Source of the DNA: Actinomycetes bacterium
GTDB lineage: Bacteria > Actinomycetota > Acidimicrobiia > Spongiisociales > UBA5794
NCBI GenBank assembly: GCA_023336815.1
Contig: JAMBLJ010000048.1
Coordinates: 1-36,434, forward strand
Length of the DNA stretch: 36,434 nt
Direction of reading: 5' to 3'
A program made the position numbers and the translations under genes. The notes below the pieces were generated by a model, which was not told the DNA's origin, made no database searches, and was given only the letters and a program-made list of their open reading frames with translations. This document shows positions 1-36,434 of the stretch, piece by piece. The number at the start of each line of letters is the position of its first letter. The first letter of the stretch is position 1.

Positions 1-134
1 CCAACGGCGGCGAGAGCATTGCCCAATGTGTCGAGCACACGCGATGTGACGTCCTGGACGAGGACCTCGTTCAGTCCCCGAGCCCTGGTCGACGAGGCGA
101 AACGACTCAGCGTCCCAGCAAGCGTGTCAGGCAT
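1..134 (-). CDS. MmgE/PrpD family protein, N-terminal fragment (runs off the window)
   Basis: Reading the minus strand from an ATG at 134 gives a frame that stays open to the window edge (44 codons). Its residues (…LSRFASSTRARGLNEVLV…VLDTLGNALAAVG) match the usual opening of MmgE/PrpD proteins, which begin with an 'LARFAA…LLDTLGCALAG'-like helix pair. The family includes 2-methylcitrate dehydratase and cis-aconitate decarboxylase, so the likely role is dehydration or decarboxylation of a tricarboxylate-like acid; the actual substrate cannot be told from this fragment. The start overlaps the stop of the cyclase gene by 8 bases, so the two are translationally coupled in one minus-strand operon with the CoA-transferase. 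Identification rests on the N-terminus only. Confidence 0.65.
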   Translation of the reverse strand, partial: MPDTLAGTLSRFASSTRARGLNEVLVQDVTSRVLDTLGNALAAV

Positions 135-945
135 CGACTACAGCGAGCGGCCGCATCGGTGAACCTGTTCCGCCGACGATCTTGAGAGGTGCTGCAACGA
201 AGAGAAATTCATGAACCTCCGCCGCGGCGAGGGGAGCGAGGTTCATGACCTCCATGATGTTGATACCTGCTTCGACCAACAGGACACGGTGAACCGGCAA
301 CGTTGCATGCCCTTCCCCAGGTCGGATCACTTCGTACGCGATCGTCTCCGCACCGGTCACCCGGACATCGCGTTCGGCAAGCCACATGGCCGCTGCCTCG
401 CCGGGACCAGGAGCACCGGCTACCTGGCCTCGGAAGAGGTCGGCATCGCCCCAATGCTTGGACCAGCCTGTGCGGATCAGAACAGCATCACCGGCACCGA
501 CAGCGAGGCCAGCAGCATCTGCCGCAGCCTCGAGATCGTTGACGGTCACCTCATATCCAGGTTCGAGTACATCAACTCCGCGATACGTAGCTACATCGAG
601 CATGACACCGCGGCACAGAATCGGATCGACGGTATCGATCCCAAGCCGCGTGAGACCGTGGTTGGACTGAGAGGACGAGGCGTCGATACCGCCGTACATG
701 AGGCCGTCTTGAGATACGTGACCGAGGGCATCGATATGTGTCCCAACGTGACCACCAAGCACGAATATCTCATTGGCTGCTGACCCGCCATCGGAACGAA
801 CCATGTCTCCGTGACGCCGCATCATCGCAAGCTGGAAAGCCGGATGATTTGGCGAGACAGGCATGCCGCGCTCCAGGGCGTGACCAAGATCGATGACCCT
901 AGCCCCAGCGAGCGCTTCCCACGTCAATCCAAGCGGTGCGCTCAC
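127..945 (-). CDS. Cyclase family protein (kynurenine formamidase-like metal hydrolase)
   Basis: A 272-residue protein with the cyclase-family (PF04199) metal motif H-x-G-T-H-x-D at residues 66-72 (GHVGTHID), followed by His76. Family members bind a divalent metal and hydrolyse or cyclise amides and related small substrates; kynurenine formamidase is the best-known relative. The length is typical. The GTG start at 945 overlaps the stop of the upstream CoA-transferase by four bases (GTGA), and the 3' end overlaps the MmgE/PrpD start by eight, so it sits inside a coupled catabolic operon. That context argues for a role in breaking down a small organic acid rather than tryptophan. No signal peptide is visible, so it is probably cytoplasmic. 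Family assignment is firm; the substrate is unknown. Confidence 0.88.
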   Translation of the reverse strand: MSAPLGLTWEALAGARVIDLGHALERGMPVSPNHPAFQLAMMRRHGDMVRSDGGSAANEIFVLGGHVGTHIDALGHVSQDGLMYGGIDASSSQSNHGLTRLGIDTVDPILCRGVMLDVATYRGVDVLEPGYEVTVNDLEAAADAAGLAVGAGDAVLIRTGWSKHWGDADLFRGQVAGAPGPGEAAAMWLAERDVRVTGAETIAYEVIRPGEGHATLPVHRVLLVEAGINIMEVMNLAPLAAAEVHEFLFVAAPLKIVGGTGSPMRPLAVVDA

Positions 946-2141
946 AGCACGCCCTCTTCGCTCAGGGTTTCGAGCTGTTCGATGGTCATCCCGAGTTCGT
1001 CACCAAACACTGTCCGATTATCCTCTCCGAGTCCCCGACCCGTCCACTGAATCCGACCAGGTGTTGCCGACATACGAAACATGACGTTCTGCATCTTGAC
1101 ATCCCCCAGATCCGGGTCAGCGATCGTTACGATCGAACCAAGCGCTTGATACTGCGGATCATCCATGATCTGAGCAACATCGTAGACGGGGGCAACCGCG
1201 GCCTCTGCCTCCTCGAACTTGTTGATGACCTCGTCGAGGTTCCTTTCAGCGATCCAGCCTCCAACGTACCGGTCAAGAAGATCCGCATGTTGAGCACGTT
1301 CCGCCCCTGAACCGAACCAGGCCTCCTCGATCAGTTCAGGATGCCCAACCAGACGCATGACGCGCTCGGCGATGGCCTGAGCGCTTGTCGACACCGCCAC
1401 CCAACGCCCGTCCGCGGTCTCGTACGTGTTGCGCGGTGCGTTGTTTACAGAGCGGTTGCCAGTGCGAGTCTGCACGATACCGAGCTGGTCATAGACGATG
1501 GGCTGGGGTCCGAGGATCGTCAATATCGGCTCGATAATCGCAAGATCTAACACCTGACCCGATCCGCCCCGCGCATCGCGGTGATAGAGCGCCAGCAGAA
1601 TCGCATTGGCGGCGGCCTGGGCAGTGATGCCGTCAGCGAGCCCGAACGGTGGAAGCGTGGGAGGGCCATCTGGCTCGCCAGTGATCTGAGCGAATCCACT
1701 CATCGATTCAGCCAGTGTGCCGAAGCCTGGTCGATTCGCATAGGGACCAAACTGGCCGAATCCCGTGATGCGTGCGAGGACAAGGTCAGGATTTATGGCA
1801 AGGAGATGCTCTGGTGAGAGGTTCCATCGTTCAAGGGTGCCTGGTCGAAAGTTCTCGATGAGAACATCGGCATCTGCCACGAGTCGCTCCATGATCTCCT
1901 GCCCCTGGGGTTTGGACAGGTTCAGCGTGACAGTTCGTTTGTTTCGACTGAGCATCTTCCACCACAGTGGGATACCGTTCTTGCTGTAGCCATGCTTACG
2001 GACCGGGTCACCGGACGGATGCTCGATCTTGAGAACCTCCGCGCCAAAATCGCCCAGGATCGTTGCAGCGAGGGGCCCGGCGAACAGTGTTGAGACATCA
2101 AGGACCCGGATTCCCTCAAGCGCTTCTTGGTTGTCCGACAT
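942..2141 (-). CDS. CaiB/BaiF family III CoA-transferase
   Basis: About 399 residues with the standard opening of family III CoA-transferases (LEGIRVLDVSTLFAGPLAATILGDFGAEVLKIE), then ENFRPGTLERW and the conserved Asp of the catalytic loop (FGLADGITA). In this family that Asp forms a mixed anhydride with the acyl group and passes CoA between carboxylates. Length is normal. An in-frame GTG at 2156 would add five residues (MSGTS), but the ATG at 2141 gives the usual family N-terminus and is preferred; neither has a strong ribosome site. It is the first gene of a minus-strand operon (CoA-transferase, cyclase, MmgE/PrpD) and is divergent from the CitE-like lyase gene. The pair suggests activation of a dicarboxylate to its CoA ester and later cleavage; this is inference. 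Confidence 0.9.
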   Translation of the reverse strand: MSDNQEALEGIRVLDVSTLFAGPLAATILGDFGAEVLKIEHPSGDPVRKHGYSKNGIPLWWKMLSRNKRTVTLNLSKPQGQEIMERLVADADVLIENFRPGTLERWNLSPEHLLAINPDLVLARITGFGQFGPYANRPGFGTLAESMSGFAQITGEPDGPPTLPPFGLADGITAQAAANAILLALYHRDARGGSGQVLDLAIIEPILTILGPQPIVYDQLGIVQTRTGNRSVNNAPRNTYETADGRWVAVSTSAQAIAERVMRLVGHPELIEEAWFGSGAERAQHADLLDRYVGGWIAERNLDEVINKFEEAEAAVAPVYDVAQIMDDPQYQALGSIVTIADPDLGDVKMQNVMFRMSATPGRIQWTGRGLGEDNRTVFGDELGMTIEQLETLSEEGVL

Positions 2142-2229
2142 TGATGTTCCGCTCACTGGAAAGGCGTTTCGTTCCGACTATATCAGGACTAGGCTCGTTC
2201 GTACCACTGAATGCAAGGGAACCAAAAAC
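2142..2229. promoter_or_regulatory. Divergent promoter region of the catabolic cluster
   Basis: This short interval separates the divergent CoA-transferase and CitE-like genes and must hold both promoters. No strong dyad or -35/-10 pair could be picked out. An AAGGGA sequence at about 2216-2221 lies nine bases before the GTG start of the lyase gene and is the likely ribosome site. Confidence 0.35.
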
Positions 2230-3129
2230 GTGAAACCACCTGATCGTTCGCATGAACCCTCAGCCGCGCGGAGCTTCCTCTATGTTCCTGGCGACAATCA
2301 GGGAATGCTTGCGAGAGCGCTGGAGCGCGACGCGGATGCGGTTATCGTCGATCTTGAAGACGGTGTGCGCCAGGCCGATAAGGAGGCTGCCAGAAAGATC
2401 ACAGCAACCTGGATTGCCGACAACCACGGAACAAGTACGGACATCTGGGTTCGCGTCAACCCGTCGGATGAGCTCCTTGGATCAGACCTTGATGCGGTGG
2501 TCGGACCAGGGTTGCGGGGCGTATATCTTCCCAAAGCCGCTTCGTCGGCTTCCATCGAGCTAGTTTCGGATGCCCTCACCGACCTTGAGACAAGTCGCGG
2601 CCTCCCACCGAACTCCATCCACATCGCACCTCTCCTCGAAACGGCATCCTCGATCTTGGAGATCCCCGCAATCGCCTCCGCATCGCGTGTTTCGCATCTG
2701 GCGCTCGGAGAGACCGACCTCGCCGCGGACCTCAAGATGCACCCTTCGCTCGACGGACGAGAATTGAACCCGATCCGGATGGCCGTGGTCGTGGCCTCGG
2801 CCGCACGATGCCTCAAACGCCCGATCGCTCCAGTCCTGACTTCCTTCCAGGATCTCGAAGCACTCCGTTCGACATCGATGATGTTCCGCCGCATGGGTTA
2901 CGCGGGACGGGCAGCGATCCACCCAACGCAGATCAAGGTGATCAACGACGCCTTCTCCCCCAGCAATACCGAGATCGAATCGGCGCGCGACATCCTTGCA
3001 CGATTCGAGCGGGCACAAGCCATCGGCGATGCTGTAACCGTTGCCGAAGATGGATCCCTGATCGACGAAGCTGTCGTGCGACGTGCGCGCGTCACGCTCG
3101 ACACGGCCCGGCCAGGGAGAAGTTCCTGA
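2230..3129 (+). CDS. HpcH/HpaI (CitE-like) CoA-ester lyase
   Basis: A 299-residue CitE-type lyase of the HpcH/HpaI TIM-barrel family. Landmarks seen in order are RSFLYVPGDN near the N-terminus, IVDLEDGV (acidic metal/CoA motif), the LLETASSILEIPAIA segment with its conserved Glu, and LGETDLAADL with its metal-binding Asp. Relatives cleave citryl-, citramalyl-, malyl- or 3-methylmalyl-CoA to acetyl-CoA plus a keto acid, needing Mg2+. The GTG start at 2230 is chosen because residues further upstream are not family-like and an AAGGGA precedes it. It is divergent from the CoA-transferase and its stop shares a base with the next gene's ATG. A CoA-transferase plus CitE lyase resembles itaconate- or citramalate-type routes; the exact ester is not known. 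Confidence 0.88.
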   Translation: MKPPDRSHEPSAARSFLYVPGDNQGMLARALERDADAVIVDLEDGVRQADKEAARKITATWIADNHGTSTDIWVRVNPSDELLGSDLDAVVGPGLRGVYLPKAASSASIELVSDALTDLETSRGLPPNSIHIAPLLETASSILEIPAIASASRVSHLALGETDLAADLKMHPSLDGRELNPIRMAVVVASAARCLKRPIAPVLTSFQDLEALRSTSMMFRRMGYAGRAAIHPTQIKVINDAFSPSNTEIESARDILARFERAQAIGDAVTVAEDGSLIDEAVVRRARVTLDTARPGRSS

Positions 3130-3500
3130 TGGACAGACACAGCACCGTGAAGGCGATTCTCGGCTACGACATCGTCGATGGCGTCTCGATCGATGACTAC
3201 GAGCGTTGGATCTGGGAGGTCCACGTCCCCGATCTCCTTGCGAACCCTCACCTCGACAAATTGGTCTTCAACACGGTTGTTCGACCGATCACAGCGACAA
3301 GCTCCGGGTCAGCGACGGCTGAAGAGCCTGAGACTTTCTACCGGATCGCCGAGCTGCAGTTCGCGAGTCACGCGGCCTACGAGCGATACCTCGATTGGTT
3401 CAAGGAGCACCCGATACCACCAGAGCGCGGACCCGCAGGTAGGACCACATTTCGCTTCTACGTCCTCACAGACTCGGTTGAGGCGACTCGCAACACCTGA
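3129..3500 (+). CDS. Small dimeric alpha-beta barrel (EthD-like) protein
   Basis: A 123-residue soluble protein starting at an ATG that overlaps the previous stop by one base (TGATG), so it is coupled to the CitE-like lyase. The pattern (strand LGYDIVDG, helix DDYERWIWEVHVPDLLANPHLDKLVFNTV, then FYRIAELQF and an aromatic-rich helix YERYLDWFKEHP, ending FRFYVLTDS) looks like a ferredoxin-like dimeric alpha-beta barrel of the EthD/antibiotic-monooxygenase type. Such small proteins often sit in catabolic operons as isomerases, cyclases, monooxygenases or accessory proteins. No catalytic residue can be named with confidence. The fold call is moderate; the function is open. Confidence 0.6.
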   Translation: MDRHSTVKAILGYDIVDGVSIDDYERWIWEVHVPDLLANPHLDKLVFNTVVRPITATSSGSATAEEPETFYRIAELQFASHAAYERYLDWFKEHPIPPERGPAGRTTFRFYVLTDSVEATRNT

Positions 3501-3558
3501 TCGGGTGTGCGAACTGTCCGGTACGACCGGCACAAGACCTTGGGTACGCTCACGTGTC

Positions 3559-4380
3559 ATGGCACGTCATGATCGTTGGGGCAAGGACGATATCCTGGCC
3601 GCGTCCGAAACGAAGACCTACCCGTTGGTAGAAATCTCCGGCGAGACACCCTTGACGCATCGTGCCTCACGCTTCGTGGGCACTGTTGTCTCGTTCTCCG
3701 AAGGCACCTCTGTTGTCCTCGTGGACCGAACTGGGAAGCGCGAGACCTTCACCCCAGATGATGGTGCCTTCCTTCACAAGGGTATTCGCGTTGCACTTCG
3801 AGCGCCTGGCGCCACATCGAAAGGTCGAGCGCGATACACCGCATCAGGGTCGGTGGATGTCGGCACGATCACAGCTCGGGTCGCACAAGCGAGTCGCATC
3901 TGGGTCGAAGGGATCCATGATGCGGAGCTGCTCGAGAAGGTATGGGGTGACGATCTCAGAATCGAAGGGATCGTGGTTGAGCCACTCCATGGGATGGATG
4001 ACCTCGTGCCGCGTGTTGATGACTTCCACCCTGGTACAACGCGACGACTCGGCGTTCTCCTGGACCACATGGTCGAAGGCACGAAAGAGATGCGCATCGC
4101 AACGAGAGCCGAACGTGCGAACGTCCTCATCCTCGGACACCCGTATGTCGACATCTGGCAGGCCATCAAGCCCGCCACGTTCGGAATCGAGGCGTGGCCA
4201 GACATACCGCGAGGAACACCTTGGAAAGAAGGTGTCATCGAGCAACTCGGCATGGATCTTGCACCAGGTGCATTCTGGGGTCGGGTCCTGGATTCGGTTT
4301 CCTCGTACAGGGACCTTGAGATGCCACTCGTCAACGCCGTCGAGCAGCTCATCGATTTCGTGATGCTCGACCAAGCATGA
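3559..4380 (+). CDS. DUF3097 family protein (actinobacterial, Toprim-like)
   Basis: A 273-residue protein that matches the DUF3097 family along its length: an N-terminal beta-rich part (TGKRETFTPDDGAFL), then SRIWVEGIHDAELLEKVWGDDLR, GVLLDHMVEGTKE, ILGHPYVDIWQAIKP and a C-terminal SYRDLE…AVEQLIDFV. The VEG-HDAE…LDH arrangement resembles a Toprim-like acidic core, but this is my reading and no activity is known. The family is conserved in Actinobacteria, often as a single copy, which makes this gene useful for placing the organism. The ATG at 3559 gives the expected N-terminus (WGKDDILA…); there is no clear ribosome site. It stands alone between the catabolic genes and the alkylsulfatase. Confidence 0.82.
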   Translation: MARHDRWGKDDILAASETKTYPLVEISGETPLTHRASRFVGTVVSFSEGTSVVLVDRTGKRETFTPDDGAFLHKGIRVALRAPGATSKGRARYTASGSVDVGTITARVAQASRIWVEGIHDAELLEKVWGDDLRIEGIVVEPLHGMDDLVPRVDDFHPGTTRRLGVLLDHMVEGTKEMRIATRAERANVLILGHPYVDIWQAIKPATFGIEAWPDIPRGTPWKEGVIEQLGMDLAPGAFWGRVLDSVSSYRDLEMPLVNAVEQLIDFVMLDQA

Positions 4381-4471
4381 TTTCGGTATCGCCGCAAGAT
4401 ATCGCTGCCAGCGATGTGCTATGACGGGACCGAAGTACGCTGATACAGACCAACCGCTAGGAGCTAACCCG

Positions 4472-6406
4472 ATGCCGGATCATCCTCACTTCCACCCATT
4501 CGGCAAACAGCCGAGTGCACCGACACAACGATTCCAGGCAGAACAACGCAAGAATCTGCCCTTCGAGGATGAACGGGACTTCGAGGAGCACACCAAGGGG
4601 CACATTGCTACTCCTGAGTTCACGCAGATCATGGCGGATGCCGGGAACGTAGCGTGGGACATGGGTCGGTATCAGTTCCTCCTCGAGGGTGAAGATTTCG
4701 ACAGTATCCACCCGTCATTGCAACGCCAGGCGATCCTGAACATGAACTACGGGTTGTACGAAGTCATCCCTGGGATCTGGCAGGTACGCGGGTTCGATCT
4801 CTCGAACGTCACGTTTGTCGAGGGCGAGACGGGGTGGATCGTATTCGACACGGCAACGGCCGTCGAAACTGCGCGAGCAGCGCATGCGTTCATCAACGAA
4901 CATCTCGGTGAGCGACCGGTCAGCGCCGTGGTGCATTCCCATTCCCACGCCGACCACTTTGGAGGGGTGCGTGGTCTCGTAGAACTCGCTGATGTCAGGT
5001 CCGGCAAGATTCCGATCATCGCCCCAGATGGCTTCCTTGAGCATGCGGTCGCAGAGAACGTGTACGCAGGGAATGCCATGACGCGGCGCGCCTTCTACCA
5101 GTACGGCCTCCTCACTCCGGCGAGTCCGTTCGGCCATGTCGATCAAGCGATCGGAAAAAACGTTGCCGCTGGCACTCCAAGCCTGATCCCACCGACCATG
5201 ACGATCACACAGGACATCGAAGAGCACACGATCGACGGCGTACGCATGGTGTTCCACAGTACTCCAGGTACCGAAGCGCCAGCCGAGATGAACACGTACT
5301 TCCCCGATCTCAAGGCGTTCTGGGCTGCCGAGAACATCACGGCAACCATCCACAATATCTACACGCTACGTGGTGCACTCGTGCGAGATGCACTCCTGTG
5401 GTCGAAGAAGATCGGCGAAGCGTTGCATCTCTTTGGGGGCGATGCACAGGTCATGTTCGCTTCTCACAGCTGGCCAAGGTGGGGAGCGGAACGGATCCAG
5501 GAGGTGATGCGTGATCAGAGAGATGCGTATGCACACCTGAACAATCGCGTCCTGCACCTCGCGAATCAGGGTGTGACCATCAACGAGATCCACAATGAGT
5601 ATGAACTCCCGACATCTCTCAGATCCGCATGGCATGCAAGGAGCTATCACGGATCGGAGAAGCACAATTCCCGGGGGGTCATCAATCGATACCTTGGATA
5701 CTGGGATGGCAATCCAGCAACGCTCATCCCGCTGTCCCCTGGCGAGTCGGCTCCGCTATTCGTTGAGATGATGGGCGGCTCTGAACCGATCCTCACACGA
5801 GGCAGGGAACTCTTCGACGAGGGCCACTATCTCCATGCGGTGGAGATCCTCAACAAGCTCGTGTACGCCGAACCCGACAACGAGGCAGCGAAAGAGCTCC
5901 TCGCCGACCATTTCGAGCAGATCGGATACCAGCAGGAAAGCTCGAGTGTACGAAACAGTTTTCTGTCCGGGGCATACGAACTTCGCTCGAGGATACCTAG
6001 CGGCGTACCGGCTGCATTGTCGGGTCCGGACGTCTTGCGAGCGCTCACTACGGAGATGTACTTCGACTCGCTTGGGATTCGGCTCGATTCCACGAAAGTC
6101 GAGGACGCGAGCTTCGTTGCGAACCTCAACCATCCCGACACAGGTGAGCACTTCGTTGTTGAGCTGTCGAACGCCACACTCACCGTTCAGGCGGGGTTCC
6201 AATCGCCCAGTCCAACGGTATCGATCACAATCAACCGATCCGACCTCGAGGATGTGATGCTTGGGTCGGTGACATTCATCGATCAGATGGCCACGGGCGT
6301 TGCAATGATCGATGGTGACGCGAGCGGTATCCAGGCCCTCTTTGGGGCGTTGGTGGACTTCAAGCTGACGTTCGAGATGCTGCCGGGAACAGCAGCGATC
6401 GACTGA
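4472..6406 (+). CDS. Alkyl sulfatase (SdsA1/YjcS-type) with metallo-beta-lactamase and SCP2-like domains
   Basis: A 644-residue protein with the domain order of linear alkylsulfatases. The metallo-beta-lactamase domain carries the zinc motif H-S-H-A-D-H at about residues 157-162 (preceded by V-H-S), then comes an all-helical dimerisation domain (around LTRGRELFDEGHYLHAVEILNKLV) and a C-terminal SCP2-like sterol-carrier fold ending in FKLTFEMLPG. Known relatives (P. aeruginosa SdsA1, about 658 aa) hydrolyse alkyl sulfate esters such as SDS to alcohol and sulfate. The ATG at 4472 is preferred over 4421 because an AGGAG lies eight bases before it. I see no convincing signal peptide, unlike the secreted Pseudomonas enzyme. 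It stands alone, with a convergent gene downstream. Family assignment is strong; the natural substrate may be a sulfate ester other than detergent. Confidence 0.9.
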   Translation: MPDHPHFHPFGKQPSAPTQRFQAEQRKNLPFEDERDFEEHTKGHIATPEFTQIMADAGNVAWDMGRYQFLLEGEDFDSIHPSLQRQAILNMNYGLYEVIPGIWQVRGFDLSNVTFVEGETGWIVFDTATAVETARAAHAFINEHLGERPVSAVVHSHSHADHFGGVRGLVELADVRSGKIPIIAPDGFLEHAVAENVYAGNAMTRRAFYQYGLLTPASPFGHVDQAIGKNVAAGTPSLIPPTMTITQDIEEHTIDGVRMVFHSTPGTEAPAEMNTYFPDLKAFWAAENITATIHNIYTLRGALVRDALLWSKKIGEALHLFGGDAQVMFASHSWPRWGAERIQEVMRDQRDAYAHLNNRVLHLANQGVTINEIHNEYELPTSLRSAWHARSYHGSEKHNSRGVINRYLGYWDGNPATLIPLSPGESAPLFVEMMGGSEPILTRGRELFDEGHYLHAVEILNKLVYAEPDNEAAKELLADHFEQIGYQQESSSVRNSFLSGAYELRSRIPSGVPAALSGPDVLRALTTEMYFDSLGIRLDSTKVEDASFVANLNHPDTGEHFVVELSNATLTVQAGFQSPSPTVSITINRSDLEDVMLGSVTFIDQMATGVAMIDGDASGIQALFGALVDFKLTFEMLPGTAAID

Positions 6407-6456
6407 TCCCGGTTCCAAGCAAGTACTCGGGCCAAGGGCTCAAAGGAGCGGCTGGC

Positions 6457-7131
6457 TCACGGCAGCTGATACAGGATGCCCCTCCGGTCACGACCTATCG
6501 CAGATACCGCTCCTGACACACGGAGACAGTACGCGACCTCCTGAGCGAGGTGGCGCGACCGATCGAGCCCGGAAGCGATGTCGGCCGTGGTGAACGGATC
6601 GGGGAGATCGGCAGGCAGAACATCGAGGAGCTCCTCGGGCGATCCGATCGAAACGGTACCCGCTACCAGTACGAGGCGGCGCTCCTCGATCACGTAGCCA
6701 CCCCGTCGCCAGCCTTTCTTCGCGTCAGGGCGACGCACCTCTTCTTCCTCAACGAGAGCAACCTCGAGGATGAAATTGGGATGGCTCAAGAGCGAAGGAA
6801 ACGAGACGAGTTCCGCACACACGTCAGCCGTGATCCCGCGCTTCGGCGAGCGACGTCTGGACACCTGTTCGCCGCGCTCATCGAGCTTCACGATCCACTT
6901 CGTCGCCGGAACCGGATGGACAAGGCGCATCCGGTGGGAATCGAGCAGCTGATCGAACTTGCGACGCATCGAAGAGAATCCACGGGTCTGTATCTCTATG
7001 AGCAACCCGTCGCTCACGAGATCGATGACGAACCCATCGACAGGTACCTCCACATCATCCCCTTCTTGGCGATACCACTCCTTGAGGGAAGCATGGAGGG
7101 GCTTCTCGTTGAGCGATCCGATCGATGTCAT
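6457..7131 (-). CDS. Conserved hypothetical protein with nuclease-like core (DUF8091-like)
   Basis: About 224 residues. The N-terminal part (LKEWYRQEGDDVEVPVDG, FVIDLV, LLIEIQTRGF, then RRKFDQLLDSH and RLVHPVPATKWIVKL) recalls a PD-(D/E)xK nuclease core, with the Asp of VIDLV and E-I-Q as possible metal ligands. A middle Arg/Lys-rich stretch (SRRRSPKRG) and a C-terminal helical part (FTTADIASGLDRSRHLAQEVAYCLRVSGAV) resembling a winged helix follow. I recognise this as a widespread uncharacterised bacterial family and would describe it as a possible DNA-binding or nuclease-fold protein; this is inference. The ATG at 7131 fits the conserved N-terminus, though a GTG at 7185 would add 18 residues. 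It is convergent with the alkylsulfatase. Confidence 0.6.
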   Translation of the reverse strand: MTSIGSLNEKPLHASLKEWYRQEGDDVEVPVDGFVIDLVSDGLLIEIQTRGFSSMRRKFDQLLDSHRMRLVHPVPATKWIVKLDERGEQVSRRRSPKRGITADVCAELVSFPSLLSHPNFILEVALVEEEEVRRPDAKKGWRRGGYVIEERRLVLVAGTVSIGSPEELLDVLPADLPDPFTTADIASGLDRSRHLAQEVAYCLRVSGAVSAIGRDRRGILYQLP

Positions 7132-7300
7132 GGATCGATGATACGAAGGCCGGTGTCGTCCAGGAGTCCATGGTGCGCCATCCACACCTTCTGATCGCGC
7201 TCGACAGCTGCCAGACGCCGCCGGAAGTCGATCTGCGCGGTACCGGTCGACCAGGGGTGGAGCATCAGTTGTAGCGTCGCTGAGCAGCCGATGCGCGCTC

Positions 7301-7726
7301 TCAGCGAGTCAACGGGTTGAAACTCACCCGGACGGGCAGAATCTTGTACAGCAGTCTCTCCGATTCGTCACGGGGTGGTGCTTCGATCCCGTACCGCTTG
7401 TGCTGGCCGGTGTAGAGCAAGGACAACGAGTCCATCGACTCTCCTCCGCCCTCGGCGGTGATCTCGTCGACGATGCCACGGATCTCAACGTACCGGAACT
7501 GGTTATCGGGATCGACGACCATGAGCGTGACTCTCGGGCGCTCAACCATATTTCGATGCTTCTGCCGGTCCGCTGTTGCGTTCACAACCACGTGTGTTCC
7601 GTCGTAACTACACCACACCGGTGTGACCTGGGGCTGCCCATCGGGCAGGATCGTCGCAAGCGCCGCAACGATCGGGGCGTCGAGGAGATCACGTAGTGCG
7701 GCCGGGATGAGATTCGACATGGGCAT
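7301..7726 (-). CDS. PPOX-class F420/FMN-dependent oxidoreductase (pyridoxamine 5'-phosphate oxidase fold)
   Basis: A 141-residue split-barrel flavin/deazaflavin protein. The N-terminal LRDLLDAPIVAALATILPDGQPQVTPVWCSYDG and the later NATADRQKHRNMVERPRVTLMVVDPDNQFRYVEIRGIV are the standard blocks of the PPOX-class proteins of Actinobacteria, many of which use F420 rather than FMN. In mycobacteria, relatives reduce small molecules such as biliverdin or nitro-compounds; here the substrate is unknown. The start is the ATG at 7726 (or the one two codons on). It stands alone on the minus strand, divergent from the lipoprotein gene, with 221 bases between them. The family call is firm; the choice of F420 over FMN is inferred from family and taxonomy. 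Confidence 0.85.
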   Translation of the reverse strand: MPMSNLIPAALRDLLDAPIVAALATILPDGQPQVTPVWCSYDGTHVVVNATADRQKHRNMVERPRVTLMVVDPDNQFRYVEIRGIVDEITAEGGGESMDSLSLLYTGQHKRYGIEAPPRDESERLLYKILPVRVSFNPLTR

Positions 7727-7947
7727 GCTCGTGCTCTCTTGTCTTTAGAGCGGCGTTGGGGGCAATATTACACTCAGACAATCGGCCAGGTCGCAAGACC
7801 CGACGATCAAGAACCCTGTGGATCTCTAGGATCGGGGTAGGCCGCCCAACACACGAACCCCCGTGGTAGGGTCGATAGCGATGATCGGTCGACACGGTTA
7901 TCAGACACCCGGCTCGGCGCGTCTGCACGCCGATCGACGGAGGAACA

Positions 7948-8508
7948 GTGAAAGTACGTTGCTTCGCATTCGTCATCGCCGTCGCCCTCGTTGGAGCAGC
8001 CTGTAGCAGTAGCGGCGACGATCCTGTCAGCACCCCCAACCCAGGTACTGGGACCGAGACCACCTCCCCACAAGTTTCCAACGACGGGTCCGATGCCGCT
8101 ACCGCTGATGCGGAAGAGTTCGTGGAGGGTCTGGCCGACGAACTCGAAGAGCAGCAGGCGGAGTCAGGTGGGGGTTCGGGCACACTCACTGTTGGTGACC
8201 AAACATGGACGTTCGCTCCTCTCCTCTGCGCGTTCGGTGAGGCCGAGATTGGACAAGCTGGCGCCGAGTTCGTGTTGTCGGGATTGCAGGACGGGATGCA
8301 GATGTACGCGAGCATCGACACCTTCGGTCATCTTGTGAGCCTCGATGACATCGAAGACTTTGAGAACCCGAAGGTCAGCCTGCAGAGCGTGGGCGATGGC
8401 GTGATCATGATCGACGGCAAGTCCATTTCCGCCGAGATGGACTTCATCGACAACACCAGCGATTCGGCGTCTTCGACTCCCGGCACATTCACCGCAACCT
8501 GCCCGTAG
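7948..8508 (+). CDS. Hypothetical lipoprotein
   Basis: A 186-residue exported lipoprotein. The first 22 residues form a signal peptide with a lipobox ending in V-G-A-A-C, followed by a Ser/Gly/Thr/Asp-rich linker (residues about 23-75) typical of surface-tethered actinobacterial lipoproteins. A compact C-terminal domain of about 110 residues contains two Cys (LLCAFGEAE near its start, TATCP at its end) that could form a disulfide. The start is GTG with GGAGG four bases before it. No known domain was recognised. Actinobacteria have many lipoproteins with such a small C-terminal domain. It stands alone; the next gene downstream is convergent. Function unknown, but the cell-surface location is well supported. 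Confidence 0.8.
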   Translation: MKVRCFAFVIAVALVGAACSSSGDDPVSTPNPGTGTETTSPQVSNDGSDAATADAEEFVEGLADELEEQQAESGGGSGTLTVGDQTWTFAPLLCAFGEAEIGQAGAEFVLSGLQDGMQMYASIDTFGHLVSLDDIEDFENPKVSLQSVGDGVIMIDGKSISAEMDFIDNTSDSASSTPGTFTATCP

Positions 8509-8549
8509 GTGCCTTCAACAAGGAGTCCAGGTAACCGCGAGGCTGGCGT

Positions 8550-9191
8550 TCAGCCCGTTCCTTGAGGGCGTGCGACGATCTCGCGCCAGATGCCATGACG
8601 CGAGACGTCGATGATCTCAAGGCCGGCAGCAGCAACGTTCTCCTCGGTGCGGCGGTTCGCACGGAAGCCGAACACCCGCCGGGTCACGGCACTAGCGACG
8701 TCAGCCATCCAACCCAGAATGCGGTTGGTCGGTCGTACATGTTCCAGAAGCAAGATACGTCCATCCGGCCTCACGACCCGTGCGACCTCACGAAGACCCT
8801 GCACCGGATCAGCAACCGAGCAGAACACACACGTGGCGAGCGCGGTGTCGAAGGTGTTGTCTTCGAACGGGAGCTCCTGTACGTCTGCCTCAAGAATATT
8901 CGTTCGCACGGGAACGGTCTTCGCTTGATTTCGAGCTCTCTGCAGCATCCCGGTGGAGACATCGATTCCGACGACGTGCACACCATCCGCGTAGTGCGCC
9001 AGATTCTTACCTGTTCCAACGCCGACCTCGAGAACTTCTCCCGAAGCCTTCTCCACCATTCGCTTGCGTCGCTTCCTTGTCCCCATCATCTCCATCGGCG
9101 CGTCATAGAGGTTGTAGATGCTGGCAAGCCGGTTATAGCGACGGGTCACCGCAGCTTGTTCCGTTGCTACATCCAGGTTGTCGGGTTCCAC
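8550..9191 (-). CDS. Class I SAM-dependent methyltransferase
   Basis: A 213-residue class I methyltransferase of the UbiE/Methyltransf_11 type. Motif I is VLEVGVGTGKNLAHY, an acidic residue follows in VGIDVSTGM, then ADVQELPFEDNTFDTALATCVFCSV (motifs II/III) and a post-domain VRPDGRILLLEHVR. The N-terminus (VTRRYNRLASIYNLYDAPMEMM) resembles phospholipid or quinone methyltransferases. The GTG start lies five bases after the stop of the YHS gene, so the two form one operon behind the CsoR-like dyad at 9464-9485. The substrate is unknown; the metal-linked promoter makes a role in metal or metalloid stress, or in lipid change under that stress, worth considering, but this is inference only. Confidence 0.85.
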   Translation of the reverse strand: MEPDNLDVATEQAAVTRRYNRLASIYNLYDAPMEMMGTRKRRKRMVEKASGEVLEVGVGTGKNLAHYADGVHVVGIDVSTGMLQRARNQAKTVPVRTNILEADVQELPFEDNTFDTALATCVFCSVADPVQGLREVARVVRPDGRILLLEHVRPTNRILGWMADVASAVTRRVFGFRANRRTEENVAAAGLEIIDVSRHGIWREIVARPQGTG

Positions 9192-9196
9192 GGACG

Positions 9197-9424
9197 TCAG
9201 TCGCTGTCACCCGAACAGCACCCACAACCGTTGGATGTCCCGCTTTGGCTGTCCGACGAGGAACCGACGCCAGCAACGTCAAGCCGATTCGGGTACGCAT
9301 CGGGATCCTTGATGAACGTTGTTCGGCACCCCGGCGCGCAGAAAGCAACATCATCGTGACCGGGAGCGCGAAGCGCTGTGTCATCTACGGTCATGCCGCA
9401 CACCGGATCGAGGAGTTTTGTCAT
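9197..9424 (-). CDS. YHS-domain protein with Cys-rich tail
   Basis: A 75-residue protein opening with the YHS signature D-P-V-C-G-M (residues 6-11), continuing with VAFCAPGCRTTFIKDPDAY, and ending in a short Cys cluster (GCGCCSG). YHS domains are small metal-linked modules often found alone or at the N-terminus of copper P-type ATPases. The extra C-terminal C-x-C-C could bind a soft metal. A good GGAAGGAA ribosome site lies upstream of the ATG at 9424, and a near-perfect GC-rich dyad of CsoR type sits 40 bases upstream. It is the first gene of an operon with the methyltransferase. Small size and metal-responsive promoter together suggest a copper or other soft-metal buffer or sensor role. Confidence 0.82.
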   Translation of the reverse strand: MTKLLDPVCGMTVDDTALRAPGHDDVAFCAPGCRTTFIKDPDAYPNRLDVAGVGSSSDSQSGTSNGCGCCSGDSD

Positions 9425-9463
9425 GTGCTATTCCTTCCTAGCGTGGTCAACATGATAGCCAAC

Positions 9464-9485
9464 CCCTACCCCTACCGGGGTGGGG
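9464..9485 (-). promoter_or_regulatory. CsoR-like operator upstream of the YHS/methyltransferase operon
   Basis: A 22-base GC-rich dyad: arms CCCTACCCC and GGGGTGGGG around the four-base centre TACC, with nine base pairs matching except one T-G. CsoR/RcnR-family copper and nickel sensors bind just this kind of C-run/G-run inverted repeat. It lies about 40 bases before the YHS start codon, and a possible -10 (TATCAT on the minus strand, about 9453-9458) lies between, which is the expected place for repression. No csoR gene is in the window, so the regulator would be encoded elsewhere. Confidence 0.6.
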
Positions 9486-9556
9486 CATATGCACGTGGGG
9501 ACCAAGCCTCCTATCGGGAGAACCACCGCCTTGAGGGGCGGCAGGGCAGGCACCTG

Positions 9557-11446
9557 TCATATTTCGACGTGGATACCGATCTCAAGCGATCTGTCGGGTG
9601 GGAGATGGAAATAGCGTGATGGCAGCGACGCATTCCGTGCCATGAGGGCGAAGAGTTTCTCTCTCCACAACATCATTCCCGGCCGCCTTGTCGCAAGGAC
9701 CGTCTCTCTCCCAAGCACCCAGACCGTGTCATCCGAATCGAATCCGAAGTCGTTTCGGATGATGCCCGACAGAGCCTCTGGAACATCCGGTTTCTCCATG
9801 AATCCGAAGCGGAGCACGATCTGGAAGAACCCGTTGCCGAGCGGCCAGACCTTGGCCCTTTGCGACACCGGCACGCGAGGCTCGGCGGCGGTCAACACCG
9901 AGAGCACAACGACTCTTTCGTGAAGCACCTCGTTGTGGCGCAGGTTGGCGAGTAGCGCAGGCGGAGCCACCCCGGGTCGAGAGAACATGTACACAGCCGT
10001 GCCAGGCACGCGAACAATCTCACTCTCAGACACGGATGCGATGAAACGCTCGAAGGACGAACTCGTCTCGCGGAGACGTGCCGCGAGCAGCTGTCGACCC
10101 TTCTTCCAGGTTGTCATAGCGACGAAGATCACCGCAGCGATCAGAATAGGGAACCAGCCGCCATCGGGAATCTTGAACAGGTTGGCACCGAAGTAGGCGA
10201 GATCCACGACCAGAAACGCACCCGTAACAGCAGCTGCGGCCGCGATCGACCAGTTCCAACGATCGCGCATGACGACCAGGATGAGCACTGTTGTAACCAC
10301 CATCGTTGTCGAAACGGCGATACCGTACGCTGCAGCCAGAGCGCTCGCTGATCCGAATCCAACCACGAGGCCGACCGCTGCCACCATGAGGGCCCAGTTG
10401 ATGGCTGGGATGTACACCTGACCTGATTCACTCGCTGAGGTGTGGAAGATTCGGATACGCGGGAGATACCCGAGCTGTACAGCCTGCATCGTTAGGGAGA
10501 ATGCCCCGGATATGAGTGCCTGGGAGGCTATGACCGTTGCAAAGGTCGCAAGGATTACGAGAGGCCAGACTGCCCACGACGGCGCCATGAGATAGAAGGG
10601 GTTGCTCACAGCCTCAGGGTTGGCGATCAGAAATGCTCCCTGACCGAAGTACGTGAGAACGAGTGAAGGAAGTACCAGGCCGTACCAGGTGATCCGTATC
10701 GGCGTCCTTCCGAAGTGCCCCATGTCCGCATAGAGCGCTTCGCTCCCTGTCACAACCAGGAACACCGAGCCCAGTGCGAGAAACCCACGGAACCCGTTAT
10801 TGGAGAAGAACCGAATGCCGTGGATCGGGTTGAGGGCCACGAAGACACCGGGATCCTTGATGAGCTGCCCTATCCCCAGGACAGCCATGGTGAGGAACCA
10901 CACGATCATGACCGGACCGAAAATCCTTCCCACCGTTCCGGTGCCGTGGCGTTGTATGAGGAAGAGGCCGATCAAGATGATCACTGAGATCGGGACCACG
11001 AACGGCTCGAGGGCTGGTGTCGCGACGTGGATGCCTTCGGTCGCGGACAGGACAGAGATGGCAGGCGTGATCATCCCGTCGCCGTACAACAGCGCCGTCC
11101 CGAACAAACCGACCACGATGAGGACCCACCTTCGACCTGTTGTTGTCTGCTGACGTGGGGCAACGAGAGCAACGAGCGCAAGGATCCCACCCTCACCGTC
11201 GTTGTCGGCGCGCATGACCACGAGCAGGTACTTGATCGAGATGACGATGAGCAGCGACCAGAAGATCAGTGACAGGACACCGAGGACGTTCTCCTCTACG
11301 ACAGCTATGTCCTGGGTCACGAACGACTCCCGGACTGCATACAGCGGGCTCGTTCCGATGTCGCCGTACACGATGCCGAGAGCTCCAAGGGATAGCGCCG
11401 CGACCCGACCCGACTGCTTGAGCGACGGTTTACTGGACTTCGACAC
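9557..11446 (-). CDS. kup: Kup-type low-affinity potassium transporter
   Basis: A 629-residue KUP/HAK/KT transporter. The N-terminal GALGIVYGDIGTSPLYAV is the family's hallmark, and about 12 membrane segments follow (for example VLSLIFWSLLIVISIKYLLVVM and GTALLYGDGMITPAISVLSA, which carries the conserved YGDG-MITPAISVLSA block). A soluble C-terminal domain of about 150 residues ends the protein. Kup moves K+ into the cell with protons. The GTG start at 11446 has an AAGGGGG sequence just before it. It is alone in its unit; the upstream 184-base interval holds three perfect inverted repeats (see separate entries). Together with the K+ channel and antiporter at 23788-25898 it is one of three cation-balance genes in this window. 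Confidence 0.95.
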   Translation of the reverse strand: MSKSSKPSLKQSGRVAALSLGALGIVYGDIGTSPLYAVRESFVTQDIAVVEENVLGVLSLIFWSLLIVISIKYLLVVMRADNDGEGGILALVALVAPRQQTTTGRRWVLIVVGLFGTALLYGDGMITPAISVLSATEGIHVATPALEPFVVPISVIILIGLFLIQRHGTGTVGRIFGPVMIVWFLTMAVLGIGQLIKDPGVFVALNPIHGIRFFSNNGFRGFLALGSVFLVVTGSEALYADMGHFGRTPIRITWYGLVLPSLVLTYFGQGAFLIANPEAVSNPFYLMAPSWAVWPLVILATFATVIASQALISGAFSLTMQAVQLGYLPRIRIFHTSASESGQVYIPAINWALMVAAVGLVVGFGSASALAAAYGIAVSTTMVVTTVLILVVMRDRWNWSIAAAAAVTGAFLVVDLAYFGANLFKIPDGGWFPILIAAVIFVAMTTWKKGRQLLAARLRETSSSFERFIASVSESEIVRVPGTAVYMFSRPGVAPPALLANLRHNEVLHERVVVLSVLTAAEPRVPVSQRAKVWPLGNGFFQIVLRFGFMEKPDVPEALSGIIRNDFGFDSDDTVWVLGRETVLATRRPGMMLWREKLFALMARNASLPSRYFHLPPDRSLEIGIHVEI

Positions 11447-11498
11447 ATCCCCCTTTTGAGTTCGACATACACTTCAATGGTAGGGCTGCGAGCACGTC

Positions 11499-11532
11499 GC
11501 TCTGGAGCCTGTCGATGGGATAGCTCCAGAGC
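11499..11532 (-). promoter_or_regulatory. Leader hairpin upstream of kup (10-bp arms)
   Basis: Perfect 10-base arms GCTCTGGAGC and GCTCCAGAGC separated by 14 bases, 53 bases before the kup start. There is no T-run on the minus-strand side, so an intrinsic terminator for the upstream hybE-like gene is less likely than a leader structure. It does not match the c-di-AMP (ydaO) riboswitch consensus as I remember it. Confidence 0.45.
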
Positions 11533-11560
11533 CAACGGAAGGCTGGGTTCTCGAGCATTC

Positions 11561-11586
11561 GCTGCGTCTGGTCTATTGCCCGCAGC
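11561..11586 (-). promoter_or_regulatory. Second hairpin in the kup leader
   Basis: Perfect 6-base arms GCTGCG and CGCAGC with a 14-base loop, the same loop length as the neighbouring hairpin at 11499-11532. A third perfect palindrome, GAACGCGCGTTC, lies at 11609-11620, just past the hybE-like stop codon. Whether these act in RNA (leader regulation) or DNA (protein binding) cannot be told. Confidence 0.35.
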
Positions 11587-11630
11587 TAGAGGTTCCCAAC
11601 GCCGCAAAGAACGCGCGTTCGCTCCGGCTC

Positions 11631-12107
11631 CTACGTCCCTAAGGAACCCTGACGAGATTCGGCCCCATGCGCCAGTGTTTGGAACAGGTCGCGACGGGAG
11701 GGATCCCCGACACCTGCGTGTGATCTCGCTGCAGCAACCGAAGTGAGGAAGGGTGCCATCACTGCTGCCACGCTCTCGCGCGCGTGAGCTTGAGATGTCA
11801 GCGATCCGACCTCTCGTACGATCGCGACAGACCAGTAGCGGCCCAAAGAAGGCAGCTCGTTGACGAGAACAGGGAGCCTTCGACCATCGATGATGATCGT
11901 GTCACCGAACGAAGCGTCTTCAAGGAACAGAATCCCCGATATCGTCCAGGGCGCTATCACCACAAGGACCACTCCACCAACGATGGGCTGAACCTCCACG
12001 ACCTCGACCCGAAGGTTCTGGTTCGCTGTCGGGAGTCCCGCGAACACATCCCTATCGAGGTCGCTGAAGAACGCTTCGACGCGTGCAGCTGCCTCACCAG
12101 GATCCAT
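11631..12107 (-). CDS. HybE/HupJ-like [NiFe]-hydrogenase assembly chaperone
   Basis: About 158 residues on the minus strand. The block VEAFFSDLDRDVFAGLPTANQNLRVEVVEV, then VLVVIAPWTISGILFLED, then ELPSLGRYWSVAIVREV and HARESVAAVMAPFL reproduces the HybE/HupJ pattern (short N-terminal helix, 'PW…LLL', 'ELG.Y', C-terminal helix). HybE-type proteins guide large- or small-subunit assembly in uptake hydrogenases of Proteobacteria. The frame stays open far upstream, over the antisense of the small-subunit gene; an ATG at 12107 is chosen because GGAG lies six bases before it, while in-frame ATGs at 12125 and 12137 lack a site. It is divergent from the hydrogenase operon. Sequence similarity is modest, so the call is likely rather than certain; the neighbourhood supports it. 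Confidence 0.68.
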   Translation of the reverse strand: MDPGEAAARVEAFFSDLDRDVFAGLPTANQNLRVEVVEVQPIVGGVVLVVIAPWTISGILFLEDASFGDTIIIDGRRLPVLVNELPSLGRYWSVAIVREVGSLTSQAHARESVAAVMAPFLTSVAAARSHAGVGDPSRRDLFQTLAHGAESRQGSLGT

Positions 12108-12240
12108 GCTCTTCTCCGTTGGCATGCGCTCAACCATCACAGTAGTCACATAGTTTGAGCATAAGTAATAGGGCCATTCGGCACCTTTCTCGAAGCGAGG
12201 GGGCAACGTACAGTTGCCTTGTATCCAGCGAAGGAGCCCG
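12108..12240. promoter_or_regulatory. Divergent promoter region, hydrogenase operon and hybE-like gene
   Basis: This interval must hold the promoters of both units. It contains a perfect inverted repeat GGCAAC-GTACA-GTTGCC at 12202-12218, 22 bases before the small-subunit ATG, and a shorter CTCG-AAG-CGAG dyad just upstream at about 12190-12199. Either could be an operator or a leader hairpin. The AAGGAG at 12231-12236 is the ribosome site of the small subunit. No -35/-10 pair stands out. Confidence 0.4.
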
Positions 12241-13380
12241 ATGCCCGTTCTCGCCGCACCACCCCGCTCGGTCCTTGATAGCCTCCTGAACAGCGGGGTC
12301 ACCCGCCGTCGCTTCCTCGAATTCTGTACCGCGACAACGGCCGTCCTGGCTCTCCCTATCAAGTTCGCACCCCAGATAGCCCAAGCACTCGAGACAGCCG
12401 AGAAACCGACGGTCATATGGCTCGAGTTCCAGGATTGTGCAGGGAACACGGAATCGTTCCTGCGCGCCAGAGCACCAGGAGTCGGTGACATCCTCCTCGA
12501 CGTGCTCGACGTTGAATACCACGAAACGATCATGGCGGCGGCAGGCGACCAAGCCGAGGCTGCCAAGGAGGCGGCCATTGCCAAAGGTGGCCATATCGTG
12601 ATCGTCGAAGGATCCGTTCCCACCGCAGCCAACGGCGTGTACTGCACAATCGGCGGCAAGACGGCGGTGCAGATCCTCGCCGAGGCCACGATGGGTGCGG
12701 CAGCAGTCATCAATACCGGTACCTGCTCCAGCTACGGAGGAATCCCTGCAGCGTCTCCGAACCCGACGGGGGCGACCAGCGTACCGGATCTCGTTTCTGG
12801 CGTTCCTGTGATCAATCTTCCCGGCTGCCCCGTGAACGTGGACAACGTCGTTGCGACCATCGTCCACTACTTGACCTTCGGTGCGCTTCCAGCAGTCGAC
12901 GGCCATGGCAGACCACTCTTCGCCTATGGCGAACGCATCCACGACCACTGTGAACGGCGAGCTCATTTCGACGCTGGCCAGTTCGTCGAAGAGTGGGGGG
13001 ATGAAGCCCACCGGAAGGGCTGGTGTCTGTACAACATGGGTTGCAAGGGCCCGAGTACATTCCACAACTGCCCCACGCAGAGATGGAACGGAGGGACGTC
13101 GTGGCCGATCGGTGCAGGACACGGATGCGTTGGGTGCTCGGAACCAGACTTCTGGGACACGATGACCCCCATCTACGGGCGCCTCCCTGCACCACCCGGC
13201 TTCGGCGTCACCACAAGTGTCGACAAGATCGGTGCTGGCATCGTCGGCCTGACAGCCGCCGGATTCGCCGCCCACGGCATCGCCAAGACGGTCCAACGCA
13301 AACGAGCCGAGAGAGCCAACGAAACGCCCATCGAGATCGAGACCACCGCCGCACCCGGTGAGGAAGGAGCGGAACGATGA
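12241..13380 (+). CDS. [NiFe]-hydrogenase small subunit, Tat-exported, Asp-Cys-x-x-Asn proximal motif
   Basis: A 379-residue group 1-type small subunit. The Tat signal is T-R-R-R-F-L-E at residues 21-27. The proximal-cluster motif is D65-C66-A-G-N69-T-E-S instead of the usual C-x-x-C, with Cys162 (GTCSSYGG) and Cys196 (PGCPVN) retained. Distal ligands are H234, C237, C262 and C268, and medial ligands C277, C296 and C299. A hydrophobic helix near residues 330-348 is the C-terminal membrane anchor. The protein passes electrons from the NiFe site to the cytochrome b. The ATG at 12241 (AAGGAG four bases before) is preferred; a TTG at 12214 would add nine residues. The gene opens the operon and overlaps the large-subunit ATG by four bases. 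An Asp/3-Cys proximal cluster is known from the actinobacterial-type enzyme of Ralstonia eutropha. Confidence 0.93.
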   Translation: MPVLAAPPRSVLDSLLNSGVTRRRFLEFCTATTAVLALPIKFAPQIAQALETAEKPTVIWLEFQDCAGNTESFLRARAPGVGDILLDVLDVEYHETIMAAAGDQAEAAKEAAIAKGGHIVIVEGSVPTAANGVYCTIGGKTAVQILAEATMGAAAVINTGTCSSYGGIPAASPNPTGATSVPDLVSGVPVINLPGCPVNVDNVVATIVHYLTFGALPAVDGHGRPLFAYGERIHDHCERRAHFDAGQFVEEWGDEAHRKGWCLYNMGCKGPSTFHNCPTQRWNGGTSWPIGAGHGCVGCSEPDFWDTMTPIYGRLPAPPGFGVTTSVDKIGAGIVGLTAAGFAAHGIAKTVQRKRAERANETPIEIETTAAPGEEGAER

Positions 13381-15095
13381 GCAGGGTCATCGTTGATCCC
13401 ATCACCCGGATAGAGGGCCACCTGAGGATCGAAGCCGAGGTCGACGGGGGCGTGATCACAGACGCTTGGTCTTCATGCACGATGTGGCGAGGCATCGAGA
13501 AGATCTTGAACGGCCGCGACCCGCGTGATGCTTGGTACTTCACGCAACGGATCTGCGGAGTCTGCACCACCGTGCACGCACTCGCCTCCGTTCGCACCGT
13601 GGAGAACGCGCTTGGAATCGTCCCACCGCTCAATGCCCAGCTCATCCGTGAACTGATAACAGCGACCCAGTTCGTCCAGGATCATGTCGTCCACTTCTAC
13701 CACCTGCACGCACTCGACTGGGTGGACATCGTGTCTGCCCTCGATGCTGACCCTGCTGCCACGGCGACGCTGGCACAATCGATCTCGGACTACCCGAAAT
13801 CGAGTGTGGGCCATTTCACGGCTGTCAAGGAGCGGCTGGCGGGTTTCGTTTCGCGAGGACAGCTCGGTCCGTTCACCAACGGCTACTGGGGCCATCCGGC
13901 GTACAAGCTCCCACCGGAGGGAAACCTGCTCGCCGTGAGCCACTACCTGGATGCGCTCGACTTCCAGAGACGCTACATCGAGATGCACGCCATCCTGGGT
14001 GGCAAGAATCCACATCTCCAGACCTACCTCGTTGGTGGCATGGCGATCCCCATCGACCCGAACAGCCAAAACGCCATCAACGCCGACACGTTGGCACAGC
14101 TCGGATCTCTCCTTCAAGAGGGACTCGACTTCGTCACCCAGGCCTACATTCCGGATCTGCTGCTGGTCGCATCGTTCTATCCAGAATGGACCACGATCGG
14201 TGGAGGTCTCGGGAACTACATGTCCTACGGCGACTTCCCCCTCGGGCAGCAGAACCCTTCCATGGCACCGGACGATCTGTTCCTGCCTCGTGGCATCATC
14301 CTCAACAAGGACCTGTCGACGGTCCTCCCCATGGAACCGGAAAAGATATCTGAGTACATATCGCACTCGTGGTACTCGTATGAGGCAGGCGACAACGTCG
14401 CCCTTCCACCGATGGAAGGCGAAACCACACCGAACTACACAGGACCGGAGCCGCCGTATACACAATTGAACACGGACGACAAGTACTCATGGCTGAAGTC
14501 GCCTCGTTATGACGACACGGCAATGGAGGTCGGTCCACTGGCACGTATGCTGGTCGCGTTCGGCGCTGGACACGAGCGGGTGCAGGAACTCGTTGGTGCA
14601 GTGCTGGCCCAACTCGGGGTCGGTCCGGAGGCTCTCTTTTCAACGCTTGGGCGCACTGCCGCTCGCGGTATAGAGACGCAAGTGCTTGCCGAGCACTCCA
14701 TCACATTACTCGAGCGACTCACGGCGAACATCGGTGGTGGAGATCTCGAGATTCACAACTCCTACCGGTGGGACCCGAAGGATTGGCCCTCTGAGGCATC
14801 CGGATTCGGCATGCATGAGGCACCACGCGGCGCCCTTGCACACTGGATCAAGATCGCGAACGGCGAGATCGCCAGCTACCAGGCCGTTGTTCCCTCGACC
14901 TGGAACGGGGGACCCCGGGACGGGAGCGGCAAACGCGGTGCGTACGAAGCAGCATTGCTCGACACGCCGATAGCCGACCCCGAACGACCACTCGAGATCC
15001 TCCGGACCGTGCACTCGTTCGACCCATGTATGGCGTGTGCCGCACACCTGATCGACAAGGATGGGAACCCGCTCGTGGAGGTGACCGTGCTGTGA
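13377..15095 (+). CDS. [NiFe]-hydrogenase large subunit precursor
   Basis: A 572-residue large subunit with both metal motifs: L1 R-I-C-G-V-C at residues 58-63 (then TTVHALAS) and L2 D-P-C-M-A-C-A-A-H at 549-557. The four Cys bind Ni and Fe. After His557 come 15 residues (LIDKDGNPLVEVTVL) that the maturation protease should remove once nickel is in place. The opening VIVDPITRIEGHLRIEAE is the family's standard N-terminus. It binds and splits H2 at the NiFe(CN)2CO site and forms a heterodimer with the small subunit, with which it would be exported through Tat. ATGA overlaps on both sides tie it tightly to its neighbours. Length and motifs are complete; no sign of damage. Confidence 0.96.
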   Translation: MSRVIVDPITRIEGHLRIEAEVDGGVITDAWSSCTMWRGIEKILNGRDPRDAWYFTQRICGVCTTVHALASVRTVENALGIVPPLNAQLIRELITATQFVQDHVVHFYHLHALDWVDIVSALDADPAATATLAQSISDYPKSSVGHFTAVKERLAGFVSRGQLGPFTNGYWGHPAYKLPPEGNLLAVSHYLDALDFQRRYIEMHAILGGKNPHLQTYLVGGMAIPIDPNSQNAINADTLAQLGSLLQEGLDFVTQAYIPDLLLVASFYPEWTTIGGGLGNYMSYGDFPLGQQNPSMAPDDLFLPRGIILNKDLSTVLPMEPEKISEYISHSWYSYEAGDNVALPPMEGETTPNYTGPEPPYTQLNTDDKYSWLKSPRYDDTAMEVGPLARMLVAFGAGHERVQELVGAVLAQLGVGPEALFSTLGRTAARGIETQVLAEHSITLLERLTANIGGGDLEIHNSYRWDPKDWPSEASGFGMHEAPRGALAHWIKIANGEIASYQAVVPSTWNGGPRDGSGKRGAYEAALLDTPIADPERPLEILRTVHSFDPCMACAAHLIDKDGNPLVEVTVL

Positions 15096-15805
15096 GCACC
15101 GAGACCACACCAGCTACACCGGCACCGGATGCAGCGCTCGGGCTTGGCCCAACGCTCGAGTGTGTGACGGTCAAGGTATGGGAATTGCCCGTGAGGGTGA
15201 TCCATTGGACCGTCTTCCTGAGTGTTGTCGCCTTGTCGATCACCGGCTTCTACATCGGAACCCCGTTCGTTCGCGTGAGCCCCGAACCGGGATTCCTGAT
15301 GGGTTGGATGCGGGCGATCCACAACCTGGCGGCTTTCGTGTTCATCGCAGCCATTCTTGCCAGAGTCATCTGGGCATTCACTGGCAACCAGTGGGCTCGA
15401 TGGGATCAGTTCATTGCAGTCTCGAAGGAACGGAGAACGAACGGCTGGGACGGGTTCCGCTTCTACGCGTTCATGACGAGCAAGCCACCTGCTGTTCTGG
15501 GACACAACGCTCTTGCTGGGGCAACCTACCTCGTCCTCTTCGCGATGTTCCTGACACAAATCGTCATGGGACTCGCCCTGCTCTCACTGGAGACCGAGGG
15601 ATTCCTCGCCTCGACGACCGGCTGGGTGTTCACCGTGCTCCCCATCCCCTGGGTTCGATTCATTCATCACCTCATCATGTGGCTGACATGGGGGTTCGTC
15701 GTGCACCATCTCTACTCAGCCATCCTGTTCGACACCGAGGAGAAGACCGGCGTTCTCTCCTCCATCTTCACTGGATGGAAGCGGATGCCGGTGGATCGAC
15801 TGTGA
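15092..15805 (+). CDS. Hydrogenase cytochrome b subunit (HyaC/HupC-type)
   Basis: A 237-residue di-haem cytochrome b of the Ni/Fe-hydrogenase type. After a short Pro/Thr-rich N-terminus come VKVWELPVRVIHWTVFLSVV (membrane segment with His), MRAIHNLAAFVFIAAILARVIWAFTGNQW, TYLVLFAMFLTQIVMGLALLS and WVRFIHHLIMWLTWGFVVHHLYSAILF; His residues in R-V-I-H-W, A-I-H-N, F-I-H-H and V-V-H-H are the likely haem ligands. It links the periplasmic-side hydrogenase to the quinone pool. The start is GTG at 15092, overlapping the large-subunit stop (GTGA). Its presence argues for a respiratory uptake enzyme rather than a soluble one. Firm family call. Confidence 0.93.
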   Translation: MSTETTPATPAPDAALGLGPTLECVTVKVWELPVRVIHWTVFLSVVALSITGFYIGTPFVRVSPEPGFLMGWMRAIHNLAAFVFIAAILARVIWAFTGNQWARWDQFIAVSKERRTNGWDGFRFYAFMTSKPPAVLGHNALAGATYLVLFAMFLTQIVMGLALLSLETEGFLASTTGWVFTVLPIPWVRFIHHLIMWLTWGFVVHHLYSAILFDTEEKTGVLSSIFTGWKRMPVDRL

Positions 15806-16287
15806 CGGCGCCGCACCTCGTCCTCGGGCTTGGCAACGAGCTGTTCACAGACGAGGGTATCGGCGTGGTCGTCTCTCGCCGGTTCGCAGATCTGGCGATA
15901 CCCGGAATCGATGTCGTCGACGGGGGAACACTTGGAATCGCGCTCCTTCCGACGGTCGCCGGCCGGAGATCGATCCTCATCTTCGATGCGATCGTCGCCA
16001 CAGACGCACAGCCGGGCGAGATCATCGTGCTCGAGTCAAGCGAGGTCAGGCAAGGGAGCCGGATAATGTACTCGGCCCACCAACTCGGCATCAGTGAGGT
16101 GCTCGTCGCTGCTCAGCTCGCGGGTGGGCCAGAGCCGAACGTTGCCGCCGTCGGTCTGGTGCCGTACTCACTCGAAACCGGATACGGGGTGACGGTCGAC
16201 GCTCAGAATCGGATTCCCGCGATGCTCGAGCAAGGGATGGAGATACTCGCCGCATGGGGAGCACTTGAGGTAGCAGCTGATGCATGA
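15802..16287 (+). CDS. Hydrogenase maturation endopeptidase (HyaD/HupD-type)
   Basis: A 161-residue protease of the HybD/HupD family. The landmarks are LGLGNELFTDEGIGV at the N-terminus, VDGGTLGIALLP with the nickel-sensing acidic region, IFDAIVA, and SAHQLGISEVLVAAQLAGGPEPNVAAVGLVP with the conserved His. By family knowledge it senses nickel in the large subunit and then cuts after the last His of its DPCxxCxxH motif, releasing the 15-residue tail seen at the end of that protein. The GTG start at 15802 overlaps the cytochrome gene's stop by four bases, and its own stop overlaps the hypA start by eight. The protease is gene four of the operon, the order found in Hya- and Hup-type clusters. 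Confidence 0.92.
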   Translation: MTAPHLVLGLGNELFTDEGIGVVVSRRFADLAIPGIDVVDGGTLGIALLPTVAGRRSILIFDAIVATDAQPGEIIVLESSEVRQGSRIMYSAHQLGISEVLVAAQLAGGPEPNVAAVGLVPYSLETGYGVTVDAQNRIPAMLEQGMEILAAWGALEVAADA

Positions 16288-16615
16288 ACGGGCACCGGTC
16301 GGTATGGAAGCAGCCAAGCTCATCGCTCAACTGACGGAAACTTCGGCACCCCCATCAGTCGTGAAAGTTGCGATCGCTGCTGACGTCAAGGTCGATATCG
16401 CACGCGACGCATGGGACGCCGCTGCAGACGGCACCATCCTCGAAGGCGTTCACATCGAGTGGGTCCTCAGGACCGCCACACTCGCATGCCTCGCATGCGG
16501 GCACAACTATTCCGGTGACAAACTCGCCCAGTGTCCCAAGTGTGGGGGCGATGGACTCATCGTGAAAGAACCACCGATCGCGGAAGTCGTGGCGTGGAGT
16601 CCCGCGACATCATGA
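16280..16615 (+). CDS. hypA: Hydrogenase nickel-insertion accessory protein HypA
   Basis: A 111-residue HypA. It begins with Met-His-Glu, the His2 being the known nickel ligand, and continues with a helix (AAKLIAQLTETSAPPSVVKVAIAADVKV). The zinc finger is C-L-A-C-G-H-N-Y then C-P-K-C-G-G. HypA brings Ni2+ to the large subunit, normally with the GTPase HypB. No hypB is present in this operon or window. The start overlaps the protease gene by eight bases and the stop overlaps hypF by four. Length is normal. The Zn motif and His2 are intact, so the protein should be functional. Confidence 0.93.
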   Translation: MHERAPVGMEAAKLIAQLTETSAPPSVVKVAIAADVKVDIARDAWDAAADGTILEGVHIEWVLRTATLACLACGHNYSGDKLAQCPKCGGDGLIVKEPPIAEVVAWSPATS

Positions 16616-18873
16616 CGATCGTTCAACAAGGCGCCAGGACGCGCTTTGTCGTTACCGGAATCGTCCAGGGCGTTGGATTCCGCCCATTCGTCCACGGTCT
16701 CGCCATTGAACTCCGACTGGCCGGATTCGTCGGGAATGATTCGAGCGGCGTGTTCATCGAAACCGAGGGCCCGCCCGCTGTTCTCGAGGAATTCCGTCGA
16801 CGACTCTACGAGGAGGCGCCTCCCGCTGCGCGGATCCAGACGGTCGAAGAAACGTCGATGGCAACCCTCGGGGCCAGCGGCTTCTCGATCGCCCCGAGCG
16901 TTGCGAGAAGTTCCGGTTCGGCGCTCGTCTCGCCTGACCTTGCCACGTGTGATGCCTGCATCTCAGAACTCGAGAACCCGACCGACCGGCGATATAGGTA
17001 TGCATTCGTCAACTGCACCAACTGCGGCCCCCGATTCACGATCACGCTCACTATGCCGTATGACCGTCCCCAGACGACGATGGATCGGTTCACGATGTGT
17101 GAGCGATGTCACAGCGAGTATGAGAACCCGCAGGATCGCAGGTTCCATGCCCAGCCGAACGCCTGCCCGGATTGTGGACCTGAAGTGTGGTTCGAGAGAA
17201 ATGGGAGTCGCGTCACTGGACACGCGGTCACTGCTGCCAGGAAGGTTGTTGCAGACGGAGGCGTGGTGGCTGTGAAGGGGCTCGGTGGATTCCACCTCGC
17301 GTGCGATGCCTTCTCCGAGTTAGCTGTCTCCCTGCTCAGGGAGCGGAAGGGTCGCGTCGACAAGCCATTTGCGGTCATGGTCGCCGATCTCGACACGGCG
17401 CGCACCATCGCCCATCTCACTGATGACGAGGAAGAACTCCTTATGTCCCGTGAACGCCCCATCACCCTGCTGCCGAAGAAGCATGGAACAGGGCTGTCTG
17501 AAATAGTTGCACCCTGGACCGGACACATCGGCGTGATGGTCGCCTACACACCGCTACACAGGCTCCTGATTACGCCTGGGGATGTATGGGTGATGACCTC
17601 TGGGAACCGATCCCAGGAGCCGATTGTCAACCGCAACGAAGAGGCCCGCTCCAGGCTCGCCTCTCTCGCAGACGCCTTCGTGATGCACGACAGGGACATC
17701 CACGTGCCCGTGGACGATTCGGTCATGCGAAAACTCGATGGAGCTGATTTGCCGGTGCGGCGCTCCAGGGGGTATGCACCGTTCCCCGTCGCGCTGCCGA
17801 TCGACGTGCCACCCCTGCTCGCAACCGGCGGCGAGTTGAAGGCTACGTTCTGTCTGGCCTCTGGAAGACACGGGTTCATGAGCCAGCACATCGGCGACAT
17901 GGAGAACCTCGAGACCCTCGATGCGTTCAGTGCAGCGGTCGGGCACATGCAGGGGCTCTTCCGCGTCACGCCACAGATGTTCGCGACCGACCTGCATCCC
18001 GGCTATCTATCGGGACGTTGGGCGGAACGTATCGCGGATGGCCGGCCCGTGGTTCGTGTCCAACACCACCACGCACACATCGCCTCCGTCATGGCCGAAA
18101 ACGGCGTTACCGCTCCGGTGATCGGCTTCAGCTTCGACGGGACCGGCTACGGGACGGACGCGACGATTTGGGGGGGCGAGGTTCTCATAGCGGACTTCAC
18201 GCGATTCGAACGCTTGGCCCATCTCGCAACGGCACCGCTCCCGGGAGGGGACGCAGCAGTTCGTCGACCCTACCGCATGGCGATGGCACATCTGTGGGCA
18301 GCGGGGATTCCATGGAGTCTGGACCTGCCACCTGTCGCTGCGGCTTCGCCCGAGGAACGTCGGGTGCTGCTCACCCAGCTCGAGCGGAACCTCAACGTCG
18401 TTCAGACGTCATCCATGGGGCGACTATTCGATGCTGTGGCGGCGCTCGCGGGGGTCCGTCAGGAGGTCACCTACGAGGCGCAGGCAGCTCTCGAATTGGA
18501 AGCTCTTGCTGATGCCACGGACGATGATCACTACGTGTTCGAGGTCAGGGATCCTGTGATCGATCCCGCTCCTGTGCTGCGGTCGGTCATAAGGGACACC
18601 CAGGCGGGTGTTCCCGTTGGTGTCGTTGCGATGCGGTTCCATCGCGCTGTTGTCGACATGATCGTGTCCGTCGCGATCACGCTCCGCGACCGTGAAGGGA
18701 TCGGTACGGTTGGTCTCAGCGGCGGCGTGTTCCAGAACGTGACACTGACCGGCCTTGCACGACGCTTGCTCGAGGAGAACGGGTTCCGGGTGCTGACACA
18801 CCGTCTGGTACCACCGAACGACGGCGGCCTGGCCCTAGGACAGGCGATGGTAGCTTCGGCGAAAGTGAGGTAG
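16612..18873 (+). CDS. hypF: Carbamoyltransferase HypF
   Basis: A 753-residue HypF with all expected domains in order. The acylphosphatase domain opens with VTGIVQGVGFRPFVHGLA (residues about 11-28). Two zinc fingers follow: C-D-A-C…C-T-N-C-G-P-R-F and C-E-R-C…C-P-D-C-G-P. Next come a YrdC-like domain (VVAVKGLGGFHLACDA…RKGRVDKPFAVMV) and a Kae1/TobZ-like C-terminal domain with QHHHAHIASVMAENG. It converts carbamoyl phosphate and ATP to the carbamoyl-adenylate that HypE turns into cyanide ligands for the NiFe centre. The ATG at 16612 overlaps the hypA stop (ATGA). The hypC start is four bases after its stop. Confidence 0.96.
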   Translation: MTIVQQGARTRFVVTGIVQGVGFRPFVHGLAIELRLAGFVGNDSSGVFIETEGPPAVLEEFRRRLYEEAPPAARIQTVEETSMATLGASGFSIAPSVARSSGSALVSPDLATCDACISELENPTDRRYRYAFVNCTNCGPRFTITLTMPYDRPQTTMDRFTMCERCHSEYENPQDRRFHAQPNACPDCGPEVWFERNGSRVTGHAVTAARKVVADGGVVAVKGLGGFHLACDAFSELAVSLLRERKGRVDKPFAVMVADLDTARTIAHLTDDEEELLMSRERPITLLPKKHGTGLSEIVAPWTGHIGVMVAYTPLHRLLITPGDVWVMTSGNRSQEPIVNRNEEARSRLASLADAFVMHDRDIHVPVDDSVMRKLDGADLPVRRSRGYAPFPVALPIDVPPLLATGGELKATFCLASGRHGFMSQHIGDMENLETLDAFSAAVGHMQGLFRVTPQMFATDLHPGYLSGRWAERIADGRPVVRVQHHHAHIASVMAENGVTAPVIGFSFDGTGYGTDATIWGGEVLIADFTRFERLAHLATAPLPGGDAAVRRPYRMAMAHLWAAGIPWSLDLPPVAAASPEERRVLLTQLERNLNVVQTSSMGRLFDAVAALAGVRQEVTYEAQAALELEALADATDDDHYVFEVRDPVIDPAPVLRSVIRDTQAGVPVGVVAMRFHRAVVDMIVSVAITLRDREGIGTVGLSGGVFQNVTLTGLARRLLEENGFRVLTHRLVPPNDGGLALGQAMVASAKVR

Positions 18874-18877
18874 AGCG

Positions 18878-19171
18878 ATGTGTCTCGGGATACCAGGGAA
18901 GGTCATCGAAATCACAGGTGAGGACTTCGTCCGCACCGGCAAGGTCGACTTCGATGGCATCGTCAAGGAAGTTAGTCTCGCCTATGTTCCCGACGTCGGT
19001 ATCGGCGACTACGTGATCGTTCACGTCGGCTTCGCCATCACGCAACTCGATGAGGCATCTGCCCACGAGACCCTCGCTCTGCTTCGCCAGCTCGATGTTG
19101 TCAGGGAGGAACTCGACCCCGAGGTCGCACTGGCCGCACAGCGGGCTCGAGCGACGGGGAATGCGACGTGA
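18878..19171 (+). CDS. hypC: Hydrogenase assembly chaperone HypC
   Basis: A 97-residue HypC/HupF/HypG chaperone. The start M-C-L-G-I-P-G-K is the family signature; Cys2 binds the iron carrying CN and CO. The conserved V-H-V-G-F-A appears near the middle. HypC works with HypD to carry the Fe(CN)2CO unit to the large subunit. It is four bases after hypF with a GAGCG stretch before the ATG, and its stop overlaps the GTG of hypD by four bases. A complete gene of normal length. Confidence 0.94.
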
Positions 19172-20271
19172 AGTATCTCGATGAGTTCCGTGATCCTGAG
19201 GTCGCGCTTCGCCTCATCGAAGAGATCAAGGAACTTGCCACGCGCCGCTGGGTGCTGATGGAGGTCTGCGGAGGACAGACCCACTCCATCATTCGCAACG
19301 GAATCGACCAGCTGCTTCCCGATGCGGTTGAGATGGTCCACGGACCCGGATGTCCCGTATGTGTCACCCCCCTCGAAACGATCGACAAGGCGCTCGCGAT
19401 CGCCGCCCGTGACGACGTGATCTTCTGCTCGTTCGGAGACATGCTCCGCGTTCCCGGTTCCGACGAGGATCTCTTCCAGGTCAAGGGTGGGGGTGGTGAC
19501 ATCAGGGTCGTGTACTCGCCGCTCGACGCTGTGGCTATCGCCAAGGACAATCCCGACAAGGAGGTCGTCTTCTTCGGCATCGGGTTCGAGACCACGGCAC
19601 CTGCGAACGCAATGGCGGTCTATCAGGCGAGCCAGGATGGGCTCGAGAACTTCTCGATGCTCGTATCACACGTTCTCGTGCCACCAGCGATGTGCGCGAT
19701 CCTCGATTCGCCACACAATCGTGTCCAGGCATTCCTCGCCGCAGGACATGTCTGTTCCGTGATGGGGTACGAGGAGTACTACGCGATCTGTCAGAAGTAC
19801 AAGACGCCGATCGTCGTCACCGGTTTCGAGCCGCTCGACCTTCTCCAGGGAATCAAGGCAGCCGTGATTCAGCTCGAAGACGGAAAGGCAGAGGTCCACA
19901 ATGCCTACCAGCGTGCTGTCCGCCCTGAGGGAAATCTACCTGCAAGAGAGATGATTGCCGACGTGTTCGCCGTTACGGACCGAACATGGCGGGGCATCGG
20001 GATGATCCCGGTCAGCGGCTGGAAGCTGTCAGATCGCTACCGGGAGCTCGACGCGTCTGTGCGTTTCTCTGTCGAAGGGATCCAGTCGAAGGAGTCGGAG
20101 CTCTGCCACGCCGGGGAGGTTCTCCAGGGCACGTTGAAGCCGGACGAATGCCCGGCCTTCGGCAAAGAATGCACACCACGCACACCCCTTGGCGCGCTCA
20201 TGGTCTCCAGCGAAGGCGCTTGTGCCGCCTACTTCCACAGTGGACGGTTCGCGAGGGCGGTTGCCTTATGA
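19168..20271 (+). CDS. hypD: Hydrogenase formation protein HypD
   Basis: A 367-residue HypD. Seen in order are [27 protein letters not shown] (the G-P-G-C-P-V-C motif with the redox Cys pair), [24 protein letters not shown], and a C-terminal [4Fe-4S] Cys set ([44 protein letters not shown]). HypD is the scaffold on which cyanide and CO are added to iron, with HypC. The GTG start at 19168 overlaps the hypC stop; the hypE ATG overlaps its stop by four bases. Complete with no damage. Confidence 0.96.
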
Positions 20272-21314
20272 CGATCGATGGCTGGACATGTCCGATACCA
20301 CTCCGCAACCAGCCCAACGTGGTGATGGGACATGGCGGAGGTGGCATGCTGAGCGCGGAACTCATCGAGCACCTCTTCCTCCCAGCGTTCGGGGGTACGA
20401 GGCTGGCGGACATGGCAGATGCCGCTCTCCTGGACCTGCCTCAGGGACGAGTCGCGTTTTCCACCGATTCGTTCGTCGTCCGTCCGCTGTTCTTCCCTGG
20501 CGGGAATATCGGCGAACTTGCGATCAACGGCACCGTCAACGATCTCGCCATGCGAGGCGCGAAGCCTCTGTACATGTCTGTCGGGTTCATTCTCGAGGAA
20601 GGCCTGCCCCTTAGTGACCTCGGCATGATCGCTGAGTCGATGGCGGCAGCCGCCAAGCAGGCCGACGTGGAGATCGTGACAGGAGACACGAAGGTCGTCG
20701 ACCGGGGCCACGGCGATGGCATCTACATCAATACCACAGGGGTTGGCACCGTCCCCGCCGGTATCGACATCGGACCAAGCCGGGTCACGCCAGGCGACGT
20801 CATCATCGTCTCAGGCACGATCGGGGACCATGGGATCGCAATAATGAGTGTGCGCGAGGGTCTCGGCTTCGAGGCAGACGCCGTCTCGGATACCGCCCCG
20901 CTCAACGCCATGGTCGCCGACCTCGTGGAAGCCGACCTAGACGTACACGCGTTGCGCGATCCAACCAGAGGCGGCCTAGCGGCCACTCTCAACGAACTCG
21001 CAGCCTCCTCCGGCACAGGGATAGTTATCGACCAGGACGCAGTCCCCGTACGGCGCGTTGTGGCCGCGGCCTGCGAGATACTCGGGCTGGATCCGATGTA
21101 CGTCGCGAACGAAGGAAAGCTTGTCGCATTCGTCCCCGAAGAACACGCTGAGGAAGCTCTCTCGGTCATCCGGTCCGAGACGTACGGCGGTGAAGCAGCG
21201 ATCATCGGGAAGGTTGTTGGCGAACATCCTGGCATGGTCGTAGCGACGACACCGCTCGGCACCACGAGGGTGGTCGACATGCAGGTCGGTGAGCAGCTCC
21301 CGCGAATCTGCTGA
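20268..21314 (+). CDS. hypE: Hydrogenase expression/formation protein HypE
   Basis: A 348-residue HypE of the AIR-synthetase/PurM fold. The N-terminal [22 protein letters not shown] is the ATP-binding start, [23 protein letters not shown] and [16 protein letters not shown] follow, and the protein ends in L-P-R-I-C, the C-terminal Cys that is carbamoylated by HypF and dehydrated to a thiocyanate. This is the last gene of the coupled operon (ATGA overlap with hypD). A possible terminator stem lies about 25 bases after its stop. The C-terminal Cys is intact, so the CN synthesis pathway is complete. Confidence 0.96.
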
Positions 21315-21337
21315 GACAACCAGACGCAACTGCATCG

Positions 21338-21370
21338 ACAGGGCACAGAGATGCGGCGCCATTGCCCTGT
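21338..21370 (+). terminator. Hairpin after hypE
   Basis: Perfect 8-base arms ACAGGGCA and TGCCCTGT around a 17-base loop, 24 bases after the hypE stop. No T-run follows, so it may be a weak or Rho-aided terminator or an mRNA-stabilising 3' stem of the hydrogenase operon. Confidence 0.4.
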
Positions 21371-21505
21371 TCAGGTGAGACACCACCCGATTCGCGCCAT
21401 CCGACGTGAGCGAGCAGGTTCGAAGCCTCACGAATTGGATAGGTATTACGTGCTCGACCGGCACCCATGCATTTTCCTTCGATGGTCGAGGCTGTCTGGA
21501 GCTAC

Positions 21506-22081
21506 CTATCTCAGATGGGTGGCCGCAACGACAGCCTGATCGACGAGATCGGCGAGGGCGGTGCTGCCATCTTCTCGTTGCCAGTAGTCGAGCGCGACAT
21601 CGAGCGCGGTGAGACATGCGGCAGCAACGTACTCGTTTGTGAGCTCCAGTTGCCCGCGTCCACCGGCCGCGGCGAACGCCCTTGCGAGTTCTCCGCGATC
21701 AATACGGTCCTGTTGAGCTGCTGCTGCCCAGATCGCCGGCTCCCGATAGATGAGCTTCAACCTCCGGAGGAAGAGATCACGGTCGTCCCGCTCAGCCAGG
21801 CCGAAAACAACTGCATCACGGAAGGCCTGGACCGGAGTCTGGTGGCGGAGACGCTCGAGAATCTGCACCTCGATCATGCTGTCACGGTCGTCCCACAGCA
21901 CTGTGTTCTCCTTGGTCCCGAAGTGCCGAAAGATCGTCGAAGCTGAGACGCCGCATTGGTCGGCAACGGCTTCGATCGTGACATCGTCGAATCCGTGGTC
22001 TTCGAACATCGCTACCGCAGTGCCTTGCACGAGATGCATCGCAGCCAGCCGATTCCGTTCCCGCAGGGACACCTTCTTCAC
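21506..22081 (-). CDS. TetR/AcrR family transcriptional regulator
   Basis: A 191-residue TetR-type repressor. The helix-turn-helix is FDDVTIEAVADQCGVSASTIFRHFGTKENTVLW at about residues 31-63; the rest is an all-helical ligand-binding domain (LRRLKLIYREPAIWAAAA…). The GTG start at 22081 is divergent from a small membrane protein gene, with a perfect 15-base palindrome between them (22118-22132), so it most likely controls itself and the adjacent membrane-protein pair. Family call is firm; its ligand is unknown. Confidence 0.92.
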   Translation of the reverse strand: MKKVSLRERNRLAAMHLVQGTAVAMFEDHGFDDVTIEAVADQCGVSASTIFRHFGTKENTVLWDDRDSMIEVQILERLRHQTPVQAFRDAVVFGLAERDDRDLFLRRLKLIYREPAIWAAAAQQDRIDRGELARAFAAAGGRGQLELTNEYVAAACLTALDVALDYWQREDGSTALADLVDQAVVAATHLR

Positions 22082-22117
22082 GACCTCAGAGCTCCGTTCT
22101 GACAGTTTCTTCTAATT

Positions 22118-22132
22118 TGACAGTCACTGTCA
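22118..22132. promoter_or_regulatory. TetR operator palindrome
   Basis: A perfect inverted repeat TGACAGT-C-ACTGTCA. A further half-site TGACAGT lies at 22100-22106, giving direct spacing of 18 bases. A TTGACA overlaps the left arm and a TATACT follows at 22134-22139, but their 11-base gap is too short for a normal promoter. It sits in the 64-base divergent interval between the TetR gene and the small membrane protein gene, so TetR binding here would block both. Confidence 0.65.
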
Positions 22133-22145
22133 GTATACTGCGACC

Positions 22146-22394
22146 ATGACACCTACGGGACACGGATCAATGCCTCACACTTTGCGCGGAAACAAGCGCC
22201 GCATCATGGTGTTCATCGAGGACGCATCCATCGACGTGATCATCACGATCGCGATCGTGTGGACGCTTGTCCTCTTCGGGGAACCGCATGGAGCGATCAT
22301 CGCGAGTCCGCTGTTCATCGTGCTCAGCGCTGTGAGTCTCGGTCACCTGGTCCACAAGATCGCGCGCATCAACGCGATGGACACGCATGACTGA
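22146..22394 (+). CDS. Small membrane protein
   Basis: An 82-residue protein with two likely membrane segments (VIITIAIVWTLVLFG and AIIASPLFIVLSAVSLGHLV), with a basic stretch (RGNKRR) before the first. The ATG at 22146 has no ribosome site; in-frame ATGs at 22170 and 22206 are alternatives. Its stop overlaps the start of the DUF418-type gene by eight bases. It is a divergent neighbour of the TetR gene. No known family was recognised. The pairing suggests a small partner of the acyltransferase-like membrane protein. Confidence 0.6.
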   Translation: MTPTGHGSMPHTLRGNKRRIMVFIEDASIDVIITIAIVWTLVLFGEPHGAIIASPLFIVLSAVSLGHLVHKIARINAMDTHD

Positions 22395-23502
22395 TCACGC
22401 ACCAGCTGAGGTCGTCCCGCAACGTGCGAGCCGACGGATCACCGGACTCGACATCGCCCGTGCGTTCGCCATCATCGGCATGGTCCTCGTGAACTTCAAG
22501 GTCACGATGGGGGCCGACAGCGGTGATCCAGGGTGGTTGCGGATGTTCGCTGCACTCTTTGATGGCCGGGCGGCCGCGACATTCGTAGTGCTCGCGGGAA
22601 TCGGTGCCAGCCTTGGTTCACGGCGAGCTCGCCTCTCACGCGACACCGATCAGCAAAACGTTGCGAGAGTGACGCTGGCCAAGCGCGGGCTGTTCCTCTT
22701 TGTGCTTGGCTGGTTGTTCTATCAGGTGTGGCCTGCCGACATCCTTCACTTCTACGGTGTGTATCTCGCGATCGGTGCGATCGTCTTGTTCGCATCGAGT
22801 CGAATGCTCATCGGGCTTGCGACCGCAGCAACGGCCGTTGCGTTCTTGTTCATCGTGACGTTCGATCCGTTTGCGAACTGGGATCTCACGGATCTCTCCT
22901 ACGTCGGGATCACAACGCCTGCAGGATTCCTCCGCAACCTGTTCTTCGATGGGTTCCATCCAGTCTTCCCCTGGATTGCCTTCTACCTGTTCGGAATGTG
23001 GCTTGGTCGCACCGACCTTCGTGACCGTCTGTGGAGGCGAACGCTTGCGATCTGGTCTGGCGTGATCGTCGTCGTGGGTGAGGTAGCTGCTTGGTTCGTG
23101 CTCGGGCCAAAGGGCAGCAGCCTCACATCTCTCGACGGTGAGAGCTGGCGGTGGCTGTTCTCCGTTGAGCCGATCCCCCCGCTTCCCCTGTATCTCGCTG
23201 TTGGTGGCGCCACCGCCGTGCTCGTCATCATGGGATCGATATGGATTGGCGAACATGTCAGCGCTCGCGTGATGCAGCCGCTCGTATCCACAGGGCAACT
23301 CGCGCTGACGATCTACGTTGCCCACATCTTCGTTGGCATGGGGGTCCTCGAGTCCATGGGACGCCTCGAGGACCAGACACTCTCGTGGGCTGTTGGCACG
23401 AGCATTGCCTTCAGCATCGCTGCCATCGTGTTCTCATGGGTGTGGCGCCGTCACTTTGAGCGAGGTCCACTGGAGTGGACGATGCGACGCATCGCGGGCT
23501 AG
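22387..23502 (+). CDS. DUF418/DUF1624-type polytopic membrane protein
   Basis: A 371-residue membrane protein with about ten hydrophobic segments. The N-terminal RRITGLDIARAFAIIGMVLVNFKV is the shared start of DUF1624/heparan-glucosaminide acetyltransferase-like and DUF418 proteins. The C-terminal LVSTGQLALTIYVAHIFVGMG and VFSWVWRRHFERGPLEWTMRRIAG are the DUF418 end pattern. Relatives are thought to transfer acyl groups to or move small lipid-linked molecules; the precise role here is unknown. It overlaps the small membrane protein gene by eight bases and is under the TetR operator. A complete gene. Confidence 0.82.
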   Translation: MTDHAPAEVVPQRASRRITGLDIARAFAIIGMVLVNFKVTMGADSGDPGWLRMFAALFDGRAAATFVVLAGIGASLGSRRARLSRDTDQQNVARVTLAKRGLFLFVLGWLFYQVWPADILHFYGVYLAIGAIVLFASSRMLIGLATAATAVAFLFIVTFDPFANWDLTDLSYVGITTPAGFLRNLFFDGFHPVFPWIAFYLFGMWLGRTDLRDRLWRRTLAIWSGVIVVVGEVAAWFVLGPKGSSLTSLDGESWRWLFSVEPIPPLPLYLAVGGATAVLVIMGSIWIGEHVSARVMQPLVSTGQLALTIYVAHIFVGMGVLESMGRLEDQTLSWAVGTSIAFSIAAIVFSWVWRRHFERGPLEWTMRRIAG

Positions 23503-23787
23503 AAAGATCACCGATCTCGAAAACGTCGGATGCATATCTCTGCTCGAGGTGCTGCTTCCCCACACCTGGGTGTCCTGTTCAGGAACAACGTCGAACCAAC
23601 ACGTTGGATTGGGCCGGAGTGAGGATCTCGATATCAATACGCCGGTGGTCTGAGCACTCGCTCTCAAGGACCTTGAACGCCAGAACTCCGTGTGGTGCAA
23701 AGCCCAGGCGCTGTCCGCGAGACGCTCTTGAGGCCTCGGAACCAGCGACGAACAGGCCTCCTGACCAGCGCGGAGGTCCCTCACGGA
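23503..23787. other. Interval without a clear gene
   Basis: This stretch lies between the DUF418-type gene and the stop of the ion channel, which are convergent. No complete gene, tRNA or terminator was found. On the minus strand, one frame just downstream of the channel (about 23579-23787) reads as protein-like sequence (…GGLFVAG…HGVLAFKVLE…RRIDIEILTPAQ…) but has no start codon of its own. It could be a remnant or a frameshifted tail of the channel gene. Confidence 0.3.
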
Positions 23788-24111
23788 TCAGGAGTCTCTC
23801 CGGCGGTCCGCCAGCTTCCTGCCATGTCGATCCATGCGAGCTCTGAGGTACGTCGTGACGATCGTGATTCCGCTGATGACATACAGGATCGTGAACAGCT
23901 TGGACGCATCCGTCGACGGTGTGATGTCTCCGAATCCGACCGTTGTGACGGCGATGACACTGAAGTACAGGGAGTCGACCCAACTCCAGTCCTCGAGGAA
24001 CCTATACACAACCGTGCCGGCGAGAACGAGGCCGAGCGCAGACACTGCGAGGATCTTGAAGACATGGTCCTCCAGCGCACTCGTAGCAGTCGTTTCCGGT
24101 GTTGCGTTCAT
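23788..24111 (-). CDS. Two-TM potassium channel (Ion_trans_2)
   Basis: A 107-residue protein with the minimal K+ channel layout: first membrane segment LAVSALGLVLAGTVVYRF, pore loop DSLYFSVIAVTTVGFGDITPS with the selectivity filter T-V-G-F-G-D, and second membrane segment ASKLFTILYVISGITIVTTYLRAR. It should form a tetrameric K+ pore. The ATG at 24111 has GAGGG eight bases before it; upstream in-frame ATGs at 24168/24171 would add 19-20 residues. No cytoplasmic RCK domain is attached. It lies upstream of, and on the same strand as, no other channel part, but the next gene upstream is a KefB/C-type antiporter with a TrkA-N domain, so the two may act together in K+ control. Confidence 0.85.
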   Translation of the reverse strand: MNATPETTATSALEDHVFKILAVSALGLVLAGTVVYRFLEDWSWVDSLYFSVIAVTTVGFGDITPSTDASKLFTILYVISGITIVTTYLRARMDRHGRKLADRRRDS

Positions 24112-24275
24112 CTCGTATGCCCTCTCGAATCGTTCTCTGACTGATACCCCAATATCGTACTGTGACATCAACCGACGACACGTCCAGGGCTCACGCTGGG
24201 CAACGCAAGGCGAATCCTGTCACGCCTTCGTACTCCGTTCCAGAAACCTCGCTGAACGAGTGGCGCCACAGAGGA

Positions 24276-25898
24276 TCAGGCTTGAGCCGACTCGCCGTCA
24301 TCCCCACTCGACTCGGTTCCCCACACGGTCGCGATGGCGTCGTCAGCGAGACCCTGACCTGCCTCCTCATACAGATTTCGAGCAACACCGACACCGGCGT
24401 CGTTCAGCTCGACGACCTGATCGAGATACTTGGCTATCACCCCGATCTGAGCATCTGGAAGGTATTCCTTTGCACGCGCAACACACTCGAGGTTGGATGT
24501 GTGGCTGTCGGTTGCTATCAGTATCAACTCGACCTCCGTGCGGAACCGAAGTCTCTCCCAAAGGTCCCGGTCGAGCGCATCGCCCCGAATGGCGTTGCGG
24601 CCTTCACCGATATTGATCGCCACGATCTCTTCGCTTCGATCTATCCCAACAACAACCGCTCCCCGGCGCAGGGCGATCTCGTCATAGGCTCCGACCCCGA
24701 CACGCCCCATCCCAAGCACAAGAACGACCGCGTATCCACAGTCGAGCACAGCATCCTCAGGCAGAGGTGGCTGCCGCTCGAGTATGCCAAGACGACCCGA
24801 GAGGGCTCCATACAATCGGTACCTCGCGGTATTTCCAATCGATGCGAGCACGAACGAGCCAGCAACTGCCACCGCCACCGTCGTCACCCAGTCCTGGTCG
24901 AGGTAGCCAGCAGCAAGCCCAGCGCTTGCGACGATCAAGCCGAACTCGCTGTACGTGGACAGCGTCATGGATGAGTGGAACGCCGTGCGGGTGCGGAGCC
25001 GGAACCTGGCAAAGAGAGCAAAGAACAGCGCACCCTTGATCGGGATCAACAGCAACATCACAGCGGCGACAAGATACGCCCCGAGCGGTGGAGTCCCCGC
25101 AAGCCCGATCGAGAGGAAAAAGCCGATGAGAAAGAGATCCTTGAAGTCCAAAAGACGGTCGGCCATCTCCCCAGCACGTGGATGTGTCGAAACCGCTAAC
25201 CCTGCAAGGAGTGCTCCGAGCTCGGGCTTGAGCCCCACAGCATCGAAACCACCGGCTCCGATGCCGACGGCGAGCACGAAGCCGAGCAGAACGAGGAGCT
25301 CTCCGTGGCCGCTGTGGGCAACGAGCCACCCGAAGGTCGGACGAAGGGCAACGATGAGCAGGACCATGGGTATCGCCCACAACGTTGGCGATGTGTCGGA
25401 TGTGATTACGAGGAACCCAACGGCGAAGACATCCTGGATGATCAACACACCGACCGCGGCACGTCCTGCCAGAGACCCAGACTCGTTCATCGTGTCGAGG
25501 AGCTTGACAGCAAGAACGGTGCTCGAGAACGAGAAGGCCAGACCCAGTATCAGGACCTGACCCGTGTCAAGCCGTGATGCGAGAGGCAGGCCGAGGACGC
25601 CAACCGCGAGAACAACGCTCGCTGCCAGAGCCGAAAAGACGATCATCTGGATCGTGGCCGTCCCCCACACTGCGGGTCGAGCAAGAAAGCCAACCTTCAG
25701 TTTGAGACCGATCCCGAACAGAAGAAGATATACCCCGACATCACTGAGCGTCTCGATGGCCGTCGTGGGCGCGAATCCGAACGCATGGAGCACGAAACCC
25801 GCAACGAGGTATCCAACAAGAGGCGGGAGGTGGACACGGGCAGCAAGTAATCCAAAGGCGAAAGCAACGACGATGAGCACGATGTCCATGACGCGCAC
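24276..25898 (-). CDS. CPA2 cation:proton antiporter with TrkA-N domain (KefB/KefC-like)
   Basis: A 540-residue antiporter. The first 370 residues form 11-13 membrane segments typical of CPA2/Na_H_Exchanger proteins (VHLPPLVGYLVAGFVL, GLAFSFSSTVLAVKLL, LGALLAGLAVSTHP). The C-terminal part from about residue 395 is a Rossmann TrkA-N domain with G-M-G-R-V-G and VGIDRS, then an acidic tail. KefB/C relatives release K+ in exchange for protons under stress, gated by glutathione or nucleotides through this domain. The start is GTG at 25898 (GGAG four bases before); an ATG three codons on is an alternative. It is upstream of the K+ channel gene on the same strand with about 165 bases between. Family call firm, ion not proven. 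Confidence 0.9.
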   Translation of the reverse strand: MRVMDIVLIVVAFAFGLLAARVHLPPLVGYLVAGFVLHAFGFAPTTAIETLSDVGVYLLLFGIGLKLKVGFLARPAVWGTATIQMIVFSALAASVVLAVGVLGLPLASRLDTGQVLILGLAFSFSSTVLAVKLLDTMNESGSLAGRAAVGVLIIQDVFAVGFLVITSDTSPTLWAIPMVLLIVALRPTFGWLVAHSGHGELLVLLGFVLAVGIGAGGFDAVGLKPELGALLAGLAVSTHPRAGEMADRLLDFKDLFLIGFFLSIGLAGTPPLGAYLVAAVMLLLIPIKGALFFALFARFRLRTRTAFHSSMTLSTYSEFGLIVASAGLAAGYLDQDWVTTVAVAVAGSFVLASIGNTARYRLYGALSGRLGILERQPPLPEDAVLDCGYAVVLVLGMGRVGVGAYDEIALRRGAVVVGIDRSEEIVAINIGEGRNAIRGDALDRDLWERLRFRTEVELILIATDSHTSNLECVARAKEYLPDAQIGVIAKYLDQVVELNDAGVGVARNLYEEAGQGLADDAIATVWGTESSGDDGESAQA

Positions 25899-25952
25899 GA
25901 TACTCCGACACGCCCTGAGTCGAGCAAATCCTCCGGTTGGCCGTCACGATCA

Positions 25953-26165
25953 TCAACCCGGAGAGCCTCGCCGCCCTTTGCGTTGCCAGCGCTGGTGCAC
26001 GAAATATCCGGTAGCGTCGAGGTCGAGGAACCCAACGAGTTGAGCGAATGCGGATGGATCCCCCGATGCCGTCACCGAATCGGCGAAGTCTCCAGATCCC
26101 GAGACCGCCGCGGTCGTGACCTCAACAACAGCGTCAACACGGTCGGCAACGAGCAGCACCAGCAC
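25953..26165 (-). CDS. Possible small hypothetical protein
   Basis: A 70-codon frame following the methyltransferase gene, starting at a GTG with GAGGAG nine bases before it. It reads VLVLLVADRVDAVVEV, then a Ser/Asp-rich middle and LVGFLDLDATGYFVHQRWQRK, ending in a basic tail. The composition is protein-like and the ribosome site overlaps the previous stop, suggesting a coupled small gene. No family was recognised, and it could be a chance frame. Confidence 0.35.
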   Translation of the reverse strand: MLVLLVADRVDAVVEVTTAAVSGSGDFADSVTASGDPSAFAQLVGFLDLDATGYFVHQRWQRKGRRGSPG

Positions 26166-26178
26166 CCGGCGAATCTCC

Positions 26179-26850
26179 TCAGGCTGCTTGAACCTCGGCG
26201 CATATCGCCACAAGCATCCCGCCGAGGTGGGTACGCACCGTGGTCTGTCCGAACCCGACGCTGTGGAACAGCTCTTCAAGAACAGATCTCTCCATCTTCG
26301 TCGCGGACTGATGCCACTTCGTCAGGGCAGCTCTCGAGAACCCTGACAGGCCGAGCTCACTGATGAGCCCATCAAGGTCATCATCGGTGAAGTCTGCGAT
26401 AGGAACGATGACGCTCATGGTGCCGCCGGGTCGAGCCACGCGACGCATCTCGGTCAGCACGACCGCCGCGTCCGGGACAACGTTGATGAGCGACGCCCCG
26501 AAGACCGCACCGAAGGTGTCAGCTTCATAGGGAAGCACCGTTGCATCCGCAACCGCGAGGTCGAGATCGGGATGGTCCTTTCTCGCTCGCCGGATCATCG
26601 AACGGGAACGATCGACCCCTGTCACCCGGTATCCGCCGTCCGCCAGGTACGCGGTCAGGGCACCGGTAGCGCAACCAACCTCGAGAACACGATCGCTCGC
26701 TTGGAGCTTCTGATCGTCGACCCATTGCCGGTGACTGGCTGCGTACCAGTCCAGCTCCCCGAGGGCGGCGAAGAACATTGCTGGGCTCCTCGCCAGCAAG
26801 GTCTCCACCTGTGCGACACTGCGCGCGTTGCTGGGCTGACACCGGGTCAT
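26179..26850 (-). CDS. Class I SAM-dependent methyltransferase
   Basis: A 223-residue methyltransferase with motif I VLEVGCATGALTAYLADGG, then VTGVDRSRSMIRRAR (acidic SAM loop), AVADATVLPYEADTFGAVFGASL (motif II) and VARPGGTMSVIVPI (motif III). It is of the Methyltransf_11/25 type seen in small-molecule, lipid and quinone methylation. The ATG at 26850 overlaps the stop of the four-TM membrane protein gene (ATGA), so the two are coupled, and the pair is divergent from an HxlR regulator. The substrate is unknown. Confidence 0.86.
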   Translation of the reverse strand: MTRCQPSNARSVAQVETLLARSPAMFFAALGELDWYAASHRQWVDDQKLQASDRVLEVGCATGALTAYLADGGYRVTGVDRSRSMIRRARKDHPDLDLAVADATVLPYEADTFGAVFGASLINVVPDAAVVLTEMRRVARPGGTMSVIVPIADFTDDDLDGLISELGLSGFSRAALTKWHQSATKMERSVLEELFHSVGFGQTTVRTHLGGMLVAICAEVQAA

Positions 26851-27230
26851 GTCACCGATTCAGGTTTGGGTCGCCAAAGATAGAGCAAGCCTGCAATCCA
26901 GATGGCGTTGAACATGGCGAACGCCGAATCGGAGATGGAAACGACACCGGTCGTTGTGTAGTAGACACCCACAGCGAGGTCGATCAGCTGGATCGCGATC
27001 ATGGCTGTGATCCACAGTGCGTGTTGTTGCGGATCACGAGCGATGAAGATGAACACAACACCGATGACGAGGAATCTGGCAGCAAGCATACCGAGTGGGT
27101 AGAAGATGTCATCCTCGGGTACGGAATGACCGATCGCTTCGAGGAAGAAGGCGGGGGCGAACAGATACAAGAGACCGAGAGCGATCTGGATGCCTCCCAC
27201 AACTCGCAATAGGATTCTCAATCGTTTCAT
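26847..27230 (-). CDS. Small four-TM membrane protein
   Basis: About 127 residues with four membrane segments (LRILLRVVGGIQIALGLLYLFAPAFF; LGMLAARFLVIGVVFIFIA; ALWITAMIAIQLIDLAVGVYYT; AFAMFNAIWIAGLLYLW). It resembles the small DoxX/DUF4345-like membrane proteins of actinobacteria, but no firm family could be named. An AAGGAG lies eight bases before the chosen ATG at 27230; an ATG at 27236 is possible. It is coupled to the methyltransferase and faces the HxlR gene across a 91-base interval with repeats, so HxlR likely controls it. Confidence 0.7.
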   Translation of the reverse strand: MKRLRILLRVVGGIQIALGLLYLFAPAFFLEAIGHSVPEDDIFYPLGMLAARFLVIGVVFIFIARDPQQHALWITAMIAIQLIDLAVGVYYTTTGVVSISDSAFAMFNAIWIAGLLYLWRPKPESVT

Positions 27231-27262
27231 CGTCATTTCTCCTTGACTGTGGTTCGTCGAGG

Positions 27263-27303
27263 GGTAACGTATACACAAAACTTCCCTTTGTGAAGTAGTT
27301 ACC
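27263..27303. promoter_or_regulatory. Repeat-rich HxlR control region
   Basis: Between the four-TM gene and the HxlR gene, arms GGTAAC (27263-27268) and GTTACC (27298-27303) flank a smaller inverted repeat ACTTC/GAAGT (27280-27284 and 27292-27296). The sequence also repeats TTTGTGAAGTAG and TTTTGGAAAGTAG imperfectly in tandem. This is the likely binding region of the HxlR regulator for both genes. Confidence 0.45.
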
Positions 27304-27321
27304 TTTTGGAAAGTAGGAGCC

Positions 27322-27666
27322 GTGCTCGAAACGATTGTGCAGGCAGAGGTCTGCGACGACGAGTGCCCGATAAAGAAAACTGCCGATGTGATCGAGGGTC
27401 GCTGGACCACACTCGTGATACGTGAGCTGTTGCCGGGAAAGAAGCGCTTCTCAGAGATCCAGAGAGCCCTCGACGGGATCAGCCCGAAGGTACTCACCGC
27501 CCGTTTGCGACTCCTCGAGCGACGTGGATTGTTGACCCGAACCGTCTTCCCCACCGTCCCACCGAAAACTGAGTACGAACTCACCCCCCTCGGGCGCCAA
27601 CTCGAAGCGGTCCTCAACGCCATGGCCGAGTTCGGCGAGCAACTCCCGACCGAGTACACCCACTAG
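27322..27666 (+). CDS. HxlR family transcriptional regulator
   Basis: A 114-residue HxlR-type winged helix protein. The N-terminal Cys pair (CDDECPIKKTADVIEGRWT) is usual for the family and can sense electrophiles or oxidation. The wHTH body is RFSEIQRALDGISPKVLTARLRLLERRGLLTRTV, then PPKTEYELTPLGRQLEAVL. It is divergent from the four-TM protein/methyltransferase operon. The start is GTG at 27322 with AGGAG two bases before it; a second in-frame GTG five codons on fits spacing better. A redox- or aldehyde-type signal is plausible by family. Confidence 0.9.
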   Translation: MLETIVQAEVCDDECPIKKTADVIEGRWTTLVIRELLPGKKRFSEIQRALDGISPKVLTARLRLLERRGLLTRTVFPTVPPKTEYELTPLGRQLEAVLNAMAEFGEQLPTEYTH

Positions 27667-27711
27667 CGCAACCGCCGGAGCATCGCCGAGGGCCGAGCCC
27701 GATCACACATT

Positions 27712-28152
27712 TCAGAGATAGTGGTTTCGGACTGGCTCACGGCTGATCAGATAGAGGTTGGCGATGTGCATCAGGCCAGCGGCAAGAAACATCGATGATC
27801 CGAACAACTCGATCATGAAGAACTCCGGCCACGGCACGCTGCGGTGTATGAGAAACGCCGCGAACGCGTCCCAGACGCCGATGCTGTTCCAAACGACAAT
27901 GACCGTCCATGCGCCCAAGCCTTGCCCTCGTACGATCAGGTAAGCCACCACAAAGGCGCCCAACCCAATCACGGCATCACCGACCAGGGGCATCAACCAT
28001 GCCGCAGGCGGGTCGCCCACAGCACCCGAGCCGGCGTCGCCAATGAACGCCAGGGTCATCGCACGTCCCGACAGCATCGCCGTGATGACCAACAGGATCG
28101 TGCGCTGCGTGCCGAGACGTCCAGACGCCAGGGCCGTTGAGCGTGTCATCAT
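27712..28152 (-). CDS. Small multi-TM membrane protein
   Basis: A 146-residue integral membrane protein with four likely segments (TILLVITAMLSGRAMTLAFIG; AWLMPLVGDAVIGLGAFVVAYLIV; AWTVIVVWNSIGVWDAFAAFLI; FFMIELFGSSMFLAAGLMHIANLYLI). It has no close known family that I could name. The double ATG at 28152/28149 lies behind AAGGG, and an upstream frame extension through the operator is not credited. It is divergent from a TetR gene, with mirrored 12-base arms between (28162-28211), and is probably the TetR target. Charge and length suggest a small transport or membrane-partner protein. Confidence 0.7.
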   Translation of the reverse strand: MMTRSTALASGRLGTQRTILLVITAMLSGRAMTLAFIGDAGSGAVGDPPAAWLMPLVGDAVIGLGAFVVAYLIVRGQGLGAWTVIVVWNSIGVWDAFAAFLIHRSVPWPEFFMIELFGSSMFLAAGLMHIANLYLISREPVRNHYL

Positions 28153-28161
28153 CAAACCCTT

Positions 28162-28211
28162 CGTTGTATGTCGCTCATCATACCATGTAACATGTCGTAC
28201 GACATACAACG
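28162..28211. promoter_or_regulatory. Symmetric TetR operator region
   Basis: Perfect 12-base arms CGTTGTATGTCG (28162-28173) and CGACATACAACG (28200-28211), 26 bases apart, each lying directly next to the ribosome site of the gene it faces. A second, perfect 14-base palindrome ATGTCGTACGACAT (28192-28205) overlaps the right arm. A dimer or pair of dimers of the adjacent TetR protein would block both genes. Confidence 0.65.
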
Positions 28212-28220
28212 AGAGGTTTG

Positions 28221-28805
28221 ATGAGATACAGCGTCGAACACAAGGCTCAGAGCCAGGAGCGGATCCTCGATGCAGCCAGGGAGTTGTTCCGAGCCCGCGG
28301 CTTCGATGGAGCCTCGATAGATCAGGTGATGGCCGCGGCTGGCCTCACTCGGGGTGCGTTCTACGCCCACTTCGACTCCAAGGCGGATCTGGTTCGGCAG
28401 GTCCTCGCCATTGAAGCCGGGCTCGTCCACACCCTGCGCCGGACGACCGAAGCCAAGGATCCTCAGGCCGCCGCACTCGCAACCTTGACTGACTACCTCG
28501 ATCCGTCTCAAAGAGCGAACAACGCCACTGGTTGTCCGCTCGTGGCACATCCTGTCGACGCCATCAGAGGCGATGCGGACCGCGGGAACGGCTACACCGA
28601 GCAACTCAAGGCGCTCATAGCGAGCGTGGATGCGATTATCGATGGCGACGACACATCCCAGGATGCGGCCATTCTCGTGTCCGTACTCACGGTTGGAGGC
28701 GCCTTGCTCAGCGCGGCCAGCACGGACCGCCATCTGGCTGATGGCATCGAGGCAGTCTGCCTCGATAGGATCGCTGCCATCGTCGGTCACCCGGTGGGTG
28801 GCTGA
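28221..28805 (+). CDS. TetR/AcrR family transcriptional regulator
   Basis: A 194-residue TetR regulator. The HTH is at about residues 13-60 (ERILDAARELFRARGFDGASIDQVMAAAGLTRGAFYAHFDSKADLV), matching the subgroup with a Gly-rich recognition turn. The C-terminal domain carries a Cys-Pro (TGCPLVAHPVD) and a final AILVSVLTVGGALLSAA helix, seen in regulators of efflux or detoxification. The ATG at 28221 has GAGAGG before it. It is divergent from the small multi-TM gene with symmetric arms between, so autoregulation plus control of that gene is likely. Confidence 0.92.
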   Translation: MRYSVEHKAQSQERILDAARELFRARGFDGASIDQVMAAAGLTRGAFYAHFDSKADLVRQVLAIEAGLVHTLRRTTEAKDPQAAALATLTDYLDPSQRANNATGCPLVAHPVDAIRGDADRGNGYTEQLKALIASVDAIIDGDDTSQDAAILVSVLTVGGALLSAASTDRHLADGIEAVCLDRIAAIVGHPVGG

Positions 28806-28826
28806 CGTCGACTCACTGGTGTCCGT

Positions 28827-28861
28827 CCCCCAAGCGCGCCGGCCTGCTCGAGGCGTGGGGG
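28827..28861. terminator. Convergent hairpin between TetR gene and glycolipid-binding-family gene
   Basis: Arms CCCCCA (28827-28832) and TGGGGG (28856-28861) around a GC-rich loop lie between two convergent genes. No T-run on either side, so this is a possible two-way stem only. Confidence 0.35.
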
Positions 28862-28939
28862 TCACCTATCACAGCGAGTTGGTGGATATCCCCATGCAGA
28901 GTCGGGCTGCGAGAGGGCGGTGACTGCGGATGGTCAAAG

Positions 28940-29485
28940 CTACTCCGGCGTGTCGGCCACCCAGAGATCTTCGCCGTATCGGCGCACTAACATTTCGGGT
29001 GTCGTCTCGATCAGGTAGTCGGCTGATCCCGACCGATAGCGCCAGAGATTCTCTCCCTGTCGAGAGTACTCCTGGTCGCTGGCCTCGACCCGGAGATCCG
29101 GAAACCGAAGCCATGCAGCTGTGGTGTGAGCCGTTTCACCGACCCCGATACCAAGACGACGCATGGGCAACGTGTTTGTTGCCGGGGTCCAACCCAGGTC
29201 TACGTCCACACACCGGGCCAGATCGTGGCGTGGCTCACCGTCGACTCGCCAGAGTTCGTCGCTCGCTTCAATGACCACGCTCGTCTCCAACACATCCGTG
29301 GTGATGTGCGCTTCGGCGGAACGAGTTCGCCACCGCTCGTCGGTCACCACTTCATACTCGATCCTGCCGGGCCGTCCCCCGATGAGAAGGGCGACCTCAC
29401 CGGCAAGCGACCATCCGTCCTCCGTTCGACGGAGAACGAAGCTTTCGGTGCTCGACAGTTCCTGCGATGTCCACGAGATGTTCAT
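28940..29485 (-). CDS. Putative glycolipid-binding family protein (PF06475-like)
   Basis: A 181-residue protein with the family's linked blocks: RRTEDGWSLAGEVALLIGGRPGRIEYEV, DERWRTRSAEAHI, RCVDVDLGWTPATNTLPMRRLGI and VGETAHTTAAWLRFPDLRVEASDQEYSR. These match the putative glycolipid-binding family found across soil bacteria, mostly beta-strand and soluble. Function is named only by family; no catalytic residue is obvious. The ATG at 29485 is chosen as residues before it are not family-like. It follows the DUF899 gene on the same strand, 25 bases after its stop, so the two may be an operon. Confidence 0.82.
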   Translation of the reverse strand: MNISWTSQELSSTESFVLRRTEDGWSLAGEVALLIGGRPGRIEYEVVTDERWRTRSAEAHITTDVLETSVVIEASDELWRVDGEPRHDLARCVDVDLGWTPATNTLPMRRLGIGVGETAHTTAAWLRFPDLRVEASDQEYSRQGENLWRYRSGSADYLIETTPEMLVRRYGEDLWVADTPE

Positions 29486-29510
29486 GAGCCACGAAACGTA
29501 GCACGGCGGA

Positions 29511-30224
29511 TCAACCGGTTTGGTCGCCTGGTTCGTACGAGTCGTGGCGGCGAAGCCATGCCATGATGCCGTCGCCTTCATCGCGGCCCTTCGGCGTGAG
29601 ATCGAGGAGCTGATAAGCGCCGTTGACGATGTCAACACCACGTCCGTAGCTGGAGTACGTGTGGAACACGTCACCGTTGGAATCCTTGACGAAGGTGCTC
29701 AGGCCCTGCGCCTCCTCCATGGGGTCGTCGATCGGGACGAAGTTGTAGGTGACATCCGTTCTGTGACCCTCGGGGAACGACACACCAAAGTCCATGTTGA
29801 AGTCCGAGCCGAGCGACGAGACCCACGTAAAGTCCCAGCCCATCCGACTCCGATAGGACTGGATCGCATCGAGCGGGGCCCGAGATACCGCGAGCAACGT
29901 GGTGTCCCTGGCAGCGAGATGTACGTCGACTCCATTGAAGTTGTCCGCCCAGAAGGAGCAACTTGGGCAACCCTCTGCCCATTCTGGCCCCATCATGAAG
30001 TGGTAGATCAACAGCTGGGATCGTCCGTCAAAGAGTTCGCCGAGGGTTACCCGGCCGTCTGTCGAATCGAACGTGTACGTCTTGTCGATCTTGACCCATG
30101 GCAACGCGCGACGCCGCCGAGCAAGTTCATCGAGTCGCCTCGTGACGGCCTTCTCCTCGACGAGCAGTGCTTTCCGCTCCTTGAGCCAGGTCGTGCGATC
30201 GCTGATTCTCGGCGAGTCGGTCAT
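29511..30224 (-). CDS. DUF899 family thioredoxin-like protein
   Basis: A 237-residue DUF899 protein. The helical opening WLKERKALLVEEKAVTRRLDELARRRRALPWV precedes a thioredoxin-like fold with G-C-P-S-C-S-F-W-A-D (Cys86 and Cys89), and then YRSRMGWDFTWVSSLGSDFNMDFGVSF and FVKDSNGDVFHTYSSYGRGVD. The C-x-x-C sits where thioredoxins carry theirs, so disulfide chemistry or a redox role is likely by family. Its stop is 25 bases before the glycolipid-binding-family start on the same strand. Confidence 0.9.
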   Translation of the reverse strand: MTDSPRISDRTTWLKERKALLVEEKAVTRRLDELARRRRALPWVKIDKTYTFDSTDGRVTLGELFDGRSQLLIYHFMMGPEWAEGCPSCSFWADNFNGVDVHLAARDTTLLAVSRAPLDAIQSYRSRMGWDFTWVSSLGSDFNMDFGVSFPEGHRTDVTYNFVPIDDPMEEAQGLSTFVKDSNGDVFHTYSSYGRGVDIVNGAYQLLDLTPKGRDEGDGIMAWLRRHDSYEPGDQTG

Positions 30225-30720
30225 GCTGTCTCCTCGGTGAATGGGCCGGGCCGTTGGCTCGACGCTGTGGGAGACTACTTCGGCCTGAACAGCGAATCGA
30301 CGGTGCTGTCGGTGGGGTGACGCCAGAAGCGGTTCGCCCGACGGAGAGAACCTCTCGGCGAGACTCGAGGAACGGTGTGGCTACCTGCCCTGCCGTATAC
30401 ACACTCCACACGCGATCTGCGTTCCAAGAAGCACTTGATGCGGGCAACATCAGTGACGCAACGACACGTGCCAATTTTCTCGTTGGTGCACTGCGGGGAG
30501 CCCTCAGCCGGATCCGCCTCGCTGGCAACACAACGTCAGCCGATCCCATGACATCCGTAGTGATCGAAACCGTCCGTTCGTGGCGAGACACCACGACACA
30601 GGCGGTATCCGGTCACGGCGGAGCTACTCCTCGGGCCTCCCGCGACAGCACGTCGCTAGCCAACCCCGAGTCGGACAGCGATCAGGGCGGTAGCGCCCGC
30701 GACCGATCGGCTGCGCCAAC
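30225..30720. other. Long interval without a convincing gene
   Basis: About 496 bases between the DUF899 start and the DUF3995 stop. A plus-strand frame from a GTG at 30376 to 30784 gives 135 codons (…SAFQEALDAGNISDATTRANFLVGALRGALSRIRL…) with a helical look, but its tail overlaps the antisense of the DUF3995 gene, it has no good ribosome site and third-position G+C is not strongly biased. I therefore do not call it. No tRNA or strong dyad was seen. Confidence 0.3.
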
Positions 30721-31155
30721 TCAGGTCGTCGCCAGGAGTGCAACCGACGTCAGCCCACCGAGAAGCAGCGTCAAAGGTGAGTAGATGAGAACGTCACGCA
30801 CAGAGAAGGGGGTTCCCTTCCCCCGTGCCTGACGCAGACCTGACAGCCCAAGGCCAACGATGCCTCTGAGCAGCATCACCACAACCACTACCCACACGGC
30901 ACCACTCACCAGACCCTCGGGAACCGGAAGCGACCACAGACCTGCTGCACCACCCACAACGACTGCAGCCGCCAAGAGGAGTGCGGCCACGGCAAGCGTG
31001 GCTGAGGTCGATGGGAAGTCGTCGACACTCCCGACAACCTTTCTGGCGAGATCGGAACGGTCGGAGCCGGGCCAGGTTCCGCCTGCCGCCCAGTAGACAT
31101 GAAGAGCTGCAGCAGCCAAGAAACCGGCAACTGCCACAAGTGCCCACACCATCAT
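30721..31155 (-). CDS. DUF3995-type small membrane protein
   Basis: A 144-residue membrane protein with four segments (MMVWALVAVAGFLAAAALHVYWAAGG; SATLAVAALLLAAAVVVGGAAGLW; GAVWVVVVVMLLRGIVGLGLSG; SPLTLLLGGLTSVALLAT). The first segment's 'HVYWAAGGTWP' and the conserved 'RDVLIYSPLTLLLG' end match DUF3995. The double ATG at 31155/31152 has GGAGG close before. It lies downstream of the SHMT gene (112 bases) on the same strand. Function is unknown. Confidence 0.8.
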   Translation of the reverse strand: MMVWALVAVAGFLAAAALHVYWAAGGTWPGSDRSDLARKVVGSVDDFPSTSATLAVAALLLAAAVVVGGAAGLWSLPVPEGLVSGAVWVVVVVMLLRGIVGLGLSGLRQARGKGTPFSVRDVLIYSPLTLLLGGLTSVALLATT

Positions 31156-31267
31156 GAATCCTCCGAAGATGGATCGTTGAACAGATGCATCGTCGCGACC
31201 CGTGTCTGAGCCGTCTGTGTGGACGGCCGCATGCAGATGCCTCGCTGCGTCCGAGAGAGCCGAACAA

Positions 31268-32527
31268 TCACGTCGGGTAGATCGGAAACCGAGAGACCAT
31301 GGCTCTGACATCATCGTGGATGCGAGGAGCGACCGAATCGGCACGGCCAGCCCTGGTCGCTTCAAGAACGTCCGCGATCCAGTGACCGATCTGGGTGAAC
31401 TCGTCAACACCAAGCCCGCGTGCCGTGCCAGCCGATGAGCCGAACCGCAACCCTGAGGTGACCCTCGGTGATTCCGGGTCGTCGGGCACACCGTTCTTGT
31501 TCGCTGTGAGGCCAGCACTCTCCAAGACGTCCGAGGCGACAACACCGGTGAGATCCAACGGTCGCAGATCGACGAGAAGCAACGGAGTGTCGGTCCCGCC
31601 AGTGAGGACGGTGACGTCTCGCTCGACCAATGTTGCTGCAAGGGCTCTGGCGTTGTCGAGCACACCCTGTGCGTACGTATCGAATTCGGGTGTCATCGCC
31701 TCATGAAACGCCACAGCTTTGGCCGCCACAGCGTTGAGGATCACCGACCCCTGTACACCAGGGAACACAGCTGAGTTCAGCTTGCGAACCAGGTCCGTAC
31801 GGTGCGACAGGATGAAGCCACCCCGAACGCCACGCAGGTTCTTGTAGGTAGTTGCCGTGACAACGTCAGCAACGGGCACCGGATCGGGATGCAGCCCCGC
31901 AGCAACGAGTCCCGCCCAGTGCGCCATGTCAACGAGCAGGACCGCCCCGACCTCGTCTGCTGCGGCGCGGAAGCGGTCGAAGTCGATGGCACGGGGATAC
32001 GCAGAACCTCCCGCAATGATCATGCGTGGCCGCCGTGAGCGGGCGGTCTCTGCCATGTCGTCGTAGTCGAGGTAGCCGTCACCATTCACGCCGTAGTTGG
32101 CAATGTCGAACCACTTGCCGGAGATGTTGGGCCCCGCTCCATGACTGAGGTGGCCACCGGCCGACAAGTTCATTGAGAGAACCGTGTCACCCGGGTTGAG
32201 GAATGCAAGGAACACCGCAAGGTTCGCCTGGGAACCCGAATGCGGTTGTACGTTGGCGTAGCTGGCACCAAAAAGACGCATCGCCCGTTCGATGGCCAGC
32301 GATTCCACACGGTCGGCGTTCTGCGCGCCGCCGTAGTACCGACCCCCTGGATATCCCTCGACGGTCTTGTTGACCATGGCGGACCCCAAAGCCTCGAGGG
32401 TTGCAAGACTCACCAGATTCTCCGATGCGATCAGCTCCACCCCCTCGCGCTGACGATCTGTCTCAGCCTCCAAAGCTGCGTAGATATCAGGGTCGACATC
32501 AGCAAGCCGCTTGGTGAAATGGTTCAT
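31268..32527 (-). CDS. Divergent serine hydroxymethyltransferase-like PLP enzyme
   Basis: A 419-residue GlyA-type fold-type I PLP enzyme with its whole family layout: ELIASENLVS, GYPGGRYYGGAQNAD, QPHSGSQANLAVFLAFLNPGDTVL, LVDMAHWAGLVAAGLHPDPVPVADVV and the PLP-lysine block. It differs at usually fixed places. The PLP block is A-T-T-Y228-K229-N-L-R-G-V-R-G-G instead of T-T-T-H-K-T-L-(R/A)-G-P-R-G-G, and NKYAEGYPG is NKTVEGYPG. Lys229 is kept, so PLP binding is likely, but the His next to it and the paired Tyr are changed. Canonical SHMT moves a one-carbon unit between serine and tetrahydrofolate; this protein may be a paralogue with another aldol-type substrate. It is divergent from the MarR gene. 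Confidence 0.85.
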   Translation of the reverse strand: MNHFTKRLADVDPDIYAALEAETDRQREGVELIASENLVSLATLEALGSAMVNKTVEGYPGGRYYGGAQNADRVESLAIERAMRLFGASYANVQPHSGSQANLAVFLAFLNPGDTVLSMNLSAGGHLSHGAGPNISGKWFDIANYGVNGDGYLDYDDMAETARSRRPRMIIAGGSAYPRAIDFDRFRAAADEVGAVLLVDMAHWAGLVAAGLHPDPVPVADVVTATTYKNLRGVRGGFILSHRTDLVRKLNSAVFPGVQGSVILNAVAAKAVAFHEAMTPEFDTYAQGVLDNARALAATLVERDVTVLTGGTDTPLLLVDLRPLDLTGVVASDVLESAGLTANKNGVPDDPESPRVTSGLRFGSSAGTARGLGVDEFTQIGHWIADVLEATRAGRADSVAPRIHDDVRAMVSRFPIYPT

Positions 32528-32744
32528 GCCGGCTTCCCTCGACCTTCGCGGTGACTACACATGGGAACGTTTCGCTTGACGCTTGACAATCGATCGTAAC
32601 AGCTGCATCCACCGGAGCGGGTCTGGTCGAGGCGCACATGGCGTCAGACCGCAGCGCCGTCGTCTTGATCGTGGCACACGTCACCATTGATCGATCGTTC
32701 AAGCCATATCGTGTAGATACTTAGGGTGCCTAAGATTATGCGTA
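32528..32744. promoter_or_regulatory. Divergent intergenic region (SHMT-like/MarR)
   Basis: This 217-base interval holds both promoters. The MarR side carries the palindrome at 32720-32734 (separate entry). A TTGACA is at about 32583-32588, and a GATACT at 32716-32721 could be the -10 of the MarR gene. No ribosome site lies before the MarR ATG. No THF-type riboswitch pattern was recognised before the SHMT-like gene. Confidence 0.35.
32720..32734 (+). promoter_or_regulatory. MarR operator palindrome
   Basis: A perfect inverted repeat CTTAGG-GTG-CCTAAG ending ten bases before the MarR start. It overlaps a possible -10 (GATACT), so binding would block transcription. The TTAGG/CCTAA type of palindrome suits an autoregulated MarR repressor. 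Confidence 0.65.
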
Positions 32745-33239
32745 ATGTTCGTATTCGGCCCGCTCCCGGACAACCCGACCGATGACGTAGCTTCTGAGCT
32801 CGACAAGGAAGCCGTCAGTGCGCTCGCTGGTCTCTACACACTGGCGCGGGCGGGGCACGCGATCCTTTCATCGATAGAGGCCATCGCGACAAGGCACAAC
32901 CTGACACCGGCGCAGTTCCGCCTCCTCATGGTCCTGCGGTTCGTCCATCCACAGGGAGCCCCCATGTCCCAGGTCGCTGAATCCCTCAGCATCAGAGCTC
33001 CCTCCTTGACCGAGCTGGTCGGCTCCGACGGGGATCTGTTCGTGAGACAAGGCGATGCCTCGGACCGTCGTCAGGTCATCCTCACCGCGTCAACCGAAGG
33101 AAACCGCCGGCTCGATCGGGCGCTGCCGGAGATGGCCGCTCATGCGGTATCGCTCCGGGACCGGCTCGCGGCCACATGGGACACCCTGATTCCAGGGGCC
33201 GAGCACCTATTCGATGAAGTACCCAAGGAGAAGTCGTGA
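32745..33239 (+). CDS. MarR family transcriptional regulator
   Basis: A 164-residue MarR protein: helices GLYTLARAGHAILSSIEAIATRHNLTPAQFRLLMVLRF, wHTH PMSQVAESLSIRAPSLTELV, then wing FVRQGDASDRRQVILTASTEG and a C-terminal dimerisation helix. The stretch between the recognition helix and the wing (GSDGDLFV) is about two residues shorter than usual (DRLEARGLVRR type). Upstream lies a palindrome that it likely binds. Its stop overlaps the deiodinase-like gene (GTGA), so the two form an operon. Confidence 0.88.
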   Translation: MFVFGPLPDNPTDDVASELDKEAVSALAGLYTLARAGHAILSSIEAIATRHNLTPAQFRLLMVLRFVHPQGAPMSQVAESLSIRAPSLTELVGSDGDLFVRQGDASDRRQVILTASTEGNRRLDRALPEMAAHAVSLRDRLAATWDTLIPGAEHLFDEVPKEKS

Positions 33240-33931
33240 CCTACAACTACCCGCGTTTCAAGAACAGCTATTACGACCTTGCCTCGTTCGAAGGTCCAGG
33301 CCGGGGAGAGCAAATGCCCGACCTGGTCCTGACTGATCTCGACGGAACCCCGGTGCGACTGTCAGATCTCTGGGATCGTCGACTCGTGATCGAAACAGGA
33401 AGTGTCACATGCCCCATGTACGCCAAGGGTGTATCCGTGATGAACAGGATGGCTGAGCAGCATCCCGATACCCGGTTCATCGTCCTCTACGTGCGCGAGG
33501 CGCACCCTGGTGAACGGATCGGACCCCACGAAACGCTCGACCAGAAACGCGAGATGGCCGGACGTCTGGCTGAGGTGCACGGGGACGGGCGAGCCACCCT
33601 TGTCGACGACATCGAGGGCACAGCGCACAAGACGCTTGGTTCACTCCCCGACATGGTCTACGTGCTCGATCCCGGAGGAGAAGTCGTGTTCCGTGGCGAC
33701 TGGAACGACACCGACGCTCTCGCAGAAGTGCTCGACGCGGCGGCAACTGACAAACAACTCGGGCAGGAGCACTTCCCCCCATCCAAGCCCTCACCGCCTA
33801 CTGCGATCAAGACACTGTTCGTTGGCGGTTTCAAGGCTGTTGGAGATTTCGTCGTCAGCCTGCCAGGCCTGATGGCCCTCCACCGCAAAGCAGACATCGC
33901 AGACCAGGAACGCTCGTCTGACGACTCCTGA
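33236..33931 (+). CDS. Iodothyronine deiodinase-like thioredoxin-fold protein
   Basis: A 231-residue thioredoxin-fold protein. The active-site region is G-S-V-T-C59-P, then MYAKGVSVMNRMAEQHPDTRFIVLYVREAHPGERI and MVYVLDPGGEVVFRGDW. This succession (GS-x-TC-P, YVREAHP, YVLD..G) is the pattern of the T4 deiodinase family, where vertebrate enzymes carry selenocysteine at the position of Cys59. Here the codon is TGC, so it is Cys. Bacterial relatives are poorly known and may reduce peroxide, disulfide or halogen groups. A GTG start at 33236 overlaps the MarR stop by four bases. Residues from about 165 to the end are a low-complexity and amphipathic tail. Confidence 0.75.
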   Translation: MTYNYPRFKNSYYDLASFEGPGRGEQMPDLVLTDLDGTPVRLSDLWDRRLVIETGSVTCPMYAKGVSVMNRMAEQHPDTRFIVLYVREAHPGERIGPHETLDQKREMAGRLAEVHGDGRATLVDDIEGTAHKTLGSLPDMVYVLDPGGEVVFRGDWNDTDALAEVLDAAATDKQLGQEHFPPSKPSPPTAIKTLFVGGFKAVGDFVVSLPGLMALHRKADIADQERSSDDS

Positions 33932-33980
33932 TCTCCGTGGGTCTCCGAACTCTTCAAGAATCATGATCAAGAAGTAGATC

Positions 33981-33995
33981 GGTTGCGCCGCAACC
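33981..33995 (+). terminator. Short dyad after the MarR/deiodinase-like operon
   Basis: Arms GGTTG and CAACC around CGCCG (a 7-base perfect dyad counting the inner CG pairs), 50 bases after the stop. There is no T-run; either a weak terminator or a site for the following gene. Confidence 0.25.
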
Positions 33996-34080
33996 AGGAC
34001 AATCTGACCACGATCAAGTTCTCGAGAGACCATGCAACGATCGTCTCGTCCCTTGGGTCGAAGCGGGTTACAGTGCACGT

Positions 34081-35028
34081 GTGCACACCGAGGACCGCCT
34101 CCACCTTGCCCAGCTTCCAACTCCGCTGGACCACGCCGACAGGCTCTCGGAGGCCTGGGGTGCAGATATCTGGATCAAACGTGACGACCTCACCGGATTT
34201 GAACTGTCGGGGAACAAGGTCCGCAAGCTCGAGTATCACCTCAAAGCCGCTCAGGATGCTGGAGCGACAACGGTGATCACCTGCGGGGCCGCTCAATCCA
34301 ACCATTCCAGGGCCACAGCGCTCGCAGCTGCAAGATTGGGGATGCACACGATCCTCTACCTCCGGACACCAGACGGCAAGGGACCGGAGCAGGTCTGGGG
34401 GAATCACCTGCTGCAACGCCTTGCCGGTGCCGAATGTCGGTTCATCACACCAGCTGAGTACGACGAGCGGAATTCGATCATGGAGGCTGCGGCCCTCGAC
34501 ATCGAGAACGCATGGGTGATCCCCGAAGGTGCCTCAGATGCACTTGGATCGATGGGATTCGTGAACGCTGCACATGAACTCGCCGGTCAGGTGGAAGGTT
34601 TCCAGGGCCACTTCACGCTGTGGCACGCATCGATGTCTGCAGGAACAACAGCGGGTCTGGTCCTCGGAGCGAAGGAAGTTTCCCTCGACGTAGACATCGT
34701 TGGATGTGCGGTCGGCGACTCAGCGGAAGGTATTGCTGAGCGTGTTCGCTCCATCGTTGGGTCACGTGCCCCGGATGTACGTTGGAGCATCAACGACAGC
34801 CACATCGGCGGTGGATACGGCGTGATCTCCGACGAGGAGATGAAAGTGCAAGCCGAAGCGACACGCCTCACCGGCCTGCTGTTCGATCCTACATACACGG
34901 GAAAGGCGATCTACGGGCTCCATCAGGAGATCGCCAATGGCACATTCGGACCGGACGACACGGTCGTGTTCTGGCACACCGGCGGCGGGTTCGCAACCTT
35001 CGCCTACGACTGGTCCCGATTCGTCTAG
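34081..35028 (+). CDS. D-cysteine desulfhydrase/ACC deaminase family PLP enzyme
   Basis: A 315-residue fold-type II PLP enzyme. The PLP-lysine is K46 in F-E-L-S-G-N-K-V-R-K-L, and the C-G-A-A-Q-S-N-H-S-R block and W-H-A-S-M-S-A-G-T-T phosphate loop follow. D-cysteine desulfhydrase (DcyD) and 1-aminocyclopropane-1-carboxylate deaminase share this framework; the length and IKRDDLTG start fit DcyD best, but the substrate cannot be fixed by reading. The start is GTG at 34081 with GTTAC upstream and no clear ribosome site. It is a lone plus-strand gene, convergent with the amidohydrolase. Confidence 0.88.
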   Translation: MHTEDRLHLAQLPTPLDHADRLSEAWGADIWIKRDDLTGFELSGNKVRKLEYHLKAAQDAGATTVITCGAAQSNHSRATALAAARLGMHTILYLRTPDGKGPEQVWGNHLLQRLAGAECRFITPAEYDERNSIMEAAALDIENAWVIPEGASDALGSMGFVNAAHELAGQVEGFQGHFTLWHASMSAGTTAGLVLGAKEVSLDVDIVGCAVGDSAEGIAERVRSIVGSRAPDVRWSINDSHIGGGYGVISDEEMKVQAEATRLTGLLFDPTYTGKAIYGLHQEIANGTFGPDDTVVFWHTGGGFATFAYDWSRFV

Positions 35029-35169
35029 ATGGCCTCGCCTGGTGTCCATGGCAACAGATTTCGTGGGATACCAAGGACTGACCGAGTGACCAGCCCCACG
35101 ATCGGGAGGAGGTTCCACAAGACTCGTCCGTCCGAGGGACGTGCCGTACGCATGAGGGTGACGAAGAAC

Positions 35170-36405
35170 CTACGTGGTGGGACCAACCACCCATTCTCCG
35201 CCCTTCATGACGAGTCGGATGTCTTCGAGCAGTCGGATATCACGCACGGGGTTCCCCTCGACTCCAACAATGTCAGCGAATGCACCTGGAGTAAGCGCCC
35301 CAACACGGTCCTCCCAACCGATCAACTCAGCCGCCCACCGTGTTGCACTCTGAATTGCATGCTGGGGAGTAAGCCCGTGTGCGACATAGTGGGAGAACTG
35401 GCGAGCCTGAATGCCATGAGGGAAGACGCCAGCATCAGACCCGAAGGCAACCTTGACGCCGGCGGCAACCGCTGCGGAGAACCCGATCCGCTGCACTTCT
35501 GTCGTCTCCCTGGCCTTGGCCAACACCTCTTCCGAATATCCCATCTGGGGCCCGCTCTCGAGGATGTAGTCGCCGTCATACAGATCGGCAACCAGGAACG
35601 TTTCGTGGGCCACCATGAGTTCGATCGCCTCGGTATCCAGCATTGAGCCGTGTTCGATCGAGCGCACACCAGCACGAATCGCCCGCTTGATTCCAACCGT
35701 CCCGTGTGCGTGGGCGGCTACGTAACTTCCAGATTCCCCGGCGGTTTCGACCGCCGCGCGCAGTTCAGCTTCGGTGAATTCAGGTACTCCCGGCTTCGTT
35801 CCGGACGTGAGAACAGCGCCTGTCGCCAGCACCTTGATGAAGTCAGCCCCGTACCGCAGGATCTGGCGTACGGTCGATCTCATCTCATCGACGCCCGTCG
35901 TAACACCGAATCGGAGCTCACGTGGGAGGACATCGTCGACGTCAACTGCCAGGCCGGTGATGTCCCCACCCCCTCCGGGGCATGTGACAAAGGCCCCAGC
36001 ACACGCCATCCTCGGCCCTTCAACCCAGCCCGCATCGATCGCATCCCGCAACGCCACGTCGGTGAAGGCCCGCCAGGCTCCGATGTCTCTCACGGTCGTG
36101 AATCCGGCGCGTAGTGTCTCTTTGGCGTGTTTCACGCCGAGCAGCGCATCCTGGGCACCGCTGCGCTGCACCACCGCAGCGTATCCCTGGCCATCGTCGA
36201 GAGGGATGGCGAGGTGCGTGTGGACATCGATCAGCCCTGGCAACAGGGAGACCCCTGGAAGGTGGGTGCCTCTATGTTCATCCGTGGCGGCGACGGGTGA
36301 CACATCCACGATTCGGCCGCTATCGATACGGACCGCATGGTTCTCCAACATCTCGCCAGCGACCGAATCGAAAACGCGATCTGGTACGAGGATGTGTTGA
36401 CTCAT
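35170..36405 (-). CDS. Imidazolonepropionase-like amidohydrolase
   Basis: A 411-residue metal-dependent amidohydrolase. Landmarks are LPGLIDVHTHLA (H-x-H metal pair), GFTTVRDIG, FIKVLATGAV (carboxylated or metal-bridging Lys region), VAAHAHG (His ligand), SIEHG (His ligand) and GSDAG (catalytic Asp). The closest described relatives are Xaa-Pro dipeptidase-like (prolidase-type) amidohydrolases of this subgroup. The typical C-terminal GALTPGAFADIVGVEGNPVRDI closes the small beta-domain. It is cytoplasmic by sequence. The ATG at 36405 is the only reasonable start before the window edge. The substrate is unknown. Confidence 0.9.
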   Translation of the reverse strand: MSQHILVPDRVFDSVAGEMLENHAVRIDSGRIVDVSPVAATDEHRGTHLPGVSLLPGLIDVHTHLAIPLDDGQGYAAVVQRSGAQDALLGVKHAKETLRAGFTTVRDIGAWRAFTDVALRDAIDAGWVEGPRMACAGAFVTCPGGGGDITGLAVDVDDVLPRELRFGVTTGVDEMRSTVRQILRYGADFIKVLATGAVLTSGTKPGVPEFTEAELRAAVETAGESGSYVAAHAHGTVGIKRAIRAGVRSIEHGSMLDTEAIELMVAHETFLVADLYDGDYILESGPQMGYSEEVLAKARETTEVQRIGFSAAVAAGVKVAFGSDAGVFPHGIQARQFSHYVAHGLTPQHAIQSATRWAAELIGWEDRVGALTPGAFADIVGVEGNPVRDIRLLEDIRLVMKGGEWVVGPTT

Positions 36406-36434
36406 CCCGTCATCTAACCAGGTCCCAACCGCCG

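Follow-up and report, generated by a model that had tools for sequence, protein, structure and literature searches.

Our analysis points to a small copper-response operon that would be repressed by CsoR and encode a copper-binding YHS protein together with a methyltransferase aiding the cell under copper stress, a reading to which we give a probability of roughly 80%. Judging from sequence, control by copper through CsoR is very likely, and the YHS protein probably binds the metal. The genes lie within a 36,434-nucleotide stretch of DNA, analysed whole and referred to here as the window (Table 1). Known copper defence consists of export, sequestration, and oxidation, to which a SAM-dependent methyltransferase controlled by a copper repressor would contribute a step of chemical modification. 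The first-pass annotation, made from the DNA letters, had called a metal-responsive YHS-methyltransferase pair a module it did not recognise, and we likewise found no published description of the pair in PMC full text, which omits most subscription-journal papers. A CsoR-controlled copper operon is of a known kind; the pairing and the cargo, above all the methyltransferase, were not found described.

Table 1. Positions of the features discussed (window coordinates unless a locus is named)
Feature	Position	Strand	Remarks
CsoR-type operator (predicted), 22-base C-run/G-run dyad	9464-9485		plus strand reads CCCTACCCCTACCGGGGTGGGG
Family core ACCCCNNNNGGGGTGGGG, exact, 18 bases	9468-9485	+	within the 22-base dyad
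Possible -10 element TATCAT	9452-9457	-	by eye, between operator and gene
Shine-Dalgarno-like AGGAAGGA	9432-9439	-	by eye, ahead of the YHS start
kup	9557-11446	-	upstream of the 132-base gap
YHS/TRASH-type small protein	9197-9424	-	ORF, 75 aa; Asp6/Cys9/Cys29/Cys33 and CGCC tail
Class I SAM-dependent methyltransferase	8550-9191	-	213 aa; GTG start at 9191
Second CsoR-family gene, genome G000, contig C264	L059:4674-4988		without copper His/HxxxC; adjoins a rhodanese-like gene

The predicted operator and the CsoR-family regulators

A 22-base dyad of a C-run and a G-run had been placed 40 bases before the YHS gene; it is present in the 132-base gap between kup and that gene, with 39 bases separating it from the YHS ATG (position 9424, minus strand). 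Like an experimentally defined CsoR site, the dyad is pseudo-palindromic and contains G or C runs four or more bases long. One such site, that of TtCsoR, has the architecture CCCCACCCC-N4-GGGGTGGGG according to the accessible portion of PMC10318464. When the TtCsoR site was compared without gaps with the whole 36-kb window, the dyad was the top match at 18 of 22 positions, and the runner-up reached 15 of 22. Against a box derived from the csoR promoters of relatives the dyad scores 14 of 14, which none of 300 letter shuffles of the 200 bp upstream attained.

The 18-base core (ACCCCNNNNGGGGTGGGG) occurs exactly at two places in the 3.0-Mb genome versus none for the reversed control, the other place being upstream of a copper P-type ATPase (TIGR01511, 540.8 bits against a cut-off of 397). 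A looser 12-base pattern (TACCCCNNNNGGGGTR, one mismatch allowed) gave 16 places in the genome versus 38 for its reversed control; because it is not enriched, this pattern is uninformative, and only the exact, longer core carries information. An inverted-repeat search of positions 9380-9560 reported no repeat, probably because the outer arms of the dyad are offset by one base, and our assessment of the dyad accordingly relied on alignment and on counting patterns. A scan of positions 9380-9600 for sigma-70 consensus promoters returned nothing; in several relatives, a TATACT abuts the box. By the tests run, positions 9464-9485 are a predicted CsoR operator. The first-pass assignment of the dyad to the kind bound by CsoR and RcnR sensors is thus borne out by the match to the TtCsoR site, by the enrichment of the core, and by its retention at csoR promoters.

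That retention emerged from searches across related genomes. A 20-base form of the box gave 20 matches in 50 genomes of the family and none for the control: 13 precede csoR-copZ-copA, three precede copper ATPases, and two precede YHS genes, with one of the remaining two lying shortly beyond the end of a copper-type ATPase gene and the other before genes that have no assigned name. The 18-base form, searched in 137 genomes of the order, gave 89 matches (86 places, three of which were counted on both strands) versus 12 for the reversed control. Of these 89, 43 are upstream of a CsoR-family gene at a distance of 350 bp or less, according to a gene list that leaves out the small fragments G000 C31 and G003 C281:1814, and 46 lie elsewhere. 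Within one genome (G024), the csoR box scores 14 of 14 and the box of the YHS-methyltransferase pair 13 of 14, marking a common box type.

Adjacent YHS-methyltransferase pairs are found in five genomes from three genera of one family (the genome studied here, G000, together with G002, G034, G007, and G024), and all five are preceded by an operator box of 13 to 14 of 14 positions. Conservation of the dyad upstream of homologous pairs, which the first-pass annotation had proposed to look for, is therefore complete in this set, and the box also stands before csoR in relatives. The YHS gene can stand alone: G026, in which no methyltransferase homologue was found at E 1e-40, has two lone YHS genes (L048:9313-9600 and L049:10592-10846), both with a box of 13 to 14 of 14. 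As a separate observation, a small membrane protein of G007 (L248:1501-2114) has a CsoR-type box ahead of its gene and is possibly another copper-regulated protein; by eye, it resembles a methyltransferase neighbour in G039 and G046 (L108:6279-6914), the latter protein having no Pfam match.

The first-pass annotation had tied its reading to the presence of a CsoR-family gene in the genome. There are two, on contigs C31 and C264, the former a truncated copper-type gene before CopZ and CopA, and of the metals put forward at that stage copper is the one supported. Across the order, 90 of 138 genomes hold at least one gene of this family. The C31 gene sits at the contig start and is truncated by the contig end, with CopZ and then CopA downstream; the fragment scores 28.1 bits against a Pfam cut-off of 22.8 and matched none of the NCBIfam models. 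It shows HVETC (HxxxC), that is, the His and the second Cys of copper CsoR, while the first Cys position and the gene's own promoter lie beyond the contig end; full-length members of the clade have the first Cys. By motif, the fragment resembles the clade whose own promoters carry the operator box.

We read 30 CsoR-family loci of the order and classed 29 by motif, L128 being out of frame. H-x-E-T-C was found in 17, with the best box N4-spaced in 13 of them, and H-x-R-H-C in the other 12, with the best box N3-spaced in 10. The operator in the window has N4 spacing, as in the copper-type (H-x-E-T-C) clade. The C264 gene was labelled CstR-like because of its missing His and its rhodanese-like neighbour; its protein is nearest the copper-sensing RicR model, at 53.3 bits, far below the cut-off of 175. 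Its own start carries a differently spaced box, TACCCCCCGGGGGTA (L059, position 4952). A site on contig C105 of the same genome (CACCCCCGGGGGTATA, L058:6564) resembles the C264 box and may mark a second member of that regulon.

The YHS protein and the gene neighbourhoods of the methyltransferase

The YHS ORF ends in NGCGCCSGDSD, so the C-x-C-C tail reported at first pass is there, as CGCC near the C terminus, and the methyltransferase does begin five bases after the YHS stop, its class I assignment resting on PF08241 (88.3 bits versus a cut-off of 21.2). The YHS assignment fared less evenly. Asp6, Cys9, Cys29, and Cys33, the four ligand residues, are invariant in 10 homologues, but the window protein scores 21.0 bits against PF04945, below the gathering score of 30.3, making the call weaker than had been implied; among four relatives scanned, only L051:7017-7316 passes, at 30.8 bits. 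In several relatives the tail is longer and rich in Cys and His. A structure model of the window protein (mean pLDDT 71.5) shows a core predicted with fair confidence and a tail that is disordered. A fold search of this model against the PDB gave nothing significant (best E 1.8), and a profile search for solved relatives found none (best E 0.42). Elsewhere in the window, positions 12214-21314 hold a [NiFe] hydrogenase cluster, with the small subunit recognised by PF14720 and PF01058 and, by ORF reading, a large subunit, a cytochrome b-like protein, and HypF-, HypD-, and HypE-like proteins.

Of 138 genomes searched in the order, 21 hold the methyltransferase itself (E 1e-40 or better), and its neighbourhood was counted at 20 loci, that of G053 being cut by a contig end and left out. 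Markers were YHS, P1B-type ATPase, CopZ, cupredoxin, multicopper oxidase, four-helix-bundle protein, DUF305, YdhK, and DUF302. At least one of them lies within 7 kb at 16 of the 20 loci, on references that included three YHS sequences and one multicopper oxidase from the loci under test, versus none of 20 control methyltransferases, which were Methyltransf_11 loci hand-picked before their neighbours were seen, from 12 genomes also holding this enzyme (20 genomes searched). Without counting YHS and multicopper oxidase, 13 of the 20 loci keep a marker. A P1B-type ATPase alone is within 7 kb at 10 of 20 loci versus none of the 20 controls, these ATPases being recognised by similarity to copper ATPases, with zinc or cadmium types perhaps among them. 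CcdA-like genes appear within the same distance at seven of 20 loci versus none of the controls.

Outside the order, five of 21 more distant homologues (from 20 of 24 phylum genomes with a homologue, and from G256 of the class) have a copper marker. Within the close family the link to copper is strong, and beyond it weaker; the four order loci without a marker, taken together with the low count outside, suggest that the family may serve several uses, copper among them.

Across the loci the methyltransferase is the constant part, and its partners vary among YHS, DUF302, DUF3105, and cupredoxin. The strict adjacent pair accounts for five of the 20 order loci, and since other loci pair the methyltransferase differently, the pair as such may be incidental. 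In G096, the box precedes a copper-type ATPase, DUF3105, and the methyltransferase. G021 has, on one strand, csoR, YHS, a CopA with a YHS part (apparently frame-broken), cupredoxin, and the methyltransferase; YHS precedes CopA in both G021 and G042. Cupredoxin genes are directly beside the methyltransferase in G021, G042, G031, and G011. The copper operons of G021, G042, and G011 are without the box (9 to 10 of 14 positions), and G042 gave no CsoR-family match. We also observed, in G039 and G046 (L108:6994-8085 and L109:7056-8163), a CsoR-type box followed by a DUF302 protein and the methyltransferase, DUF302 there replacing YHS.

Relatives of the methyltransferase are present in 523 plasmid records, and five of seven that we inspected, taken from 30 listed of the 523, are near copper or heavy-metal genes. 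On two Cytobacillus plasmids, the methyltransferase is beside, or one gene from, a four-helix-bundle copper protein. The Deinococcus relative has a copper ATPase and a cupredoxin nearby; the Rubrobacter relative a P-type ATPase, a metal-sensitive regulator, and a copper ion binding protein; and the relative from Thermococcus, an archaeon, a heavy-metal ATPase and a TRASH protein. Near the Jeotgalibaca relative there are DUF302 and DUF305 genes only and no clear copper gene, and the Methylocystis relative has no copper-type neighbour. TauE/SafE genes are near two of the plasmid relatives (one from Cytobacillus and that from Deinococcus).

Proposed mechanism and the substrate of the methyltransferase

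In the mechanism we propose, apo-CsoR on the operator would block the promoter, and binding of Cu(I) to CsoR would release it. Asp6, Cys9, Cys29, Cys33, and the Cys-rich tail of the YHS protein would then serve to bind or traffic copper in the cytosol, and under copper stress the cell would benefit from a SAM-dependent methylation carried out by the methyltransferase. Our preferred guess for the substrate, a doubtful one, is a small thiol or sulfur species whose methylation would keep it from reacting with copper. It is suggested by the CcdA-like neighbours, by the TauE/SafE genes near plasmid relatives, and by a presumed resemblance to the thiol methyltransferase TMT1/METTL7. METTL7B acts on sulfide, as stated in the available part of PMC7921093.

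Conversion of phosphatidylethanolamine to phosphatidylcholine, induced by copper and carried out by a phospholipid N-methyltransferase, was the first functional guess from the fold. The amine of phosphatidylethanolamine can bind Cu(II). PmtA of Rubellimicrobium thermophilum with lipid (8ys9) is the nearest solved structure by profile (E 9.4e-24), and a Foldseek search of the methyltransferase model (built from seven sequences, mean pLDDT 82.5) also places it closest, with E 6.9e-17, TM 0.77, and 28% identity in the structural alignment. The model includes a predicted long N-terminal helix, and in PmtA homologues the N-terminal helix binds membranes, according to excerpts of PMC12139422. The guess was set back by phosphatidylserine decarboxylase (PF02666), the usual enzyme making this lipid, which was found in one of the 20 methyltransferase-bearing genomes searched and not in the other 19; among the 11 of these genomes with completeness of 90% or more and contamination of 5% or less, none gave a match, a result that concerns that route only. 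The NCBIfam PmtA model (NF045882) gives 74 bits against a cut-off of 390, and the MenG/UbiE quinone methyltransferase model (TIGR01934) likewise falls short, at 74.2 versus 158.35. One relative, moreover, is on an archaeal plasmid, and phosphatidylethanolamine-type lipids are not usual in archaea. Because the usual enzyme making the lipid was not found in 19 of 20 genomes, we consider this substrate unlikely. We would also be surprised to find the methyltransferase modifying a protein of its own operon, for example at a Cys or Lys in the YHS protein or a cupredoxin, so as to tune metal binding: the five-base gap to YHS and the cupredoxin neighbours in four genomes would suit such an arrangement, but with the methyltransferase constant and its partner changing between loci, no one protein substrate fits them all.

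Two further alternatives concern the signal and the chemistry, and both appear remote. If the enzyme methylated a metalloid (arsenic, selenium, or tellurium), the copper box would reflect shared metal-stress control; weak ArsM-type matches (at most 57 bits, rounded) lean that way, as do genes read as arsR-like and arsenite-permease-like in the vicinity of the genome's csoR operon and similar ones near some methyltransferase loci. The ArsM models are missed by such a wide margin, however (NF040539, 57.2 versus 240 bits; NF008823, 48 versus 263 bits), that metalloid methylation was set aside as very improbable. Nor is Cys121 conserved even within the order: a CxxC (Cys121-Cys124) seen in the first seven sequences was considered as a metal site and dropped, Cys121 being Ser, Thr, or Ala at nine of 20 order loci, and only Cys124 is kept, in all 53 aligned sequences listed. 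It is more improbable still that the operator belongs to another CsoR-family sensor, such as a CstR-like persulfide sensor or an RcnR/FrmR-like one, with the operon answering sulfide, nickel, or aldehyde. The C264 gene, with its rhodanese-like neighbour and without HxxxC, would provide such a sensor, but a CstR-like regulator was rejected for this operator because the box type differs: C264's own box is differently spaced, the operator has the N4 spacing of 13 of 17 copper-type promoters whereas the other clade has N3 in 10 of 12, and the sole other genomic core site precedes a copper ATPase.

Returning to a copper-responsive operon with a small sulfur-containing substrate, we tentatively extend the proposal beyond this lineage. 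The class I methyltransferase branch may be a regular, unrecognised part of bacterial and archaeal copper resistance, switched on by CsoR in this lineage and placed with CopA, cupredoxin, YHS, DUF302, or DUF3105. It would protect cells by methylating a small molecule that reacts with copper, probably a thiol or sulfide, and would be convergent with an unrelated membrane methyltransferase that takes the equivalent slot in proteobacterial copper islands. If this is true, two enzyme families converged on one copper-protective methylation. The system lends itself to testing: it comprises a single operator, two small genes, and a defined regulator, and its relatives include ones from named strains of Cytobacillus, Deinococcus, and Thermococcus.

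Comparison with known copper systems

The closest regulatory parallel is with cso operons (csoR-copZ-copA), including those of Thermus thermophilus, where TTHA1719 is TtCsoR, and of M. tuberculosis csoR. The operator agrees with the TtCsoR site at 18 of 22 positions, and the same box precedes csoR-copZ-copA in relatives; unlike in cso operons, the genes predicted to be controlled here are those of a YHS protein and a methyltransferase, not of a chaperone and an exporter. The Sulfolobus copT-copM-copA cluster (PMC3600143, as excerpted) is similar in that a small metal-binding protein is made with copper export genes, much as YHS precedes CopA in G021 and G042. It differs in its regulator, which in the archaeal system is a TRASH-domain protein, and in that the cluster as described in those excerpts has no methyltransferase; here, we find a YHS protein with a Cys-rich tail and a CsoR box.

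The YHS domain of a Mycobacterium phlei adenylyl cyclase is a probable copper-sensor module whose proposed ligands are one Asp and three Cys, according to the accessible text of PMC4626032. Asp and three Cys stand at equivalent places in our YHS protein and are the residues kept throughout its 10 homologues. In the cyclase, as that text presents it, the YHS domain is fused to the enzyme that it switches, whereas here it is a separate protein. The methyltransferase, for its part, has both its closest fold and its closest solved sequence in PmtA (R-type, 8ys9), but it departs from PmtA in its 28% identity, in missing the model cut-off, and in that the usual substrate pathway was not found in 19 of 20 genomes.

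Isoprenylcysteine carboxyl methyltransferase is a membrane protein of another family. An enzyme annotated as of this type is encoded in Alteromonas islands with the order merR-copA-cupredoxin-hypothetical-isoprenylcysteine methyltransferase, as given in the available part of PMC8478169. These islands, as described there, are unlike the present operon in the type of enzyme and in being under MerR control, and like it in that a methyltransferase follows copA and cupredoxin, the same slot that our enzyme occupies in G021, G042, G011, and L072.
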